NCBI GenBank assembly: GCA_022843805.1
Contig: JALHMY010000005.1
Span: 1-64,000, forward strand
DNA: 64,000 nt
Direction of reading: 5' to 3'
Source: Fuerstiella sp.
Lineage (GTDB): Bacteria; Planctomycetota; Planctomycetia; Planctomycetales; Planctomycetaceae
Position 1 is the first letter of the stretch. Each line of letters starts with the position of its first letter. Below are positions 1 through 64,000 of this stretch, piece after piece. The position numbers and the translations under genes were made by a program. Under the pieces are notes generated by a model. That model was not told the origin of the DNA, ran no database searches, and saw only the letters and a program-made list of their open reading frames with translations.

Positions 1-124
1 CTTCAGCAGACTCACTTCCTCGCCATGGCATGGGATGCCTTCGGACCCGAGTCCTGAACCCCGCCCATTTTTTTTATTTCAGAAAAGATGTGTGGTACGA
101 TGAGGGCAGTACGGCGGGGCGAAA

Positions 125-1078
125 ATGTTACAGTCAGTCGGTTCAGGCACAGATATTCAGACGGGAGCAGGGTCCGGGAAGGACTGGGCTGTCCGTGCGC
201 TGTTGATGCTGGCATTGGCCGGGCTGACCGTATTTCTGTTTCGAACACTGTTGATTTCAAGTGCAGAACGGTGGCTGGCAGAACCGCAGTATTCGCATGG
301 AATGGTGGTTCCATTGATGGCAGCCGGTTTGGCATGGTGCCGCCGGGACCGTATCTCCCGTGGCTCGGTGAAGTTCGGGGTCTGGGGTCTGGCACTGCTG
401 ACGTCCGGAGTGTTGCTGCATTTCCTCGCTGTGCAGCTGTCTGTTGCCACAATTGATATTGTCAGTTTTCTGATGTGTTTGGCAGGCTCAGTACTTCTGG
501 TGTTTGGTCGCCGGGTGTTTCTGTCAGTCTGGCCCGCCATTCTGTTTTGTATCTTCATGTTTCCGCTGCCACTTCAGCTGGATCACCTGTTTACAGAGCC
601 TCTGCAGGTGATGGGGGCAAAAGAAGCTGCGTGGTATATTCAAACATGCGGAATTCCAGCCGTCGCCCACGGAAACGTCATCCTGATGGGGTCTGCTCGG
701 ACTGGTGTTGCTGATGTCTGCAGCGGCCTTCGAATGTTTATGTTGTTCTTTGCCGTGTCAGTTGCTGCAGCACTCATCAGCCGTCGCGCTCCATGGGAAA
801 AGGTGCTGATTCTGTTGAGTGCTGTTCCGATTGCCATGATTTGTGGCATTCTGCGAATAGTGTTTACAGCAGTGATTATTGACACACGAGGACCGGAATC
901 CGCCGGTCTGATGTCATCCGGAATGACCGGCCTGTTGCAGATACCGGTGGCCATGCTGATGCTGTTTGCCGAGCTGAAACTCTTTGACTGGCTTTTCGTC
1001 GAAGTTGACGATCGATCGCCGGTCGTCTGTGTTCCCCGTGCTCTTCCTCGAGCAGCTTCAATGACTGCGAAACAATAA
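125..1078 (+). CDS. exosortase/archaeosortase family membrane transpeptidase
   Basis: A polytopic membrane protein of 317 residues with about eight hydrophobic segments. Two family signatures are visible: a YSHG motif near residue 57, and the Cys-centred VADVCSGLRM motif near residue 200, followed by the Arg motif GILRIVF near residue 241. In characterised exosortases this Cys and Arg belong to the active site that cleaves C-terminal sorting tags (PEP-CTERM type) and couples export to exopolysaccharide production. It is the first gene of a same-strand run of polysaccharide genes, which fits that role. The third conserved residue, usually a His after the Arg motif, is not obvious here (the stretch reads GLMSSGMTG). 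No sorting-signal substrate was found in the window. The 124 bases upstream hold no recognisable gene. The family call is strong; the subfamily is uncertain. Confidence 0.9.
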   Translation: MLQSVGSGTDIQTGAGSGKDWAVRALLMLALAGLTVFLFRTLLISSAERWLAEPQYSHGMVVPLMAAGLAWCRRDRISRGSVKFGVWGLALLTSGVLLHFLAVQLSVATIDIVSFLMCLAGSVLLVFGRRVFLSVWPAILFCIFMFPLPLQLDHLFTEPLQVMGAKEAAWYIQTCGIPAVAHGNVILMGSARTGVADVCSGLRMFMLFFAVSVAAALISRRAPWEKVLILLSAVPIAMICGILRIVFTAVIIDTRGPESAGLMSSGMTGLLQIPVAMLMLFAELKLFDWLFVEVDDRSPVVCVPRALPRAASMTAKQ

Positions 1079-1165
1079 GAATTTCTGAAGCGGGCTGAAC
1101 AATCTGCTAATCCCGCGGCCACGGCTGTTCCTGTCCCAACGAGATCTCAGATCCTGGTGAATTCC

Positions 1166-3856
1166 ATGTCTGCTTCGAATATCCTGAGTGAGAAACAGCT
1201 TCCAAAACGCAGAGTTCTGAATCCGCGTGCTGCTGTGGCTCTTGGAATCATCGGCGTGGTTCTGACTGTCGGTGTTCGCAAACTTCATAGTTATCAGTTT
1301 GCTGATACGAAACAGTTCCTTCGAACTGAGGCCATGCAGTCGCTTGAATCCGGCGATTTCGAGCAGTCCCACTTACTGCTGAATCAGTATCTGTCCGTAC
1401 AGCCGTCTGATATGGAAGCGCAGGAAAAGCTGTCGATCCTGCTGGTGGATCACGTTGGTACTCTCGCGGCAAGGGAACGCGCATTCCGATTGAACGAAGA
1501 CCTGCTGCGAGACAACATTCCACAGCATGGTCTGCGGCTGCGACAGGCTCGTCTTGCACTTCAGCTGCATCGTTTTTCTGATGCTGAATCTCACCTGAAG
1601 ATTCTTCAGTCGGCCCAGACCGACTCTTCCGAAGTCTGGTACCTGATGGGCCAGGTGACAGAAGCCATGATGCGCACTGCTGAGGCTCAGAAACATTATC
1701 AGAGATCCATTCAGTGCAGGAGTCCTTTTCCGCAGGCATTTGCGGCACTGGCCGCAATTTCGGATACGATTCGCGGCGACATCCATGCCGTGGAAAAGCT
1801 GATGAACGAGATGGTAGAACGCTGCCCGGGTGCCGATTCGTGGCGGATCCGGGCAACGTGGCTGATCGAACAGAATCGACTCGCCGAGGCAACGGATGAT
1901 CTCTGGAGATCACTTGAACCTGATGCCGACAATCTTTTTTCCAATGTGCTGCTGGTTCAGACGCTGCAGCAAATGGATGCGTCTGAGCTTCGTTTGAAGC
2001 CAGTGTTGTCCGAACATCTGCAGCGGGCCATCCGGCATTTTCAGCAGCTTGTGCGAGAAAATCCGAGGCAACCGCTGTTTGTGATCGATCTGGCAGCCGT
2101 GCAATGGAAGGCCGGTCAGCGGAAGGATGCTGTCACGTCGCTGCAGTCTGCGATTGAGGTGAATCCTCAAACACTTATTCTTCATCGGTCGCTGGCGGAG
2201 TATCTGCTGAGCGATCAGCAGGTGGATCTGGCACGACAGGTGATTGATCAGATTCCTGCGGAAGGACTGGCACGTGGCGAACGTGAATACTTCAGCGGAC
2301 GATTGCTGATGGCTGAAGGGAAATGGGATGAAGCGGCCCGGCTTCTTGATCGATGTGTGGTATTTTGCGATGCGAACGCAGAGTTTCTGCCTGGGGCAAG
2401 AATGGCGCTGGCCGTTGCTCTGGGACGAAGCACGGACAGCTCTACCGCGGTTGATGCCTGGCGTGCGGTTCTGGCGGGCAATCCTCAGTCTGTCAGCGGA
2501 CATCTGGGACTTGCAGCCGCATGGCTGAAGGCCGATCAGCCGGTAATGGCGATCTCAGAATACCGAAAGCTGCTGGATGTTCCGGGGGTACCGGCGTGGC
2601 TGGCCAGCCAGATTATTGAATACAGCCTGACGCGACCTCGTGCTGTTCGAGACTGGAATCTGGTCGAGCAGATCCTGAGCGATGCAGCCCCCTTTGTTCG
2701 TGATGACGTGGAGCGAGCGCTGTTGCAGGCTGACCTCGCCTTCGCACAGGGAGAAATTGTAAAGGCAGTCAATATTACTGAACAGGCATTGCTGGACCAC
2801 CCGGATCGGCCCGAATTGCCGCGAGCTGTTCGACGAATGAATGAAGAGCTTGGGCCGGAGCTGCAGAAACGGCTTCAAATGCTGACTGATCGGGAACCTT
2901 ACAACTCGGAAGCGCATGTGGCCCTGGTACGAATCTATCTTTCGAACGCCGACACCGCTGGGGCTGACACCTGGCTTCGAGGAATTGCCGACAAAATCAC
3001 ATATGCAGATTCCTCGGAGGCAGACCGGCTAAGGCTGATTGTCAGGGTGCTGAAACAAACTCAGGCTCGGGAATTCCGCTGTCATCGTGAGAAGTTTCAG
3101 GGATGGCTGCAGGACCAGACAGCCGAATATCTGCTGCAGCTGGTTGAACTCGTTCCCGAACAATTACCGGAACTTGTGCGGCAGCTGAGCGGACAGGGAC
3201 GTGCGGCGGAAGCGATCCGACATATTCGCGAAGCGGATTCCAGCATTTCTCCGTCTGTACTCGCATTGGCGTTTCTGGAGATGGCGAGATTTTCGGATGA
3301 TCGCAGCAGGGAAGCGATCACAGCTGCGGAGGGAATTCGTGAGCTGATTTTGCAGAATCCCGGTGATACTGAACTGAGAGTCGCTTACGCAGAAGCCCTG
3401 TTGTTTGCGGAACAATACAGCGATGCTGAGGCGACTCTGAGACAGGTTCTGGCTGCAAGACCGTCTCATGCCGCAGCGAAGGCACGAGTCGCATGGATTC
3501 TGGTGGTTACGGACGGCGACAGGAATGAAGCAACAGTGCTGGCAGATGAAGCAGCCCGGCAGGAGCCACAGGACCGTCACATTCGCGATTGTCAGTACCG
3601 AGTTTATCTGACCGGCGATCGCTGTTCCGAAATACTCGCCCGACAGCCCGGTCTGCACGCCAGCGACAGCGACTCATCAGCCAGCCTGCTGATTCAAACG
3701 GCTGCACATCTTCGACTGGGACGTCAGACAGAAGCTCGCACACTGTATGAGAAGCTTCAGCTGCGGCTGCTGCAGGACCCGCTTTTGCCAGCAGATGAAC
3801 GGCTCAGAGAATCGGTTCGGCAGGAGCTGCTTCCGTCCAGTACTGCCCATCGCTGA
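1166..3856 (+). CDS. large TPR-repeat protein of the exosortase/EPS locus (PrsT-like)
   Basis: About 896 residues. A single N-terminal hydrophobic segment (around residues 23-40, after a basic stretch) anchors a long helical region of degenerate tetratricopeptide repeats that continues to the C-terminus; recurring A-x-x-x-L-x-x-A patterns and NP-containing turns are visible. Its size, repeat type and place next to an exosortase match PrsT, the TPR protein of XrtA/PEP-CTERM polysaccharide loci, though here the anchor is a membrane helix rather than a lipobox. It probably acts as a periplasmic scaffold for polymer assembly or export. A GTG nine bases upstream (1157) is also in frame; the ATG at 1166 is preferred because GGTGA sits five bases before it. 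The role is inferred from context. Confidence 0.8.
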   Translation: MSASNILSEKQLPKRRVLNPRAAVALGIIGVVLTVGVRKLHSYQFADTKQFLRTEAMQSLESGDFEQSHLLLNQYLSVQPSDMEAQEKLSILLVDHVGTLAARERAFRLNEDLLRDNIPQHGLRLRQARLALQLHRFSDAESHLKILQSAQTDSSEVWYLMGQVTEAMMRTAEAQKHYQRSIQCRSPFPQAFAALAAISDTIRGDIHAVEKLMNEMVERCPGADSWRIRATWLIEQNRLAEATDDLWRSLEPDADNLFSNVLLVQTLQQMDASELRLKPVLSEHLQRAIRHFQQLVRENPRQPLFVIDLAAVQWKAGQRKDAVTSLQSAIEVNPQTLILHRSLAEYLLSDQQVDLARQVIDQIPAEGLARGEREYFSGRLLMAEGKWDEAARLLDRCVVFCDANAEFLPGARMALAVALGRSTDSSTAVDAWRAVLAGNPQSVSGHLGLAAAWLKADQPVMAISEYRKLLDVPGVPAWLASQIIEYSLTRPRAVRDWNLVEQILSDAAPFVRDDVERALLQADLAFAQGEIVKAVNITEQALLDHPDRPELPRAVRRMNEELGPELQKRLQMLTDREPYNSEAHVALVRIYLSNADTAGADTWLRGIADKITYADSSEADRLRLIVRVLKQTQAREFRCHREKFQGWLQDQTAEYLLQLVELVPEQLPELVRQLSGQGRAAEAIRHIREADSSISPSVLALAFLEMARFSDDRSREAITAAEGIRELILQNPGDTELRVAYAEALLFAEQYSDAEATLRQVLAARPSHAAAKARVAWILVVTDGDRNEATVLADEAARQEPQDRHIRDCQYRVYLTGDRCSEILARQPGLHASDSDSSASLLIQTAAHLRLGRQTEARTLYEKLQLRLLQDPLLPADERLRESVRQELLPSSTAHR

Positions 3857-4059
3857 GAGGATTTCTCAGGTCTGCCGAATTTCCGGGAAATCCCTTCCTG
3901 AAGGAACTGCAAATGTATCTTCAGTGAGACATTTGTTGCGAATTTCTGACACATGGTGAAACATTTCGACCTAAGTTTCTGGCTGACACACCTCAGAGTC
4001 GGCATGCAGCGAGCGCAGGGCGGGGGATTCCCGTCCCGAAATCCCGCATTTGCCAGTTG

Positions 4060-6309
4060 ATGCCAACGAACAGAAAGTCGGAAATGCAGACGCAGGCCCC
4101 TGAGCAACATGGAACAGCTGCGGGAACGAGCCTTCAGAAATTCAGCAGTCGTCCGGACGGTCATCCCGCTGTAAAGCCGGGACCTGTCGGCCGTGAATTA
4201 TCGGCGCTGAGCATTCTGGTGGCTTTTCGCAGAAAGTGGGTTCCGGCCCTGGCACTTGGAATACCGGCCGGATTGCTGGCCGCGGCGCTGGTCTGGGAGC
4301 TTGTGCCTGCAAAATATGTCTCCTATGCGCTGCTTAAGATTCATCAGTATGAGCAGGTGCTGACGTTTGAAACCAAGGAGCGTCATTCCGAATTCCTGAC
4401 GTATCGCGACACGCAGAAGGCCTTCCTGAAAAGTCGCGGAGTGCTGACGTCTGCTTTAAGAAATCCAGACGTGGCCGAATGCACGACTTTGAAGAGTGTG
4501 GGGCACCCGGTCGACTGGCTGGCGCAGGAACTGCTCGTCGATGAGCAGATCAGTCCGGAGTTCCTGCGCATTGGGTTGTCCGGAGAGTTTCCCCGCGATC
4601 TGGCGATCATCGTCAATGCCGTGAAGGATGCCTACCTGAATGAAGTGGTTTACAACGAGCGAAACGAGCGTATCGAGCGGCTTCGCAAACTGGAGGAATC
4701 GTTTCGTGAGGTGGATACCCGTGTTCGAACAGCGCAGGAAAACATTGACAAGCTGGCTGAACATCTGGGAACAGGCGACGCCAAAGCGGCCATCCTGAAA
4801 CAGGGTTTGATTCAGCAGCAGCTGATGGATCTGCAGAAGGATCTGCGGGATATCAATACTCGAATTCGTTCTGAGGAAACGGCTCGTCAATCGCTGAAAG
4901 AGAATGGACTGGATGACAGCCAGCAGAATGCGGACGGACTGATGGGACTCAGTATCCCGGGGTTCGGGATTGCAGAGCCGGCAGGTCCCGGAGTTCCACA
5001 GGCCGGTAATCTGCATTGGGAACTGATGGCTGTACGGCAAAAAATTCAGCAGTTTCAGACACAGCTGAGAAATCCCAACCACCCTGATCTGCTTGCGATG
5101 CAGCGCCAGGAGCAGCAGATCGTTGCGCTGATGAATGGCAGTTCGGCGCCAGTCAGCGATTCTTCGGGCGCTGTTGCCTCGCCGCAGTTTTCCCGAATGG
5201 ACTGGCTGATCAGGCAGCGGGAACGTCTGCAGCAGGAGATTGCTGATCAGGCCGCACTGTTCAACGATATCGGTACGAAGATGGTGGAGATGGAACGCGA
5301 AAAACGCGAAATTGAACAGGAAACAAAGATCCGCGACGATTTATATGCCGAGCTGACAGAACGTCGGGTCGAACTGAACGCTCCGGAACGAATAACCGTT
5401 GTACAGGATGCTCATGTACCGGAGCAGCGTGAAATCAAAAAGAAGACGCAGTTCTCCATGATCGCGGGACTCGCAGCGCTGGGGTCTATTGTCTGTGGGT
5501 TCACTCTGTTCGAATGGTTCTCTCACCGAATTGGAGCTGCCACAGATATTTCACGGGAAGTCGGACTGCGACTCGTGGGCACAATTCCTTCGCCTGACAA
5601 GGGCGGACTGCTGGGGCTTGGAATTCTGGCCGGGAAGGTAGACTTCGACGAATGGAACCGTGCCGTAACAGAATCGATGGACGTGGTTCGAACGTTCCTG
5701 ATGCGGCACATCGATCCTTCGCGTCCGGCCTCCATTCTGACGACCAGTGCATCGGCCAATGAAGGCAAGACGACTGTTTCGTGTCAGCTGGCCGCCAGTC
5801 TGGCACGGACAGGAAAACGCGTGGCTCTTGTCGACTGTGATTTCCGTCGACCGTCGGCTCATCTGATGGTTGACGGGAAAGTTGGCCCAGGACTAAGCGA
5901 ATACCTGCGGGGAGAAGTTCGTCTTGAGGACATCGAGCAGCAGACAAATGCAGCCGGTCTGACATTTATTGGTGCAGGAGCTGTGGATCAGAGAGTGCTG
6001 CAGGAGCTTTCCGCGGACGGCGGCCGAAAACTCATTCAGCTGCTCAAAAGTCGTTACGACTTTGTCGTGATTGATACTTCGCCACTGCTGTTTGTGGCAG
6101 AGCCGTCCATGATTGCTCAGAACGCTGACATAGTGCTGATGGCTACTCGAAAGGATTACAGCCGCGTGCCGTATGTTGCTCAGGCTCGCGATTCACTCCG
6201 CAGTCTGCAGGTCCCGCTGCTCGGTGCGATCATGGTGGGCGCTGATGCGGACTTTCAGCGTCAGAGTTACGGCTACCAGCAGGAAGTTGTCCGAATGGTG
6301 CGAGGCTGA
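4060..6309 (+). CDS. fused polysaccharide chain-length regulator and BY-type tyrosine kinase (Wzz-Wzc)
   Basis: About 749 residues. The N-terminal half has the Wzz architecture: one membrane helix near residues 60-85, a long periplasmic part with coiled coil (about residues 200-290 and 380-450), and a second helix near 470-490. The C-terminal half is a bacterial tyrosine kinase, with Walker A SANEGKTT (about residue 566), Walker A' VALVDCDFRRP (about 590) and Walker B FVVIDTSPL (about 670). The tail has only two tyrosines rather than a rich cluster. Such proteins set polymer length and control export by autophosphorylation. In proteobacterial XrtA loci the chain-length protein and the kinase are separate genes; here they are fused. 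A TTG directly precedes the chosen ATG. The neighbours are exosortase-locus genes on the same strand. Confidence 0.93.
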   Translation: MPTNRKSEMQTQAPEQHGTAAGTSLQKFSSRPDGHPAVKPGPVGRELSALSILVAFRRKWVPALALGIPAGLLAAALVWELVPAKYVSYALLKIHQYEQVLTFETKERHSEFLTYRDTQKAFLKSRGVLTSALRNPDVAECTTLKSVGHPVDWLAQELLVDEQISPEFLRIGLSGEFPRDLAIIVNAVKDAYLNEVVYNERNERIERLRKLEESFREVDTRVRTAQENIDKLAEHLGTGDAKAAILKQGLIQQQLMDLQKDLRDINTRIRSEETARQSLKENGLDDSQQNADGLMGLSIPGFGIAEPAGPGVPQAGNLHWELMAVRQKIQQFQTQLRNPNHPDLLAMQRQEQQIVALMNGSSAPVSDSSGAVASPQFSRMDWLIRQRERLQQEIADQAALFNDIGTKMVEMEREKREIEQETKIRDDLYAELTERRVELNAPERITVVQDAHVPEQREIKKKTQFSMIAGLAALGSIVCGFTLFEWFSHRIGAATDISREVGLRLVGTIPSPDKGGLLGLGILAGKVDFDEWNRAVTESMDVVRTFLMRHIDPSRPASILTTSASANEGKTTVSCQLAASLARTGKRVALVDCDFRRPSAHLMVDGKVGPGLSEYLRGEVRLEDIEQQTNAAGLTFIGAGAVDQRVLQELSADGGRKLIQLLKSRYDFVVIDTSPLLFVAEPSMIAQNADIVLMATRKDYSRVPYVAQARDSLRSLQVPLLGAIMVGADADFQRQSYGYQQEVVRMVRG

Positions 6310-6408
6310 CGCCGCTCCGGAGGCCTGCCTGACAGATTTCCGCAGCACCAGCGTGCCTAACAACATTGTTGGACATGATCAGAAAGCACACGCAGGAGAC
6401 AGCCCGAA

Positions 6409-7332
6409 ATGATACCCGCAAGCGTCCGACCTGATGGTGCATTCACCGTCGATGTGGAAGACTATTTTCAGGTGTCTGCATTTGCTGGTCGCATTCGCAC
6501 AGAAGACTGGGACCAGTATGAGAGTCGGGTAGAGAACAATACCCGCTGTCTTCTGGAACTCGCTGCCCGCAACAATACTCGTGGTACGTTTTTTATTCTG
6601 GGCTGGGTTGCAGAGCGTTATCCGGGACTCGTTCGTGAAATTCAGTCGGCCGGACATGAGATTGGATGCCACAGTCACTGGCATCAGCTGATCTACGACC
6701 TGGGACCAGACAGATTCCGTGCCGATCTGGTACAGGCTCGTGACTGTCTGGAGCAGATTACCGGTACTGCGGTTCGGTTGTTTCGGGCTCCCAGTTTTTC
6801 GATTACGGCCGTTTCCCTCTGGGCTCTTGAGATTCTGCTGGAAGAAGGCTTCGATACGGATTCAAGTATCTATCCGGTACGACACGATCGCTACGGCATC
6901 CCTTCTGCTCCGATCGTTCCTCACGGAATTACTACTGCCAGCGGGGTGATTCGGGAATTCCCCGGAATGGTCTGCGAAGTTGGGCGAACGCGGATACCCG
7001 TCGGTGGAGGGGGATATCTGAGGTTGATCCCCTGGTCGATCACTCGGAGGCTGCTGCACACGATTCGCAGCCAGGATCGTCCTCTTAACGTTTATATCCA
7101 TCCATGGGAAGTCGATCCAAAGCAGCCTCGCATTGCCGCTTCGCTGAAGTCCCGTTTTCGACACTATCAGAATCTGTCGACCACTGTGAGCAAGCTTCAG
7201 CATCTGTTGTGTGAGTTTAAACTGGATACCGTTACGACAGTTCTAAGTCACGAAAACATTACGGTCATGCGGTCGGAAGAAATCGGACGGTCGCAGTGTT
7301 CAGTTCCGGTGCTGTCGGGCCGTGAAGCCTGA
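6409..7332 (+). CDS. polysaccharide deacetylase, exosortase-locus subfamily
   Basis: 307 residues with the NodB-homology fold. DVEDYF at residues 15-20 supplies the catalytic base and metal Asp, GCHSHWHQ near residue 86 the two metal His, and RAPSFSI near 126 the substrate-groove Arg motif; HPWEVDP lies near 231. The DVEDYFQV start and the HPWE motif are hallmarks of the deacetylases found in XrtA/PEP-CTERM loci (TIGR03006). It should remove N-acetyl groups from the exopolysaccharide or its precursor. It has no obvious signal peptide, as is usual for this subfamily. It lies about 100 bases after the kinase gene, probably in the same transcription unit. Confidence 0.94.
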   Translation: MIPASVRPDGAFTVDVEDYFQVSAFAGRIRTEDWDQYESRVENNTRCLLELAARNNTRGTFFILGWVAERYPGLVREIQSAGHEIGCHSHWHQLIYDLGPDRFRADLVQARDCLEQITGTAVRLFRAPSFSITAVSLWALEILLEEGFDTDSSIYPVRHDRYGIPSAPIVPHGITTASGVIREFPGMVCEVGRTRIPVGGGGYLRLIPWSITRRLLHTIRSQDRPLNVYIHPWEVDPKQPRIAASLKSRFRHYQNLSTTVSKLQHLLCEFKLDTVTTVLSHENITVMRSEEIGRSQCSVPVLSGREA

Positions 7333-7383
7333 GCAGAATTTCAGCCGGATTAGCCCGGACATTTAAGAACGGCAGAAATTGAG

Positions 7384-8613
7384 ATGCCACGTCGAGTACT
7401 TTATGTCACACACCGCGTTCCGTGGCCTCCCGACCGGGGAGACCGAATCCGCACGTGGAATATTCTGAAATTTCTTGCCGCTCGCGCGGAAGTGGATCTG
7501 TTGTGTCTTGCCGATGAACCTGCCAGCCCGGAATGTCTGTCGGTGCTGAAGCGGATGACGAATCGCCTCGCCGTGGTCCCGCATCAGGGATTTCATCGGT
7601 ATTGTTCCGGGCTGCTGTCCATGATCTGCGGCGGTACGATCACCGAGGGAATGTTCGAATGTCGCAAAGCAGTCGATATTCTGAAAACGTGGTCAGCTTC
7701 GGGCGGTTGGGATGCAGCACTGGCATCGTCATCCGGCGTAGCAGAATACACCTCGCCGGAGATATTGGGGACCAGGGTTCGACGCTGGATCGATCTGATT
7801 GATGTGGACAGCCAGAAGTGGCATGATTACAGCCGATCGGCCGCGTGGCCCAAATCGTGGATCTACTGGCTTGAGGGCAGGCGGTTGCGGAATGTTGAAA
7901 AGCGACTGGCGCAGGATTGCGAACGGCTGCTTGTCGTCAGTGAAGCGGAGAGCCGACTGTTTCGACAGTTCTGTCCCACCGATCATATAAAGGCTGTTGG
8001 GAACGGAGTGGACACAGAGTATTTTTCTCCTGGTCCTCCACCGGCACAGTCTGAAAAGTCCTGTGTATTTGTCGGCGTCATGAATTATTTGCCGAATGTG
8101 GATGCGGTTTCATGGTTCGCGAAGGAGGTTTGGCCGCAGGTCAGACAGCGACATCCGGAAGCAATTTTTCGTATTGTGGGAAAAGCTCCTTCCCTCGAAG
8201 TTCGTCGACTTGCTTCGATTGAGGGCATTGAGGTAACTGGTCCGGTGCCGGACGTGAGGCCATGGCTTTATCGGGCGAGTTGTGCTGTTACTCCTCTGCG
8301 AATTGCAAGAGGCATACAGAACAAGGTGCTTGAGGCAATGGCCTGCGGTCGCCCCGTCATCAGTTCATCGGCGCCACTGGCCGGACTGTCGGCGGAGCCA
8401 GGTCTGCACCTTTTGCAGGCAGACACGCCCGCGGAATGGGTGGCTGCCGTTTGCCGCGTGTTTGAGGACAGAGGTCTTCAGCAGGAACTGGGCCTTGCCG
8501 CCAGTGCCTGGGTCCGTATGCATCATTGCTGGGACGCCTGTCTGGAACCCTTCAGCGATCTGCTGAGTGCTCCGGTGTCCCAAATGATTAGCGAAACGGA
8601 GATCACAGCGTGA
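7384..8613 (+). CDS. family 4-type glycosyltransferase, exosortase-locus subfamily (TIGR03087-like)
   Basis: 409 residues with a GT-B fold. The N-terminus RVLYVTHRVPWPPDRGDRIR is characteristic of the sugar transferases of XrtA loci. GNGVDTEYF near residue 205 and VLEAMACGRPVI near 314 are the nucleotide-sugar binding elements of family 4 enzymes. It should transfer a sugar onto the growing lipid-linked repeat unit at the cytoplasmic face. The stop codon overlaps the GTG start of the next gene, so the two are translationally coupled. Donor and acceptor sugars cannot be told from sequence. Confidence 0.92.
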   Translation: MPRRVLYVTHRVPWPPDRGDRIRTWNILKFLAARAEVDLLCLADEPASPECLSVLKRMTNRLAVVPHQGFHRYCSGLLSMICGGTITEGMFECRKAVDILKTWSASGGWDAALASSSGVAEYTSPEILGTRVRRWIDLIDVDSQKWHDYSRSAAWPKSWIYWLEGRRLRNVEKRLAQDCERLLVVSEAESRLFRQFCPTDHIKAVGNGVDTEYFSPGPPPAQSEKSCVFVGVMNYLPNVDAVSWFAKEVWPQVRQRHPEAIFRIVGKAPSLEVRRLASIEGIEVTGPVPDVRPWLYRASCAVTPLRIARGIQNKVLEAMACGRPVISSSAPLAGLSAEPGLHLLQADTPAEWVAAVCRVFEDRGLQQELGLAASAWVRMHHCWDACLEPFSDLLSAPVSQMISETEITA

Positions 8614-10061
8614 AAGGCCTGATATTCACATGGATGCTTTCGCTGAGCGGGGCAGCATCGTCTCTGATCAATCCGTACTACGGATTTCTCGCTTATGTTG
8701 CGCTCGCTGTTTTACGGCCAAATTCGCTGTGGAGCAGTCATATATCAGGTGGCCGTTTCAGCATGATCGTTGCATCCTCAATGCTTCTCAGCTGGGGATG
8801 CAGGGCTTTCGGAAACTGGAAGCTGGGTGAAGCCCGGCGGATCGTGATGCTCTTCTCAGGCTTCTGGCTGTGGTCCGTGTTTCTGGCGTTTTACGCTCCC
8901 AGCCAGATTCATGCATGGTACTTTGTCGAACAGATCGCGAGGATTCTGCTGCCGTTCCTGGTTGGAATTACGACTGTTCGCAGTATCGCCGATCTGAAGA
9001 TGCTGGCGTGGGTTATCGTGCTGTGTGAAGGCTATGTGGCATTCGAAATGAACATGTGGTACTTCAGCGGGTTCAATTACCTCTGGCACATCGGCTTTGG
9101 AGGAGTCGACAACAATTCGGCCGCCATCGGCCTTGTGACTGCACTGGGTGTTGCCTTCTTTCTGTTTCTCAACGAAGAGGTGCTGTGGCGACAGGCGGTC
9201 ATTGCCGGCTGCGTGGCTTTTATTGGCCACGCCATTCTGTTTTCGTTCTCACGCGGAGCCATGCTGGCGACCGTTATATTTGGCTGCGTTTCCTTTCTCA
9301 TCATTCAAAAGACGCTCAAACACTATCTGATGTTTGGCGCTGCACTGCTTGCCGCTCTTGTCCTGGCGGGCCCTGAAGTGAAAGATCGCTTCTTTGAAAC
9401 CTTTGAAAAAAAGGACGGTGTGCGTGAGGCTTCTGCCCAAAGCCGGCTCGATCTCTGGAAGAACTGCTTCACACTTCTGATGAAGGACCCCATTATGGGC
9501 TGCGGCCCGGACCACTGGCCCCTTCACGCTCATGAATTCGGATGGCCAAAAGGAAAAGAGGCACACAGCCTTTGGGTACAAACGGCCACAGAAACCGGTA
9601 TCCCAGGCATTACCATGTTTCTTGGATTCTATCTGGTTACCATCTGGAGATGCTGGCTGACGCTGGCCAAACTTCGGCCCGATGATCCGTCCTGGTTCGG
9701 AGACGGATGCCGGATGGCAATCGCGTCGCTTTCCGGATTTATTGTGGCGGCAATGTTCGTCAGTCTTGAAGCACTCGAAATACCGTATTACGTGGCTCTG
9801 CTGGGGGCAGGCACGATGGCTGTTTATCGAAATTATCGTCAGGCAGAACAGAACCCGACCATCGGGAATGAACTGGCAGAATCGGAAGAGTTGTCGCATG
9901 AACCTGTGATGGCGTTAACCGCGTTCAACTCGGATTCACCCCCCGTAACATTGAACGGCGGGGTACCGTATCCGAGTCAGTTTTCAGCTGACTGGCGCGA
10001 TCGAATCGGCTCAGGACCGTTGCCGGATGAGCATCGCTTTCAGACTCAGATAATGAACTAA
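8610..10061 (+). CDS. O-antigen ligase / Wzy-like polymerase, exosortase-locus type
   Basis: 483 residues with roughly ten or more transmembrane segments. The N-terminal NPYYGFLAYVALAVLRP and the EAHSLWVQTATETGIPG motif near residue 315 match the putative O-glycosylation ligase/polymerase of XrtA loci (TIGR03097 and Wzy_C families). The conserved His in the periplasmic loop before the IPG turn is present. It should polymerise or ligate repeat units at the outer face of the inner membrane. The start is a GTG overlapping the preceding stop codon. The last 75 residues are hydrophilic and unlike the rest of the family. Confidence 0.9.
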   Translation: MKGLIFTWMLSLSGAASSLINPYYGFLAYVALAVLRPNSLWSSHISGGRFSMIVASSMLLSWGCRAFGNWKLGEARRIVMLFSGFWLWSVFLAFYAPSQIHAWYFVEQIARILLPFLVGITTVRSIADLKMLAWVIVLCEGYVAFEMNMWYFSGFNYLWHIGFGGVDNNSAAIGLVTALGVAFFLFLNEEVLWRQAVIAGCVAFIGHAILFSFSRGAMLATVIFGCVSFLIIQKTLKHYLMFGAALLAALVLAGPEVKDRFFETFEKKDGVREASAQSRLDLWKNCFTLLMKDPIMGCGPDHWPLHAHEFGWPKGKEAHSLWVQTATETGIPGITMFLGFYLVTIWRCWLTLAKLRPDDPSWFGDGCRMAIASLSGFIVAAMFVSLEALEIPYYVALLGAGTMAVYRNYRQAEQNPTIGNELAESEELSHEPVMALTAFNSDSPPVTLNGGVPYPSQFSADWRDRIGSGPLPDEHRFQTQIMN

Positions 10062-10096
10062 TGGCCGCAATAGTCGCAGCGAAGAAGCGTTGATCC

Positions 10097-11698
10097 ATGA
10101 AGACATTCTGTTATCTGCTGTTTTGTGCGGTCTCCCTGGCCTGCGGATATCATCTGTTCGGTCAGCTGGCCGGTGTAATGCGGAATGGACAAGCAGGAAT
10201 TATTGGGGCGGCAGAAGAAAGGGCAGAAGGCGTTGAATCCCCTCGGGAGAACAGTCCGGACGCTTTAACGATCTCAGATATTACTTCGGACAGGGAAAAG
10301 ATCGAACAGGAAAACGTTGTCCATGTCGCGGCGAATAACAGCAGTGACACGCCCGATGCGGGCAGCCTGCTTGCGCGGGTTGACAAAATTCTTCAGCAGC
10401 GACCGGCTGAAGAAAAGCAGGCTCAGCCGTCCGGCTCATCGCAGAATGCTGATGTGGGTATGCAGGGGCGAATTGCATTGCCTGTACCTTCGGTTCCGAT
10501 ACGCCATCAGGCACGTCAGCATGACGAAATGATTACACCAGGAAACTTCGAGTACCTTGGCGGTTTTCGACCTCCTCATCAGCAAACGAACGGATCAACG
10601 TTCGCGTATGGGGGCTGGGCACTGGCTTACAGGCCGGACGGTGATGCTGGCGGTCCGGATGACGGGTTTCCCGGATCTCTGTATATTGTTGGCCATCGTG
10701 AGCACCAGATGGTTGCGGAAATCAGCATACCGTGTCCGGTGATCACGCAGAACAGAACACTGGATGAGCTTTCCACAGCCAGTGTGCTTCAGTCATTCTC
10801 GGACGTGACCGGAGGTCTGCTGAAGAGATGGAATGCTGTTTCGGAGACGCCGTTTCATATTGGCGGGCTTATCGTCGCCGGAGATCGGCTGCACTGGACT
10901 GTTCACAAATACTACAACGTCGATGGGAATGACTTTTCCTCACACGGAACAACCTCGCTCGATTTCTCCAGGACCCATGCGGATGGGCCATGGCATCTTG
11001 GTCCGGCAAACTCCGGTATATCTGAATGGCATTCCTACAAGCATGCGGGATACATTTTTGAGATTCCCCGGAAAGAGGCTGAGTCCTGGTTTGGCGGCTT
11101 CAATCTGATTTCAGGATTACAGATCAGCACGGGCCTTCAGTATTCCAGCCAGGGGCCATCGATGTTCGCCTATCGACTGCCCCCGGCGGGCACCCCAGCT
11201 GAGACCTCTGTTAGTGCCATACCGCTCGTATGGTATTCCGAGCAGGTTCCGCTGGCCCGTCACAATCCGGCGGATCGCTGGACAGGAGGTGCCTGGCTGA
11301 CTCTGGGAAATAAACAGGCTGTGGTGATTGCTGGTCGGAAGGGACTCGGACCCATCTATTATGGCGTGGCCAGACCTGGTGACTGCAGTCAGGATAAGGG
11401 TTATCATGGATCGCCCTATGAAACGCAAATGTTGTTTTATTCGCCTGCCAGTCTTATTCGTGCGGCACATGGTCAGCTGTCGGCTCACGCTCTGGAACCA
11501 TGGCTGCGATGGGACGGAGAATTTGACGGAGGCGGTCCTGGCCAGTACTTCTTCAGGACCTGCAGCCAGTCTGTTGGGGGCATGGCGTATGACCGGAAGA
11601 GCAACATTCTGTATCTGGTTCAGGTCAATGCGGGATTCACCACAGACAATGAATTTGAGCCACTGCCGGTAATTCATGCTTTTCGCATTGTTGAATGA
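10097..11698 (+). CDS. membrane-anchored protein of unknown function in the EPS locus
   Basis: 533 residues; the family was not recognised. A short N-terminal hydrophobic segment (about residues 4-25) works as a signal or anchor. A low-complexity acidic and Gln/Ser-rich linker runs to about residue 140, and a compact globular domain fills the rest. The globular part begins with FEYLGGFRPP near residue 155 and has repeated Gly/Trp/aromatic motifs (YGGWALAYRPDG, GSLYIVGH, WLTLGNKQAVVIAG) that suggest a beta-propeller-like or lectin-like all-beta fold. It lies 35 bases after the polymerase gene and just before an acyltransferase, so it probably acts outside the cytoplasm on the polymer. A surface protein, lyase or binding protein would all fit. 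Confidence 0.75.
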   Translation: MKTFCYLLFCAVSLACGYHLFGQLAGVMRNGQAGIIGAAEERAEGVESPRENSPDALTISDITSDREKIEQENVVHVAANNSSDTPDAGSLLARVDKILQQRPAEEKQAQPSGSSQNADVGMQGRIALPVPSVPIRHQARQHDEMITPGNFEYLGGFRPPHQQTNGSTFAYGGWALAYRPDGDAGGPDDGFPGSLYIVGHREHQMVAEISIPCPVITQNRTLDELSTASVLQSFSDVTGGLLKRWNAVSETPFHIGGLIVAGDRLHWTVHKYYNVDGNDFSSHGTTSLDFSRTHADGPWHLGPANSGISEWHSYKHAGYIFEIPRKEAESWFGGFNLISGLQISTGLQYSSQGPSMFAYRLPPAGTPAETSVSAIPLVWYSEQVPLARHNPADRWTGGAWLTLGNKQAVVIAGRKGLGPIYYGVARPGDCSQDKGYHGSPYETQMLFYSPASLIRAAHGQLSAHALEPWLRWDGEFDGGGPGQYFFRTCSQSVGGMAYDRKSNILYLVQVNAGFTTDNEFEPLPVIHAFRIVE

Positions 11699-11742
11699 CA
11701 GGCCGGAGCCAGTGGATCACTTTTAACAGGTAAATACTTCGC

Positions 11743-12429
11743 ATGAGATCATTCGCAAAATCCGCTGTTCGAACGATATGCGCATGTCTCGTATGGCCAG
11801 CCATCATGACTTTTCATCTGCATGCAAAGTTCTGCGGATATGAGAAGGTCTTCAGTGGCTGGTCGCAGTTATTCAGTCTGCTGCCCGGTACCGCAGGTGT
11901 TTATCTGAGGCACGCATTTCTTCGAGGGGCCGTTCGCGAATGCGGCGACGATGTCTGTGTGTCATTTGGGACAGTTTTTTCGCATCCTGGCGTCGCTCTC
12001 GGACGCACGGTCTACATCGGCCTTTATTGCTCAATCGGTGATGTGACAATTGAAGAGGATGTGTTGATTGCGTCTCATGTTTCCATCATGAACGGCAGTC
12101 GACAGCATGGAACGAGCAGGCTTGATATTCCCGTGAGAGAGCAGCCGGGCACATTCGAGCAAATCACGATTGGTCGGGATTCATGGATTGGTGAACGTGC
12201 CGTTGTTGCTGCAGATGTGGGCCGACACTGCCTCATTGGGGCAGGGGCTGTCGTGCTGAAGCCCGTACCGGACTTTGCTGTTGCGGTGGGAATCCCCGCC
12301 CGAGTGATTGGCGACCGACGATCGCGAGTCAGCGATTCGCCGCTGGGTCACTGTCAGACGGCGGAGACTGCTGAGCCACCGGCACTTCAGCCTGAGCCAC
12401 CAGCACTTCAGCCACCGGCACGGCGATGA
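11743..12429 (+). CDS. left-handed beta-helix (hexapeptide) acyltransferase
   Basis: 228 residues. Residues about 60-190 contain imperfect hexapeptide repeats of the LbH acyltransferase type (GRTVYIGLYCSIGDVTIEEDV and similar, then IGAGAVVLKPVPDFAVAVG). The His in NGSRQHG near residue 121 is a candidate catalytic residue. It resembles WcaF/NodL-type O-acetyltransferases that decorate polysaccharides. It is the last gene of the plus-strand EPS run. The C-terminus carries two near-identical EPPALQP heptads that look like a recent in-frame duplication. The end overlaps the end of the convergent small gene by 22 bases. Confidence 0.85.
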   Translation: MRSFAKSAVRTICACLVWPAIMTFHLHAKFCGYEKVFSGWSQLFSLLPGTAGVYLRHAFLRGAVRECGDDVCVSFGTVFSHPGVALGRTVYIGLYCSIGDVTIEEDVLIASHVSIMNGSRQHGTSRLDIPVREQPGTFEQITIGRDSWIGERAVVAADVGRHCLIGAGAVVLKPVPDFAVAVGIPARVIGDRRSRVSDSPLGHCQTAETAEPPALQPEPPALQPPARR

Positions 12430-12641
12430 GTTACCTGAGGACGTCCTCCGCCAGCCGCCTTATTGTCGACTTTCGGCGAGGTGACTGCTGAGAAAACTCG
12501 TTTTGGTTTTGCTGCGCTGCCATCGGCGTCCGAGCCTGCGTCAGCTTTTGCCAGCGATCGTCGCTTTTCTGCCTCTGCCAGTTTCTCTTTGGCAACCCGA
12601 CGTTCACGTTCTTTTTGCTTCTGTTGTTTTTTCTTATCCAT
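12408..12641 (-). CDS. small highly basic protein, unknown function
   Basis: 77 residues. It starts MDKKKQQKQKERERR and remains Lys/Arg/Glu-rich, probably one long helix followed by a disordered basic tail. Nothing in it identifies a function. It is kept because the codon pattern looks biased and similar tiny Lys-rich proteins occur in planctomycetes. It converges on the acyltransferase gene, with a 22-base overlap. It could instead be a chance frame in a repetitive region. Confidence 0.45.
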   Translation of the reverse strand: MDKKKQQKQKERERRVAKEKLAEAEKRRSLAKADAGSDADGSAAKPKRVFSAVTSPKVDNKAAGGGRPQVTHRRAGG

Positions 12642-12865
12642 AACAATTCTGTTGTGCAGTCGGAAACAGTTCCGCCTGTTGCGGAGAAGCTGTCTTCAGC
12701 CGTCTGCAGCTCCGTTCTGGTTAGATCTGCGAAATAGTCATCCCGTACTCTGAGAACAGGATCTGTCGCCTCATTTTACCGTTTTCGATGAGCCTCTGCC
12801 ACATCCGGGTCCGAAATTGCTCCGGATGTTTCTCAGGCAGTGATATTTCGCCGGGCGAAGGGTTG

Positions 12866-14074
12866 TTATCTGCTCGCAAACAGACCGAAAAGGCCACCCT
12901 TCTTTTTGGGAGCTTCTTCTGCAGGTTTTGCTGAGGAATCACCCGAGCTGAGTTGTCGGACGAGGTCATTAATGCTTCGCGTCAGACGGGCTTTGGGAGC
13001 AAACCGGCACAATGGAGTACCATTGTTGCGAGCGCCGACCATCGTGGCATAGTCATTCGGCAATTGCCAGTAGACTTCCCGACCGATCGTTTCCAGCGCC
13101 TTGTTCAGGCTGATATCGGCATCTTCAAGCCCCATGCGGTTCACGATGATTTCAACCTTTTCCTTGATGCCGTCAAACTGCTCAAGGAACTGCATAATGC
13201 GAACAACGTTTCGCAGGCAGGAAAGGTCCAGCTGAGTCACCAGCAGCGTACGATTGGAGACTTCCATCGCGGAAAGGTCAAGCTTTCCGAAGGACTTGCT
13301 GACGTCAATAATCAGGTGAGAAAACGTTGCCTTAAGAAGAGCCAGAATTCGTCTCAGGTCGTCGGGTTTGATCGGTTCGCCCTGTTCAAGCTCCACAGGT
13401 CGCGGCAGAAGATAGACTCCGCACTCATGCCGGGTCAGAGATCGCTTCAGCAGCCCGTAATCCAGACGGCCAATATTTTCGGCGACGTCACGAATCGTGT
13501 ATTCGGGAATGATATCCAGCCAGACGTCAGCATCACCGAGCATCAGGTCCAGGTCAATGATCACCGGCGAATTGGCGCTGTCCTGAGCAAGTGAGGCGGC
13601 TGCATTGACACAAAGAGCTGTACTTCCCACGCCGCCGCCAACGCCGGCGATAGTAATGATTTGCCCGACGTTGGAAGGGCCTTCACCAACAGTCCCGCCC
13701 ATGCTGCTTCGGATGCGGTCCAGAGCAGAAATGAAGTCGTCCAGCTGCAGGGGCATGTTAAGGAACTCGCGGGCTCCGTTCCTCATGACCTGCAGAATCA
13801 GCCCGCCTTCCTGAGACCGGCTGATTACCAGCACCGCACATGATGGGTGAGCCCTGGTGACTTCCCCAACGAGCTGTACAGCTCTGGCCGGATTTGTGTC
13901 CACGTTGATGAGTGCAATGTCGGGACGCGTTTGTGCAACGACATCCATGAAGAACTCATAACGGGAACATTCAGCATCCAGCCAGACAGTGTCGATGCCA
14001 AGCAGCATTGTCTTTAGCGAATTGCGAGTTTGTTCGTCGGGATCGACTGTCGCCAGCCGCAAAACGCTTTTCAT
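12866..14074 (-). CDS. cpaE: TadZ/CpaE-like pilus assembly ATPase with receiver-like N-terminus
   Basis: 402 residues from the Met of MKSVLRLATVDPDEQ; an upstream in-frame extension to 14158 lacks family character. Residues 1-115 form a response-regulator-like (atypical receiver) domain. The remainder is a MinD/ParA-type ATPase with the nucleotide loop GVGGGVGST near residue 140 and VIIDLDLMLGDADVWLD near 168. The loop lacks the lysine of the usual GKT/GKS as well as the upstream signature lysine, as in some TadZ proteins with weak or no ATPase activity. TadZ localises the Tad secretion machine at the pole. The C-terminus is Lys-rich (EEAPKKKGG). It leads into the secretin gene on the same strand. 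Confidence 0.9.
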   Translation of the reverse strand: MKSVLRLATVDPDEQTRNSLKTMLLGIDTVWLDAECSRYEFFMDVVAQTRPDIALINVDTNPARAVQLVGEVTRAHPSCAVLVISRSQEGGLILQVMRNGAREFLNMPLQLDDFISALDRIRSSMGGTVGEGPSNVGQIITIAGVGGGVGSTALCVNAAASLAQDSANSPVIIDLDLMLGDADVWLDIIPEYTIRDVAENIGRLDYGLLKRSLTRHECGVYLLPRPVELEQGEPIKPDDLRRILALLKATFSHLIIDVSKSFGKLDLSAMEVSNRTLLVTQLDLSCLRNVVRIMQFLEQFDGIKEKVEIIVNRMGLEDADISLNKALETIGREVYWQLPNDYATMVGARNNGTPLCRFAPKARLTRSINDLVRQLSSGDSSAKPAEEAPKKKGGLFGLFASR

Positions 14075-14194
14075 GACGCTTCTCGCTCTAACCTGAACCA
14101 ATGACGCCGCGCGGAACAAACGTAACTGCTGACAGGGCCTGCCGCGCTGAACAGGCACTGCAACTGATGGGAAAAAACTGACACCGACATGCTT

Positions 14195-15811
14195 TTATCG
14201 AAGAGTCGGCGTAATGAGTCCACTGTCTTTCACTGCCGGTTTCTTTACTGTCGCCCCGCTCTGCTGTGGAAAGCTTGCCGGCAGAGTCTTAGACTTATTC
14301 TCGGGTGCGCCGGAAACCTGTTGTTTCACCTGCGGGCTGGAATTCTCCTTTTTCGTCACGCAGTCATCAGACGGATATCCGGCCCGTCCTTCAACTGCAC
14401 CTGGTGGACAGGTACCGCCGGGCATACAGTTGACGCCCTGACATTCGTCGCCGAACTTTGGTACTTCCAGAAGGTTATGAAAGAACAGCTCCCGGTCCGT
14501 TGGAGTATCTGTGAACGATCCCGGCCCGCCTGCGGACATTTCGCTGCCGCTCATCGGTGCGACATATTCAGGAGTCACCACGATCATCAGCTCGGTTTCC
14601 GACTCGGTAAATTGCTTGCGCCCGAAAGCCGATCCGATCCAGGGCAGTTCCCCGAAGAATGGTATTTTCTGGGAGGCTCCGTCCTGACGCTGTGAAACCA
14701 GGCCGGCAATGACAAGTGCCTCGCCAAAGTTCATTTCCACCTGCGTATTGGCTCGCCGAACAATAAACGCGGGCACAGTAACACCGCTGACGGTGACAGA
14801 ATTTGCAAAATCCCGGTCACGGACTGCCGCTTCAATTTCGAGGCGGACACGACCGTTTCCGAGGATATAGGGAACCGCTTCCAGCTGAATACCGAATTCC
14901 TTGAATTCAATGGCTGTTGTGCCAAGGCCAGCCGGAGTTACAACCGGAGTTTCACCACCATTCAAAAGATTGGCCGGTCGGCCGTTATGGGTCACCAGCA
15001 TTGGCGTGGCATGAAGCTTGAGCAATCCTTCTTCCCGCATTGCCTGAACAAAACCGTTGAATACGGAATTTGTCTTTGTGAACCCGTACGTGATCGTGGA
15101 GTCGGCGAAACCTGTAAGAGTTGCCGTTGTTCCACCTGCTCCGGAGGCGAGAGTTTCAATTGGAGTGATCGGACCCGGAGTGCTGATCAGAAAACTGTTC
15201 GGTCTGATCAGGCTGAAGTTCATTCCCAGCTGTCGAAATTTCTGCCTCTGGACTTCCATCACAGAACACTTCAGAAGCACCTGCTGAACGCCGCCGATCT
15301 TCATGTGATTCATGACGTTGGGAAAGAACTGTTCGGCAATTGCCTGAATCTCATTCACATGTTCCGGCTTGGTAACCCAGCCATCCAGTCGGACTGCACC
15401 CTTGATTTCTTCGACGGTAATAGTGTCGTTGGGGTAAAGTCGTCGGATGAAGGATTCAAGATGTCGAACGTCACCTCGCACGAGGATTTCAACACTGAAC
15501 TGCTGACCGTATTCGTCAACAATAGATACCGTGGTGACGCCGGTCTGGATCGCAGCGACGCGAACCTGCTGCGGATTTCCCTGAACCGTATCAATTCGAA
15601 CCACTTCAGCGTCAAAGTCCATCACCTGACGGATGTTGGCCGAATGCTCAATCACAGTGGAAAATCGCTCATAGAGCGACAGTTCATTAACCCCTGGACG
15701 CAGACGATACGCCGGGGTGGTCGCGGGAGACTGTGCCTTAATCGTCGCTGATCCAAAGATCAGCAGACCGGCGGCAACGACGGCAGACAAACAGCGAACG
15801 AAGGACAGCAT
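14195..15811 (-). CDS. cpaC: Flp/Tad pilus secretin (CpaC/RcpA)
   Basis: About 538 residues. A signal peptide spans the first 27 or so residues (hydrophobic core near 8-22, ending around IKAQ). It is followed by a CpaC-type N-terminal domain, a BON-like segment (about residues 95-165) and the secretin domain. The late secretin signature is clear: KIPFFGELPWIGSAF, then SETELMIVVTPEYVAPM near residues 395-425. It forms the outer-membrane pore for the Flp pilus. A Met five codons upstream (15826) is also possible. The 100-residue Pro/Gly-rich C-terminal extension with two Cys pairs is unusual. It lies between cpaB and cpaE on the same strand. Confidence 0.95.
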   Translation of the reverse strand: MLSFVRCLSAVVAAGLLIFGSATIKAQSPATTPAYRLRPGVNELSLYERFSTVIEHSANIRQVMDFDAEVVRIDTVQGNPQQVRVAAIQTGVTTVSIVDEYGQQFSVEILVRGDVRHLESFIRRLYPNDTITVEEIKGAVRLDGWVTKPEHVNEIQAIAEQFFPNVMNHMKIGGVQQVLLKCSVMEVQRQKFRQLGMNFSLIRPNSFLISTPGPITPIETLASGAGGTTATLTGFADSTITYGFTKTNSVFNGFVQAMREEGLLKLHATPMLVTHNGRPANLLNGGETPVVTPAGLGTTAIEFKEFGIQLEAVPYILGNGRVRLEIEAAVRDRDFANSVTVSGVTVPAFIVRRANTQVEMNFGEALVIAGLVSQRQDGASQKIPFFGELPWIGSAFGRKQFTESETELMIVVTPEYVAPMSGSEMSAGGPGSFTDTPTDRELFFHNLLEVPKFGDECQGVNCMPGGTCPPGAVEGRAGYPSDDCVTKKENSSPQVKQQVSGAPENKSKTLPASFPQQSGATVKKPAVKDSGLITPTLR

Positions 15812-15914
15812 CCCTGCACCCCCCAAAAAACGCAGAAGAGCGACGATCGCCTGACAGGCGTTTCGCCGCGCTTCATTACATCTCGCGCTCCGCGCGAATC
15901 CCCCGGAACTTGTT

Positions 15915-15941
15915 GCTGCAGTGAATCGGTTTCACTGCAGC
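15915..15941. other. hairpin between cpaB and cpaC
   Basis: Arms gctgcagtgaa and ttcactgcagc form an 11-bp perfect stem with a five-base loop in the 160-base gap between the two pilus genes. There is no following T-run on the minus strand, so it is not a classical terminator. It may be an mRNA processing or attenuation structure. Confidence 0.35.
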
Positions 15942-15971
15942 CTCTTCTTCTCCACCGCTCGGACTAAAGCC

Positions 15972-17027
15972 CTATGGTGTACTCTTCTTTTTTGAAGGCT
16001 TCAGGAAGTCCCAGATCGACCCTGTCGACACAGCCTCTTCAGGCAGCTGGACAGATTCCAGACGAACGTTGGTGCCTTCGTGAATTTCAATCGTCCATGT
16101 ATTCTCTGGTTCAGCCTGTGCAAGTTCGATTACCGGCATTGACCCGCCAGGATCTGTTGAACCCTGACGATTAAGTTCTGCCAAAAGCTGATCTGCAACA
16201 GGGGCAGCCGCTGATTCAGGAATCGGCGGAATGTCCCCCTTCATTGCTTCTGACTCCAGCAGATTCTCCTCACGTGCCTGCATAACCGAGCTGGCATTCA
16301 GATTATTTCCATCCTGATTACTGCCCAGCACGTCAGAAGTGATTTCACTTGCCACAACTTCCGTTTTATCGCTGTTAGATCTCAGTGCGGTTGAAAGACG
16401 GCCAACCTTTTCAGCAAGTCTGAGAAGACCGGCCTGTTCCGGAGTCACCAGGACCGAGATGTTTTTAGCTCCGCCGCTGGCTTCACCCGTCTTGTCAATT
16501 CCGTAGATTCTGTCGTCGACAGCGAATACTTCGACATATTGCAGAATGGTTTTTGCAATTTGCCCCCTGCCATTACCCCCTGTTTCCCTCGAGTCATAGG
16601 TCAGCATAATATCGACTCGGTTACCCGGTCGCAGCATGCCGCTATGAGTCTGGGTTGCATCCACCGGAATGGTGATCGCCCGCATTCCTTCCGGAATATT
16701 GGCAGCCGCTCCGATTTCCCCTTTTTCTGTCAGCTTACTGACCAGAATCCAGTCGCCTGGCATTGCCGGGACCTTCAGTGAACGTTCCTGAACCTGTGTG
16801 AGTTCAGTGACCACTCCTTCCGGACAGGCATTGATATTGACCTTCACAGGACGAACATTGGTTTCATTCAGCATTTCGCCCGGCTGAATTTCCAGTGCCG
16901 CCTGCAATACTTCCACCATCTCTTCGCTGGTTTCGGGTTTCTGGCTCATCGCCTGCCTGACGCCGAACATAGCGACCAGGCCGCATGCTGCCGCAACCAC
17001 CATCAAAATCAAACTTTGAGATTTCAT
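15972..17027 (-). CDS. cpaB: Flp pilus assembly protein CpaB/RcpC
   Basis: About 351 residues from the Met of MKSQSLILMVVAAACG. An N-terminal membrane anchor (about 5-25) is followed by a SAF domain (about 40-105, ALEIQPGEMLNETNVRPV) and the RcpC-type region with GNRVDIMLTYDSRETGG and a repeated SVLVTPEQAGLL motif. CpaB works with the secretin in the periplasm. Residues about 215-300 form an acidic, Asn/Ser-rich linker not usual in the family. A Met eight codons upstream is possible. It is the gene preceding cpaC. Confidence 0.93.
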   Translation of the reverse strand: MKSQSLILMVVAAACGLVAMFGVRQAMSQKPETSEEMVEVLQAALEIQPGEMLNETNVRPVKVNINACPEGVVTELTQVQERSLKVPAMPGDWILVSKLTEKGEIGAAANIPEGMRAITIPVDATQTHSGMLRPGNRVDIMLTYDSRETGGNGRGQIAKTILQYVEVFAVDDRIYGIDKTGEASGGAKNISVLVTPEQAGLLRLAEKVGRLSTALRSNSDKTEVVASEITSDVLGSNQDGNNLNASSVMQAREENLLESEAMKGDIPPIPESAAAPVADQLLAELNRQGSTDPGGSMPVIELAQAEPENTWTIEIHEGTNVRLESVQLPEEAVSTGSIWDFLKPSKKKSTP

Positions 17028-17311
17028 ATTTGTCAGGAACTCCTGGATCACTAACCCCCGACTATCGTGCGTTTCGCAGTTCTGTTCCTTCTCAGGAACT
17101 GATCTGCAGTTTCGGCCGAATCGTCAAAGGCGGTTTTGTGTCTCCATGCCCCGTCAGCATCATCATCGGCAGAACCTAAAACGCTGCTTCAGATAATGCT
17201 GACAGGATTGCCAATCTCTTCACTCTCTTTTGCCGGCAATGTGGGATTTTACCCACACGGCGCTGCTTAAAAGAGTGGTACAGGTTTTGCCACTTCGCAA
17301 CAGCGTATGGC

Positions 17312-17340
17312 CCTTCCATCGTGCACCGGACGATGGAAGG
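17312..17340 (-). terminator. possible transcription stop after cpaA
   Basis: An 11-bp perfect stem (ccttccatcgt / acgatggaagg) with a seven-base loop lies just past the cpaA stop codon in the 330-base gap before cpaB. No T-run follows on the minus strand, so if it acts it is either Rho-assisted or a processing and stability element. The remainder of the gap shows nothing else recognisable. Confidence 0.4.
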
Positions 17341-17361
17341 AGTCAGGTTCGAAATCTTTAG

Positions 17362-17913
17362 TTACATCATGCCCGAATACATAAAGTAGCCAATCGTTCC
17401 AATGCAGATGGGAATCCCGTATGGCAGCAGCAGCATTGTTGGCTTGCGTTCGGCCGCGATTCTTGACAGCTCATATGGATTGCGGATCACCATCCATTCG
17501 CTCAGAATCAGCAGGAAATTGGCGTAATGATGCTGCAGGCTCTTACGCCAGAGCACCATAATGACCGCCATGATGGCGCCAACGATGGTCGAAACGCAGA
17601 ATGCCGCGAATGTGACTTTCCAGCCCATCCATGCACCAATTCCTGCCATCAGTTTGACGTCCCCGGCTCCCATCCCTCCGACGGCGTACAACGGCATCAG
17701 AGTAAGCAGCCCCACACACATGCCGAGGAGGCCGGCTGAGAGCCCCGACAGCCCACCGACACAGGTCGAATAGACAAGGCCGGAAAGCACCATCGGGAAA
17801 GTAATCCAGTTGGGTACACGCAGTTCCTTGCCATCGATCCAGGCGGCAAGTATCAGAACTGCCGAAACAACTTTTACGTGCCAGTGTTCAAAAATGATTT
17901 GTGATAAATCCAT
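17362..17913 (-). CDS. cpaA: prepilin peptidase, Flp type (CpaA/TadV)
   Basis: 183 residues with about five or six transmembrane segments. The two aspartates of the type IV prepilin peptidase active site are Asp27 (in WIDGKELRVPN) and Asp85 (in GGMGAGDVKLM, the GxGD motif). The long N-terminal methylase domain of PilD is absent, as expected of the short CpaA/TadV form. It should cleave the leader of the two Flp pilins encoded upstream on the same strand. The gene order flp, flp, cpaA, cpaB, cpaC, cpaE matches Tad loci. Confidence 0.94.
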   Translation of the reverse strand: MDLSQIIFEHWHVKVVSAVLILAAWIDGKELRVPNWITFPMVLSGLVYSTCVGGLSGLSAGLLGMCVGLLTLMPLYAVGGMGAGDVKLMAGIGAWMGWKVTFAAFCVSTIVGAIMAVIMVLWRKSLQHHYANFLLILSEWMVIRNPYELSRIAAERKPTMLLLPYGIPICIGTIGYFMYSGMM

Positions 17914-17987
17914 CGCAGATCTCCTGCCTGCAGCAGCAAATTAAATAAGTGAGTAGGGGGCATACGTCGGCTGTAGAGTTCTGAACG

Positions 17988-18104
17988 TCAGGCTCGGCCA
18001 GCCGGTGCAAACAGGTTCAGCAAAAGAAAAGTCAGTGCCATGGTCAGCATTGCTGTGGCTCTGATCAGTTCGCCTGGGTCAATATCTGTCCACAAAGGAA
18101 GCAT
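17988..18104 (-). CDS. possible 38-residue single-span membrane protein in the pilus locus
   Basis: A short frame translating as a polar start (MLPLWTDIDPGELIRAT), then a hydrophobic span of about 16 residues (MLTMALTFLLLNLFAP) and an Arg end. It sits between the first pilin and cpaA on the same strand. The upstream bases are only weakly Shine-Dalgarno-like (cgagagcg). It may be a pilus accessory peptide or a chance frame. It has no recognisable family. Confidence 0.3.
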   Translation of the reverse strand: MLPLWTDIDPGELIRATAMLTMALTFLLLNLFAPAGRA

Positions 18105-18307
18105 GTTCGCTCTCGACAGGAAAGGATGCCTGGTGTTAGTAGCTGGCTGAGTAAAGCCTGCTCAAAAGTTGCTGCGGGGCGAGAGTTCCGCCGGGTCAGC
18201 TGACGAAGTATTTCTCACCAGTGACCCAGCGGGTTTTCGCCCCTGCTTTCAGACTCAGTATGTCGTCTGAAGGAGCGACATACCTTCCTGACAATGTGCG
18301 CCAGACC

Positions 18308-18481
18308 TTATGTCAGGTAACCGCCAACTGCAGTGAACTTGTCGTTGGCACGAGTACCAATCGTGGATACAGCGGCCAGACACACAACGATAATCAGTGC
18401 CAGCATAACGGCGTATTCAACCGCGGTTGGGCCGTCTTCTGAAACCATGAACTTCTTAACACTGTTTGCAAACTTCGTCAT
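18308..18481 (-). CDS. flp: Flp-type pilin (copy 1)
   Basis: 57 residues. A short basic leader ends at Gly17; the mature part starts PTAVEYAVMLALI with the Glu+5/Tyr+6 of Flp pilins and a single hydrophobic helix. It is the major subunit of the Flp/Tad pilus, processed by CpaA. A strong ribosome site (AGGGGA) lies seven bases before the ATG. It differs from the second copy only at residue 47 (Asp here, Ala there). About 180 bases downstream is the possible small membrane protein, then cpaA. Confidence 0.93.
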   Translation of the reverse strand: MTKFANSVKKFMVSEDGPTAVEYAVMLALIIVVCLAAVSTIGTRANDKFTAVGGYLT

Positions 18482-18997
18482 ATCTGATTCCCCTCAAATG
18501 TGCGCCCTGTTCAGGGCCATCTGTATCACGGCGGTACACATTAATCTGTGTTCCCCGCAGGAACGCCAGCTGCATCACAAGCAGCTGACCGGGAACTCGT
18601 CGACTATGATCTGTTCCATTCACTTCGTCGGCGATCCCTGAAACTATGCTAGCTCAGGAAAATTGAGTGATCCCGAAAAACATCGCATTACTCGGGATGG
18701 TGCTGTCGGCGGAGGCTGCGGAAACTGAATAACCTGAATCGACCGCGGTGTGGATACGGGATACTTCCCATCACCCCTTTTCGAGATTTTCAACCATGAT
18801 CAGTTTTGCAGCGGTCCGGCGGACAGTGGGGCAACGACTGTCGAACCGCAGGCATCCTGCAAATGGGGAAGGCGAGGATTCCTTCAATCTGACATGTTGT
18901 GAAAAACACAGTGACAGATCGATGGAACCCTCGCCTTCGGTGTGCTCGCGACGCTCAGCATCGCTGAACGTAAGCAAAGGCCTGCTCCCACGGCAGA

Positions 18998-19171
18998 TTA
19001 TGTCAGGTAGCCGCCAACTGCGGTGAATTTGGCATTGGCACGAGTACCAATCGTAGACACGGCTGCCAGACACACAACGATGATCAGTGCCAGCATAACG
19101 GCATATTCAACCGCGGTTGGGCCATCTTCTGAAACCATGAACTTCTTAACACTGTTTGCAAACTTCGTCAT
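18998..19171 (-). CDS. flp: Flp-type pilin (copy 2)
   Basis: 57 residues, identical to copy 1 except Ala for Asp at residue 47. The processing site after Gly17, Glu+5 and Tyr+6 and the AGGGGA ribosome site are all conserved. The bases immediately upstream of the start are shared by both copies and diverge further out, so the duplicated unit is little more than the gene. It is the first gene of the minus-strand pilus series. The 516-base gap to copy 1 contains no other gene that can be supported. Confidence 0.93.
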   Translation of the reverse strand: MTKFANSVKKFMVSEDGPTAVEYAVMLALIIVVCLAAVSTIGTRANAKFTAVGGYLT

Positions 19172-19328
19172 ATCTGATTCCCCTCAGAGGTGCCCATCAC
19201 TGGGCTGTCATCACGGCAGCCCGTCGGCTGTCAGGCAAAACGAGAACTCTGCGACGCAGAGTTAACTCTCACGGTCCGCAGTTCCCCAGAAGACCTTTTC
19301 GTGTTGCTTCTGTGCACCGGGACGTGAA

Positions 19329-19356
19329 AAATTAGGTCAGAATTTGAATTGGTCAA
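19329..19356 (-). promoter_or_regulatory. candidate sigma-70-type promoter for the Flp pilin/pilus genes
   Basis: Read on the minus strand: TTGACC, a 16-base spacer, then TAATTT. It lies about 160 bases upstream of the second pilin start in an AT-rich stretch. A perfect 9-bp palindrome (aactctgcg/cgcagagtt, 19245-19263) lies in the predicted leader and could be a regulator site or mRNA hairpin. Planctomycete promoters are poorly defined, so this is only a consensus match. Confidence 0.35.
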
Positions 19357-19495
19357 ATAATCAAAACTGAATATGGACGAAGGGTCGGGTTGCTCTGCAT
19401 GGTTTCCTGTCGATAAGAATCGAATAGCTGGAACTGATGGACGTTATTAATGGCTGTTGCCGAAAAGGCCGGGCGCTTCCTGGCCATCCCGGCAT

Positions 19496-21037
19496 TCAGC
19501 GAGCTGCCGCATGTACCGACAGCCGTGTGAAGTGAAACAGTGATGGTCCGAGTCGGTCACGACGAAAGCCAGGCGGATATCGCAGATCGTGGTCGCTTCC
19601 CATGTGGTACGTGACGATCCAGAGTTCTTCCGCATTCGCTGTTTCGTCGATGCCACGCATTTGAAACGATGGATACCACTTACAGATTCTGCGTCCGGCG
19701 TCCCTCTGTACCGCACGCAGCGCAGAATCAGCTTCCATCTGTGAATCTTCGAAATCAACCAGCAGACAGCGATTTCGCAGGTCGGGGCGGCGGTGGACGA
19801 CGGGCAGCCACATCGTTCGATCCTCAAACAGCATACAGGCATGGGCCGGAAGGCTGTCCAGTTCAGCGATTAGCTGTGTCTGAGCTTTGTCGAATTGTGT
19901 CCATGCCTGAACAACAGTATGGCCAGATTTCGCGGCAAGAATGGCTGACATGAGGATTCCGAGCGTTTGGAGGGGCAGTGGAATTCTCCCCGCAAGAACT
20001 CCGATGACAGATGCCGAGCCCAGAATTCCGACGGTCGCATATCGCGGGACGAGCGACGGCTGAATTGTCCAGGAGAAGAGCAGCAGTATCGGGGCCATAA
20101 GCAACAAAGCAGAGCATTTTTCGAAAGCCACGTCTTTGACCAGATACCGAAACAGCAGTGGCCGGCCGGAGTACAAATTGCAGATCCCGATTGTCAGAAG
20201 CAAAACGAGAATCGCAGCCCAGGGGATCGTTTCGTCCAGAAATGCCATACTTGACTGAGCAGTCGGTGCAGATACCCACGTCGGACGACTCAGCGCCAGT
20301 CGCTGACCGATGAGGAAGGGTGTGCACAGGATAAGAGCAGTAAATCCTGCAGCCAGAATGACTAAAAGCCGAACGCGCGTCGATCTTCCATGGTCACTTT
20401 GCCAATAGGAGGCAATAACCAGTGTCAGAGAGATGATGCCGAAGTAATGACATGTACAGATGAAGGCGGAGAGGGTAATGGTTCCCAGCATGGCCGCATA
20501 TCCCAGCCCCCGCCTTATCCGCGTTTTGAGTACCCACTGCAGCAGCACACCGAGCCAGGCCGCTGCCATCAGCCAGGCTGCGTAGAATCGCATTTCGGTC
20601 AGCTGCTGAACAACCAGCGGATGTCCGCCTGTGAAGATGGTGGCCAGTATGGCGGCCGGAACACCGCTGCGGGTAACCACAAGAAGATAGATGGCCACCA
20701 TCGCCAGAAGGATCATTGTGAACGACAGCAGCCTTAGCGCTGACTCACGGTCTTCCGACGAGAATAACAGACAGACTCGGGCAAGCAGGAAGTACCCCGG
20801 CGGGTTGTAGTCAACTCCATCCGCAAGTGCCTGAAGTGCATGATTTGTGTTCGGATCTGTGGCCAGCAGCCACGTATGGACTTCATCCATCCAGCATGGC
20901 CGGTAAAGCAGTGAGTATGCTCCGGAAATGCCCCAGCACGCCAGAAGGACAGTCAGTGTGATGATCAGTCCCGCAATGATGCGAGTCGGAGTGGCCGAAT
21001 GCCAATCACTTTCCGAAGAGTTCACAGCATCCGTCAT
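19496..21037 (-). CDS. PMT/ArnT-like polytopic glycosyltransferase
   Basis: 513 residues with about eleven hydrophobic spans. The Asp51-Glu52 pair in CWMDEVHTW, in the first extracytoplasmic loop, is the catalytic acidic signature of GT-C enzymes of family 39/83 type, and LTEMRFYA follows near residue 150. These enzymes move a sugar from a polyprenyl-phosphate carrier to protein, lipid or sugar on the outer face. The C-terminal 100 residues are soluble. The next gene upstream on the same strand is another GT-C protein (gap about 90 bases), suggesting a pair. Donor and acceptor are unknown. Confidence 0.8.
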   Translation of the reverse strand: MTDAVNSSESDWHSATPTRIIAGLIITLTVLLACWGISGAYSLLYRPCWMDEVHTWLLATDPNTNHALQALADGVDYNPPGYFLLARVCLLFSSEDRESALRLLSFTMILLAMVAIYLLVVTRSGVPAAILATIFTGGHPLVVQQLTEMRFYAAWLMAAAWLGVLLQWVLKTRIRRGLGYAAMLGTITLSAFICTCHYFGIISLTLVIASYWQSDHGRSTRVRLLVILAAGFTALILCTPFLIGQRLALSRPTWVSAPTAQSSMAFLDETIPWAAILVLLLTIGICNLYSGRPLLFRYLVKDVAFEKCSALLLMAPILLLFSWTIQPSLVPRYATVGILGSASVIGVLAGRIPLPLQTLGILMSAILAAKSGHTVVQAWTQFDKAQTQLIAELDSLPAHACMLFEDRTMWLPVVHRRPDLRNRCLLVDFEDSQMEADSALRAVQRDAGRRICKWYPSFQMRGIDETANAEELWIVTYHMGSDHDLRYPPGFRRDRLGPSLFHFTRLSVHAAAR

Positions 21038-21128
21038 AAGCTGGCTCAGCGATTCCGATAGAGTTCTGCAAAAGGACTTTTACTATTCGGTTTACGCTAT
21101 CAATGGACCATTACTGACGAACGCTGAT

Positions 21129-22616
21129 TCAGTCCATTCGTTTTTCCGGAGCAGCCGGGGACAACCGTGTGAGGGCCTCCTCAGACGAAGCGGCAGACGC
21201 AACCCGCGATAGTTCTGTGGTCCAGTCGCCGATGTATCTGGCGATTCTCTGCTGATCGGCTTCATCCGCCACACACTGCGTCTGTGCAAGCCGCAGCACA
21301 TCGACTGCCTCCTGAATGCGGCCTGTATCGTGCAGGTTCAGTGCCATCTGAATTCGAACGACCGCCAGATGTGGTACGGTCACCATGGCGTGATTCCAAA
21401 GCGACTCGGCGTTCTTCCACACGGGCATATGCGAATTCGTCCGCAGAATACAGCCAGCGATGACAGCGACAGCTATTCCGCCCGTTACAAGCGGGGTGAC
21501 TGTGGACAGCCGCCCGCCCTGGCTGGTTCTGATTTTTTCGACTGCAAAACGCAATGCAGACAGTGTCATCGCAAAGATGCAGATGCAGGGCAGATAGAGA
21601 TATCGGTCGTTCATCAGGGTGGTGATCCGGAAGAAGTTCAGCACCGGAAACAGTAAGAGAAAGAATGTCAGCCAGCCAAATAACCACAGAGGTTGCTGTT
21701 CACGATACTTCCAGACGGGGAATGCCAGAAGGAGCCAGCCTGTGAGGCCCGCAATAACCTTCAGAGCAATTCCTGAGACAGCTGGATCGTACAGAACGCT
21801 CAGTGCTGCTGGTGCGAACAGCATTCCGATGTATTGCCACAGAATGACGACATCGACTGCCAGTATGTGCGGCAGTGAAAGATCCATATGGCTCCGGACG
21901 CCGCCCAGAATCGAATTCTGGGCTCCCATGGTGTACATGAGCAGCATCAGGGACATAAGTCCTGGTATGAGCTGACGCACGACAGCGTCCGCTGTTTTTT
22001 CCCGGCGGATCAGAATGTCGTAGAACAGAACGATCGGGGGTAAAACCACCGCCAGCGCTTTGCTCAGAAGTGCGGCTGCAAGACACAGGATATACCAGCC
22101 ATCATGACGGAGCTGCGCATCCGGCCGCAGTCGGATCAGCAGTGCCAGCAGCATAAAGGATGCAGACAACAACCCCTTTCGCGAAGAAATCCAGACCACA
22201 CTTTCAATTTGTACGGGGTGCACCAGAAACAGTGCTGCGCTAAGCCACCCCACTCCCCAGCTTCCTGTCAGCTGAGAAATCAGCATGCAAACCAGAACAC
22301 CGTTCACCGCATGCAGGAGTATATTTGTGGCGTGGTAGCCGGTGGGATCCATACCGGTCCACGAGTAATCCAGCAGGAAGGAAAAAATCGTCAGCGGAGC
22401 GTAATTTCGTGTGACGGTCTCGGTTGCAACTCCATATAGATGTTTGGGGGTCCATCCCTTGATTGCATCATTGTGATGCACATACGCCGGGTCGTCCCAG
22501 TTCACGAAATCAAAACGCAGGGAGGGCGCAAAGGTGCACAGTCCCAGCACAAACAGGGCTGCAAGTAAGGCTCGGCTTTTGACTGTGAGTGGATCGACAG
22601 CGGAAATGGCAGACAT
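21129..22616 (-). CDS. TMTC-like membrane glycosyltransferase with short TPR tail
   Basis: About 495 residues from the Met of MSAISAVDPL; the 63-codon in-frame extension upstream lacks coding character. It has eleven or so membrane spans, with Asp41-Asp42 in FDFVNWDDPAYV near the end of the first span, as in TMTC/PMT-like transferases that start with the same FVNWDD motif. The C-terminal 75 residues resemble a TPR (ALNLHDTGRIQEAVDVL). It probably O-glycosylates secreted proteins from a lipid-linked sugar. It precedes the other GT-C gene on the same strand. Confidence 0.8.
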   Translation of the reverse strand: MSAISAVDPLTVKSRALLAALFVLGLCTFAPSLRFDFVNWDDPAYVHHNDAIKGWTPKHLYGVATETVTRNYAPLTIFSFLLDYSWTGMDPTGYHATNILLHAVNGVLVCMLISQLTGSWGVGWLSAALFLVHPVQIESVVWISSRKGLLSASFMLLALLIRLRPDAQLRHDGWYILCLAAALLSKALAVVLPPIVLFYDILIRREKTADAVVRQLIPGLMSLMLLMYTMGAQNSILGGVRSHMDLSLPHILAVDVVILWQYIGMLFAPAALSVLYDPAVSGIALKVIAGLTGWLLLAFPVWKYREQQPLWLFGWLTFFLLLFPVLNFFRITTLMNDRYLYLPCICIFAMTLSALRFAVEKIRTSQGGRLSTVTPLVTGGIAVAVIAGCILRTNSHMPVWKNAESLWNHAMVTVPHLAVVRIQMALNLHDTGRIQEAVDVLRLAQTQCVADEADQQRIARYIGDWTTELSRVASAASSEEALTRLSPAAPEKRMD

Positions 22617-23080
22617 ACGGAACATGCGAAAGAGCACCCTGTGAAGCCCTGGCGATTGCCACAACTGGCGGAATGGTGAGAGCCGGAGACCAGACAATTT
22701 AAATCTGCCATGCAGTCGGCGGTTCGATGTTGACTTTTTGCCACGGCGAAAGGATTCACCCAGAATCCGATTCGGCAAAACTGGTAAAATCCGCGTAGCC
22801 GACAAAGGTTCTGCGACTGCCCCTTCTGCGGCAAAAGTCGCCGATCGGCTGGTAGTCCAGGCTAATTGGGCAATGGGTGACCGTCATGACCGGAACACTC
22901 GTTGCGGGCCGATCATTCGAATCAAGTCCCCCAAAGGAAGTCACCGATATCGATGACTGGCATCAATGCAGCCAAAATTCTGCTCGCATAGTGTCCGGGG
23001 GGATCAGCTTCTGTAGGAGCTGGTTCGGGGATGCATCGAATCGGGCGTCAGAAGACGCTGTCCAGCGAAGGATCGCAATA

Positions 23081-24685
23081 ATGACACTTCGTAAATTCCT
23101 GAAGCATTTGAGCGGTTCGCTTGCCGTATGCACCCTGCTTGGGACTGGCTTCGCACAGGAATCACTTGTGACAGGGGCTTCGCGCTTTCAGATTCCGTTT
23201 GACGTGGAAACGGAGCCGGGGGAAACTCTGCAGGGATTCGCGGTGCTCTATGGCTCGCAGGATGGCGGCAAAACCTGGGATAAGCTTCAGTCTGTACCAG
23301 CCGCCCAGCAAAATTTTCAGTTTGCCGCGCCACGAGATGGTGTGTATGCGTTTGCTGTGCGAATGACGGATGCTCAGGGAAATCTTCAGACGGCGATTCA
23401 GGGCAGCCAGCCGGAATTGCTTGTGACTGTGGATACAAAAATGCCGGACCTTCGGCTTGAGCTCCATGAGGTGACGCCAGGCCAGGTCATGGTCCACTGG
23501 CAAATTACCGACATGAATGCCGACATTTCGACTTTGAAGCTGGAATACACCGAGGGACAGGATGGTCGCTGGAAGACGCTGTCAGCCGAACCGGCCATAA
23601 CCGGTCAGAAGGCATTACAGGTCCCGCCCGGATCCGTAGTCTCTGTGCGTGGTACGGTGTCTGACCTGGGAGGTAACAGGGGAAGCGGTTCTTCGCAGGC
23701 GGTTCTGAGGTCTGTGGTGGCACCTCCCACGGTACCGAGTACCTCAGTGCCGGGAGTTTCCGGAGAGGCTCTGACCGTGCGTCCTATGGGTACAACACCG
23801 TTTGCGGGTGTTCAGCCAAATTCCGGGTTCGGTGGTCTTTCCGGTCCGGGAGTTCAGATGCCTTTGACAGCAGGAACTGTCCCCGCAAGTGTTCCGCCGT
23901 TGAATATGCGGCAGTCTGCTGCTCCATCCGCCGGTACCGTGCCAGCGGTTCCAAATGCTTCAGAATCCAGTATGCCAGTACTTGATTTTGGGTCGACGGG
24001 TGTTGCGGCATCGGCACCGGCCGAAGGGCCATCAGCAGAATGGCAGCTGGTTCGGGATCGAGTGTTTGACCTGGTTTACCAGCTTGATGATGTCGGACCT
24101 TCCGGAGTGGGATCGGTTGAGCTGTTTGTGACAGAGGATAGTGGTAAGCAGTGGTTCCGATACGGAAACGATGACGATCTGCGAAGTCCATTTCAGGTTG
24201 ATGTGCAGGGGGAAGGAGTCTTTGGATTTGCAGTTCGCGTGCGGAACGGTCTGGGCTTCGCTGATCCTCCTCCACAGCCTGGCGAGCCACCTGCGATCGT
24301 TGTTGCCGTTGACCAGACTCCTCCCACGGTAGAATTTCCTCAGCCGACCGTCAGTGCGAAGGGCGATGGGGCCGTTAATCTGAAGTGGAATGTGGCGGAG
24401 AGATATCCCGCGTCCGCGCCGATCAGGCTGGAGTATGCAGCATCGGCGGCAGGACCATGGACGCCTTTGTTTGACTGGCAGGCAGATGCCGGCAGTTATC
24501 AGTGGCCAGTTCGTCCCGGCACTCCGTCGGCACTGTATTTCAGGTTGCTGGCCCGCGATGCTGCAGGTAATGTGGCATCCGCTCAGACCAGCCAGCCGGT
24601 TCTGATTGATCTGAAACGTCCCACGGTTTCGGGGCTGCGAGTGCAGACCGTTTCAGATCCTCGTGGAGTCAGTCGCGGTTTCTGA
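23081..24685 (+). CDS. secreted protein with repeated Ig/FN3-like domains, unknown function
   Basis: 534 residues from MTLRKFLKHLSG, which has AAGGAT nine bases upstream. A signal peptide ends near TGFAQ. Two similar halves follow: about residues 25-225 and 320-530 share motifs such as DGGKTW/DSGKQWF, GVYAFAVRM/GVFGFAVRV and DLGGNRG/DAAGNVA, so the protein carries a repeated beta-sandwich unit, with a Pro/Ser/Val-rich linker between halves (about 225-320). It is probably a periplasmic or cell-surface structural protein. No catalytic motif was seen. Two direct copies of a 15-base sequence surround the stop codon. Confidence 0.78.
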   Translation: MTLRKFLKHLSGSLAVCTLLGTGFAQESLVTGASRFQIPFDVETEPGETLQGFAVLYGSQDGGKTWDKLQSVPAAQQNFQFAAPRDGVYAFAVRMTDAQGNLQTAIQGSQPELLVTVDTKMPDLRLELHEVTPGQVMVHWQITDMNADISTLKLEYTEGQDGRWKTLSAEPAITGQKALQVPPGSVVSVRGTVSDLGGNRGSGSSQAVLRSVVAPPTVPSTSVPGVSGEALTVRPMGTTPFAGVQPNSGFGGLSGPGVQMPLTAGTVPASVPPLNMRQSAAPSAGTVPAVPNASESSMPVLDFGSTGVAASAPAEGPSAEWQLVRDRVFDLVYQLDDVGPSGVGSVELFVTEDSGKQWFRYGNDDDLRSPFQVDVQGEGVFGFAVRVRNGLGFADPPPQPGEPPAIVVAVDQTPPTVEFPQPTVSAKGDGAVNLKWNVAERYPASAPIRLEYAASAAGPWTPLFDWQADAGSYQWPVRPGTPSALYFRLLARDAAGNVASAQTSQPVLIDLKRPTVSGLRVQTVSDPRGVSRGF

Positions 24686-24794
24686 AAACCGTCGCGGTTT
24701 CTGAACACTGCTGCGAGCGATGATGGCTGGCGGCTGTCTGGTATGAGTGGCCGATTGAACGTTTCCTGTTGAGATTTTCGCTGGAATTCAGGCC

Positions 24795-25673
24795 TTGCAA
24801 ACGATTCCAACGATTTCCGTACAAATGCTCCCGGATTTGTTGCCGCAGGAACAACTGCCAGGCAGCATCGCGGTCGTGATTGATATTCTGCGTGCGACAA
24901 GCACCATGACGACAGCCCTGTTTCACGGCGCGAGTGAGGTAGTCCCGTGCCGATCAATCGAGGAAGCTCATCAGCTTCGAGTGAGCGACCCTTCCGGAAA
25001 AGTGGTGCTGGGAGGCGAGCGGGGAGGCGTACGGATCCCGGGCTTTGATCTGGGAAACTCACCGGCCAGTTACGATTCGCAGACCATTGGGGGTCGGCGA
25101 CTTGGATTCACGACAACGAACGGAACGCGTGCGCTGCTGAATTGTCTGAATGCCCGGAAGATTCTGACAGGCAGCTTTCTGAATTTGTCTGCAATTTTGC
25201 ACGTGCTGCAGAATGAGCGGCGACCTGTGCATCTTGTCTGTGCGGGAACAGATGGCTTTGTGACAGGTGAGGACGTTCTGTTTGCCGGTGCTGTGGTGTG
25301 GCGGCTGAAGCAGCTGCCCGCAACTGGCGGAAATAGTGTCGACGTGTCGGGAATTCGGACGAACACTTCAGAGACTGAACAAACATGGGTCGCCGATGAT
25401 TCTGCGCAGGTGGCGTGCAGCTACTGGATTCAGCAGATTTCATCCCGACTGCCATCGACGGACGACCTGAATTCGGCGTCGCCGGATGTCATTGGCCTGG
25501 CGATTGAACAGGTACTGCGGCAGACTCGCGGTGGAAGAAATCTGATTGAACTTGGATACGTGAACGATCTGGAGATCTGCAGCCGTATTGATGCGGCACC
25601 GGTCGTGCCTGTTCTCTGGCAGAGTACAATTGCTGCCGATTCGAATGGACCTGTGGGTGCCCTGCGCATCTGA
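24795..25673 (+). CDS. comB: ComB-family 2-phosphosulfolactate phosphatase
   Basis: 292 residues beginning at a TTG; an ATG at 24825 is the alternative. Family motifs are clear: [12 protein letters not shown] near residue 27, [19 protein letters not shown] near 75 and TTNGTRALL near 109. ComB was defined as the Mg-dependent phosphatase that makes sulfolactate in coenzyme M synthesis, but homologues are widespread in bacteria that lack that cofactor. No other sulfolactate gene is in the window, so the substrate here may differ. MoaC and a prenyl synthase follow on the same strand. Confidence 0.9.
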
Positions 25674-25765
25674 ACAGCGAATTCGTGATCCTCAGAACAC
25701 TGAGAACCGTCAAACGCAGCGTTGAGGTCAGGCTTTCAGGCTCGATTTCGGAGGAAGGGGCGAAC

Positions 25766-26245
25766 ATGGGCGAGCTGACGCATTTTGATGATCAGGGCGC
25801 AAGCCGCATGGTGGACGTCGGAGACAAGCCGATTACGCGACGAATGGCTCGCGCAGAAGGATTTGTGTTAATGCAGCCCCAGACGCTGCGGATTATCAGG
25901 AATCGGGAGGCTGCGAAGGGTGATGTTTTGGAGGTTGCCCGTCTGGCGGGTATTATGGCAGCCAAAAAAACGTCGGATTTGATCCCGCTTTGTCATCTGC
26001 TTGCCTTCGACCGAGTCAGTATGGCGTTTGATTTTCCTGATGAAACGCGGGTTCGAATCGAATCGGTGGTCTCCTGTGAGGCGAGGACAGGAGTTGAAAT
26101 GGAAGCACTTACAGCCGTTTCCGTGGCGGCTCTGACAATTTATGATATGTGCAAAGCGGCAGACCGAAGCATGCAAATGACGTCAATCAGACTTCTGGAG
26201 AAATTCGGAGGCCGGTCAGGGCAGTTCGTGCGCGCTCCGGAATGA
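25766..26245 (+). CDS. moaC: cyclic pyranopterin monophosphate synthase (MoaC)
   Basis: 159 residues from [11 protein letters not shown], preceded by a strong GGAGGAAGG ribosome site; a longer in-frame start at 25685 is unlikely. [13 protein letters not shown] (residues 67-79, with His77) and [10 protein letters not shown] (Asp127 and Lys130) are the catalytic motifs. It converts the MoaA product into cyclic pyranopterin monophosphate in molybdenum cofactor synthesis. It is full length. No other moa or moe gene lies nearby. Confidence 0.97.
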
Positions 26246-26355
26246 AAGAAAACCCTCGTTTTTTTCCGCCAGGCTTTGAGATGTTGCAGGAATGATTATT
26301 GTTCATCAAACTGAGTACTTCACAGTTTGGTTACCAGAGACATTTGAAGAAGCAG

Positions 26356-27366
26356 ATGCAGGGCATGTCAGCGCCGGTTCTCACCAGGGATGACCTTCGA
26401 CTTCGTTTGGATCAGCTGACTGGTTCAGACATGTCGGCAGTGCATGATGTGCTTGTACGGCAGTTTCGCAATCCCAGCGAGTTTGTGCAGGAGGTCTGCG
26501 ATCACGTAGCCCGTTATCAGGGGAAGCGAATTCGCCCTGTGCTTCTTGTACTGTCGGCCAGACTCTGCGGCGTGTGTCCCCGACAGCTTCCGAAAGTTTA
26601 CTCGCTTGGTGCTGTGGTGGAGATGATACACACAGCAACACTGGTGCATGACGATGTTGTCGACGATGCTGACATGCGACGCCATGTGTCGACAGTTCAT
26701 CGTCGCTGGAATGTGGAGACCAGCGTACTTCTGGGTGACTATCTTTTTTCCAAAGCGTTTCATCTTGCAGCTACAACCGGAGATGCGGAAGCCTGTCGCC
26801 TGATTGGAAGGGCAACCGACCGCACATGTGAAGGTGAACTGAATCAGATTGCAGCCCGACTGGAGCGGTCTGCCTCAGAGCGTGATTATTTTCGTGTTAT
26901 TGGCGGGAAAACGGGCCAGCTGTTTTCAGTCAGTTGTTTGCTGGGAGCCCGGTCGGCTGAGGCACCTGCATGGCAGCAGGTTCAGCTTCGTCAGTTTGGA
27001 ATGCGACTGGGTCTTGCGTTCCAGATTGCTGATGATCTTCTGGACCTCACAGAATCATCCGATATGACTGGAAAAGATGCGGCCAATGATCTTGAGAACG
27101 GCCGACTCACACTGCCGCTTCTGAGAGCTCTGCAGATTGCCGATGACGACGAACGACTCAGTCTAAGGGAAGCGTTGCTTTCCGATCATAGTGTTAGCCG
27201 ACTGCTTGCCGATCATCCTTCACTTCAGCAGGGCATAGACTCGGCCCGGGCCAGTGCCGAGGAACTGGTTGCTCGTGCGATTCGCAACCTGCAGAGATTT
27301 CCGGCCAGTGATGAGCGACAGCTGATGGAAGCAATCGCCTCGTTTGCGGTTCAGCGGTCGGGTTAG
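26356..27366 (+). CDS. polyprenyl diphosphate synthase (trans-type)
   Basis: About 336 residues. The first Asp-rich motif is HDDVVDDADMRR (near residue 98) and the second is FQIADDLLDL (near 235); GKRIRP near residue 56 binds the pyrophosphate. It elongates farnesyl-type primers with isopentenyl diphosphate, most likely to a long-chain product for a quinone side chain. The start is unclear: TTG at 26299 and ATG at 26365 are also in frame. The gene ends shortly before a dispersed hairpin repeat. Confidence 0.93.
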   Translation: MQGMSAPVLTRDDLRLRLDQLTGSDMSAVHDVLVRQFRNPSEFVQEVCDHVARYQGKRIRPVLLVLSARLCGVCPRQLPKVYSLGAVVEMIHTATLVHDDVVDDADMRRHVSTVHRRWNVETSVLLGDYLFSKAFHLAATTGDAEACRLIGRATDRTCEGELNQIAARLERSASERDYFRVIGGKTGQLFSVSCLLGARSAEAPAWQQVQLRQFGMRLGLAFQIADDLLDLTESSDMTGKDAANDLENGRLTLPLLRALQIADDDERLSLREALLSDHSVSRLLADHPSLQQGIDSARASAEELVARAIRNLQRFPASDERQLMEAIASFAVQRSG

Positions 27367-27385
27367 GCGCTGTCAGACAATATGT

Positions 27386-27435
27386 GTCGCCTTTTGCTCC
27401 GCAAAAGGAAGCTCTTTCGCGGAGCGAAAGGCGAC
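27386..27435. repeat. dispersed palindromic element (GCGGAGCGAAAGGCGAC type)
   Basis: Arms gtcgccttttgctccgc and gcggagcgaaaggcgac pair over 17 bp with one mismatch, enclosing an inner run. A related copy lies at 36865-36923. Such gtcgcctttcgctccgc hairpins are common in planctomycete genomes. It sits between the prenyl synthase and the next membrane gene and may act as a transcript end structure. Confidence 0.75.
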
Positions 27436-27597
27436 TATGGCGGTAACTTATTGTTTTCCAGGTCCTTAACGTCGGTGTTTCTGCGTGCTGTTGGAGGTTC
27501 GGTCCCCCGGACAGGTGATCTGCCATCGAGCTGCATCAGGACATATCAGACCGTCTGCAGATTCAGCTGGCAGCCACGTTTTGCGAAGGCCTGTCCT

Positions 27598-28914
27598 TTG
27601 AACCCGACATCCGGCATCTTCAGGCAATTTGACGGCCGTTCTTCAGTGACGGTCGGAGTCATCATATTTGTCGCCTTACTGCTTTACATATTCCTTCGTT
27701 TTGGAATGAACAATCCGCCTTCGGCCACGGGCGATGAACCTTCCTATGATTCGATTGCGTGGCAGATCAGCAGAGGTCACGGATTTCGCGAGGACTTTGA
27801 TGACCCTGAATTTCGTGCGCCTTACGATGCAGCCGCGAAGACACAGCCTGATCTGATGACGCTTCCGCATGTCGTGCCAGGTACAGTCACTTATCGTCCA
27901 CCGCTCTTTTCTCTGCTGATAGCCGTAACCAACCTGCTCTTTGGAAGGCAGTTCTGGGGTATTCGACTGATCAATATTTCTGCGATGGCAGCGGCGGGCG
28001 GCTTATTGTGGGGTTGTGTGAGTGCTCGTCATGGTCGATGGGCGGCGGCCATGGTTATCATTCTATTTGTGCTGGCGGATGTGCGAACACGCCTGTATGC
28101 ACGCGCTGTACTGACGGAATCGCTGGCCGTGCTGCTGACAACAATTCTCACAGTGCTGCTGATTCGTCTGAGTGACAGGCCGCGAATGCGAGATGTGGTG
28201 TTCGCGGGAATCGTTACCGGCGTGGGAATGCTGAATCGCTCGGCGTTTGTTCTCTGGCTTCCAGGACTCGCTGTTCTGATGGTCTGGATTGTCTGGCCGG
28301 GTAAGCGGCCGTTTCAGATGACAGCTCTGTTTCTTACGACTGCGATACTGGTCTTTTCACCCTGGGCCATACGCAATTGTCTGGTTCTGAATCGGTTCAT
28401 GCCAACAGGCACGCAGGGAATGACTGAATTGTCTGCCGGATTCAGTGATGAGGCCTGGTCGCGGGGCGGAATCTGGTTCAATCTGGACAGCATTGATTTC
28501 TTCCAATCGGTGCAGCAGCCCGGCATGTCGAGAATCGATCAGGAGCTTGCCCGGGCAGAGTTCAGCCGCAGTAGGGCATTCGCATGGGTTCAAAGTCATC
28601 CTGGACGAGCCGTCGTACTGGGACTGAAAAAAATCTTTAATGAATATCGACCGCATTCCATTGTGGAGTATGGCCTGACGGCCCTTGCATGCTGCGGCCT
28701 CTGGTTTGGACGCAGGAAACGGATCGTCTGCATTCTGCTGTTATTGAATCTGATCAATATGAGTGTGATTGCAGCGACATGGTCGGTCGACCAGGGGAGG
28801 TTTGTTGTTCCCCTGATCGTCAGCATTTATCTGCTGGCTGCCGAAGGAGTCTCAGGGCTGAGGACTGTCGTCGGCAGTAAACATGAAACCGATCAGGCAC
28901 TGCCGATCTGCTGA
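27598..28914 (+). CDS. PMT/ArnT-like polytopic glycosyltransferase
   Basis: About 438 residues. It starts with a membrane helix (VTVGVIIFVALLLYIFLRF) and carries GDEPSYDSIAWQISRG in the first loop, with the acidic Asp-Glu pair of GT-C transferases, then PPLFSLLIAVTNLLFG and some nine more hydrophobic spans. The reading frame extends upstream to 27382 through a palindromic repeat, so the start was placed at the TTG at 27598, which has GAAGG eight bases before it; a GTG at 27646 is another candidate. Substrates are unknown. It overlaps the end of the convergent HTH-PTS gene by 22 bases. Confidence 0.72.
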   Translation: MNPTSGIFRQFDGRSSVTVGVIIFVALLLYIFLRFGMNNPPSATGDEPSYDSIAWQISRGHGFREDFDDPEFRAPYDAAAKTQPDLMTLPHVVPGTVTYRPPLFSLLIAVTNLLFGRQFWGIRLINISAMAAAGGLLWGCVSARHGRWAAAMVIILFVLADVRTRLYARAVLTESLAVLLTTILTVLLIRLSDRPRMRDVVFAGIVTGVGMLNRSAFVLWLPGLAVLMVWIVWPGKRPFQMTALFLTTAILVFSPWAIRNCLVLNRFMPTGTQGMTELSAGFSDEAWSRGGIWFNLDSIDFFQSVQQPGMSRIDQELARAEFSRSRAFAWVQSHPGRAVVLGLKKIFNEYRPHSIVEYGLTALACCGLWFGRRKRIVCILLLLNLINMSVIAATWSVDQGRFVVPLIVSIYLLAAEGVSGLRTVVGSKHETDQALPIC

Positions 28915-29597
28915 TCCGTTTCCCGAATGATGTTATACGCTTCAGCTCCGGATTCCGTCGCTCGAAGCCTGTCGAGAAATTCGGGCCATTGCATCATTCG
29001 GCCAAGCCGGGCCAGCACCTGCAAATGAGTGGCAGAGTCGCGGGCAAGAACAAGAAAGAACAGATCGGTCAGCTGTCTCCGCGGAGCTCCAAAGGGAATT
29101 CCGGAGAATGTTCGACCAAAGGCAATGACTGACTGGCCCAGTGAATCGGGCTGTGGATTTCGCGGATGCGGAATTGCGACTCCGTTTTCGAAACCAGTCG
29201 ACATCACATCTTCACGTTCTTTGACGGCTTTTAATACGGAGGCGGGATCCCAGACCTGCCATGTGCGACCGGCCAGCTCGATCAGCGCCTGCAGGACGGA
29301 AGGTTTGGTACCGGCGTCGAGCGGAACTTCACAGGTTTCAGGCAGAAGCAGGCTGGTGACTGGCAGTGCGGAAAGTTCGGGCGACTGCCTCGACTGCTCC
29401 AGCTGGGCCAGTCCGGAGTCGTCCAGCCCCCGAAGCTCCTGTTCGAGCCAGTGAGTAATCTCGGTGGGGTTAAACCGCCATTCGCCACCAACTTTTCGGC
29501 CGGGTACAAGGCCTCGGTTCACAAGACGTTCCACCTGTCTGCGATCTCTTCCAAGATGCTGTACCAGATCGTCGAATGTAAAGAAATCGCGGGACAT
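28893..29597 (-). CDS. HTH-type DNA-binding domain fused to PTS IIA (nitrogen/fructose type)
   Basis: 234 residues. Residues 1-52 are a MerR/excisionase-like helix-turn-helix (FTFDDLVQHLGRDRRQVERLV, GEWRFNPTEI). After a linker, residues about 80-225 form a PTS IIA type-2 domain with the phosphoacceptor His in GVAIPHPRNP near residue 144. IIA-Ntr proteins pass phosphate signals to regulators; the fusion to a DNA-binding domain suggests direct coupling of phosphate state to transcription. No EI or HPr gene is in the window. It converges on the membrane glycosyltransferase gene. Confidence 0.87.
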   Translation of the reverse strand: MSRDFFTFDDLVQHLGRDRRQVERLVNRGLVPGRKVGGEWRFNPTEITHWLEQELRGLDDSGLAQLEQSRQSPELSALPVTSLLLPETCEVPLDAGTKPSVLQALIELAGRTWQVWDPASVLKAVKEREDVMSTGFENGVAIPHPRNPQPDSLGQSVIAFGRTFSGIPFGAPRRQLTDLFFLVLARDSATHLQVLARLGRMMQWPEFLDRLRATESGAEAYNIIRETDQQIGSA

Positions 29598-29612
29598 CAG
29601 CAGACTACCTTC

Positions 29613-32312
29613 TTACTTCTCAGCAATAAATTTTACGGGCAGCGGGAAGTCCAGCTGATCGCGATTCGGCTGAAATCCGTCGCCGTTAACGTCAGCAAAG
29701 ACGGGATTGGACAATGCGGCGGGATGCTGTTCGCCCCACATTGGTCCGGTAACGTCTCCAAGTAATTCCTTCTGATGGCCGACAAGCACAACTAAGTGGC
29801 TGTCTTCGGCCAGTTCGAATTCCAGAGTCCGGTCAAATTTCACGGGACCGCCGGAAAAGAAGTCCGCGTGTGTTTCCCGGGTAAACATCAGATCCTGACG
29901 CCGCCGACCGTTCACCAGCACCATGACCGTATCAACATCAACCCAGTTCGGGCACTGCACTCGAATGTCTGCCTGAATGCGCCGCGAGTGTGCGATCAGA
30001 TCGTCGCCGGCAATCACGGGTTCCAGGGACGTTCCGACTTCCTTAAACGAGACTTCCAGGAACGGGCCGTTGGACATCACGGCGTGACCTGCACGCGCAG
30101 ATTCTCTCATTTCGTTATGGTCAATGGCGGCAGGGTCATCCGTGGCAGACTTCAGCCACATGCGAAGTCCGCCGGACCCGTGGAAGTTGTAGTGCGAGTC
30201 TGTATTAACAACCCCATAAATGCGGTGTCCCTGGTTCAGCAGCTGCAGCCAGTTTACGACCACCAGATTGTTTACCGCCTTACCACGATAAAACAGAAAT
30301 CGGGAGGGATTCAGAAGAGGATCAATCGGATGCACTTCCATGACATTCATCAGTCCGAAAGATCTTGAATATCCTTCGTCGGGCTGCTGATTGCCATCAC
30401 GATCAAAGAACAGCCAGCCGATATCCGGGTGATTCTGCTGAATCAGCTTTTCGCTGTGATTATCCCATGCGACCAGCCGTTCCATTTGTGTCTCGGGACT
30501 CGAATCGGTTACGGGGCCACCTCCGTCCTGCGTGCGCGGATGAAACACAAGAGGAAAAGCATTCTGATGATTCAATGGCAGAGGTTGTCCGGTAAGTTCG
30601 ATCCCCGAAACCGTCGCCAGAAACGGTTCGAGTCGCATCGTTCGGATATGTTCTTCATAGGAACTGATGCGATTGTGTTCGGTGCACGGAGCAAACTCGA
30701 TATGTTCAGCAGCGAGATTCAATACGCGTCCGACCTGGCTGCCCGTGTTATCGCCGGATGGTGAGCTGTGGCTGTGAAAGTCCGCGCTGACCCAGCCTTC
30801 GGTCTGTACGACGCGGGGAAGTTTTACGTTCAGCGAGGTCTGCTTACCGGCTTCGACAGTGACTTTTGTGAACTCGGCATCGTATTCCGGACCACGGCTC
30901 ACGATGACTTCGTATTCACCGGCATGCAGGAGAGCCTGGAACGTGCCATCCGGTGTATAGGCCACATTGCGCACGAATCGCTCAGCCGTTTCAGGACCCC
31001 AGTCGGGTGTCGGCGTTCCGCCGGTTCCTTTGAACTGGACCTTGGCGGGAAGAGGATTTCCGGAGGAATCCGTTACTTCTGCCGTGATGCTTCCCAGAGG
31101 AAGGTTTTCAAACTCAAGATCAACCTGGTTATTACCATCTTTCACATGAACGGTCAGACTCTTCTTCGCAGCGGGCATGCCTGCAAAGCTAACCTCAGTC
31201 GAATACTTACCGACCGGCAGCAGTGTTGACCCAGCGCCCATCAGATCTGTTACCAGCGTTCCCCGATCGCCCGTCTCTGACCGGATCAGAACATGAGCAC
31301 CGGGGACGGGCAGTTTCTCAGCAGTCGTCAGACGGAAGGTCACGGGTTGCGGGGTGGCTGCTTCGGTAATGATGTCATGGATCGCCATTAACCCCGGAAG
31401 GTCTTTTGCCACCAGAATCTGTCGCTCCAGACTGAAAGATTCTCCAGGCTGCAGTTCGACCGCCTGCCCGTCGGATTGCTCGAAGACGAGTATGCCTTCC
31501 CGGCCGTTGCTGTTGCTCCGGATTCGAAAACCCTTTGCGTACACTCCATAGGCCTGCTGCCAGAAAATATCGTGGACCCAGTACAGATCATGAGTTCCAT
31601 CAGGCGATTTGATCATTGCTTCCATCCCGCCGTCTGCTCGCAGTTCATCTTCCAGTTTCAGAGTGACGGGTTTGTCGGTTGAATTGGTCCAACGGGAAGT
31701 CACGGTCAGCGCACGACTGTCTGCATCGAGCGACCACGTGATACTGCAGGAAGGAATCGTGGCGGTGGCGTCTGCAAAAACGGTTACGCTTCCGGTGCCA
31801 ATTTGTGGCGACGCTGCTTCAGAATTTCCCGCCCCATTCCTGTCCGTAGGATTGGGATCGGAGCTTAACTTGTCCTGAGCCTTTGCCCGGACCGTCTGCT
31901 GTCGTCGACCGGGAAAAAAGGCGCTTAGCTGATCACTTTGATGGTCACGAGATGCCAGATCGATCAGGCATCCTCCTACATTGCGCACGGTCATATTGGC
32001 ATGGCGAGTGGGAAGCGGCTGGGCCACAACGGCCGTCAGATACTGATTCTGCAGTACGAAATCACCGTAAATGGCGTCGATTTCCTTCCCGGCGGGTACC
32101 AGCTCATCCCAGTTGTCCTCATTCAAAACGGTGACGATTACCGCATGAGGTTTTGCCGAAGTTCCGGAAACCGGAGAATTCGAAGATTCCTGAGCTGTCA
32201 GCCACCCGCTACACGTGAAGAGCGGCAGCAAACTGGTCAGAATCAGGAACCGACGGTGATTTCTAAATGGCTGGCAGCTGACTCCTGTTACGGGGCGATG
32301 ACTCTCAGGCAC
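29613..32312 (-). CDS. secreted CehA/McbA-like PHP-domain metallohydrolase with beta-sandwich domains
   Basis: 899 residues. A signal peptide (about residues 20-40) is followed by carbohydrate-binding-like and carboxypeptidase-regulatory-like beta domains (about 60-490). The PHP metallohydrolase domain follows, with DFHSHSSPSG near residue 509, PCTEHNR near 540 and YNFHGSGG near 707 supplying metal ligands. CehA-type proteins hydrolyse phosphate or carbamate esters, but most homologues, including the many in planctomycetes, have unknown substrates. The start is just 15 bases from the upstream end of the HTH-PTS gene, so they may be cotranscribed. It is divergent from the following large membrane gene. 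Confidence 0.85.
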   Translation of the reverse strand: MPESHRPVTGVSCQPFRNHRRFLILTSLLPLFTCSGWLTAQESSNSPVSGTSAKPHAVIVTVLNEDNWDELVPAGKEIDAIYGDFVLQNQYLTAVVAQPLPTRHANMTVRNVGGCLIDLASRDHQSDQLSAFFPGRRQQTVRAKAQDKLSSDPNPTDRNGAGNSEAASPQIGTGSVTVFADATATIPSCSITWSLDADSRALTVTSRWTNSTDKPVTLKLEDELRADGGMEAMIKSPDGTHDLYWVHDIFWQQAYGVYAKGFRIRSNSNGREGILVFEQSDGQAVELQPGESFSLERQILVAKDLPGLMAIHDIITEAATPQPVTFRLTTAEKLPVPGAHVLIRSETGDRGTLVTDLMGAGSTLLPVGKYSTEVSFAGMPAAKKSLTVHVKDGNNQVDLEFENLPLGSITAEVTDSSGNPLPAKVQFKGTGGTPTPDWGPETAERFVRNVAYTPDGTFQALLHAGEYEVIVSRGPEYDAEFTKVTVEAGKQTSLNVKLPRVVQTEGWVSADFHSHSSPSGDNTGSQVGRVLNLAAEHIEFAPCTEHNRISSYEEHIRTMRLEPFLATVSGIELTGQPLPLNHQNAFPLVFHPRTQDGGGPVTDSSPETQMERLVAWDNHSEKLIQQNHPDIGWLFFDRDGNQQPDEGYSRSFGLMNVMEVHPIDPLLNPSRFLFYRGKAVNNLVVVNWLQLLNQGHRIYGVVNTDSHYNFHGSGGLRMWLKSATDDPAAIDHNEMRESARAGHAVMSNGPFLEVSFKEVGTSLEPVIAGDDLIAHSRRIQADIRVQCPNWVDVDTVMVLVNGRRRQDLMFTRETHADFFSGGPVKFDRTLEFELAEDSHLVVLVGHQKELLGDVTGPMWGEQHPAALSNPVFADVNGDGFQPNRDQLDFPLPVKFIAEK

Positions 32313-32540
32313 GGCTGTTTTCCTTTGCAGGAGGCGTCAGAACTGATGCAATCGTCACGACAGGAAGAGTGGTGTGCCGATTGTGGGGTGAGAAGTTTGC
32401 CCAACGATCAGGTCGCTGAACACGTAAAAGTTTCAAGGCTTTTGGCGATTGAGAAACGCAGGGCTGTGGTAAACTCAGAGATTAAAGATACTCGGCGGGG
32501 GTTGTGAACCTCGGACTGGAATCCGTTTTCGAATAGAGAG

Positions 32541-35500
32541 ATGATACGAGTGGCAGGCGACGAAAAGAACCCTCCGGAGAACGATGAACAGCCGCTTTCT
32601 TCGGAAAGTGATATTCCTCAGTCACCTGTAGCAGCGGACGTTTCTCCGCCGGTCCCGACGCCTGAATTGTCGGAGCAAATGCCATTTGATGAACTCCCGG
32701 AGTTTGAACCGCTCACCCCGGAAATCGTGGAAGAAGAGGCCATTCGCGGGGACTTCATGCTCCGCTGGGCCGCCATTTTTCTGGCATTGCTGTTCGGGTT
32801 CAGCAAACTGTCGGATACTCGCACGCTGGTCCATGTTCGAAGTGGTGAACAAATGCGTGCCAGTGGCTTTTTGCCATCACGCGTCGACACATTCTCGTTT
32901 TCGGCTGAGGGGCAGCCAGTCAGCAATGTCAGCTGGCTGTTTGATCACCTGTTAAGCATTCTGTGGTCGTTGGGGGGCGAGAATGCTCTGACCGTCTTCA
33001 AGGCGGTGATGGCCGCTGTAATTGCCAGAATTCTGGTGAACATCTCTGTGGCCGGGATGCCAACCTGGTGGAACTCGATCTGTGCCGTTTTTGCAATCGT
33101 GGCCTGCTCGGGTGATTTCGTGGCGCTCACTGAGTTGATCACACTGCTGGGCATGGTGCTGGTGCTGAAGATGCTCCATCAGTATCGTGAAGGCGTGGCA
33201 GTGGGTCTCACATGGAAAATGCCATTGCTGATGGCAATCTGGTGCAATTTTGATTCGCGGGCGTGGATTGGTGCATTCAGCGTCTTTCTGTTTGCTCTTG
33301 GGACGACGATCGCCGGCCGTCGAGTCGCTGCATCGGCATCGAACACAGCAGATTCTGGTGTTTCCGGCGGCCGTGCCTGGTTGCTCTCGGGACTGTGCTT
33401 TGCAGCTCTGCTGATCAACCCATTCCCGCTCAATTCACTGATGTCGGCGATGACGATGTATTCGGCCGAGTATCCGGCGATGCAGGATCAGCGTCCGCTG
33501 GCTTCCGGACTGGCCCGGGTGAGTTTTGACGGCCGAGTAGATTATTATTCCATGCTGCGGCCTGACGCATTTCTTTTGTTCGACCATACTCAGATTTCCG
33601 GTTTGGCCGTTATTCTGATGGCCGCTGTGACCCTGCTGCTTTCTCGAAGTTCGAAGAATGCCGGCTTTCTGGCAGTGCTGGCCGGACTGACGGTGCTTGC
33701 TGTTATGGCGGTGCACGAACTGCCTGTGGCTGCCCTGGCGGCGGCAGTCATTGCCGGGACGAGTGCCCAGCGCTGGTATCAGGCGAACTACCAGCTTGCA
33801 TACAGCGTTGACGTGCGAGAGCTTCTGTTTTCACGTGGCGGGCGTGCGTTAACGGTGTTTGCTTTTGCCTTCCTGGGTTTCTGTGTTGTGGCTGGTCGAC
33901 TGCCGGGTAACACGCCTGTTGGTCTGGGTTTTGAGAAGGACACCCGGACGACGATTGACACATTGGGAAAACAGCTGGAAGAAGCGGGTATCTCACCAAC
34001 CGCTCACATCCTGCATACCCGGATTGATCAGGGAGATATCCTGATCTGGCACGGTCGGAAAAGCATGATTGACAGCCGTCTGCAGCCGTTTGGACGGCCC
34101 GGTAATCCGGATGCAGTATTTACGAAGCATAAGATGATTCTGACCGACCTGCTGACACCGGCTGAGGTTTCCGTGCAGTCGGCCGGCGGTGATCCCGTAC
34201 AGGAAGAACGAATTCGAAAAGAGCGAGTGACCCTTCACGAAGGGGCGGCAAAACATCTGCAGGAACTGGGCATCACGCTTGTAATGCCACGTTTGTCGCC
34301 ACCTGGTGCACCTGACTATCGTTCGCTGCAGACACTGCTGGGTTCGCCGGAGTGGATTCTCGTCAGCCTTGGTCCTTCTGCCGGTCTCGTCCAGCGTGTG
34401 ATGCCTGGTATGTCGGATGAGCAGAAGCTTGCTCTGGTGCCAAAATTCGGCCGTATTGCGTTTCAGGATGTCAAAGCCATCCCGGCCAACCGGGCAGACT
34501 TTGCTCGCGAGCCGGGGTTCTACCAGCGATTTGTTTATCGGGAGAGACCGTCCAAAGATCATCATCTGAGAATTGCTGAGCATTATCTCTGGATCTCCAG
34601 TGGGCAGCTCAGATCCAATGAGCAGCTGATTATGTACCTTTCACTGACGACGACGGCAATCCGGGAACTCAACCAGTCGCTGTACCTGAATCCACAGAAC
34701 AGTGATGCCTATCGAATGCTGGGTCTTGCCTACCAGCAGCTGGACATGTTTGAAACGACGATCAGTGGCGAAGTGCCGGATACAGGTCGCCAGCAGATGC
34801 GTTACCTGCAGTCAGTGATGGCATTTCACCAGGCCCTGAAGGGGAATCCGGCCGATTCGGAAAGCTGGCTGGCACTCTATCAGCAGTATCAGAGACAATC
34901 CAAAACGGACCTCGCGAAGGAATGCCTCGATCGATGGCTGCCAATGCAGGAGGATCGTATTGATGATGTGAATATTGAAGCGATGGTTAAGGAACTCTCT
35001 GAGGTTCAGCGGCAGCTGCAGGAAAATATTGCTCAGGGTGAACTACAGCTCGAAGAAGAACTTGCAAAGCTGCCGGAAACAAAAGAGCCGGCAGAAAAAG
35101 GTATGCTGATCTCCGGCCTTGCTTCGTCAGTGGCTCAATCAGGCTTAAGTCGCCATGCTTTGAACCTGGTCAGGGAGAATGAATCACTCATTACCTCCAA
35201 TCCAATCGGTCGGGTACTGGAAGGCCAGCTGATGCTGGAATGCGGAGAACTTGAGGACGGCTATACGGTTCTGAATCAAATCGGTGCAATTGCCCGTGAT
35301 CAGAAGGGCGATTTTGGAGCGGGTCGCTGGCATTTGCCGGCGGCCGTCAGTCAACTGTGCATTGCGGACTATGCCGGCGCTATCGACTACTGGTCCCAGC
35401 AGCTCGATGAAGTGGAAGTTGCCGCAAAAGCGCCGGAGGCCTATCAGGATCTGCTGCTCACTCTGCCGTTGCTCGCAGAGAATGCCCTGTTGCCCAGTGC

Positions 35501-35909
35501 CATGTTGCCTCAGTGGCCCGTCAGTCATCTTTCCGGGATGATTATCCCGGCGAAAGGTATCAGCAGTGCCCGGGCCGAAGTTCGGTTTCTGATTGCCATG
35601 TGCCATATTGAGGATGGCAATATGCAGTCAGCCCGACTGATCCTGCAGGCCATTCTCTCCGAGTGTGGCGCGTCTCCCTATCGGCAGCTGGCGGCTCAGT
35701 ACCTTGTTCTGATCGATGAAAAATCGGCCGAATTCATTAATCAGAACTCGCTGGACGAATGGGAGCCGTTTGAATTCCCGGGCGAGAACCAGACGCCGCC
35801 CGCCGGAAGTTCGCCGACAGCTCCCGGTCAGACGTTGCCGCCGGGGGCTTCTTCAGGTGCAGCGAATCCATCCGGACCGCCTGCTGCCGTGAACCGCCTG
35901 CTGCCGTGA
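32541..35909 (+). CDS. large polytopic membrane protein with C-terminal TPR region, unknown function
   Basis: 1122 residues. An acidic Pro-rich cytoplasmic start (residues 1-70) is followed by about ten membrane spans to residue 450, a soluble region with a Pro-rich core, then TPR-like helices (about 700-1050: LNQSLYLNPQNSDAYRMLGLAYQQL, ALKGNPADSESWLALYQQ) and a Pro/Gly tail. The membrane part resembles GT-C or O-antigen polymerase-like planctomycete proteins, but no catalytic signature was found. Start ATG with GAGAG upstream. The 228 bases before it form a divergent promoter region with the CehA-like gene. Function not assigned. Confidence 0.8.
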   Translation: MIRVAGDEKNPPENDEQPLSSESDIPQSPVAADVSPPVPTPELSEQMPFDELPEFEPLTPEIVEEEAIRGDFMLRWAAIFLALLFGFSKLSDTRTLVHVRSGEQMRASGFLPSRVDTFSFSAEGQPVSNVSWLFDHLLSILWSLGGENALTVFKAVMAAVIARILVNISVAGMPTWWNSICAVFAIVACSGDFVALTELITLLGMVLVLKMLHQYREGVAVGLTWKMPLLMAIWCNFDSRAWIGAFSVFLFALGTTIAGRRVAASASNTADSGVSGGRAWLLSGLCFAALLINPFPLNSLMSAMTMYSAEYPAMQDQRPLASGLARVSFDGRVDYYSMLRPDAFLLFDHTQISGLAVILMAAVTLLLSRSSKNAGFLAVLAGLTVLAVMAVHELPVAALAAAVIAGTSAQRWYQANYQLAYSVDVRELLFSRGGRALTVFAFAFLGFCVVAGRLPGNTPVGLGFEKDTRTTIDTLGKQLEEAGISPTAHILHTRIDQGDILIWHGRKSMIDSRLQPFGRPGNPDAVFTKHKMILTDLLTPAEVSVQSAGGDPVQEERIRKERVTLHEGAAKHLQELGITLVMPRLSPPGAPDYRSLQTLLGSPEWILVSLGPSAGLVQRVMPGMSDEQKLALVPKFGRIAFQDVKAIPANRADFAREPGFYQRFVYRERPSKDHHLRIAEHYLWISSGQLRSNEQLIMYLSLTTTAIRELNQSLYLNPQNSDAYRMLGLAYQQLDMFETTISGEVPDTGRQQMRYLQSVMAFHQALKGNPADSESWLALYQQYQRQSKTDLAKECLDRWLPMQEDRIDDVNIEAMVKELSEVQRQLQENIAQGELQLEEELAKLPETKEPAEKGMLISGLASSVAQSGLSRHALNLVRENESLITSNPIGRVLEGQLMLECGELEDGYTVLNQIGAIARDQKGDFGAGRWHLPAAVSQLCIADYAGAIDYWSQQLDEVEVAAKAPEAYQDLLLTLPLLAENALLPSAMLPQWPVSHLSGMIIPAKGISSARAEVRFLIAMCHIEDGNMQSARLILQAILSECGASPYRQLAAQYLVLIDEKSAEFINQNSLDEWEPFEFPGENQTPPAGSSPTAPGQTLPPGASSGAANPSGPPAAVNRLLP

Positions 35910-36015
35910 AGTCAGGAATACCATAGCACTCCGCGTCGTCAATTGACTTCGCGGATTCTGCATCAGCTGCGGTGCACAAGCAAACCATTCGCCGTGGAAC
36001 GGCGGGAGACGCGAT

Positions 36016-36080
36016 TAATCGCCCACGAGCTTGCCTCGTGGGTTCACCTCGCCTCTGCGCCAGGCGGAGCTCCCTTCGAA
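36016..36080. repeat. palindromic CCCACGAG/CTCGTGGG element with Cys/Arg-rich spurious frames
   Basis: cccacgagc...gcctcgtggg forms a hairpin followed by ctctgcgccagg. The same core recurs as a tandem array at 56618-56950. It is one of several palindromes in the 35.9-37.9 kb gap, which has no intact gene. Such repeats are common in planctomycetes. Confidence 0.6.
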
Positions 36081-36102
36081 CGTCCTCGTTCCGCAGGTAA
36101 GC

Positions 36103-36436
36103 CCGGAACGAAGGTTGACCCACACGATCGCCCCACGCAGGCGAGTCTCTCCGAGACTCGCGAATCCCGGCGTCTCGGAGAGACGCCGCTACGTGGCTGA
36201 GTTACGTCACCTGAAAGATAGTAGTCATCACTCTCCGAGTGATGCTCTGCGATTCCAGGAACGCTGGAGTTCACTGATAGCTGAAGCACCGGGAGGGCGA
36301 GGCTCCTGCCGAGCCGATTACTCGTCACAAGTGGTCCCCAGGAGATCCAAAACAACCAACAAAGCCAATCAAAACAAAGGCCAGCAGCCGCCCTTTCAGA
36401 TTCCAGAAAAATCATTCCCAGCTGGTCCTTTACAGA
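36103..36436 (+). repeat. interspersed repeat family, copy A
   Basis: About 334 bases that recur with few differences at 37185-37519 and in inverted, shortened form at 55005-55205. It holds several hairpins, including the agtctctccgagactcgcga and gtctcggagagacgcc region and gggcgaggctcctgccgagcc. A nested 36-base palindromic module occupies 36220-36255. No transposase is encoded, so it is a non-autonomous element or a decayed repeat. Confidence 0.85.
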
Positions 36437-36581
36437 GGTAAGCACTCGTCGTTCCGCGGTTGGCCGGGTCAATCAGCTGTGTCTGAGCCCCGGTGCTGTC
36501 GTACATGAAACTGTGCCGGTTGCCTCGGGCATCCACCAGCGCCGACGTCTGACCGACCGCATCATCATGCATCAGCGATGA
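36435..36581 (-). pseudogene. fragment of an RHS/YD-repeat protein gene
   Basis: About 49 codons read QTSALVDARGNRHSFMYDST and then AQTQLIDPANRGTTSAYL, which fits the YD-repeat pattern of RHS proteins. Both ends run into repeats. It is a relic without start or stop of its own. The remainder of that frame is repeat-derived. Confidence 0.65.
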
Positions 36582-36687
36582 TCCATCGACGTGGCCCCTC
36601 CCGGCCTTGTGCCGGGAGAGCCAGGGTTTGACAACTACGGACGAACGAAGTGAGAGACCGGCCCCCATCGGCTTCACGCCGATGGTG

Positions 36688-36809
36688 CCCAGGTTTGGCA
36701 ACTACTTTGCTCCCTGGAGTTCTTAATCGCGCGCTCAGGTGACGTAAAACGGGGCGGGGCTGGCGTGATGCAGGCTTTAGGTTTTGTCCCTGTAGTTTCC
36801 AAACCTGGG
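36688..36809. repeat. inverted-repeat element
   Basis: 17-base terminal arms cccaggtttggcaacta and tagtttccaaacctggg pair with one mismatch and enclose about 88 bases without a gene. It looks like a small non-autonomous mobile element or palindrome pair. Confidence 0.55.
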
Positions 36810-36864
36810 CTCGACCGGCACAAGGCCCAATGGCGTGGACTTAAGCATCGTGCGGGCTTCCATA

Positions 36865-36923
36865 GTCGTTTTTCGCTCTGCGAAAAAACGCGAAAACGCT
36901 ACTTTCGCGGAGCGAAAGGCGAC
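36865..36923. repeat. dispersed palindromic element, second copy of the 27386 type
   Basis: Arms gtcgtttttcgctctgcg and cgcggagcgaaaggcgac pair with a few mismatches, and the right end is identical to the 27386-27435 element. It supports a dispersed family. Confidence 0.65.
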
Positions 36924-37184
36924 ACTAAGTCCGCGCCATTGGGCACAAGGCCGGTCGGGGCCAGCCTGGGGTGAAGAGAGTCGTCGTGCTGTAATCTGCG
37001 GTGGCAGGCATCATGACGAATCTCGACGCCACCGTGGATTCGCGGCTCCAGGCCTCGACTTTTGTGAAGACATTGTAGGATGGGCATTCCTGCCCGTCCT
37101 TGCTCTGAAAGAACGCAAAGGCGTGAAGTCTAAAGCCATTCCTCCCGGAGGCTGTCGCTCCGTTCGTTCACTCGATGAGATCTT

Positions 37185-37519
37185 CCGGAACGAAGGTTGA
37201 CCCACACGATCGCCTCCACGCAGGCGAGTCTCTCCGAGACTCGCGAATCCCGACGTCTCGGAGAGACGCCGCTACGTGGCTGAGGTATGTCACCTGAAAG
37301 ATTGTAGTCATCACTCTCCGAGTGATGCTCTGCGATTCCAGGAACGCTGGAGTTCACTGATAGCTGAAGCACCGGGAGGGCGAGGCTACTGCCGAGCCGA
37401 TCACGCGCCAAAAGTGGTCCCCAGGAGATCCAAAACAACGAACAAGGCCAATAAAAACAAAGGCCAGCAGTCAACCGTTCAGATTCGAGAAAAATCATCC
37501 CCAGCTGGCACTTTACGGA
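37185..37519 (+). repeat. interspersed repeat family, copy B
   Basis: Almost the same as copy A (36103-36436) in the same orientation, with scattered substitutions and the same nested palindromic module at 37303-37336. It is preceded by a tgggcattcctgcccg palindrome, another frequent planctomycete repeat. Confidence 0.85.
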
Positions 37520-37655
37520 GCCTTCATACCGGGAAGCTGACGCATCCCGCTCGCCAAATTACTTTTGCGATTCGGCGAGCGGCCCGGTGTCAACCGGCCG
37601 GTACAACCACTCATCTTCCTTATCAAACGTGGAGGTCGAGGCCGGGGGTGACAGT

Positions 37656-37691
37656 GAATCGCAGAGCATCACTCGGAGAGTGATGACTACT
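37656..37691 (-). repeat. solitary copy of the 36-base palindromic module
   Basis: The module found inside repeat copies A and B stands here alone and in inverted orientation, with unrelated flanks. Its core is atcactcggagagtgat. It is absent from repeat copy C. This shows that the module moves independently of the larger repeat. Confidence 0.75.
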
Positions 37692-37734
37692 TTGGTCAGC
37701 ACGACATGTGCGAGGCTTCGAGCATGCAAGTGTG

Positions 37735-37850
37735 ATGACGATTGCCGGCGTGAGTGTTGTGGTGGGGCAGGCTCTGGTGGCTGCCTTTGGCGACAGCAGC
37801 CGATTCAGGTTTGGTGATGCAGCCGCCGGCGATCCGGGACTGGCAACCCG
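37735..37850 (+). pseudogene. C-terminal fragment of an IS110/IS116-type transposase
   Basis: The frame reads MTIAGVSVVVGQALVAAFGD then SSRFRFGDAAAGDPGLATR, matching the helix-hairpin-helix-like end domain (Transposase_20) of IS110-family transposases (usual pattern IPGVGxVTAxALVAxIGDxxRF). The N-terminal catalytic part is missing here and no element ends are visible. The surrounding gap 35910-37869 holds no intact gene. Confidence 0.6.
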
Positions 37851-37869
37851 ACCCGTTAATCCATTTCGC

Positions 37870-38817
37870 CTAAACGAAGAAGAACGTGGATTCGGCGGTT
37901 GTACACAGCAGTTTCGTGCGTTCTTCCTTTGTCACGAAATCAATGTGATCCCGGATTAGTGAAATGGACGACCGGTAGGTGCTTTTTCCGTCGATCTGGT
38001 ATGGGCAGTCGCTCGCCCACATCAGACGATCGGCACCATAAGCGTCGAACAACTGCCGGATCATCGGCACGAGCTCTTCGTGAGGTGGCTGTTTTTTGCC
38101 AAGCGCGTAGTAGGCTGAAATCTTGACCTTCACCAGCCTGTGTTTTGCAAGATCACACAAACTCTTCAGCTCGGCCGGTTTCACTTCTCCCGTGACGCCA
38201 ATCCGGGCGAAGTGATCGATCACTACGGGCGTTTCGGGAAAGCGAGTGCACATCGCGCCGACTTCCGCCAGGTTTTCCGGATTGATCAGGCAGCACATCG
38301 GCTGTCGGGTTGTTGCCGCAGTCTTCCACATCTGCTGCATTCCGGCGGTACCCAGCCAGTCTCCTTTGGTGATGCCTGGATTAATTCGAAATCCGGTGAC
38401 ACCCTGCTTCAGAAGAGCCTTCATCTGCTTTTCGGTATCGCTGCGGGCATCATCAATCATGCCGACAATTCGGAACTTTTCCGGATGCCTCTGCCACGCA
38501 TCAATCAGATAGGAATTGTCCCAGCCATGATAGGGCCAGTGCTGAATCAGCACAACTCGGCCAACACCTTCCGGTGTGGCAACGGCCATCAGCTCTTCGT
38601 CAGTAAAACTGTGCGGAGCCAGCTGGTCAGGTGTAACGGTCTCACGCAGTTTGAATTTGCTGGTATCCGGAGTCCAGATGTGCGAATGAGCGTCAATCCA
38701 GGGAGTATCAGAACCGGATGTCGGAGCCATCGCCTGGGCCTGTGAACTGAGGACTGCGGAGGCGAGCATACCGGAGCCCGCCACAAGGGCTTCACGTCGA
38801 TTCAACTTTATCTGCAT
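37870..38817 (-). CDS. Tat-exported amidohydrolase (amidohydrolase 2 family)
   Basis: 315 residues. The N-terminus carries NRREALVAGSG, a twin-arginine-like signal, with a cleavage region near SQAQA. The mature TIM-barrel enzyme has DAHSHIW (metal His pair, near residue 42), VIDHFARIG near residue 195 and the late WASDCPY near 267. The family hydrolyses lactones or decarboxylates aromatic acids; many planctomycete members are uncharacterised. It follows the VOC gene on the same strand with a gap of about 30 bases, so cotranscription is likely. Substrate unknown. Confidence 0.87.
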   Translation of the reverse strand: MQIKLNRREALVAGSGMLASAVLSSQAQAMAPTSGSDTPWIDAHSHIWTPDTSKFKLRETVTPDQLAPHSFTDEELMAVATPEGVGRVVLIQHWPYHGWDNSYLIDAWQRHPEKFRIVGMIDDARSDTEKQMKALLKQGVTGFRINPGITKGDWLGTAGMQQMWKTAATTRQPMCCLINPENLAEVGAMCTRFPETPVVIDHFARIGVTGEVKPAELKSLCDLAKHRLVKVKISAYYALGKKQPPHEELVPMIRQLFDAYGADRLMWASDCPYQIDGKSTYRSSISLIRDHIDFVTKEERTKLLCTTAESTFFFV

Positions 38818-38845
38818 GAATGTTTCTCCTGATCAGGACCAGACC

Positions 38846-39232
38846 CTAAATCATAGGTGTTTGCCGCTGAACGAACTGCAGCGGCACGCCCCACGGATCA
38901 CGCAGCATAGCAAAACTGTCGCCGGTGGGCAGGGTATGAACATCAGCAACAATGGTTGCCCCTGCCTTTGTCAGACGCTTTACGTCGCCAGCCAGGTCCG
39001 ACGACACGAAGGCCAGATGCACGGCTGGAGGCTGAACCTCGGGAAAATTCAGGCATTCCGCTTCGCGGTTTCCATAGATTTCCAGCATCACGGTACCGCT
39101 GTCGTCTGCAAGAAAATGAGCGAACGGAGGTTCGATAAACCGACGACGTACCGTGAGGCCCAGATGTTCCACGTACCAGCGAGCCATATTCAGCGGGTCA
39201 GGCACATTAAACGCAAGGTGTTCAATTTTCAT
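38846..39232 (-). CDS. VOC (glyoxalase-like) metalloprotein
   Basis: 128 residues from MKIEHLAFNVPDPLNMARWY; an upstream extension to 39388 lies in the duplicated DNA and is not coding. It has the beta-alpha-beta-beta-beta fold pattern with a His/Glu metal site (EHLAFNV, HLAFVSSD, RDPWGVPLQFV). Such proteins are lyases, dioxygenases or resistance proteins. It lies between the duplicated thioredoxin gene and the amidohydrolase. Function cannot be specified. Confidence 0.88.
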   Translation of the reverse strand: MKIEHLAFNVPDPLNMARWYVEHLGLTVRRRFIEPPFAHFLADDSGTVMLEIYGNREAECLNFPEVQPPAVHLAFVSSDLAGDVKRLTKAGATIVADVHTLPTGDSFAMLRDPWGVPLQFVQRQTPMI

Positions 39233-39240
39233 TCGACACG

Positions 39241-39865
39241 GACCTGATGAAGAAGTAGCGTTCCCTGACCCTGAATCACAAAAGCTGTTTCCCGGGAGGG
39301 TCCCCGGCGTGTCCTGCCATAGCCTTTTCCCTGAGATACTCATTCCAGCGATCGATGCCGGCGTCAATAAACTGCAGAAACTCCTCACCGCCGCTCTTAT
39401 CCAGCCCTTTGAAACGGGCGATCACGTTCTTTCCATCCGGAGTGGCCACGGCGTAGCTGGGAAGAATGGGATCCTCAAACCATTCGACCTGCAAATTCCT
39501 GTTCAGTTCGAGCAGTTCGTTTCTGAAATTTGTGTCACGAATGTGCGGGATTTCATCGGTGTACAATTGCACCTGGATAAGCTTCGAAAGTTTTTCGTGA
39601 ATTAATGGACTCGACAATACAGTGGCTTCCATTCTTCGGCAATTGATACAGTTGATTCCCGTGAAGGCGATAAATAATAGTTTTTTCTGCTCCGACGCCT
39701 GAGCTACGGCGACGCGGAAGTCAAGCAGATGCTCGGGTTTTGAAGGAGGGGCAAAGGCATGAATCTGCCGCCAGAGCCAGCTGCTGGGAGCGACATCACT
39801 AAGGACTCCCACACCGATGTAACCACCCAGACACAAAAGGAGCATGGCAAACAGACAGCTCCACT
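39241..39865 (-). repeat. tandem duplication, downstream copy (DsbD 3' end)
   Basis: This stretch closely matches 39894-40521 in the same orientation, offset about 653 bases. The copied unit spans the last part of dsbD (final membrane helix plus thioredoxin domain) and a short piece after its stop codon. The shared tctcctgatcaggacc near the edges also appears at 38822. Confidence 0.85.
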
Positions 39866-39881
39866 TTAACTGCATGACCAT
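39276..39881 (-). CDS. membrane-anchored thioredoxin domain, duplicate of the DsbD C-terminus
   Basis: 201 residues. One N-terminal membrane helix (FAMLLLCLGGYIGVG) precedes a thioredoxin domain with the redox motif INCINCRRMEA. It aligns with the last 200 residues of the neighbouring DsbD with only scattered changes (CVNC to CINC, and GVNC to GINC). It starts at MVMQLKWSCLF, a sequence not in DsbD, so the partial copy gained its own start. The reading frame is intact throughout, which suggests it is expressed. Probably a periplasmic disulfide reductase or electron acceptor. Confidence 0.9.
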   Translation of the reverse strand: MVMQLKWSCLFAMLLLCLGGYIGVGVLSDVAPSSWLWRQIHAFAPPSKPEHLLDFRVAVAQASEQKKLLFIAFTGINCINCRRMEATVLSSPLIHEKLSKLIQVQLYTDEIPHIRDTNFRNELLELNRNLQVEWFEDPILPSYAVATPDGKNVIARFKGLDKSGGEEFLQFIDAGIDRWNEYLREKAMAGHAGDPPGKQLL

Positions 39882-39893
39882 ATCTCCTGATCA

Positions 39894-40521
39894 GGACCTG
39901 ATGAAGAAGTAGCGTTGCCTGACCCTGAATCACAAAAGCTGTTTCCCGGGAGGGTCCCCGCCGTGTCCTGCCACAGCCTTTTCCCTGAGATACTCATTCC
40001 AGCGATCGATGCCAGCGTCAATAAACTGCAGGAACTCCTCACCGCCGCTCTTATCCAGCCCTTTAAAACGGTTGATTACGTTTTTGCCGTCCGGAGTGAC
40101 CACGGCATAGCCAGGAAGTGTGACGTCGCCAAACCACTCCGCCTGCAGATTCCTGTTCAGTTCGAGCAGTTCGTTTCTGAGATTTGCATCCCGAATGCCT
40201 GGGACTTCATCGGTGTACAACTGCACCTGAACAAACTTGGAAAGCTTTTCGTGAATGAAAGGACTCGACAACACAGTGGCTTCCATTCTTCGGCAATTCA
40301 CACAGTTGACCCCCGTGAAGTCGATAAACAACAGTTTCTGCTGCTCCGTCGCCTGAGCCACGGCGACACGGAAATCAAGCAGACTTTCGGGTTTTGGTTT
40401 TGAAGGAGGAGCAAAGGCATGGATCTGCTGCCAGAGCCAGCCGTTGGGTGCCACATCACTAAAGACCCCCGCACCGATGTAACCACCCAGACACAGAAAC
40501 AATATCGCAAACAGACAGCGA
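39894..40521 (-). repeat. tandem duplication, dsbD copy
   Basis: The homologous arm of the repeat described at 39241-39865. It covers the dsbD stop codon, the thioredoxin domain and the last membrane segment. Confidence 0.85.
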
Positions 40522-42530
40522 ACCGCAGAGATCCCTTCCGCCGGCATGTCGTGAGCCATTCGAAACATGTTCAGCAGGTACAGGCCTGTCACAATCGCGA
40601 TCACAATCCAGCCGATCAGAAATGACTGAGTATCCAGCAGATTGGGCAGCCTGTCCGGACTGAAGCCAATGTCCGCAACGCTCAGAAATTTGAGTACCAG
40701 GGCCAGTTCCACCAGTCCCATGGTGACTTTGACTGTGTTCATCCAGCCGCCGCTTTTGGGCAGTTTCTTCAGCATTGATGGGAACAGTGCCAGGATAAAG
40801 AATGGCGATGCAAACGCGGATGAAAAGGCGAGCATTCCAATGATGGGCCATAAGCGATCGCCTTTAGCCGCAAGCACCAGCAGTGCTCCGACGAAGGCAA
40901 ATGTGCAGGTGAACGACACCAGTGTAAAGGTCAGTGCCATAAAGAGGGTACCCACAACTCCACCGGCAGATTCCCGCTTTGATGACCATGTCAGCAGCCA
41001 TGATGGCATTCGCAGTTCAAACATCCCCATCAGCATGAGGCTAAAGGCCATAAACAATCCGGCAAAAATCAGATTCAGCCAGCGATTGCTGGCAAACTCA
41101 TTCAGCTTTGTGGGACCGTAGGCGATGGCGACCAGTAAACCCAGAATCGTAAATGTGCCCACGATCCCAAGACAGTACACGATGGCCAGTCCAACCGGGT
41201 TTCCCGCCTTCTTCTCTGACTGCTTCAGAAAGAATGCCACGGTGACGGGGACCATAGGAAACACACAAGGGGTCAGCAGTGCGAGAAATCCCGCGCTCAT
41301 TGCTGTGATGATGAATGCGAACAATCCTTCGCCCGCAATGTCCTGGGATTCGGCGTCCGATTCCAGGTCGACAGCTATCTGCCCACCTGACGATTCTTCT
41401 GCCGATCCCCGGGAACCGGGCACGCTGTCCGCGCCTGTCAGCTGCGGAGCGCCAGAGGCTGCAGTGAACTTCACGGTTGTCGGATTGGTGCAGGAACCGT
41501 CATTACACAACTGAAAAGTGATTGCCCCGGCGACACGGGCGGTATCGCTCGTCATCTTAAACTGACGAGTCCAGGTAATCGCATCGAAATGAACTCGCTG
41601 AATGATGTCGTCAAGCGGCTTTTCAATCGTGGGTTCAGCAGATGGCTTAAAACCTGCTTCAACTGCTTCCAGTCCGGTTGTTTCAGTGAAGTCAATCTGT
41701 GTTGGAATGCCAGCCATGTCCGGATCCTGATCGATGGCAAACGTATGCCATGGCTGTTCGATGTCAGCACGAACCTGGAATGTGACCAGATCGCCTGCTT
41801 TTGCGTTTTCCGGTACAAATGACAGAGTGTATTTGACGGGAGCCGGTTTTTTGTTCTGTCCATATCCGATCTCAGGCACGATGACGACAGACCATCGACT
41901 TTTTCCTGCCCCCGATGCCGGTTCTGAAGCCGCGGAACCTTCAGTTTGAGAATGGCCAGGGGAAGTTGCATCGGCAGGTGGGGCGGAGGTCAGCGTCGCA
42001 GTAAAACGACGAGGAGGAATCAGGGGCTTGCAAACACCTTCAGTGCCGCCTTCACCGGTGCTGCAGAACTGCCCCGACATCTCACCCTTCACTGTCAGAT
42101 CCGCCGGAATCTGATCTGTCGTGCACTGTAGTTTCAGAGACCAGGTCACTTCTTTGAAGAACTTTTCGTACGGCTTGTTCAGGTCCGGATCATGGCCGGT
42201 TTTGGGTTCCCGATCGGCCTGCCATGCATCAGAAAGAGGTTTCATCGGTCCTGCATCGGTAAGCCGGATCGCAGTCGGACCGGCGACCTTCGGATCCATG
42301 GACGAAATATAATACTGATCCGGAAGAATCACGCGGACCCGCAGTTCAACGGTTTTTGCGTCAACAGGCCTCAGTTCGGCCTTTACGTCGATGTCCGCAT
42401 TATCATTGCCCTTGATGCCGAAATCCCGCACGTCAAACAAGGGTTTGGTCTGTTTCTGGCCATAAGCCGGCACCAAATTTCCGGGAAGGGCAATCAGCAG
42501 CAAAACTGCCAGACTGGATCGAATTGACAT
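39930..42530 (-). CDS. dsbD: thiol:disulfide interchange protein DsbD, with two N-terminal domains
   Basis: 866 residues. A signal peptide is followed by two DsbD-alpha-like periplasmic domains (about residues 25-190 and 230-385), a polytopic electron-transfer part (about 405-695; cysteines in LLTPCVFPM and SFTCTFAFVG) and a C-terminal thioredoxin domain with NCVNCRRMEA near residue 740. It moves electrons from cytoplasmic thioredoxin to periplasmic thiol pathways. A longer start at 42650 is less likely because a signal peptide begins at MSIRSSLAVLL (ATG at 42530). The double N-terminal domain and the duplicated tail make it unusual. Confidence 0.93.
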   Translation of the reverse strand: MSIRSSLAVLLLIALPGNLVPAYGQKQTKPLFDVRDFGIKGNDNADIDVKAELRPVDAKTVELRVRVILPDQYYISSMDPKVAGPTAIRLTDAGPMKPLSDAWQADREPKTGHDPDLNKPYEKFFKEVTWSLKLQCTTDQIPADLTVKGEMSGQFCSTGEGGTEGVCKPLIPPRRFTATLTSAPPADATSPGHSQTEGSAASEPASGAGKSRWSVVIVPEIGYGQNKKPAPVKYTLSFVPENAKAGDLVTFQVRADIEQPWHTFAIDQDPDMAGIPTQIDFTETTGLEAVEAGFKPSAEPTIEKPLDDIIQRVHFDAITWTRQFKMTSDTARVAGAITFQLCNDGSCTNPTTVKFTAASGAPQLTGADSVPGSRGSAEESSGGQIAVDLESDAESQDIAGEGLFAFIITAMSAGFLALLTPCVFPMVPVTVAFFLKQSEKKAGNPVGLAIVYCLGIVGTFTILGLLVAIAYGPTKLNEFASNRWLNLIFAGLFMAFSLMLMGMFELRMPSWLLTWSSKRESAGGVVGTLFMALTFTLVSFTCTFAFVGALLVLAAKGDRLWPIIGMLAFSSAFASPFFILALFPSMLKKLPKSGGWMNTVKVTMGLVELALVLKFLSVADIGFSPDRLPNLLDTQSFLIGWIVIAIVTGLYLLNMFRMAHDMPAEGISAVRCLFAILFLCLGGYIGAGVFSDVAPNGWLWQQIHAFAPPSKPKPESLLDFRVAVAQATEQQKLLFIDFTGVNCVNCRRMEATVLSSPFIHEKLSKFVQVQLYTDEVPGIRDANLRNELLELNRNLQAEWFGDVTLPGYAVVTPDGKNVINRFKGLDKSGGEEFLQFIDAGIDRWNEYLREKAVAGHGGDPPGKQLL

Positions 42531-42721
42531 GGCCATAACTTTCCAGAGAAGCGGTCGATCGGCAATTGCCCAGACCGAAATGTCTGTGCTGCACGGTCGA
42601 GACATCTCGCACACCGTCTGATCATACGAAGAACGCCGGGAAATTCGCAAAAACCAATTTCCAGACTGGTTTCAATCTCAGAAACTTACTCGAAATCGGC
42701 GACTTTGGGAAAGTCCGGCCG

Positions 42722-43963
42722 TCAGCCCGGCTGCTTTCGGGCCGTCAACACGTCATATTCGCCGATCCGCTGACTTTCCACATTGACAAACAGCTGATTC
42801 ATTCGCGCCAGATGCCAGTCCGTTAATTTGGTCACCAGATGCACATATCCGCCCGGTCGGAGCCCATTTCGGGCGGCCTGAAGGAACAATTCCGAGATTC
42901 GAAAATCAGAATAATAGGGCGGATTGGTGAGTACAAGATCCCAGGAATTTGCTCCGGGGATCTCAGCTTCTGAAGACAGCATCACGTCGACTCGGTCGAT
43001 CTGATTTCGAGCGGCTGTCGCGGCCGCACACTGCACTGCTCGCGCATGACTGTCGATGGCCAGCACCCGGGCATTCGGAAATCCGATGGCCGCGGCCACC
43101 GCCACAGCACCGCTGCCGCATCCCAGATCCACGATACGTTTGGGGCCATCCGCCTGGCCATCTGCTTTTCCGCCTGCACTTGTCGTTCGCTGCTGTGCCA
43201 TTTCCAGCGAATGAATCAGCGCACGAGCACCTCCGTCGACTCGACGGTGGCTGAACACTCCCGGCAGGCTTTCGACATAGACCAGTTGTTCTCGAAATCG
43301 AAAGGCAAATACGGCTCGAAAATCCTTGACTTTCTTTAGTTCGCTTTGCTTCCTCGCCACATAGACGACACCATGAGCAGAACTGCAAACCGTTGTTTTG
43401 TCGAACAGCTCTCTCAGTCGTTCGTGCAGCCACTTATCTTTGGGGTTGTTGGTGGAAACGATCAGTCGCCCGCCAGTACGAAGTCTCTGATGGGCAGCCT
43501 GCAGCAGCTCCTGTGTCTGTTCAGCAGTGCCCATCGCGTTTGTGGGGAAGGCTATGCTGTCGAATTCGCCGCATGGAGGTTCCGCATCACAGATCAATCG
43601 CAGCACCGAACCTTCCGTCGTTGTGCCCTGAAAGGCGAAGGACGTGTCATGTGTCGAAGGGTTTGGTGTACCTTCAGGCAACCGGGACGGCGGTTCCACA
43701 GCCACACATTCCGGATGAAAGTGCTGCAGCGTTTTCAGGAAGAAATGTTCGGGAGTATAAAACGTGTAATTCAGTTCCGGACGTACGGACCGTAAGCCTG
43801 TTGCCAGAGTTGTGCCGTTCAGCAGGATGACCAGTACTTCAGGTCCCAGTAACTCACCGCTCGCTTCCATAATCAGTCGATCGGAGACCGCTTTCATGGA
43901 GGGAGTTTCAGAATCTTCAATGGCCCGGCTGGAACGGGATTTTCGCGAACGAATCATTTTCAA
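42722..43963 (-). CDS. class I SAM-dependent methyltransferase, RsmC/RlmG-like
   Basis: 413 residues. An N-terminal pseudo-methyltransferase domain (about residues 25-225) precedes the catalytic domain, with motif I VDLGCGSGAVAVAAA near residue 276 and motif IV VLTNPPYY near 346, the NPPY that marks N-directed methylation. The two-domain architecture is that of RsmC/RlmG rRNA guanine-N2 methyltransferases. Target residue not identified. It is about 190 bases upstream of dsbD on the same strand. Downstream of the DUF262 gene there is a 100-base gap. Confidence 0.88.
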   Translation of the reverse strand: MKMIRSRKSRSSRAIEDSETPSMKAVSDRLIMEASGELLGPEVLVILLNGTTLATGLRSVRPELNYTFYTPEHFFLKTLQHFHPECVAVEPPSRLPEGTPNPSTHDTSFAFQGTTTEGSVLRLICDAEPPCGEFDSIAFPTNAMGTAEQTQELLQAAHQRLRTGGRLIVSTNNPKDKWLHERLRELFDKTTVCSSAHGVVYVARKQSELKKVKDFRAVFAFRFREQLVYVESLPGVFSHRRVDGGARALIHSLEMAQQRTTSAGGKADGQADGPKRIVDLGCGSGAVAVAAAIGFPNARVLAIDSHARAVQCAAATAARNQIDRVDVMLSSEAEIPGANSWDLVLTNPPYYSDFRISELFLQAARNGLRPGGYVHLVTKLTDWHLARMNQLFVNVESQRIGEYDVLTARKQPG

Positions 43964-44063
43964 AGGGAATCCGGGACAAATGTTCTCAGGTTTTTCGGGA
44001 GCAATACTCCATCATACGCTGTGGATGAAGCTGTGTGAATTACGTTCACGACTCCCTCCTGTG

Positions 44064-45806
44064 CTATTGATCGAAGTCTGATCTCCACAAATGCTGGGCC
44101 CGGGCTGCCAGCCACGCCTGACGGCGTTCAACCTGTGCGGCGTTCCACTCCTGTGGACATTCGTCGGCGATTTTCCTGGTCATCGCATATCGGCTGCCCG
44201 CAAATGCCTCCAGTTTTTCACTGATCAGTCCATTACCAGCCGAACGGTTTGCCCGAGGTTCCAATAGTGTCAGATTCCCAATTCGGTAAATCAGTTTGGA
44301 CCATTCCTGCTCGGGGACCATTGACATCCAGATCTCGGCAGGGTTCTCAGGAAAGATGTGCTCGATTGAAGAGGAATCGGTTTCCGGGTCAACATCCGTG
44401 CCAGACATGTCACTTTCAATTCGGCAAAGAATATACCTGGCCAGCTTTTTCCCTGGTCCGGAAGTACGAACCTCAAAGTTCTCAAAGTTCTGACGAAATA
44501 TCCTGTCTTCGACGTAAATTCCTTTCAGGATTCTAAAGGCGTCTCCAGGAGTAGCGGCCGAACCGTCGAGTATTGCTTTCGCGGTCTTATGGTAGACTGG
44601 CTCAAGCGCATTCGTATTCAGGTTACTGATTGTCGTAAATCGGAAAGTCAGAATATTGGCCAGTTTCAACATTCTGATGAAATCGTCCGGCTCAAATTTC
44701 TCCCATGCCGCGAACAGCATTGGCATGGTTTGCTGGCTGCGAAGTAGTATGCGTTCTCTGATGAGCGGTTTTGCGCTGGGCAGCTCGATCCAATACTCAT
44801 GTGCAGGGTCCGAGAGGGCCGCATAGAGTTCACAGCGGCCCTCAAGTGCGTCCATCAGTTCGAAAACGTGTTCGGGTGTTATTACTCTGTCCCGGACAAG
44901 CTTAAACAGTCGATTTGAACGCACTTTTTGCTGTTCGCACAAGAGGTGATAACGCAAAAAGTCAGGAATCGCCTCCTGAGATACGATTTGAATCAGGCGC
45001 AGCCAGCGTCTTTGAAGTGCCTCCAGATCCGCAGCCACCCGAGTTCGTGAAAATAAATAGTTCTTCAGCAAGTCAGTTGCTGAAAGTTCGAGGCCTCTGG
45101 CATTTAGTGTCTCAAAAACCGTGTACGCGTTCAGGTCATCATCTACTGTAATCAGGATGAAAAGCAGTCTTCGGGCAATCACCTCGTTAAGCAGATACGC
45201 CAGTTGTTCCCCGTTGTGTTTGTATTCATCAAGACTGTCGATCCGCTTCGAAAACCACTCAAAGCATTTCCACATCTGCCTGTTCGATTTCGGCATTCCT
45301 CGCGGATTCCTGGGTGTTTTCAGCTGTACCAGGTAGTCCTGATAGAAGGGGTCATCCGTTGAATTCAGGGTCAGCTTGCTGCTTTCAATCAGCGAAGCCG
45401 GGTCTTTTTCTCCGATGAAGCGTCCTCTGAGGCCAGCACTTCTCTGGAGATTACCTTCCTTATCAATGTTGGATTCGGCGAGTTGCCTGAGCTTTGCGAT
45501 AATCACAAGTGACAGGATGCTCAGCGTTGCCAGTCGTTGCTGACCATCAATCACAAGAAATTCACGATCTGTTCTTGCCTGCACAACAATGGCACCCATG
45601 TAATGTCGGCTGGCGGAATTCTCACGGAGTACCAGGATATCATTCCAAAGATCATCCCAGTGCTCTTCGTCCCAGGAATAGTCACGCTGGTATGGTGGCA
45701 CGGCATAGCGTTTTCCGTTTCCGACAAATTCCAGAAAATCAGGTGTCGCTGTCTTCAGCTGAATTGCTCTGTCAGCACGATATCCCGCCTCGGATGGATC
45801 ATTCAT
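44064..45806 (-). CDS. GmrSD-like protein (DUF262 + DUF1524), candidate modification-dependent restriction nuclease
   Basis: 580 residues in one chain. The DUF262 half has VPPYQRDYSW near residue 37 and FLVIDGQQRLATLSIL near 85, the DGQQR nucleotide-hydrolysis motif. The DUF1524 half has the His-Met-type nuclease motif SSIEHIFPENP near residue 478 and GNLTLLEPRANRSAGN near 508. GmrSD enzymes cut glucosylated-hydroxymethylcytosine phage DNA, and many single-chain relatives occur in defense islands. No other defense gene is adjacent. Substrate preference is unknown. Confidence 0.88.
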   Translation of the reverse strand: MNDPSEAGYRADRAIQLKTATPDFLEFVGNGKRYAVPPYQRDYSWDEEHWDDLWNDILVLRENSASRHYMGAIVVQARTDREFLVIDGQQRLATLSILSLVIIAKLRQLAESNIDKEGNLQRSAGLRGRFIGEKDPASLIESSKLTLNSTDDPFYQDYLVQLKTPRNPRGMPKSNRQMWKCFEWFSKRIDSLDEYKHNGEQLAYLLNEVIARRLLFILITVDDDLNAYTVFETLNARGLELSATDLLKNYLFSRTRVAADLEALQRRWLRLIQIVSQEAIPDFLRYHLLCEQQKVRSNRLFKLVRDRVITPEHVFELMDALEGRCELYAALSDPAHEYWIELPSAKPLIRERILLRSQQTMPMLFAAWEKFEPDDFIRMLKLANILTFRFTTISNLNTNALEPVYHKTAKAILDGSAATPGDAFRILKGIYVEDRIFRQNFENFEVRTSGPGKKLARYILCRIESDMSGTDVDPETDSSSIEHIFPENPAEIWMSMVPEQEWSKLIYRIGNLTLLEPRANRSAGNGLISEKLEAFAGSRYAMTRKIADECPQEWNAAQVERRQAWLAARAQHLWRSDFDQ

Positions 45807-46082
45807 CAGAATGGCCGTCCCTTTTCTTTGTGATTTGCGAAACGGGGCAATCGAGCCCCGAAAACAGGACGTTATCCATCCTTACGATGCCACCGAATAG
45901 TACTTCAGACCTTTAAGCTGATGTAGTCACCCGCAGACGTGATGATTTCCTTTGCTGACAGGTCTCGAAATCGAAATTGTTGGTTTCATGGAAAAAACGA
46001 CACACTTCGTGCATGATTCCGGTGTTCAGCCGAGCTCATCTCAGAGTCCGCGCGCAGCGACACGGTTTAAAGAACGATATCC

Positions 46083-47048
46083 ATGATGTTCAAAGGCTTT
46101 CGGATGCAATGGCTCCTGCTGCTCGTCGGATTTCTGTGTCTTCCCCAATGCCTTGTGGCTGTGTCGCAGGCATCGGAACCGTCGGCCGGTTTTCGGGTTC
46201 AGGAAACCCCGGATCGGCTGGTCATTACTCTGGATGAAAAACAGATTGCGGATTTTGTATTCAGGGATGAGAAAGTTCTTCGCCCTTACTTTTGCCGAGT
46301 GCATGCAAAGGGCGGGTTGCAGGTGACCCGCAGTCATCCGCCAGTACCGGGAACAGATGCCACCGATCATGAAACGATGCATCCTGGAATCTGGCTGGGT
46401 TTTGGCGATCTCAGTGGGACCGACTTCTGGCGCAACAAAGGTCGCATTGAACATATTCGCTTTGCCGATCCGGTGCTAGTGAAAAACGGTCGCCTGAGTT
46501 TCACTACCGAATCGAAGCTGGTCACGGCCGAGAACAGACTGCTGGGTCTGCTCACCTGCGAATTCCTGCTGACTGATGAACACGTCGGCTGGAGACTGGT
46601 CTGGGCCGCCACATTTCGCTCAATGGAAAGTGAGCTGACGTTTGGAGATCAGGAAGAAATGGGTTTTGGTGCCCGCGTGGCAACTCCTTTGACCGAAAAG
46701 AATGGCGGCCTGATTACAAGCTCAACGGGACTTAAAACGGCGGCCGCCACATGGGGCCAGGCTGCCAGCTGGTGTGACTACTCGGGCCGATCCGGCGACC
46801 AGAGCGGAGGCATCACCCTGATGGCGGCTCCGGAGAACTTTCGACAATCCTGGTGGCACAATCGTGACTACGGAGTCTTCGTGGCCAATCCATTCGGACG
46901 GGCTGCCATGAAGCAGGGTGAACTCAGTGCTGTGAAGATTGAGCCCGGGCAGTCGTTTAAAATCCGATTTGCCGCGTTCATTCATGATGCCGCTGATTAC
47001 GATCCGGCGGTCGCTTTCGATCATTTCGCAAAACAATTCAAAATATGA
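46083..47048 (+). CDS. secreted PmoA-like protein (DUF6807)
   Basis: 321 residues. A signal peptide (about 1-30, ending near SQASEP) precedes a beta-rich domain with TMHPGIWLGFGDLSGTDFWR (near residue 98), SWCDYSG and WWHNRDYGVFVANPFG. These motifs identify the DUF6807 family, sometimes annotated as PmoA, common in planctomycetes; it has no demonstrated role in methane oxidation. It precedes a beta-helix protein with a 28-base gap, so the pair is probably cotranscribed and may process polysaccharide or bind carbohydrate. Confidence 0.88.
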   Translation: MMFKGFRMQWLLLLVGFLCLPQCLVAVSQASEPSAGFRVQETPDRLVITLDEKQIADFVFRDEKVLRPYFCRVHAKGGLQVTRSHPPVPGTDATDHETMHPGIWLGFGDLSGTDFWRNKGRIEHIRFADPVLVKNGRLSFTTESKLVTAENRLLGLLTCEFLLTDEHVGWRLVWAATFRSMESELTFGDQEEMGFGARVATPLTEKNGGLITSSTGLKTAAATWGQAASWCDYSGRSGDQSGGITLMAAPENFRQSWWHNRDYGVFVANPFGRAAMKQGELSAVKIEPGQSFKIRFAAFIHDAADYDPAVAFDHFAKQFKI

Positions 47049-47076
47049 AGTAGTCAGTCGCTTCGATGAAGATCTT

Positions 47077-48387
47077 ATGAAACCAGCCAACAGCCTTTTC
47101 GCCGTCCTTCTTTCAATTCCTCTGGTCACGTCTTTCTTCCATCTTTCACGTGGTGAGCTGTCCACAGCCAGTGACATTTCCGTTTCGCAATACGACGGAA
47201 TTCAGGCCGCGCTGGATGCCAATCCCGGCAGGATGATTTATGTGCCCGCCGGCGATCATCTTATCAGTGAAAAACTGCGAATCCGCGGGGACCGGTCAGG
47301 GCTGTCTGGTCCAGGCCGAATTATTCAGCAGCGCGATGATCAGCCGATCATTGAAATTGAAAACTCAGTGGGCGTGGAGATTCGCGATCTGACGCTGACT
47401 CGGCCCGAAGGCAAAATGGATACCGGCAACGAAGGAATCCTCGCCATCAAGTGCCGCGACCTGGTTGTTGAGAATGTTCGAGTACTGGACAATCGCACGC
47501 GCTCCGGTGCCATTACGCTGCGTGAATGTCAGGGCGCTCGGATCAGCCACTGCCTGATCCGCAACTATATGCGAGTCAGTATCGATGACCGTACCGGTAG
47601 CACCGACTGGGGCTATGCGTTCAACTGCACGGATGGCACTGGCATCAGCATTGCCTATTCGACCGGGACACTCATGGAAGGCAATCGAATCGTTGAAGAG
47701 AATCTTGTCCCCTCGCCGGAGATAAAGGCGAAACACAGGCTGGGCGACTACGTCAAAAAGAATGCCCAGAAAGGCGCGATCATCAGTCAGCAGGCCTGGG
47801 ACGCCGGATATACCGACAACTGGCAGCAGGGTTCTGCCATCATCGTGACTGCCCCTGAGATCAGTGATCAAACCAGGATCCTCGGCAATCGCATTGAGAA
47901 TGCAGCTCAGGGAATCGACCTGCACTGTGATCATGTTATCGTGGCAAACAACATCGTCAGCAATTCGTTCATGGGAATGAAGGCCATGCACGGATCACGC
48001 AATGTACTGGTCACCGGCAACCAGTTCATCCGGAATAGTCTCTGGGCCATCGGGCTGATGCCTGGGACCGCCGCCAGTCCCACGAACACGGACGGCGGAT
48101 CCGTGATCGCCGGCAATATCATTTCTGACTTTGGACAGGGCGATGCCAGCTGGATCTGGGGAAACGAACGCTCACCGCTGCGTTTTGATTCCGGTCAGGA
48201 AGCCGATGATCCTCCGCTGAGCGATGTGCTGATTTATGGGAACATTATCCAGAGCAATGGCAGTCCGCGATATCAGTATGCCGTGATCATTGCGGGGGGA
48301 CCAGATGGCCCCCGCAACCTGCACTTCACCGGCAACCTGTTCCATCCGGGTACATCGGCAGTTTCCAATCAGGAACTTCAGCCCTGA
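47077..48387 (+). CDS. secreted right-handed beta-helix protein
   Basis: 436 residues from MKPANSLFAVLLSIPLV (ATG at 47077; an earlier in-frame ATG at 46939 lies within the previous gene). A signal peptide is followed by parallel beta-helix coils with recurring Asn/Ile/Val rungs (GNRIVEENL, GNRIENAAQGIDLHCDHVIVANNI, GNQFIRNSLWAIG). It resembles pectate-lyase-like or alginate-type polysaccharide enzymes, but no catalytic site was identified. The last few codons and the stop lie at the edge of the 477-base tandem repeat, so its C-terminus may have been modified by the repeat. Partner: the DUF6807 gene before it. Confidence 0.83.
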   Translation: MKPANSLFAVLLSIPLVTSFFHLSRGELSTASDISVSQYDGIQAALDANPGRMIYVPAGDHLISEKLRIRGDRSGLSGPGRIIQQRDDQPIIEIENSVGVEIRDLTLTRPEGKMDTGNEGILAIKCRDLVVENVRVLDNRTRSGAITLRECQGARISHCLIRNYMRVSIDDRTGSTDWGYAFNCTDGTGISIAYSTGTLMEGNRIVEENLVPSPEIKAKHRLGDYVKKNAQKGAIISQQAWDAGYTDNWQQGSAIIVTAPEISDQTRILGNRIENAAQGIDLHCDHVIVANNIVSNSFMGMKAMHGSRNVLVTGNQFIRNSLWAIGLMPGTAASPTNTDGGSVIAGNIISDFGQGDASWIWGNERSPLRFDSGQEADDPPLSDVLIYGNIIQSNGSPRYQYAVIIAGGPDGPRNLHFTGNLFHPGTSAVSNQELQP

Positions 48388-49860
48388 ATTTAGTCGTCTG
48401 AATCGTCGCCTTTCGTTTCTCTGTCCGGCATTACAATGAAGAGGTGACCCCGCGCGCGGCTGATGGCCATGTTGAAGATGTTCGGTTGATTGAGGAACCA
48501 ACTGCCGGCCAGGGGAGCAGATCATTTTTGGCAGAAAAATTATTGGGCAGAAAAATCTGGACGGAATGGAAGAACTGTGTGGCAGAGCTCTGTCCATGCG
48601 TCTGAGATGAGTTCGCCGAACATCCATCATTCATCTGCGATTCATTTTTCTGCCCGGAAATTTTTCTGCCCAATTCTCCCTTCCGAAGCTTGAAGCAACA
48701 ACGGCGTTACACCAAAAAAGGTTGGGTGGTTCATGACCAGGCCACACTCCACGAAAAGTGAGGAACTGACGCCGGACAGACCAGGAACGAGCCCTTCGCG
48801 GCCTCACGCCACGAAAGCCCGGGTATGGAAACTGCACGTTTTCAGCAGGAAACTTCAGCCCTGAATCCAGTCGTCTGAATCGTCGCCTTTCGTTTCTCTG
48901 TCCGGCAATACAATGAAGAGGAGATCCGGTGTGCGGCTGATGGCCATGTTGAAGATGTTCGGTTGATTGAGGAACCAACTGCCGGCCATGGGAGCAGATC
49001 ATTTTTGGCAGAAAAATTATTGGGCAGAAAAATTTGGACGGAATGGAAGAACTGTGTGGCAGAGCTCTGTCCATGCGTCTGAGATGAGTTCGCCGAACAT
49101 CCATCATTCATCTGCGATTCATTTTTCTGCCCGGAAATTTTTCTGCCCAATTCTCCCTTCCGAAGCTTGAAGCAACAACGGCGTTACACCAAAAAAGGTT
49201 GGGTGGTTCATGACCAGGCCACACTCCACGAAAAGTGAGGAACTGACGCCGGACAGACCAGGAACGAGCCCTTCGCGGCCTCACGCCACGAAAGCCCGGG
49301 TATGGAAACTGCACGTTTTCAGCAGGAAACTTCAGCCCTGAATCCAGTCGTCTGAGTCGTCGCCTTCCGTTTCTCTGTCCGGCAATACAATGAAGAGGAG
49401 ATCCGGTGTGCGGCTGATGGCCATGTTGAAGATGTTCGGTTGATTGAGGAACCAACTGCCGGCCAGGGGAGCAGATCATTTTTGGCAGAAAAATTATTGG
49501 GCAGAAAAATTATTGGGCAGAAAAATTTGGACGGAATGGAAGAACTGTGTGGCAGAGCTCTGTCCATGTGTCTGAGATGAGTTCGCCGAACATCCATCAT
49601 TCATCTGCGATTCATTTTTCTGCCCGGAAATTTTTCTGCCCAATTATTCCTGCCGAAGCTTGAAGCAACAACGGTGTTACACCAAAAAAAGGCCGGGTGG
49701 TTCATGACCAGGCCACACTCCACGAAAAGTCAGGAACTGACGCCGGACAGACCAGGAACGAGCCCCTCCCGGCCTCACGCCAGGAAAGCTCGGGTATGGA
49801 AACTGCACGTTTTCAGCAGGAAACTTCGGCCCTGAACTTTAGTCGTCTGAATCGTCGCTT
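48377..49860. repeat. 477-base unit, tandem triplication plus partial fourth copy
   Basis: Three units follow head to tail: 48377-48853 (477 bases), 48854-49330 (477) and 49331-49824 (494, carrying one extra 17-base piece attattgggcagaaaaa). A partial fourth starts at 49825 and ends inside the last codons of purD. On the minus strand each unit holds about 40 codons of a helicase C-terminus (NIFNMAISRAR... motif VI-like, then DRETKGDDSDD or DRETEGDDSDD). Copy 1 keeps TAA after DDSDD; copies 2 and 3 read through to WIQG. Each unit also contains an inverted-repeat element. No intact gene is present in the 1.45 kb. Confidence 0.95.
48526..48674. repeat. MITE-like inverted-repeat element, copy 1
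   Basis: The left end has two copies of GGCAGAAAAAT in tandem (48530-48556); the right end has the inverted pair ATTTTTCTGCCC (48644-48672). About 90 bases lie between. Copies recur in units 2 and 3 of the tandem array (about 49003-49151 and 49480-49645), the third with one added repeat of the left end. It has the look of a small mobile element without a transposase. Confidence 0.75.
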
Positions 49861-51134
49861 ACGGGAACACACTTGTCGGAAATGTCTTTCCGATACCAGC
49901 TGCCTTCCCAGGAAATCTGACTGATGGTCGCATAAGCCGTGGCCTTAGCCGCAGCAACCGTGTCGCCCAGCGCTGTCACTCCCAGAACCCGACCACCTGC
50001 ATTCACCACTTCGCCGTTCTTTTCGGTCGTGCCCGCATGGAAGACCTTCACATCGGGCAGGTTTTCACTGGCATTCAGTCCGCTGATAATCCGGCCCTTT
50101 TCGTAGTTGCCCGGGTAGCCTTCGGAAGCCATCACGACACAGACTGACGGCCGGGGATCCCAGTCGAGCCCTTCCAGTTCCGCCAGTCGACCGGTTGCCG
50201 CCAGTGACAGTACCTGGGCGAGGTCACTTTTGAGCCGCATCAGAACGGGCTGCGCTTCCGGATCACCAAACCGCACGTTGTATTCCAGAACCCTGGGGCC
50301 ACTGTTTGTCAGCATAATGCCAGCGTACAGGATTCCGGAAAACGGACATCCCTCGACCTTCATCGTATGCACGGTGGGTATCAGAATACGTTTAATGATT
50401 TCATCCATGACCCGTTCGGTGACGATAGGAGCAGGGCAGTAGGCGCCCATACCTCCGGTGTTTGGACCCCGGTCTCCGTCAAACGCTCGTTTATGATCCT
50501 GAGCGGCGTCGAGCGGTACGATCGTATCGCCATCAACAATTGCCAGAATGCTGGCTTCCTGACCTTCCAGACATTCTTCAATCACCACCTGTCGTCCGGC
50601 ATCGCCGAAAGATCGATCCTGAAGAATTGATTTGCAGGCGGCCCGTGCTTCCGAACGGTTTCGACAGACAAATACCCCCTTGCCGGAAGCCAGCCCGTCG
50701 GCCTTGACGACCAGCGGACCTTCATTGTTCTGGTCAATAAACTCAATCGCCTCGGACAGCCTGGAAAACACCTGAAAGTCGGCGGTGGGAACGTTCGCCT
50801 TTTTCATCAGCTTCTTGGTAAAGACCTTGCTGCCTTCCAGCCGTGCGGCTGCCGCAGAGGGACCAAAAACATTCAGCCCATCGCGACGAAATTCATCGGC
50901 AATCCCGGCAACCAATGGCGCCTCGGGACCAATCACCGTCAAATCCACCTGCTGTTCTTTAGCGAAATGAAGCAATCGTGAAATATCGTCGGCGGCGATA
51001 TTGACATTCTCCGCTTCCAGAGCTGTTCCCGCATTTCCAGGTGCACACCAAATTTTGGAAACAGCCGGGGACTGGCTGAGCTTCCAGACGAGAGCATGTT
51101 CCCGCCCGCCAGATCCCACCACAAGAATCTTCAT
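49839..51134 (-). CDS. purD: phosphoribosylamine--glycine ligase
   Basis: 431 residues from [15 protein letters not shown]. It has the ATP-grasp fold: PGNAGT near residue 40, [16 protein letters not shown] near 73, and the [23 protein letters not shown] and [14 protein letters not shown] motifs. It makes GAR in the second step of purine synthesis. The ordinary domain ends near [13 protein letters not shown]; the last residues, VSDDSDD, and stop are shared with the tandem repeat, so the C-terminal tail is altered or has been copied into the repeat. An in-frame start eight codons upstream is possible. Transcribed away from the DUF309 gene's terminator. Confidence 0.97.
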
Positions 51135-51192
51135 CGCAGGTTTTACCTCAGAGGTCACGTAGTAATGTAAAGGACTTCACATTCAAACAAAA

Positions 51193-51219
51193 AAACTCGC
51201 GGCAGAGTACCGCGAGTTT
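51193..51219 (-). terminator. intrinsic terminator after the DUF309 gene
   Basis: Read on the minus strand, a 10-bp perfect stem (aaactcgcgg / ccgcgagttt) with a seven-base loop is followed by a run of T (aaacaaaaaaa on the plus strand). It is a textbook Rho-independent stop for the DUF309 gene ahead of purD. Confidence 0.85.
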
Positions 51220-51242
51220 GAACGGAATTCGATCGAACCAGA

Positions 51243-51818
51243 TCAGGATAATGAAGACGGAAGTGGTTCAGGTCGAAGTACAAATGGAAATACTCGAACG
51301 GCCGACCCTGGCGGATGCTGAGTCTTATAGGCCAGCTGAGCTGCCCGGTCAGCCGCAAACTGCAGCCGAATAAACTGAAGGCCGCAGAAGGAGTCAACAT
51401 CGGCTTCTGCCGCAACGTCGGCAAACATTTCTCCGGCAGATGCCGCATGTCGACGAACGCCGTGAATGCTTCGCTCGCGTACCTTGACGCCCGCAGCCGC
51501 CAGTTTAATGAGCCCCTTCAGAAATCGTCCAACCGTTGTATCCGCACCGGAGACACGCCACAGACGCTCCCACTCCTCGTGAGCTTCCCAGTAGAATCCC
51601 AGATTGAAAAAATCAATCCCCAGAAGATAGTTGCGATTCGTCGGCCAGTTGTCAGGATTCAGAGCCTTAGGTCCCTGTCCCGGAATATGTTTGCGACCGT
51701 GGCTGTGGCCTTTGGGATCGCGGATCGGATGAGGCATGCCTGACCCCGGAAAGTAGGTGTATTCAGGCAGCGGGCTTGCTGGAAGCAAACGGGTAATTTC
51801 GGCTTCAGCCGTGATCAT
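51243..51818 (-). CDS. DUF309 family protein
   Basis: 191 residues. The core [16 protein letters not shown] near residue 74 followed by [18 protein letters not shown] near 97 is the DUF309 signature, a small helical fold with a conserved HExxE. Planctomycete and other bacterial members are uncharacterised. It ends at a clear terminator before purD. Function unknown. Confidence 0.85.
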
Positions 51819-52334
51819 TGTTGGTCGACTCCACGAAAATGGGTGTCAGGAACGAGTTGCTCCGCGTCGTTTTTACGCAGTGATCGCCTCTTCGAATACG
51901 CGCGGAACTCGTATTCGAACCAGCCAGTCTTTCATCATCACTGCCAATTAATCTGTACGTACGTCCAGTGTCATTGGACATGCTGTTTTAATTGAACCGA
52001 ATTTACACCTTTTTCCGGCAACTTCGAGTACTTCTTGCTGCAATTCCCCAGATTGGTGCCAGGTGTTCAGCCTCAACGTCATCCTCCGCTCCAGCCGGAG
52101 CTCCTGTCGTGTTTTGTTCAGGTTCACAAGGCGACCCATCTTAACATTTGCGCCTGGGGAATTCCCAGTACGTTTTTTCCCGGCCTTCAAATTGGATAAC
52201 CTCGGCACCGGACAACGTTGGTGGCGGATCATGTTGGTGCTCGGCTCCGTAGCAGCGTAGGCAGACAGTGTGGCTGGCTGCGTTTGACTGCAGGCGATTT
52301 TTCCCGATTGATATTGGTTGCAGGGATTTCTGAA
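51819..52334. other. gene-free interval
   Basis: About 516 bases between the DUF309 gene and the phosphoesterase start. Long frames on both strands in this stretch have no family character and no convincing ribosome site. I see no repeat or RNA gene in it. It must contain the divergent promoters of the two flanking genes. Confidence 0.5.
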
Positions 52335-53183
52335 ATGAATTGGCGCCGTCATTTGACGAAAAGACGATTTCTGACCTCTGCGGTGATGGGTGCTGCCACA
52401 ATCGGGCTTTATACGTGGCGAGTGGAGCCTACCTGGCTTGAGATCACTCGCAGGACGATGCCCGTTCGAAACCTTCCGCAGGAGCTTGTGGGGGCGTCGA
52501 TTCTTCATGCCAGCGACCTGCACATCGGACCGCGAGTGGACGATTCTTATCTGCTTCGGGTGTTTGGAATCATCCGTGACTTATCGCCCGACATAGTCGT
52601 TTACACAGGCGACTTCATCAACAGCGACACGGATTTGTCAAAAAATGCACCTTCGATCATGTCGAAACTGGCACGCGGGTCGCTCGGCACTTTTGGAATC
52701 CTGGGCAACCATGATTACGGACGAGGATGGCGGAATGAAGATGCCGCAGATGGTGTTGTCTCGCTGGCGGGAGATGCCGGGGTTCGCATCCTTCGCAACG
52801 AGTGTGTCAAAGTCGCCGGGCTGCAGGTGCTGGGGCTTGATGACCTTTGGGCCGGGCGATATCGACTGGATGACGTCCTGCCTCAGCTGGAACCGGATAG
52901 CGCATCCATCGCGCTGGTCCACAATCCGGATGCGGTAGACTCGGCGGGCTGGGAGCCATACTCAGGCTGGATACTGGCCGGTCATACTCATGGAGGTCAG
53001 TGTCGGCCTCCATTTCTTCCACCGCCGATTCTGCCCGTTCGCAATCGTCGATACACCAGTGGAGAGTTCGATCTTGCGGGCGGCCGGCGCATGTATATCA
53101 GCCGTGGAATCGGCCATTTGACGCGAGTTCGTTTCAATGTCAGGCCGGAAATTACGCTGTTCCAGTTAACACGGGAGACATAG
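52335..53183 (+). CDS. membrane-anchored metallophosphoesterase (YkuE/YaeI-like)
   Basis: 282 residues from MNWRRHLTKRRFL. A twin-arginine-like or single anchor is followed by the calcineurin-like metal motifs: SDLHIG (near residue 58), GDFIN (91), GNHDYG (123) and GHTHGG (215). Proteins of this class (YkuE, YaeI) hydrolyse phosphodiesters, including UDP-diacylglucosamine-type lipids in some. A longer frame upstream of 52335 looks non-coding. A strong palindrome follows the stop. Confidence 0.9.
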   Translation: MNWRRHLTKRRFLTSAVMGAATIGLYTWRVEPTWLEITRRTMPVRNLPQELVGASILHASDLHIGPRVDDSYLLRVFGIIRDLSPDIVVYTGDFINSDTDLSKNAPSIMSKLARGSLGTFGILGNHDYGRGWRNEDAADGVVSLAGDAGVRILRNECVKVAGLQVLGLDDLWAGRYRLDDVLPQLEPDSASIALVHNPDAVDSAGWEPYSGWILAGHTHGGQCRPPFLPPPILPVRNRRYTSGEFDLAGGRRMYISRGIGHLTRVRFNVRPEITLFQLTRET

Positions 53184-53205
53184 TACCGGGCAGGACGGTG
53201 AGCTG

Positions 53206-53238
53206 GAGCGACGGGTGTACAGTACACCCGTCGCTCCG
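53206..53238. repeat. near-perfect 16-bp palindrome after the phosphoesterase gene
   Basis: Arms ggagcgacgggtgtac and gtacacccgtcgctcc with a one-base spacer. The short loop favours a cruciform or protein site rather than a loop-based terminator. No T-run follows. Coordinates may be one base off because of the short spacer. It abuts the IS110 relic. Confidence 0.7.
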
Positions 53239-53240
53239 CC

Positions 53241-53525
53241 GGCGGGCTGGATGTTCACAAGCAACAGATCACGTTCTGCATTCTGAATCGCGAGGGAGAC
53301 ACACTGCGAGAAGGGGAGATCGTGCTGACTCGCGAACGCCTGACCGATTTCGCCAGTCGAATTCTGCAGCCTGCGGATCACGTGGCTCTGGAATCCACCA
53401 CGAACTGCTGGGCGGTCGTGGACGTGTTACAGCAGCACGTGGCGAACGTGGTGGTGTCGGATCCCACGGCGACGAACGCCATCGCGCATTTAAAAATCAA
53501 GACTGACTGGGTCAACGGCAAATGA
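53241..53525 (+). pseudogene. N-terminal fragment of an IS110-family transposase
   Basis: The frame reads GLDVHKQQITFCILNREGDT (first catalytic Asp region) through ERLTDFASRI and ends ALKIKTDW-like (HLKIKTDWVNGK) followed by a stop; the usual KTDxVDA after it is changed to NGK. There is no proper start codon and the catalytic remainder of the transposase is lacking. It is a relic; another IS110 piece lies at 37735-37850. Confidence 0.65.
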
Positions 53526-54081
53526 AGTGCGCGTCAAAGAAATCCAAAGTTTACCGCTGACCTGATTGCGGACACTTTTGCAACGAAAGCGGGCGTCCAT
53601 GAGTGATCGAATACCGCTCCTTTGTCAATCGCAAAGACAGGAACCACGAATGGACACGAAGGAACACGAATCATCTCAGGCGGAAAGAATGTTCAGGACA
53701 GGGATCTTCGATTCGTGTCAATTGGTGTGCATTCGTGGTTAAAAACTCCCGCGACGGCATGCTCACCCGGTACGATGCCGCGCGGGTCTCCCAGTTTCCT
53801 CGACTGATCTGTTGACGCCCCCCTTGTCTTCAGTCACCGTACACGCATTGAACTACACCGTGAAGGAAGAGAATCGCACATCACGTCATTCGACACTCGC
53901 ACTTCATTTGTCGTTGAACCGAATTTATGCCGCAAGTGCGGTCACGCTCATATCCGACGGTCGCTGTGCGAAACCAGTAACTGCGGCTATGCAGTGTCGG
54001 ATTCGACGCCGAACAGCCTGAGTCGACATGCGTATGCGATTTGTGTCCGCCGAATATCTCGGGGAAAGCAAGGAGGCTATG
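53526..54081. other. gene-free interval with an inverted-repeat element
   Basis: No coding frame with family character is visible. The segment 53642-53740 has inverted ends aaccacgaatggacacgaag and tgtgcattcgtggtt with a shared cacgaat core, a palindromic element whose translation products are typical spurious frames. The segment after it has an imperfect cgcgacggcatg/cgatgccgcgcg hairpin. Confidence 0.6.
53642..53740. repeat. CACGAA inverted-repeat element
   Basis: Left end aaccacgaatggacacgaag, right end attggtgtgcattcgtggtt; the arms pair partly (aaccacgaat and attcgtggtt are exactly complementary). A dispersed-repeat pattern frequently seen in planctomycetes. Confidence 0.65.
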
Positions 54082-54921
54082 ATGGCCAGGTTCGTGTGTG
54101 CATTTAGTCTTTGTGTAATTTGCGGGTTTGCCACTTCATTTTCGAACGCGCAGGGCATTCGCGAAGCCGGTGCCGAATTGAGGCTGCAATCCATAGACGC
54201 GACCTTCTCGTGGTGCCCCGCCGGGGATGTTGTTGCAGAGATCATTACGGTCGTCGGCGAAGATAAGAATTCCGAGAGGTATCGTCGCATTGACATTCCT
54301 GAAGGATTCTGGATCTCAAGAACAGAACTGACCCAAAGCCAGTACTTGAGCGTTATGGGAGACGCTGGAGTAAACGACAGGGACGATTCTCGGCGGATTT
54401 GCAACGTCTCATTTTTGGAGGCAATGCAGTTTTGCGAGATCATAACGATGAAAGACACGTTCCTGCGGGACCGAGGATTGAGAGTCAGGCTCCCGTCCGT
54501 TGATGAGTGGGAGTACGCGTGTCTGGCTGGGCGATCCTCGATTGAAATGGCCTATAGTCCAGGCCGCCTGTCGAAGTTTGCATGGTTTGATGGCATCGAC
54601 ACAACCGGAGTGCAGTTTGGCAAAGGATTTGTAGATGGAAGAAGAAACGTTGCTTCGAAAGATGCAAATCCCTGGAACATATATGACATGCTTGGTAACG
54701 TAGCAGAGTGGTGTGAGTTGCCAGTCAATACTACTGTCGTGCCTGGCAGCGGGAGGCGATTAGATGGTAGCGGTCAAAGCAAAACGGAAAAAGCCATATG
54801 TGGCGGTTCGTATTATGACAGCTGGCGACGGGTGCACCATGCAGCTCGAGTTTGGAGAAGTGCTGATAAGAAGTCGCCGGCTGTGGGGTTTCGAGTTGTC
54901 ATATATACAGATGATCCATGA
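54082..54921 (+). CDS. formylglycine-generating-enzyme-like protein (SUMF1 fold)
   Basis: About 279 residues. Start at the second of two ATG codons, five bases after AAGGAGG. A signal peptide ends near FSNAQ. The FGE fold motifs follow: GFWISRTELTQSQYLSVMG near residue 75, RLPSVDEWEYACLAG near 137, DMLGNVAEWCE near 202 and CGGSYYDSW near 239, ending AVGFRVV. The catalytic Cys pair of true formylglycine-generating enzymes is not seen in the last part, where the region reads HHAARVWRS. So a binding or accessory role is more likely than sulfatase activation. It is followed by a repeat. Confidence 0.82.
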   Translation: MARFVCAFSLCVICGFATSFSNAQGIREAGAELRLQSIDATFSWCPAGDVVAEIITVVGEDKNSERYRRIDIPEGFWISRTELTQSQYLSVMGDAGVNDRDDSRRICNVSFLEAMQFCEIITMKDTFLRDRGLRVRLPSVDEWEYACLAGRSSIEMAYSPGRLSKFAWFDGIDTTGVQFGKGFVDGRRNVASKDANPWNIYDMLGNVAEWCELPVNTTVVPGSGRRLDGSGQSKTEKAICGGSYYDSWRRVHHAARVWRSADKKSPAVGFRVVIYTDDP

Positions 54922-55004
54922 ATTCTATCTTTCGAAAGCAAAAAGTGGTCAGGTCTCATTGATTTGGATTCGCATGCTCTGGGCTTTCGCACCACCAGCA
55001 TTTA

Positions 55005-55205
55005 ACTCTTTAAAGGGCCTGCTGGGAATTCTTTTTCTGGCATCTGAACGGGCGGCTGCTGGTCTTTGTTTTTATTGGCTTTGTTGGTAGTTTTGCATCT
55101 CCTCGGGACCACTTGTGGAGCGTGATCGGCTCGGCAGGAGCCTCGCCCTCCCGGTGCTTCAGCTACCATCGAACTCCAGCGCTCCTGTATCTTTCAGGTG
55201 ACGTA
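55005..55205 (-). repeat. interspersed repeat family, inverted shortened copy C
   Basis: The reverse complement matches repeat copies A and B from the ctttac end through gggcgaggctcctgccgagcc to tacgtcacctgaaagat. It lacks the 36-base palindromic module that copies A and B share, and it lacks the far hairpin ends. The 90 bases before it hold no gene. Confidence 0.8.
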
Positions 55206-55332
55206 CCTCTCCGGCCGGCTCCGCGAATAAATCGCAGAATTACTCGGTTGCGGATCCGGTCAGATGATTGTGGGATGACTGTATTTGGTGGCGCAGACCG
55301 CGTGATATGTCAGTTGTGTGAAGCTACCCACG

Positions 55333-55600
55333 ATGACTCTCCTGCTGTCGCCGTTTCGTTGCTGAATGTCGTGGTCATGACGCTGGCGGCGGTGATCAGC
55401 GGTTCGGATGACTTTGCCGCGATTGCGCGATGGGCTGCCAGACAGAAATCATCGAAAAGATCGTCGAGAAGAATGCAGATGCATGCGTCGCTTTGAGCAT
55501 GCTGAAAAACGAAGAATCCGATAAGCTCGGTATTAAGAATAAGCGACTGCTCGCCGGCTGGGACACAGACTACCTTGCAAAAGTCCTCTTCGGATCATGA
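55333..55600 (+). pseudogene. decayed ISAs1-family transposase
   Basis: The first part reads LLNVVVMTLAAVISGSDDF (the N-terminal ISAs1-associated domain). After a frame change comes GCQTEIIEKIVEKNADACVAL, a central piece, joined directly to LSMLKNEESDKLGIKNKRLL and AGWDTDYLAKVLFGS plus stop, the C-terminal end. So two internal pieces of the DDE domain are missing. No terminal inverted repeats were recognised. Confidence 0.7.
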
Positions 55601-55666
55601 ATTGGCACGCAATCGTCCTGGGCAGATTCCAGCGGCACACTGGCTTATAAAACCGTTCTTGAACAG

Positions 55667-55858
55667 ATGATCTGTTATTATCACGATCTTCAGTCGCTGC
55701 GGGCCGCCATTGCCGAAGCAGGGAGTTCGGCCGAACTGGAATCCAGTCTTGCAGAATTGGCAACGCCAGGTCCCGTGGGGGCGAGGCCGGCGCTGATTGG
55801 CGAGGAGGGAGCTCGTGCGGTACTGGAGGAATTCCGCAAATTTGACGGGTCACCTTAA
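55667..55858 (+). CDS. short protein of unknown function
   Basis: 63 residues with an internal ELESSLAELA helix and a soluble Glu/Ala-rich character. It follows directly on the transposase relic and is 78 bases before the next gene. No family is recognised and no strong ribosome site is evident. It may be the broken end of a larger gene interrupted by the insertion. Confidence 0.3.
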   Translation: MICYYHDLQSLRAAIAEAGSSAELESSLAELATPGPVGARPALIGEEGARAVLEEFRKFDGSP

Positions 55859-55936
55859 TTCCGGAGTGCTGCTGATTTGAGCGGAATTCTGCTATACTTC
55901 GGAATTCGTACCTTTTTTCTATCTCAGGGATCCCGA

Positions 55937-56617
55937 ATGACGAAGTATCGCGTTGCAGTTGACGACATTGAAGAACTGGCAGAACTCGAAGACAGCTGGC
56001 TTCCGGCGGACTACATCGCCATTCTGACATCTCTCGATATCGCCGACGCAACTCAAATCGATGTGGCTGACCTTCGTGAAATGACTCTGTTTGCTTTGCA
56101 GGATCTGGAACCTCCGCAGGCGGCCGCTGTCCTGTTAAAGTACAAACTGGGGACAAAGCTCTCCCCCGGTCAGATCAAAAACTACAGCATTGAGAGTCAG
56201 CACGAACGCCTGTGGGAACAGTCTGCAGATCTCGCACTGCATCAATCCCTGTTTGCGGTTGCCGGTATGCTGAACGCAGTGAATGCGATGGCGTTCCCTG
56301 TTCCGGATGCACTCCGTGTTTCTCTGAGCATTCAATGTGACGATACCGCACAACTGGCAGTTTTCAGCGATGCCATGAATCGCGTGCTGCTGATTCAGAT
56401 GCTCTCGGCCGGGATGACTGAATCGGCCATTCTCAATCGTTTGTTTGGGGAACAGATTGCCGCTGGCAAGGTCCCTGATGCGGATTCAATCATCTGGCGA
56501 ATCGATGTGGATTCTTCGGACGATTCGATGCGTCGAATCAAAATCACCAGCTCGGCATACTGGCTGAATGCGCTGCGGGAAACCGAATCCTTTGAATGGG
56601 ATTCCGGGGCTGGTTAG
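55937..56617 (+). CDS. protein of unknown function
   Basis: 226 residues from MTKYRVAVDDIEELAE (AGGGA seven bases before the ATG; an upstream frame to 55877 has no coding character). No membrane span or signal peptide. An early acidic helical domain (residues 1-75; LDIADATQIDVADLREMT) is followed by another helical region. The family was not recognised. It is followed by a palindromic array. Confidence 0.6.
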   Translation: MTKYRVAVDDIEELAELEDSWLPADYIAILTSLDIADATQIDVADLREMTLFALQDLEPPQAAAVLLKYKLGTKLSPGQIKNYSIESQHERLWEQSADLALHQSLFAVAGMLNAVNAMAFPVPDALRVSLSIQCDDTAQLAVFSDAMNRVLLIQMLSAGMTESAILNRLFGEQIAAGKVPDADSIIWRIDVDSSDDSMRRIKITSSAYWLNALRETESFEWDSGAG

Positions 56618-56950
56618 TCCACGGGTCAGGCTCGTGGGTGACTGATTGCGTCACCCAGCCACCACGAGCTCGCCTCGTGGGCTCGCCGGGCCTCTGCGCC
56701 AGGAGCGAGGCCGCGGAACGGGGATGTTTTAAGGAACGTCGCCTGGCGCAAAGGCGAGATAAACCCACGAGTCAAGCTCGTGGGCGACCGATCGCGTCAC
56801 CCCATCCCCCACGAGCTCGCCTCGTGGGCTCGCCGGGCCTGTGCGCCAGGAACGAGGCCGCGGAACGCGGGTGTTTGACAGGAACTTCGCCTGGCGCAAA
56901 GGCGAGATAAACCCACGAGTCAAGCTCGTGGGCGTCTGATCGCGTCCTCC
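56618..56950. repeat. 148-base tandem array of CACGAG palindromes
   Basis: Two tandem units (56618-56763 and 56764-56911) and a partial third share ccacgagtcaagctcgtggg-type hairpins and cgcctggcgcaaaggcgaga. The core also occurs singly at 36016-36080. Frames through it translate as Arg/Pro-rich strings and are not genes. Confidence 0.85.
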
Positions 56951-56980
56951 GGCCGTTTCGCGTTCGAACAGTTCTGCCGA

Positions 56981-58180
56981 TCAGTTTCCTCCGGCACGCT
57001 CCGCGATGGCCACTCCCTTCGATGAAAACTCGGGCCAGTCCTGGTCCAGCTTCATCTCTCTCAGCTGCGATCCAATCGCCTGCAGGTCCCAGATATGGAT
57101 CGAATTCGCATAACTCGACACGACAACCAATTGCGTACCGTCGGGCGTGAAGCCGTGCCAGGTGGCTCGATCGCCGTGCGGGTCATCGAACTTCGCCACG
57201 GTCCGGCCTGTCCCAACCTCCTTCAGATGAATTGTGGCCGGGGCTATTGATATGGCCATGAACCTGCCATCAGGAGAGAATGACACATAGCTTGGAGAGT
57301 GAGCAGACTCACGAGCAAACCGCTGGCCAGGCTGCAGGGTTGATACATCCCAAAAGCTAACTTCGTCGGATCGCGAAATGATCAGGCTGCGGCTGTCCGG
57401 GGTGAAAAACACGAATGTCTGCTTTCCGACGGTCCATTCATGAACCAGTTTTCCGGAAATCGCGTTCCAGAGCCGTACCGTTTGCGAATGCCAGCCACTG
57501 CTGGCTGCCCATTGCCCGTCCGAGCTCAGCGCACGCACATCGCCATCGGGATGAACGCCCAGATGCTGGCGCACGTTTCCGGACTCAAGGTCCAGTATCT
57601 GGTTCTCGCCGCCTTCCCGGGTAACCACCGCGAGTGTGCGGCCGTCAGAACTGCGGGCAAACCACGCCCGTCCCAACTTCGACAGTTGTCGCGGCGACCC
57701 CAGTTGCAGAAGGTCGGTCGGCTTCGATTCATCAATGGTGACGGGCCACTGTTGCAGTCCGTCAGAGCCACAGGTGAGAAGGTTCCAGGACTGGTCAGCC
57801 TGAGAGGCGGGATCGAAACAGACAAAGTTCGTACCGGGCGGAAGCGAGCTGAGTTCCCGGCCGGAATTCAGGTCCCACAGTCGAACGCCGGGCTCGACGC
57901 CCTCGGCCTTGCCGACGGCCAGCACACGCCCGTCCGGACTAATATCGGCGGGACTATAGGCGCCCCGACCGAATGCTCCATTCGAGACGAGTGTGCAGTA
58001 CTCACGGCTCGTCGTCACCTCAAGGAATTCTCCTCGTCCGCGGGTGAGCGCACCTGCGATCCACCTGCCGCTTTTGCTAAATCGAGGATGGCCGCTGATT
58101 GCAACTGGCAATTGAAGCAGGGGCCGACCAGTTGCTTTTGAAGTTGCGCACTTTCCAACCGCGTTGGGGTTCAATCGCAT
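56981..58180 (-). pseudogene. WD40 C-terminal half of a planctomycete Ser/Thr kinase gene, N-terminus lost
   Basis: 399 codons forming at least five WD40-type blades (LWDLNSGRELSSLP, QTVRLWNAISGKLVHEWTVG, SHSPSYVSFSPDGRFMA, HIWDLQAIGSQLREM). The last motif, SQLREMKLDQDWPEF, is typical of the end of planctomycete kinase-WD40 proteins. The first ten codons (MRLNPNAVGK) lie in a dispersed repeat that is present again at 58633-58735. No kinase motif (HRD, DFG) is encoded before it. It is best read as the truncated end of a larger gene. Confidence 0.7.
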
Positions 58181-58259
58181 TTTCCTGTTTTTTCCTGGGG
58201 TGCGCCGTGTTCACGGCGACCCCAGGCTTTGTTGTGCAACCCCGGTTGGGGTTGGAAAA
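58157..58259. repeat. 103-base dispersed repeat, copy 1
   Basis: Contains gttggggttcaatcgcattttcctg, then a cctggggtgcgccgtgttca and cggcgaccccagg hairpin and gttgtgcaacccc. An almost identical copy lies at 58633-58735. It overlaps the first codons of the WD40 frame. Confidence 0.9.
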
Positions 58260-58335
58260 ATAGACATCGCCGGTTTTGCTCATCAGGGCTCGTTACATGC
58301 GATTGTTCATCAGGATTCTGTACGGCGGTGTTCTT

Positions 58336-58442
58336 CGTACTCGTACTCGTACTCGCTCGTACGGTTCCGGCACGGATCAGTGTCGACCGCAGCATCACGC
58401 TTTTTTCGAGTACGAGTACCGTTGCACTGAGTACGAGTACGA
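58336..58442. repeat. GTACGAGTAC-type palindromic repeat region
   Basis: Several cgtactcgtactcgtactcg repeats (58336-58355) face cgagtacgagtac (58407-58419) and gagtacgagtacg (58429-58442), forming a long hairpin. It is a simple-sequence palindrome also common in planctomycetes. No gene is encoded. Confidence 0.75.
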
Positions 58443-58632
58443 TTTTCCTGCGGAACGACCAACGCTGTGAAGCGTTTTTTTGAGTGAGAACAGTGCGATT
58501 CAACCCGGAACGGGTTTCACAACAAAGCCTGGGGTCGACGCGAAGCGGCGCACCCCAGGTTCGTGATGTTTGTTCGCTGCGAACCCTGTAAGGGTTCCAC
58601 AAGGCAGCGATCAATCGTTAAACGAACTGTGG

Positions 58633-58735
58633 AACCCCGTTGGGGTTCAATCGCATTTTCCTGTTTTTTCCTGGGGTGCGCCGTGTTCACGGCGACCCCA
58701 GGCTTTGTTGTGCAACCCCTGTCGGGGTTGGAAAA
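58633..58735. repeat. 103-base dispersed repeat, copy 2
   Basis: A near-identical partner of 58157-58259 in the same orientation. Between the copies is gtttcacaacaaagcctgggg, a partial inverted relative. The 780 bases between the WD40 frame and the sigma gene are largely such repeats, with no kinase domain. Confidence 0.9.
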
Positions 58736-58940
58736 CGGATATCGTCTGGCTACCAGAGACGCCCCATGTTCCCTGACAAAAATCCTTCACAGCGTTGCCT
58801 TGCAGGCCTTTGAGTGTTGAAGTCCAGGCAAACCGGGGCCTGACGGCTTAGGCAAACGATTTGTCAGCCCTCCGGTTTTGAGTCGCAATCCACGCCACTA
58901 TGGTGCAAACTGTTCTCACGCCACTGAATCCGATGGTCTG

Positions 58941-59498
58941 TTACTCTGCCTTCAGATCCTGCCGAAGCCAGGATCTGGCGTATTCCCAGGCGTAATAGGC
59001 GGCTCGCTCTGAAATGCCAAGCGTGTCGGCCGTCTGCTGCATCGTCAGGCCGGCGAAGTATCGAAGTTTGACGATTTCCGCTGCCTGGGGATCTGCCGCC
59101 GCAAGCCGGTCCAGCGCTTCACTCAGCGCGAGCAATTCCTCGGCGTCCTGTTCGGTTTCGATGGAAAGTGCATCCAGTGGCTGCCGCTGCGCGTTACCGC
59201 CTCGCTTCAGGGCGGCCTTCTGCCGAGACCGTTCGATGAGGATACGGCGCATGGCTTCAGCCGCGGCCGCCAGAAAATGGCGATGATTCTGCCACGAATC
59301 TGTCGCTGCTGGCTTCGCCAGTCGCAGATACGCCTCATGAACGAGGCCGGTGGCATCGAGCGTCTGGCCGGGCTTCTCATGCGCAAGCTTGGCGGCTGCC
59401 AGACGTCGCAGCTCGTCATAAACGAGCGGCAGCCAGTCTTCTGTCGCTCGAACGCTGCCTTGATCAATCTGTGCCAGGATGCGGGTCACTTCAGACAT
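58941..59498 (-). CDS. ECF-family RNA polymerase sigma factor (TIGR02999-like)
   Basis: 185 residues from MSEVTRILAQIDQG. The sigma-2 region holds LVHEAYLRLAKP near residue 51 and HFLAAAAEAMRRILIERSR near 75; the sigma-4 region has LRYFAGLTMQQTADTLGISER near 145 followed by YAWEYARSWL. The HEAYLRL and RRILIERARxxxxxKRGG patterns mark the planctomycete-type ECF group, normally encoded immediately upstream of a Ser/Thr kinase with WD40 repeats. Here the kinase part is missing downstream on the same strand. The start was placed at the Met giving the family length. Confidence 0.93.
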   Translation of the reverse strand: MSEVTRILAQIDQGSVRATEDWLPLVYDELRRLAAAKLAHEKPGQTLDATGLVHEAYLRLAKPAATDSWQNHRHFLAAAAEAMRRILIERSRQKAALKRGGNAQRQPLDALSIETEQDAEELLALSEALDRLAAADPQAAEIVKLRYFAGLTMQQTADTLGISERAAYYAWEYARSWLRQDLKAE

Positions 59499-59713
59499 GA
59501 GAGACAGAATACCCCAAAAAGAATGTTGCGTTCCCGCGCTGATCGCAAGTGCACGGCACCGCACTTTCTGACATGAACATAGTTTACATGGCGAGCCTGG
59601 TCAGGGCTTTGATCAGCTTCTGAATTTTTGGTTCTTCTGCGATTTTCGTGGTTGCCATGAGAATTGACTGGCTATCGTGAAATGCGAAACTGAGCGTCAC
59701 GCGGTTCAGTTCC

Positions 59714-59781
59714 GTTTAACCCGTGGCCGACAGGCCAGGTTGTCTCCACTTCACGCCTGGCCTGTCGGCCACGGGTTAAAC
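59714..59781. repeat. perfect 26-bp inverted repeat
   Basis: Arms gtttaacccgtggccgacag (continuing gccagg) and cctggcctgtcggccacggg (continuing ttaaac), spacer 16 bases. Perfectly complementary over 26 bp. It lies between the sigma factor gene and the next small gene and could be a terminator-like hairpin or a mobile palindrome. Confidence 0.85.
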
Positions 59782-59864
59782 GATCTGTGCGAGTCATACG
59801 GCAGACACTGTCCCAGGAGACACTGGACCGAGTCCCTTTGGCAGCTGACGATGAAGGAGAATTG

Positions 59865-60071
59865 ATGATGCTCAATGACAGCGGCATGCCAGCCACACCC
59901 ATTCCAAAGAGGCAGCCGGTCCAGTTGCCGGAGCCAAATGCTCCCAGTCATTTTTTCCGGTATTATAAACTGGCACCCGGAGAGCGGGTTGTTAATATCG
60001 GTCCTCCCGCCTTCAGCCGGTTTTTGAGCCGAGGCCGCCAGCGAATTGTGGTTGCAGGCGGTCGAAAGTAA
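59865..60071 (+). CDS. small conserved-looking protein, unknown function
   Basis: 68 residues from MMLNDSGMPATPIPKRQPVQ, with AAGGAG seven bases ahead. A longer frame from 59787 exists, but this start has the better ribosome site. The Pro-rich N-terminus leads to SHFFRYYKLAPGERVVNIG and a Gly/Arg-rich end. It lies three bases before the SGNH hydrolase gene, so they are probably cotranslated. Family not recognised. Confidence 0.5.
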   Translation: MMLNDSGMPATPIPKRQPVQLPEPNAPSHFFRYYKLAPGERVVNIGPPAFSRFLSRGRQRIVVAGGRK

Positions 60072-60074
60072 GCA

Positions 60075-60941
60075 ATGAACTGGCTCGTCTTTCATATCGT
60101 CAGTGGCCATGCGTTTTTTAGCGGGATCGCACTGCTGATCATTGCTGCGTACTCGTCCATGGCACGTCGACCGGTCTTCAATCGGATCGTAGTACTGGCG
60201 TTTCTGACGGGAGTGATCCTGGTCGCTGTGTCGTCAACGCCGATCCCGTACTGGTATTATGCTGTTGCCGCTGTCGTCACCGTAGCGTGGATTGCATCGG
60301 GATACTGGAAAACATGGCGATGCCGGACGGCTTATGCAACCGCCGCTGTGTGGGTGATTGCCGCCATCATTGAATTTCCATTTCACATTACGCCTTCGCT
60401 CCGTCCTGCTGACCATCGCAGTCTGACGATCATCGGCGATTCTGTAACGGCTGGCACAGGCGGCGATGAGACGTCCGAGACATGGCCATCGATCCTCGCC
60501 CGTGGGCATCAGCTGCAGGTTCAGGACATCTCTCATATGGGTGAAACGGCCGCCTCGGCACTTCGGCGAATAAGATCACAGGAGATTACTGCGTCTCTGG
60601 TCCTGGTTGAGATTGGCGGAAACGATCTTCTGGGCTCAACGACATCCGCACAGTTTGCGACTGACCTTGACGCCCTGCTGGAATCGGTTGTACGGGCGGA
60701 TCGACAGATTGTGATGTTTGAATTGCCGCTTCCACCATTCTGCCACGAGTATGGCCGCGTTCAGCGGGCTCTCGCACGTCGACACGGTGTGGTTTTGATT
60801 TCAAAGCGGGTGTTTCTCTCGGTAATTGCCGGCAGTGATTCAACTCTGGATAGTATTCACCTGTCACAGTCCGGTCATCAGCGGATGGCCGACCTCGTGT
60901 GGGACCTGATTGCGACAGCGTTTCCAGCGAAACGCCCCTGA
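60075..60941 (+). CDS. membrane-anchored SGNH/GDSL hydrolase
   Basis: 288 residues. Four N-terminal membrane spans (about residues 1-110) precede the SGNH domain: IIGDSVTAGTG near residue 119 (catalytic Ser), GGND near 180 and DSIHLSQSGH near 258 (catalytic Asp and His). Such enzymes hydrolyse esters or acetyl groups on lipids and polysaccharides. The membrane part suggests that it works at the cell surface. It is directly coupled to the small gene upstream. Confidence 0.88.
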   Translation: MNWLVFHIVSGHAFFSGIALLIIAAYSSMARRPVFNRIVVLAFLTGVILVAVSSTPIPYWYYAVAAVVTVAWIASGYWKTWRCRTAYATAAVWVIAAIIEFPFHITPSLRPADHRSLTIIGDSVTAGTGGDETSETWPSILARGHQLQVQDISHMGETAASALRRIRSQEITASLVLVEIGGNDLLGSTTSAQFATDLDALLESVVRADRQIVMFELPLPPFCHEYGRVQRALARRHGVVLISKRVFLSVIAGSDSTLDSIHLSQSGHQRMADLVWDLIATAFPAKRP

Positions 60942-61112
60942 ATTTGCCCGGGCGGGTTTGTCAAAAATCCGGAATGCAGAAAAAGGCAGTGGCAGGGTGA
61001 AGCGCACGGATGCAAGAGAACGGGATGAACGATATGTTCCTGCACGGATGCCCTGTGCAGCTGGACGCACGGCGGGCTTTTGTTCCTAATGATTCACCGG
61101 AATACGATTGAA

Positions 61113-62321
61113 ATGACAGACATACACGACCTGACCCGCCGGTTGCAGAGACAAAGCGACTCGAAAATTGTGCTTTATGTCGGGGATGGTCTTGGCGGAC
61201 TTCCTTTAAAGCCGGGCGGTAAGACAGAACTTGAGACGGCTCGAACGCCCCATCTGGATGCATTGGCTCAGCGAGGTGTTCTGGGGATGAGTATTCCCGT
61301 ATTGCCTGGAATCGCCCCTGGCAGCGGTCCGGGCCATCTGGGTCTTTTTGGCTATGATCCGCTGAAGTATGACATTGGGCGGGGAGTGCTGGAAGCTCTT
61401 GGAATCGACTTTGCTCTGACCGATCGGGATGTGGCCGTTCGAGGCAATTTTTGTACGGTGGACGCTGAGGGAAAAATTACGGATCGGCGAGCCGGACGAA
61501 TTGCCAGTGACATTGCAGCGAAGCTTTGTGAGAAACTGGACAAGATCACAATTCCGGGTGTGGAAGTTTTTGTGCGACATGTCAAGGAATATCGCCTCGT
61601 TATTGTCATCCGGGGTGAAGGCCTGGGCGGACATGTGAACGATACGGATCCGCAGCGAACCGGAGTGACTCCTCTGGTTCCTCAGGGTTCGGACGCCGCT
61701 TCGCAAAAGACGGCTGCAATTCTGGCCGAGTTTATGCGACAGGCAGCGGAAGTTCTTAAGAATGATGCACCGGCAAATTTACTGACGATGCGTGGGATCG
61801 CCAAGATGCCGCCAATTCCGCGATTCGAAGAAGTTTATGGCACCAAAGCCGGGGCGATCGCGGTGTATCCAATGTACCGGGGACTGGCTCGTCTGGTCGG
61901 CATGGACATTCTGGATGCCGGAACAACGCTGGAAGATCAGATGGCCTGTCTGGAACAGAACTGGTCGAAGTACGACTTCTTCTTCATTCATTTTAAGTAC
62001 ACGGACAGTACCGGAGAGGACGGAAATTTCGATGCGAAGGTGAAACGCACCGAGGAGCTGGATTCCGCGATTCCTCGCATCAACGCGCTGAAGCCTGACG
62101 TACTGATTGTTACAGGTGACCACAGCACGCCGGCGAAAATGAAGTCCCACAGCGGCCATGCCGTGCCCACATTGCTTGCGGCCGACATTTGTCGTTTTGA
62201 TGGATCGCGGGAGTTTGGTGAATCGGCGTGCCGCGTCGGTGAGCTGGGTATGTTCGAAGCCAAATACCTGATGCTGCATGCACTGGCGCATGCCGGTCGT
62301 CTGGAAAAATACGGCGCCTGA
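61113..62321 (+). CDS. apgM: 2,3-bisphosphoglycerate-independent phosphoglycerate mutase, ApgM type
   Basis: 402 residues from MTDIHDLTRRLQR; TTG at 61080 and ATG at 61089 are also in frame. It has the alkaline-phosphatase-like fold: YVGDGLGGLP near residue 22, HLGLFGYDPLKYDIGRGVLEALG near 82, RGEGLGGHVNDTDPQRTG near 170 and VTGDHSTPAKMKSHSGHAVPT near 333. The archaeal-type mutase interconverts 3- and 2-phosphoglycerate in glycolysis. It is followed by acpS. Confidence 0.94.
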   Translation: MTDIHDLTRRLQRQSDSKIVLYVGDGLGGLPLKPGGKTELETARTPHLDALAQRGVLGMSIPVLPGIAPGSGPGHLGLFGYDPLKYDIGRGVLEALGIDFALTDRDVAVRGNFCTVDAEGKITDRRAGRIASDIAAKLCEKLDKITIPGVEVFVRHVKEYRLVIVIRGEGLGGHVNDTDPQRTGVTPLVPQGSDAASQKTAAILAEFMRQAAEVLKNDAPANLLTMRGIAKMPPIPRFEEVYGTKAGAIAVYPMYRGLARLVGMDILDAGTTLEDQMACLEQNWSKYDFFFIHFKYTDSTGEDGNFDAKVKRTEELDSAIPRINALKPDVLIVTGDHSTPAKMKSHSGHAVPTLLAADICRFDGSREFGESACRVGELGMFEAKYLMLHALAHAGRLEKYGA

Positions 62322-62355
62322 TGCCAGATGGTCGTGCAGAGGATCTGAGTGCCGC

Positions 62356-62745
62356 ATGATTGTTGGACTTGGAACAGATATCGTTGAAATTGAACGGATT
62401 CGGGGCATGCTGGATCGGCACGGCGATCATTTTCGGGATCGCTGTTTCACTCCGCAGGAGGTGGAATACGCTCAGCGCCACCGAGATTCCGCTGTCCGCT
62501 TTGCTGGTCGGTGGGCCGCGAAGGAAGCGGTCGTGAAAGCTCTGGGAACCGGTTTTGTTCAGGGAATTACCTTTCACGATATCGAGGTGATTCCACTGGA
62601 CTCCGGTCAGCCGAGTGTCAGGCTGACGGGCGGAGCCGCCGACATTGCGGCCGGGCTGGGCATTTCCGAGATCAAACTGACGATCTCGCATGCTCGCGAG
62701 TATGCCACGGCCGTTGCGATCGGGGTACGTGTCGGCGGTTCATAA
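62356..62745 (+). CDS. acpS: holo-[acyl-carrier-protein] synthase
   Basis: 129 residues from MIVGLGTDIVEIERI; an upstream frame to 62278 is not coding. Asp8 in GTDIVEIERI and Glu58 in RWAAKEAVVKALG are the Mg site, and ISHAREYATAVAI closes the fold. It transfers the phosphopantetheine arm from CoA to acyl carrier protein. It lies 34 bases after apgM in the same direction. Confidence 0.96.
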   Translation: MIVGLGTDIVEIERIRGMLDRHGDHFRDRCFTPQEVEYAQRHRDSAVRFAGRWAAKEAVVKALGTGFVQGITFHDIEVIPLDSGQPSVRLTGGAADIAAGLGISEIKLTISHAREYATAVAIGVRVGGS

Positions 62746-62805
62746 CACGTTGAAATTGCGGAAAATTTTTGCGGCGTGAAAAACGACAAGCAAAATTGGC
62801 GTGAA

Positions 62806-62829
62806 TTGAGTCGCGGGTCGATCTATAAT
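62806..62829 (+). promoter_or_regulatory. candidate promoter before the DUF1549-type gene
   Basis: A perfect TATAAT lies at 62824-62829 in the AT-rich 308-base gap after acpS, with only a weak GTGAAT as -35. A transcript starting near 62836 would have a leader of about 218 bases to the ATG at 63054. The rest of the gap shows no gene. Confidence 0.3.
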
Positions 62830-63053
62830 GAGATGGTTCAAAAAAGCGGGATTCGAATTCCATGCGTGACTTCGGTGTGGTAATTTGCTGTGATTGTGGC
62901 TGACGACTGTTGTTTTCCGACGACTGTCGTGAGTTAACAACGTGGACAACCCCGCCTTTTTGGCAGTATTTTCCCACCGTGTTCCTTCCCTGAACGATTT
63001 CACCGCACGACTATTTTCCCTCCTCCGCGGTGCAGATCGAGTTGAGTTTTCCG

Positions 63054-64000
63054 ATGACCGCGTGGCGTATTGCAGGGCATGCTGTTTTGCTGGCAGTGAT
63101 ATTGCTGCCATCGTCAGCAATGCTTTGCGCTCCGGTTGTTGCACAAACTCCGACGGCTGGCGAGGAAGCTGCAGTTGATTTCAACAATGATTTGATGCCC
63201 ATTTTCACTCGGTTTGGGTGTAACAGCGGGCCGTGTCATGGAAAGTCTCGTGGTCAGGGAGGATTCCAGCTGTCACTGCTGGGTTTTGACCCGGACTATG
63301 ATTTTGATGCGATTGTGAAGGAAGGGCGAGGGCGTCGAGTCTTTCCGGGTGCGGCGAGCCATAGTCTTTTGCTGCAGAAACCAACCGGCGCCACGCCACA
63401 TGGCGGGGGACGCAGGCTGGCTGAGCAGACTCCGGAATACCAGCTTCTTGTGTCATGGATACAGCAGGGCATGCCCCGCAAAGCTCCGGATGCACCTCAG
63501 CTTCAGAAAGTCACTGTGGCTCCGGATTCGCTGCTGCTTGCAAACGGAGAATCCCGACAGCTGACTGTGACGGCCCATTACAGCGATGGCACCACACGTG
63601 ATGTGACTCGACTGACGCAGTTTCAGTCCAATGAGTCTCCTGTTGTCGCGGTGGATGAAGCGGGTCGAGTTGAAGCCGGGATGATTACCGGAGAGGCGGC
63701 CATTATGGGTCGCTATATGGGTCAGATCGCGGTTTGCATGGTTTCCGTTCCAATGGCGGGAGAAGTTCCGGCAGAATTCTATGCAGGGCTTCCTCGCCGG
63801 AATCCCATTGATGATCTGGTATGGAAGAAACTTGAGCGACTTGCAATCACGCCATCGGAAGTTTGCGACGATCACACGTTTCTGAGGCGTGCGGCGACCG
63901 ATATTTGCGGTCGGGTACCGACGCCTGAGGAAGTGGAATCGTTTCTGGCGGATTCGTCGCCGGATAAAAGAGCCGCACTTGTTGATCGGTTGCTGCTGGA
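63054..64000 (+). CDS. planctomycete-type cytochrome/DUF1549 protein (partial, cut by window end)
   Basis: 315 codons present. A signal peptide runs to about residue 30 (VVAQ). CNSGPCHGK near residue 56 is the heme-binding CxxxxCH-type motif of these proteins; RGQGGFQLSLLGFDPDYD follows. A bacterial Ig-like (Big_2) domain spans about 145-215 (VTVAPDSLLLANGESRQL), and the DUF1549 start (NPIDDLVWKKLERLAITPSE) begins near residue 245. Such proteins are exported, largely found in planctomycetes, and have unknown function in degradation of organic matter. The gene continues past the window. Confidence 0.9.
   Translation, partial: MTAWRIAGHAVLLAVILLPSSAMLCAPVVAQTPTAGEEAAVDFNNDLMPIFTRFGCNSGPCHGKSRGQGGFQLSLLGFDPDYDFDAIVKEGRGRRVFPGAASHSLLLQKPTGATPHGGGRRLAEQTPEYQLLVSWIQQGMPRKAPDAPQLQKVTVAPDSLLLANGESRQLTVTAHYSDGTTRDVTRLTQFQSNESPVVAVDEAGRVEAGMITGEAAIMGRYMGQIAVCMVSVPMAGEVPAEFYAGLPRRNPIDDLVWKKLERLAITPSEVCDDHTFLRRAATDICGRVPTPEEVESFLADSSPDKRAALVDRLLL

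What the first reader, a model, noticed from the sequence alone, without database searches (positions are those of the whole stretch)
56981..59498. ECF sigma factor next to a WD40 reading frame with the kinase domain missing
In planctomycetes this class of sigma factor is usually followed by a Ser/Thr kinase with C-terminal WD40 repeats. Here the WD40 half is intact, but its first codons come from a dispersed repeat and about 780 bases of palindromic repeats replace the kinase domain. The sigma factor itself looks whole, so it may now act without its kinase partner, or the WD40 part may be expressed alone.
Basis: partly seen in the sequence, partly recalled or inferred. Interest (0 to 1): 0.6.

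Follow-up and report, generated by a model that had tools for sequence, protein, structure and literature searches.

The report
Mobile repeat decapitated a sensor kinase
In this planctomycete a small mobile DNA repeat sits where the front two thirds of a sensor kinase gene should be, leaving a stump of the sensor and a sigma factor without its usual neighbouring kinase; it is a well-resolved but mostly ordinary case of gene decay.

Summary
The observation largely holds. The window has an intact kinase-associated ECF sigma factor (58941-59498, minus) and a WD40 frame (56981-58180, minus), and no kinase domain was found in its 64 kb. A congeneric genome (G001) has the orthologous sigma factor (89% identical) followed by a full 1199-aa kinase-TM-WD40 gene; the window frame matches only residues 804-1172 of it. 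Two distant genomes share the long architecture, so the short form is derived. The dispersed repeat is a 338-341 bp MITE; its inverted ends and 9-bp target duplications match a full-length transposase element in the same genome. A truncated MITE copy supplies the ATG and first eight or so codons. The window's full copy lacks its target duplication, as expected after a deletion. The sigma factor has the Thr-for-acid motif of kinase-activated ECFs, so losing the kinase more likely silences it, or leaves it to paralogous kinases, than frees it. The WD40 stump, without membrane helix, is most likely a young remnant. Assembly collapse at the repeat is not excluded.

The parts
58941..59498 (-). ECF sigma factor, 185 aa, kinase-associated type (PF07638/TIGR02999), region 2.2 motif DATG with T50
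56981..58180 (-). WD40 reading frame, 399 aa: first codons from the MITE, a short stretch of uncertain origin, then 8 WD40 repeats (counted by eye) orthologous to residues 804-1172 of the G001 kinase-WD40 protein
58157..58180 (-). MITE-derived start: ATG plus 7 codons (MRLNPNAV); AGGA tracts 2 and 12 nt upstream (58183-58186, 58193-58196; read from the sequence)
58135..58156 (-). 22 bp between the last clearly repeat-like base and the first base aligned to G001: origin uncertain
58157..58459 (-). truncated second repeat unit and array spacer with GTACGAGTAC inverted tracts; the same composite order occurs on C86 and C1
58460..58797 (-). full 338-bp MITE copy with inverted ends CAACGCTGTGAAG; no target duplication at this copy (2 of 9 bases match)
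58799..58891 (-). 93 bp next to the MITE with one 89% copy elsewhere in the genome (C129)
56619..56954 (.). second dispersed palindromic repeat family just beyond the WD40 stop

Best explanation
An ancestral sigma/kinase-WD40 pair, still whole in a congeneric genome, was broken in this lineage. Copies of a MITE, probably mobilised by an IS4-like transposase, entered the region (shown: repeats, shared ends, target duplications at other copies, a full-length element). A rearrangement or deletion then joined the inside of a MITE unit to the middle of the kinase gene, which removed the kinase domain, the membrane helix and about six WD40 repeats (junction and absence shown in the assembly; the event inferred). 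By chance the MITE carries an ATG behind AGGA tracts in frame with the remaining repeats, so an open frame of 399 codons survives. The sigma factor is intact but lacks the neighbouring kinase expected to phosphorylate its region 2.2 threonine; most likely it is silent or runs on cross-phosphorylation by paralogous kinases (inferred). The WD40 stump is most likely a young gene remnant (inferred).
For: G001 orthologue of the WD40 part, 74% identical in a 1220-aa open frame, with Pkinase at 124-414, HRDLKPSN and DFG motifs and a hydrophobic stretch near 446-466, in the same order and strand as an 89% identical sigma factor. Homologues in G015 and G011 are colinear with the whole kinase-WD40 protein. 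Own genome: best match to the kinase half 56%. Of 42 other related sigma genes examined, 2 lie at contig ends; 32 of the other 40 have a same-strand kinase within 1.8 kb downstream and the remaining 8 have one within 6.7 kb on the same strand; the window has none. MITE: 13 of 16 elements (11 of 14 MITE-sized, 2 of 2 full-length) have 8 or 9 of 9 flanking bases duplicated, against 11 of 240 mispaired flanks; the window copy, one of the 16, has 2 of 9. Full-length 1667-bp element with the same ends, a perfect 9-bp duplication and a DDE transposase. Thr at the region 2.2 site in 12 of 12 sigma sequences compared.
Against: The WD40 frame aligns to G001 over 369 codons without stop or gap and dN/dS is about 0.08; relative-rate counts show no excess change (window 22, G001 19; and 6, 6), and for sigma the window lineage has fewer unique changes than G001 with each of ten outgroups. 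This would fit maintained proteins, though it mostly reflects time before truncation. The stump is predicted to fold as a beta-propeller (mean pLDDT 75.5). In a neutral simulation with an assumed indel rate an intact frame has probability 0.28 at 1% and 0.02 at 3% divergence, so a remnant must be young. Flanking genes of the pair differ between G000 and G001. No related sigma factor was found beside the G015 and G011 homologues in the 8-11 kb read. Repeats lie at several contig ends.
Confidence: 0.68

Rival explanations
1. Assembly collapse: the kinase half still lies between two direct repeat copies and was dropped when the assembler merged them. The gene would still be interrupted by the MITE at 58157, but kinase sequence would exist.
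For: 172 contigs; repeat copies or their ends lie within some hundred bases of several contig ends; two direct copies of the core lie 476 bp apart here; a missing piece of 2-4 kb could have been filtered out (inference).
Against: No N in the window; composite arrays of the same order occur elsewhere; no match to the kinase half above 56% in the assembly; a random misjoin would not give the sigma-WD40 order and strand of G001.
Confidence: 0.15
2. Exapted stand-alone WD40 protein: the MITE-supplied start makes a new soluble propeller that binds partners of the old pathway, for instance as decoy or scaffold.
For: Open frame of 399 codons with eight WD40 repeats (by eye), a propeller-like model (ring closure and blade number not measured); AGGA tracts and ATG in the repeat; no accelerated change.
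Against: No membrane helix and, by eye, no signal peptide, although the WD40 region follows the helix in the relative; the event is probably young, since 26 other places with 250 bp or more of the unit are still 90-94% identical and the two copies in the window are 97% identical over 103 bp; the other 17 start cassettes in the fetched loci lead to 12-122 codons only, two of them cut off by a contig end.
Confidence: 0.12
3. Ancestrally short gene: the WD40 protein was always separate and the kinase fusion in G001 is new.
For: Besides the own genome only one of 59 genomes has a close orthologue.
Against: G015 and G011 homologues are colinear with the whole kinase-WD40 protein, and the window's first codons are repeat-derived.
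Confidence: 0.03

Closest known systems
EcfP/PknT (Vibrio parahaemolyticus) and EcfK/PknS (Xanthomonas citri), ECF43
   Same: ECF sigma factor with Thr among replaced acidic residues of region 2.2 and a Hanks-type kinase gene beside it (passages of PMC13147305, PMC8103513, PMC8999054)
   Different: Here the kinase is lost; the motif is DATG, which keeps the first acid; assignment among ECF43, 59, 61, 62 or 217 was not tested.
Planctomycetota Ser/Thr kinases with C-terminal WD40 arrays
   Same: The G001 orthologue has kinase, hydrophobic helix and C-terminal WD40 array, as described in PMC11032199 (abstract and passages)
   Different: The window protein keeps only the last 8 repeats (by eye), without kinase or helix.
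MITEs of IS4-family insertion sequences
   Same: Short, bounded by inverted ends, 9-bp target duplications, full-length partner with a DDE_Tnp_1 transposase in the same genome
   Different: Best IS4 model is below its curated cut-off (96.5 versus 115 bits), so the family name is provisional; strong internal palindromes (fold z -14).

Membership tests
Kinase-activated ECF sigma factors (ECF43-like) | ECF sigma domains of the PF07638/TIGR02999 type (that this type is the kinase-associated one is supported here) | tested here: met
   PF07638 187.1 bits, TIGR02999 189.9 bits, cut-off 126.15
Kinase-activated ECF sigma factors (ECF43-like) | Acidic region 2.2 motif replaced, with a phosphorylatable Thr | tested here: met
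   DATG with T50; Thr in 12 of 12 sequences compared; the first acid is kept here and in G001, Gln in the other ten
Kinase-activated ECF sigma factors (ECF43-like) | Hanks-type kinase gene beside the sigma gene | tested here: not met
   None in the 64-kb window; present at the G001 orthologue
Kinase-activated ECF sigma factors (ECF43-like) | Activation by phosphorylation | not testable with these tools
   Needs biochemistry
Kinase-WD40 Ser/Thr kinase | Pkinase domain | tested here: not met
   No Pkinase in the window frame; present in the orthologue
Kinase-WD40 Ser/Thr kinase | WD40 array after a membrane helix | tested here: not met
   WD40 repeats present, helix absent (hydropathy maximum 1.0 versus 2.34 in G001)
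MITE of an IS4-like element | Inverted ends shared with a full-length transposase element in the genome | tested here: met
   CAACGCYGTGAAG at both ends; 1667-bp element with DDE transposase
MITE of an IS4-like element | Target-site duplication of fixed length | tested here: met
   9 bp: 13 of 16 elements with 8 or 9 matches, control 11 of 240; absent at the window copy
MITE of an IS4-like element | Transposase assigned to the IS4 family | tested here: inconclusive
   Best NCBIfam hit transpos_IS4_1 E 1.6e-27, below cut-off

The most novel reading that the evidence does not exclude
A MITE with a built-in ATG behind AGGA tracts acts as a portable translation start: by truncating a membrane kinase it created a soluble WD40 protein, and in the same event cut a phosphorylation-dependent sigma factor loose from its kinase, rewiring one signalling branch.
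Probability: 0.1. Interest if true: 0.55.

Novelty: new member of a known kind. Interest (0 to 1): 0.3.

Why it matters
It is a natural kinase-loss mutant of an ECF sigma/kinase pair, beside a congener with the intact pair, so it could show what a phosphorylation-dependent sigma factor does once orphaned. It also identifies one family of dispersed palindromic repeats in this genome as a MITE with a probable transposase source, which helps to read similar repeats and assembly breaks.

Tried and rejected
Short gene as the ancestral state: rejected, because G015 and G011 carry the long architecture. Kinase half moved elsewhere: no support in the assembly; best own match 56% (150 of 178 first-look candidates scored). 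Synteny beyond the pair: failed; the window's flanks are not next to the pair in G001, and in G003 the neighbour of apgM looks by eye like an aspartokinase, with no sigma match on that contig. Rfam: no match at gathering scores in 56000-60000. Promoter and terminator scan: one promoter-like site (shuffles 0.6) and one terminator-like site (shuffles 2.5), nothing notable. RNA fold of the start region: z -1.84, not used. Selection tests cannot date constraint after the truncation. The viral contigs gave no relative. A first target-duplication script gave no rows because of a faulty pattern and was corrected; elements whose ends did not fit its pattern (for example in L047, L048, L049, L051) were not counted. 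A paper search on repeat-donated starts listed nothing pertinent (listing only; 10 of 168 papers shown); searches for planctomycete ECF-kinase-WD40 pairs listed 2, 1, 0 and 5 papers.

Full report
Observation. On the minus strand, 59498-58941 encodes a 185-aa ECF sigma factor (PF07638 E 3.8e-55; TIGR02999 above its cut-off) and 58180-56981 encodes a 399-aa WD40 protein. A tblastn search with the G001 kinase domain at E<=1 found nothing in the 64-kb window. Between the two genes lie 760 bp, most of it repeat.

Relatives. All 59 genomes searched with the WD40 frame have WD40 matches, but besides the own genome only G001 (same genus) has a close orthologue: 74% identical over residues 15-385, inside a 1220-aa open frame; the next best, G015, is 35% identical. 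There an 89% identical sigma factor stands about 1.4 kb upstream of a 1199-aa frame with Pkinase (124-414), a hydrophobic stretch near 446-466 and a long WD40 array; a 276-aa frame without Pfam match lies between them. The window frame aligns without gaps to residues 804-1172. By eye the G001 protein has about 14 WD40 repeats, of which the window keeps the last 8. G015 and G011 homologues are colinear with the whole kinase-WD40 protein, so the long form looks ancestral; no related sigma factor was found beside them in the 8-11 kb read.

Is the kinase elsewhere? A search of G000-G003 with the first 803 residues of the G001 protein found, in the own genome, 148 matches of which the best is 56% identical (150 of 178 first-look candidates scored), against 74% and 89% for the retained WD40 and sigma parts. 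The genome is rated 100% complete with 1.56% contamination, in 172 contigs.

How regular is the pairing? I examined 42 related sigma genes other than the window's: 7 of 8 in G000, 15 of 19 in G001, 2 of 2 in G002, 5 of 7 in G003, and 13 that I chose from the higher-ranked hits in other genomes; the listing was cut, so not all could be taken. Two lie at contig ends (L129, L131) and could not be judged. Of the other 40, 32 have a same-strand kinase within 1.8 kb downstream; six have one 2.3-6.7 kb upstream and two have one 4.5-5.2 kb downstream. The window has none.

The repeat. The 616-bp spacer query has 126 matches in the own genome; besides the window, 26 places carry 250 bp or more at 90-94% identity. 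The ~300-bp unit has 31 weaker matches in G001 and some in 8 other genomes, so with the own genome 10 of 59. Extending the copies shows an element of 338-341 bp bounded by inverted CAACGCTGTGAAG-like ends. Thirteen of 16 elements with both ends in the fetched loci (11 of 14 of MITE size, 2 of 2 full-length) have 8 or 9 of 9 flanking bases duplicated; mispaired flanks reach this in 11 of 240 cases, a rate raised by a target preference like CCCNNNGGG. The exceptions are the window copy (2 of 9), L045 and L050 (6 of 9 each). The same ends bound a 1667-bp element with a perfect 9-bp duplication and a 532-aa DDE transposase, nearest to IS4 models but below their cut-off. It is thus a MITE with a probable source. 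The missing duplication at the window's full copy (58460-58797) fits the removal of one flank by a later rearrangement.

The junction. A second, truncated unit runs to 58157, where two alignments with C86 and one with C1 stop; the C28 array stops earlier, and a looser alignment inside the window reaches 58147. Homology to the G001 gene starts at 58134. The ATG at 58180 and the first eight or so codons are repeat, with AGGA tracts 2 and 12 nt upstream. The start cassette occurs 18 times in the loci searched, two of them in the window; only that at 58180 gives a long frame, the other 17 give 12-122 codons, two of them (L039, L058) cut off by a contig end.

What the products may do. The sigma factor has DATG in region 2.2; Thr is at this position in 12 of 12 sequences compared (window, G001 and ten others, which have QAT). 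In EcfP this Thr is phosphorylated and supplies the negative charge needed to bind RNA polymerase; EcfK is similar but also uses a second site, and its T51A variant still works (passages of PMC13147305, PMC8103513, PMC8999054). By analogy the window's sigma factor, without its neighbouring kinase, is probably off or served by paralogous kinases. The WD40 stump is predicted as an all-beta propeller (mean pLDDT 75.5, residues 1-17 below 50), with best Foldseek hits to WD40 proteins; ring closure and blade number were not measured. It has lost the membrane helix; WD40 domains of such kinases are predicted mostly periplasmic (PMC11032199, abstract and passages).

Remnant or gene? There are no stops or gaps over 369 aligned codons; dN/dS is about 0.08 for WD40 and 0.06-0.09 for sigma (dS about 2 for WD40, near saturation). 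Relative-rate counts show no excess of changes in the window lineage: 22 versus 19 and 6 versus 6 for WD40, and fewer than G001 with each of ten outgroups for sigma. These values mix time before and after truncation. A neutral simulation gives an intact frame with probability 0.28 at 1% and 0.02 at 3% divergence (the indel rate is assumed), so a young remnant is compatible and an old one is not. I favour a young remnant, with assembly collapse and exaptation as live rivals.

Verdict. The mechanism, mobile-element truncation of a kinase gene, is ordinary; the interest lies in the orphaned, probably phosphorylation-dependent sigma factor and in the MITE-supplied start.

Noticed in passing
L180 (G000 C43:10200-12900), 505-2171: Full-length 1667-bp insertion sequence with a 532-aa DDE transposase, a perfect 9-bp target duplication and the same ends as the window's MITE; several contigs of the genome carry such an end within a few hundred bases of their start.
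   Followed up: partly
L181 (G000 C8:69200-71500), 338-1906: Related 1569-bp element with ends CAACGCCGTTAAG, a perfect 9-bp duplication and a shorter, transposase-like frame (249 aa, named by eye), possibly decayed.
   Followed up: partly
L116 (G001 C111:84000-100000): Another sigma/kinase neighbourhood in the congener in which both matches contain in-frame stops, perhaps a second decaying pair.
   Followed up: no
56619-56954: A second dispersed palindromic repeat family (copies 146-148 bp apart; 76 matches in the genome, itself included) directly beyond the WD40 stop codon.
   Followed up: partly
59713-59782: A perfect 27-bp inverted repeat with 16 bp between its arms, upstream of the sigma factor, with an 84% copy on contig C28.
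   Followed up: no
L061 6505-7335: A 276-aa frame without Pfam match between sigma factor and kinase in G001; no match in the window.
   Followed up: no
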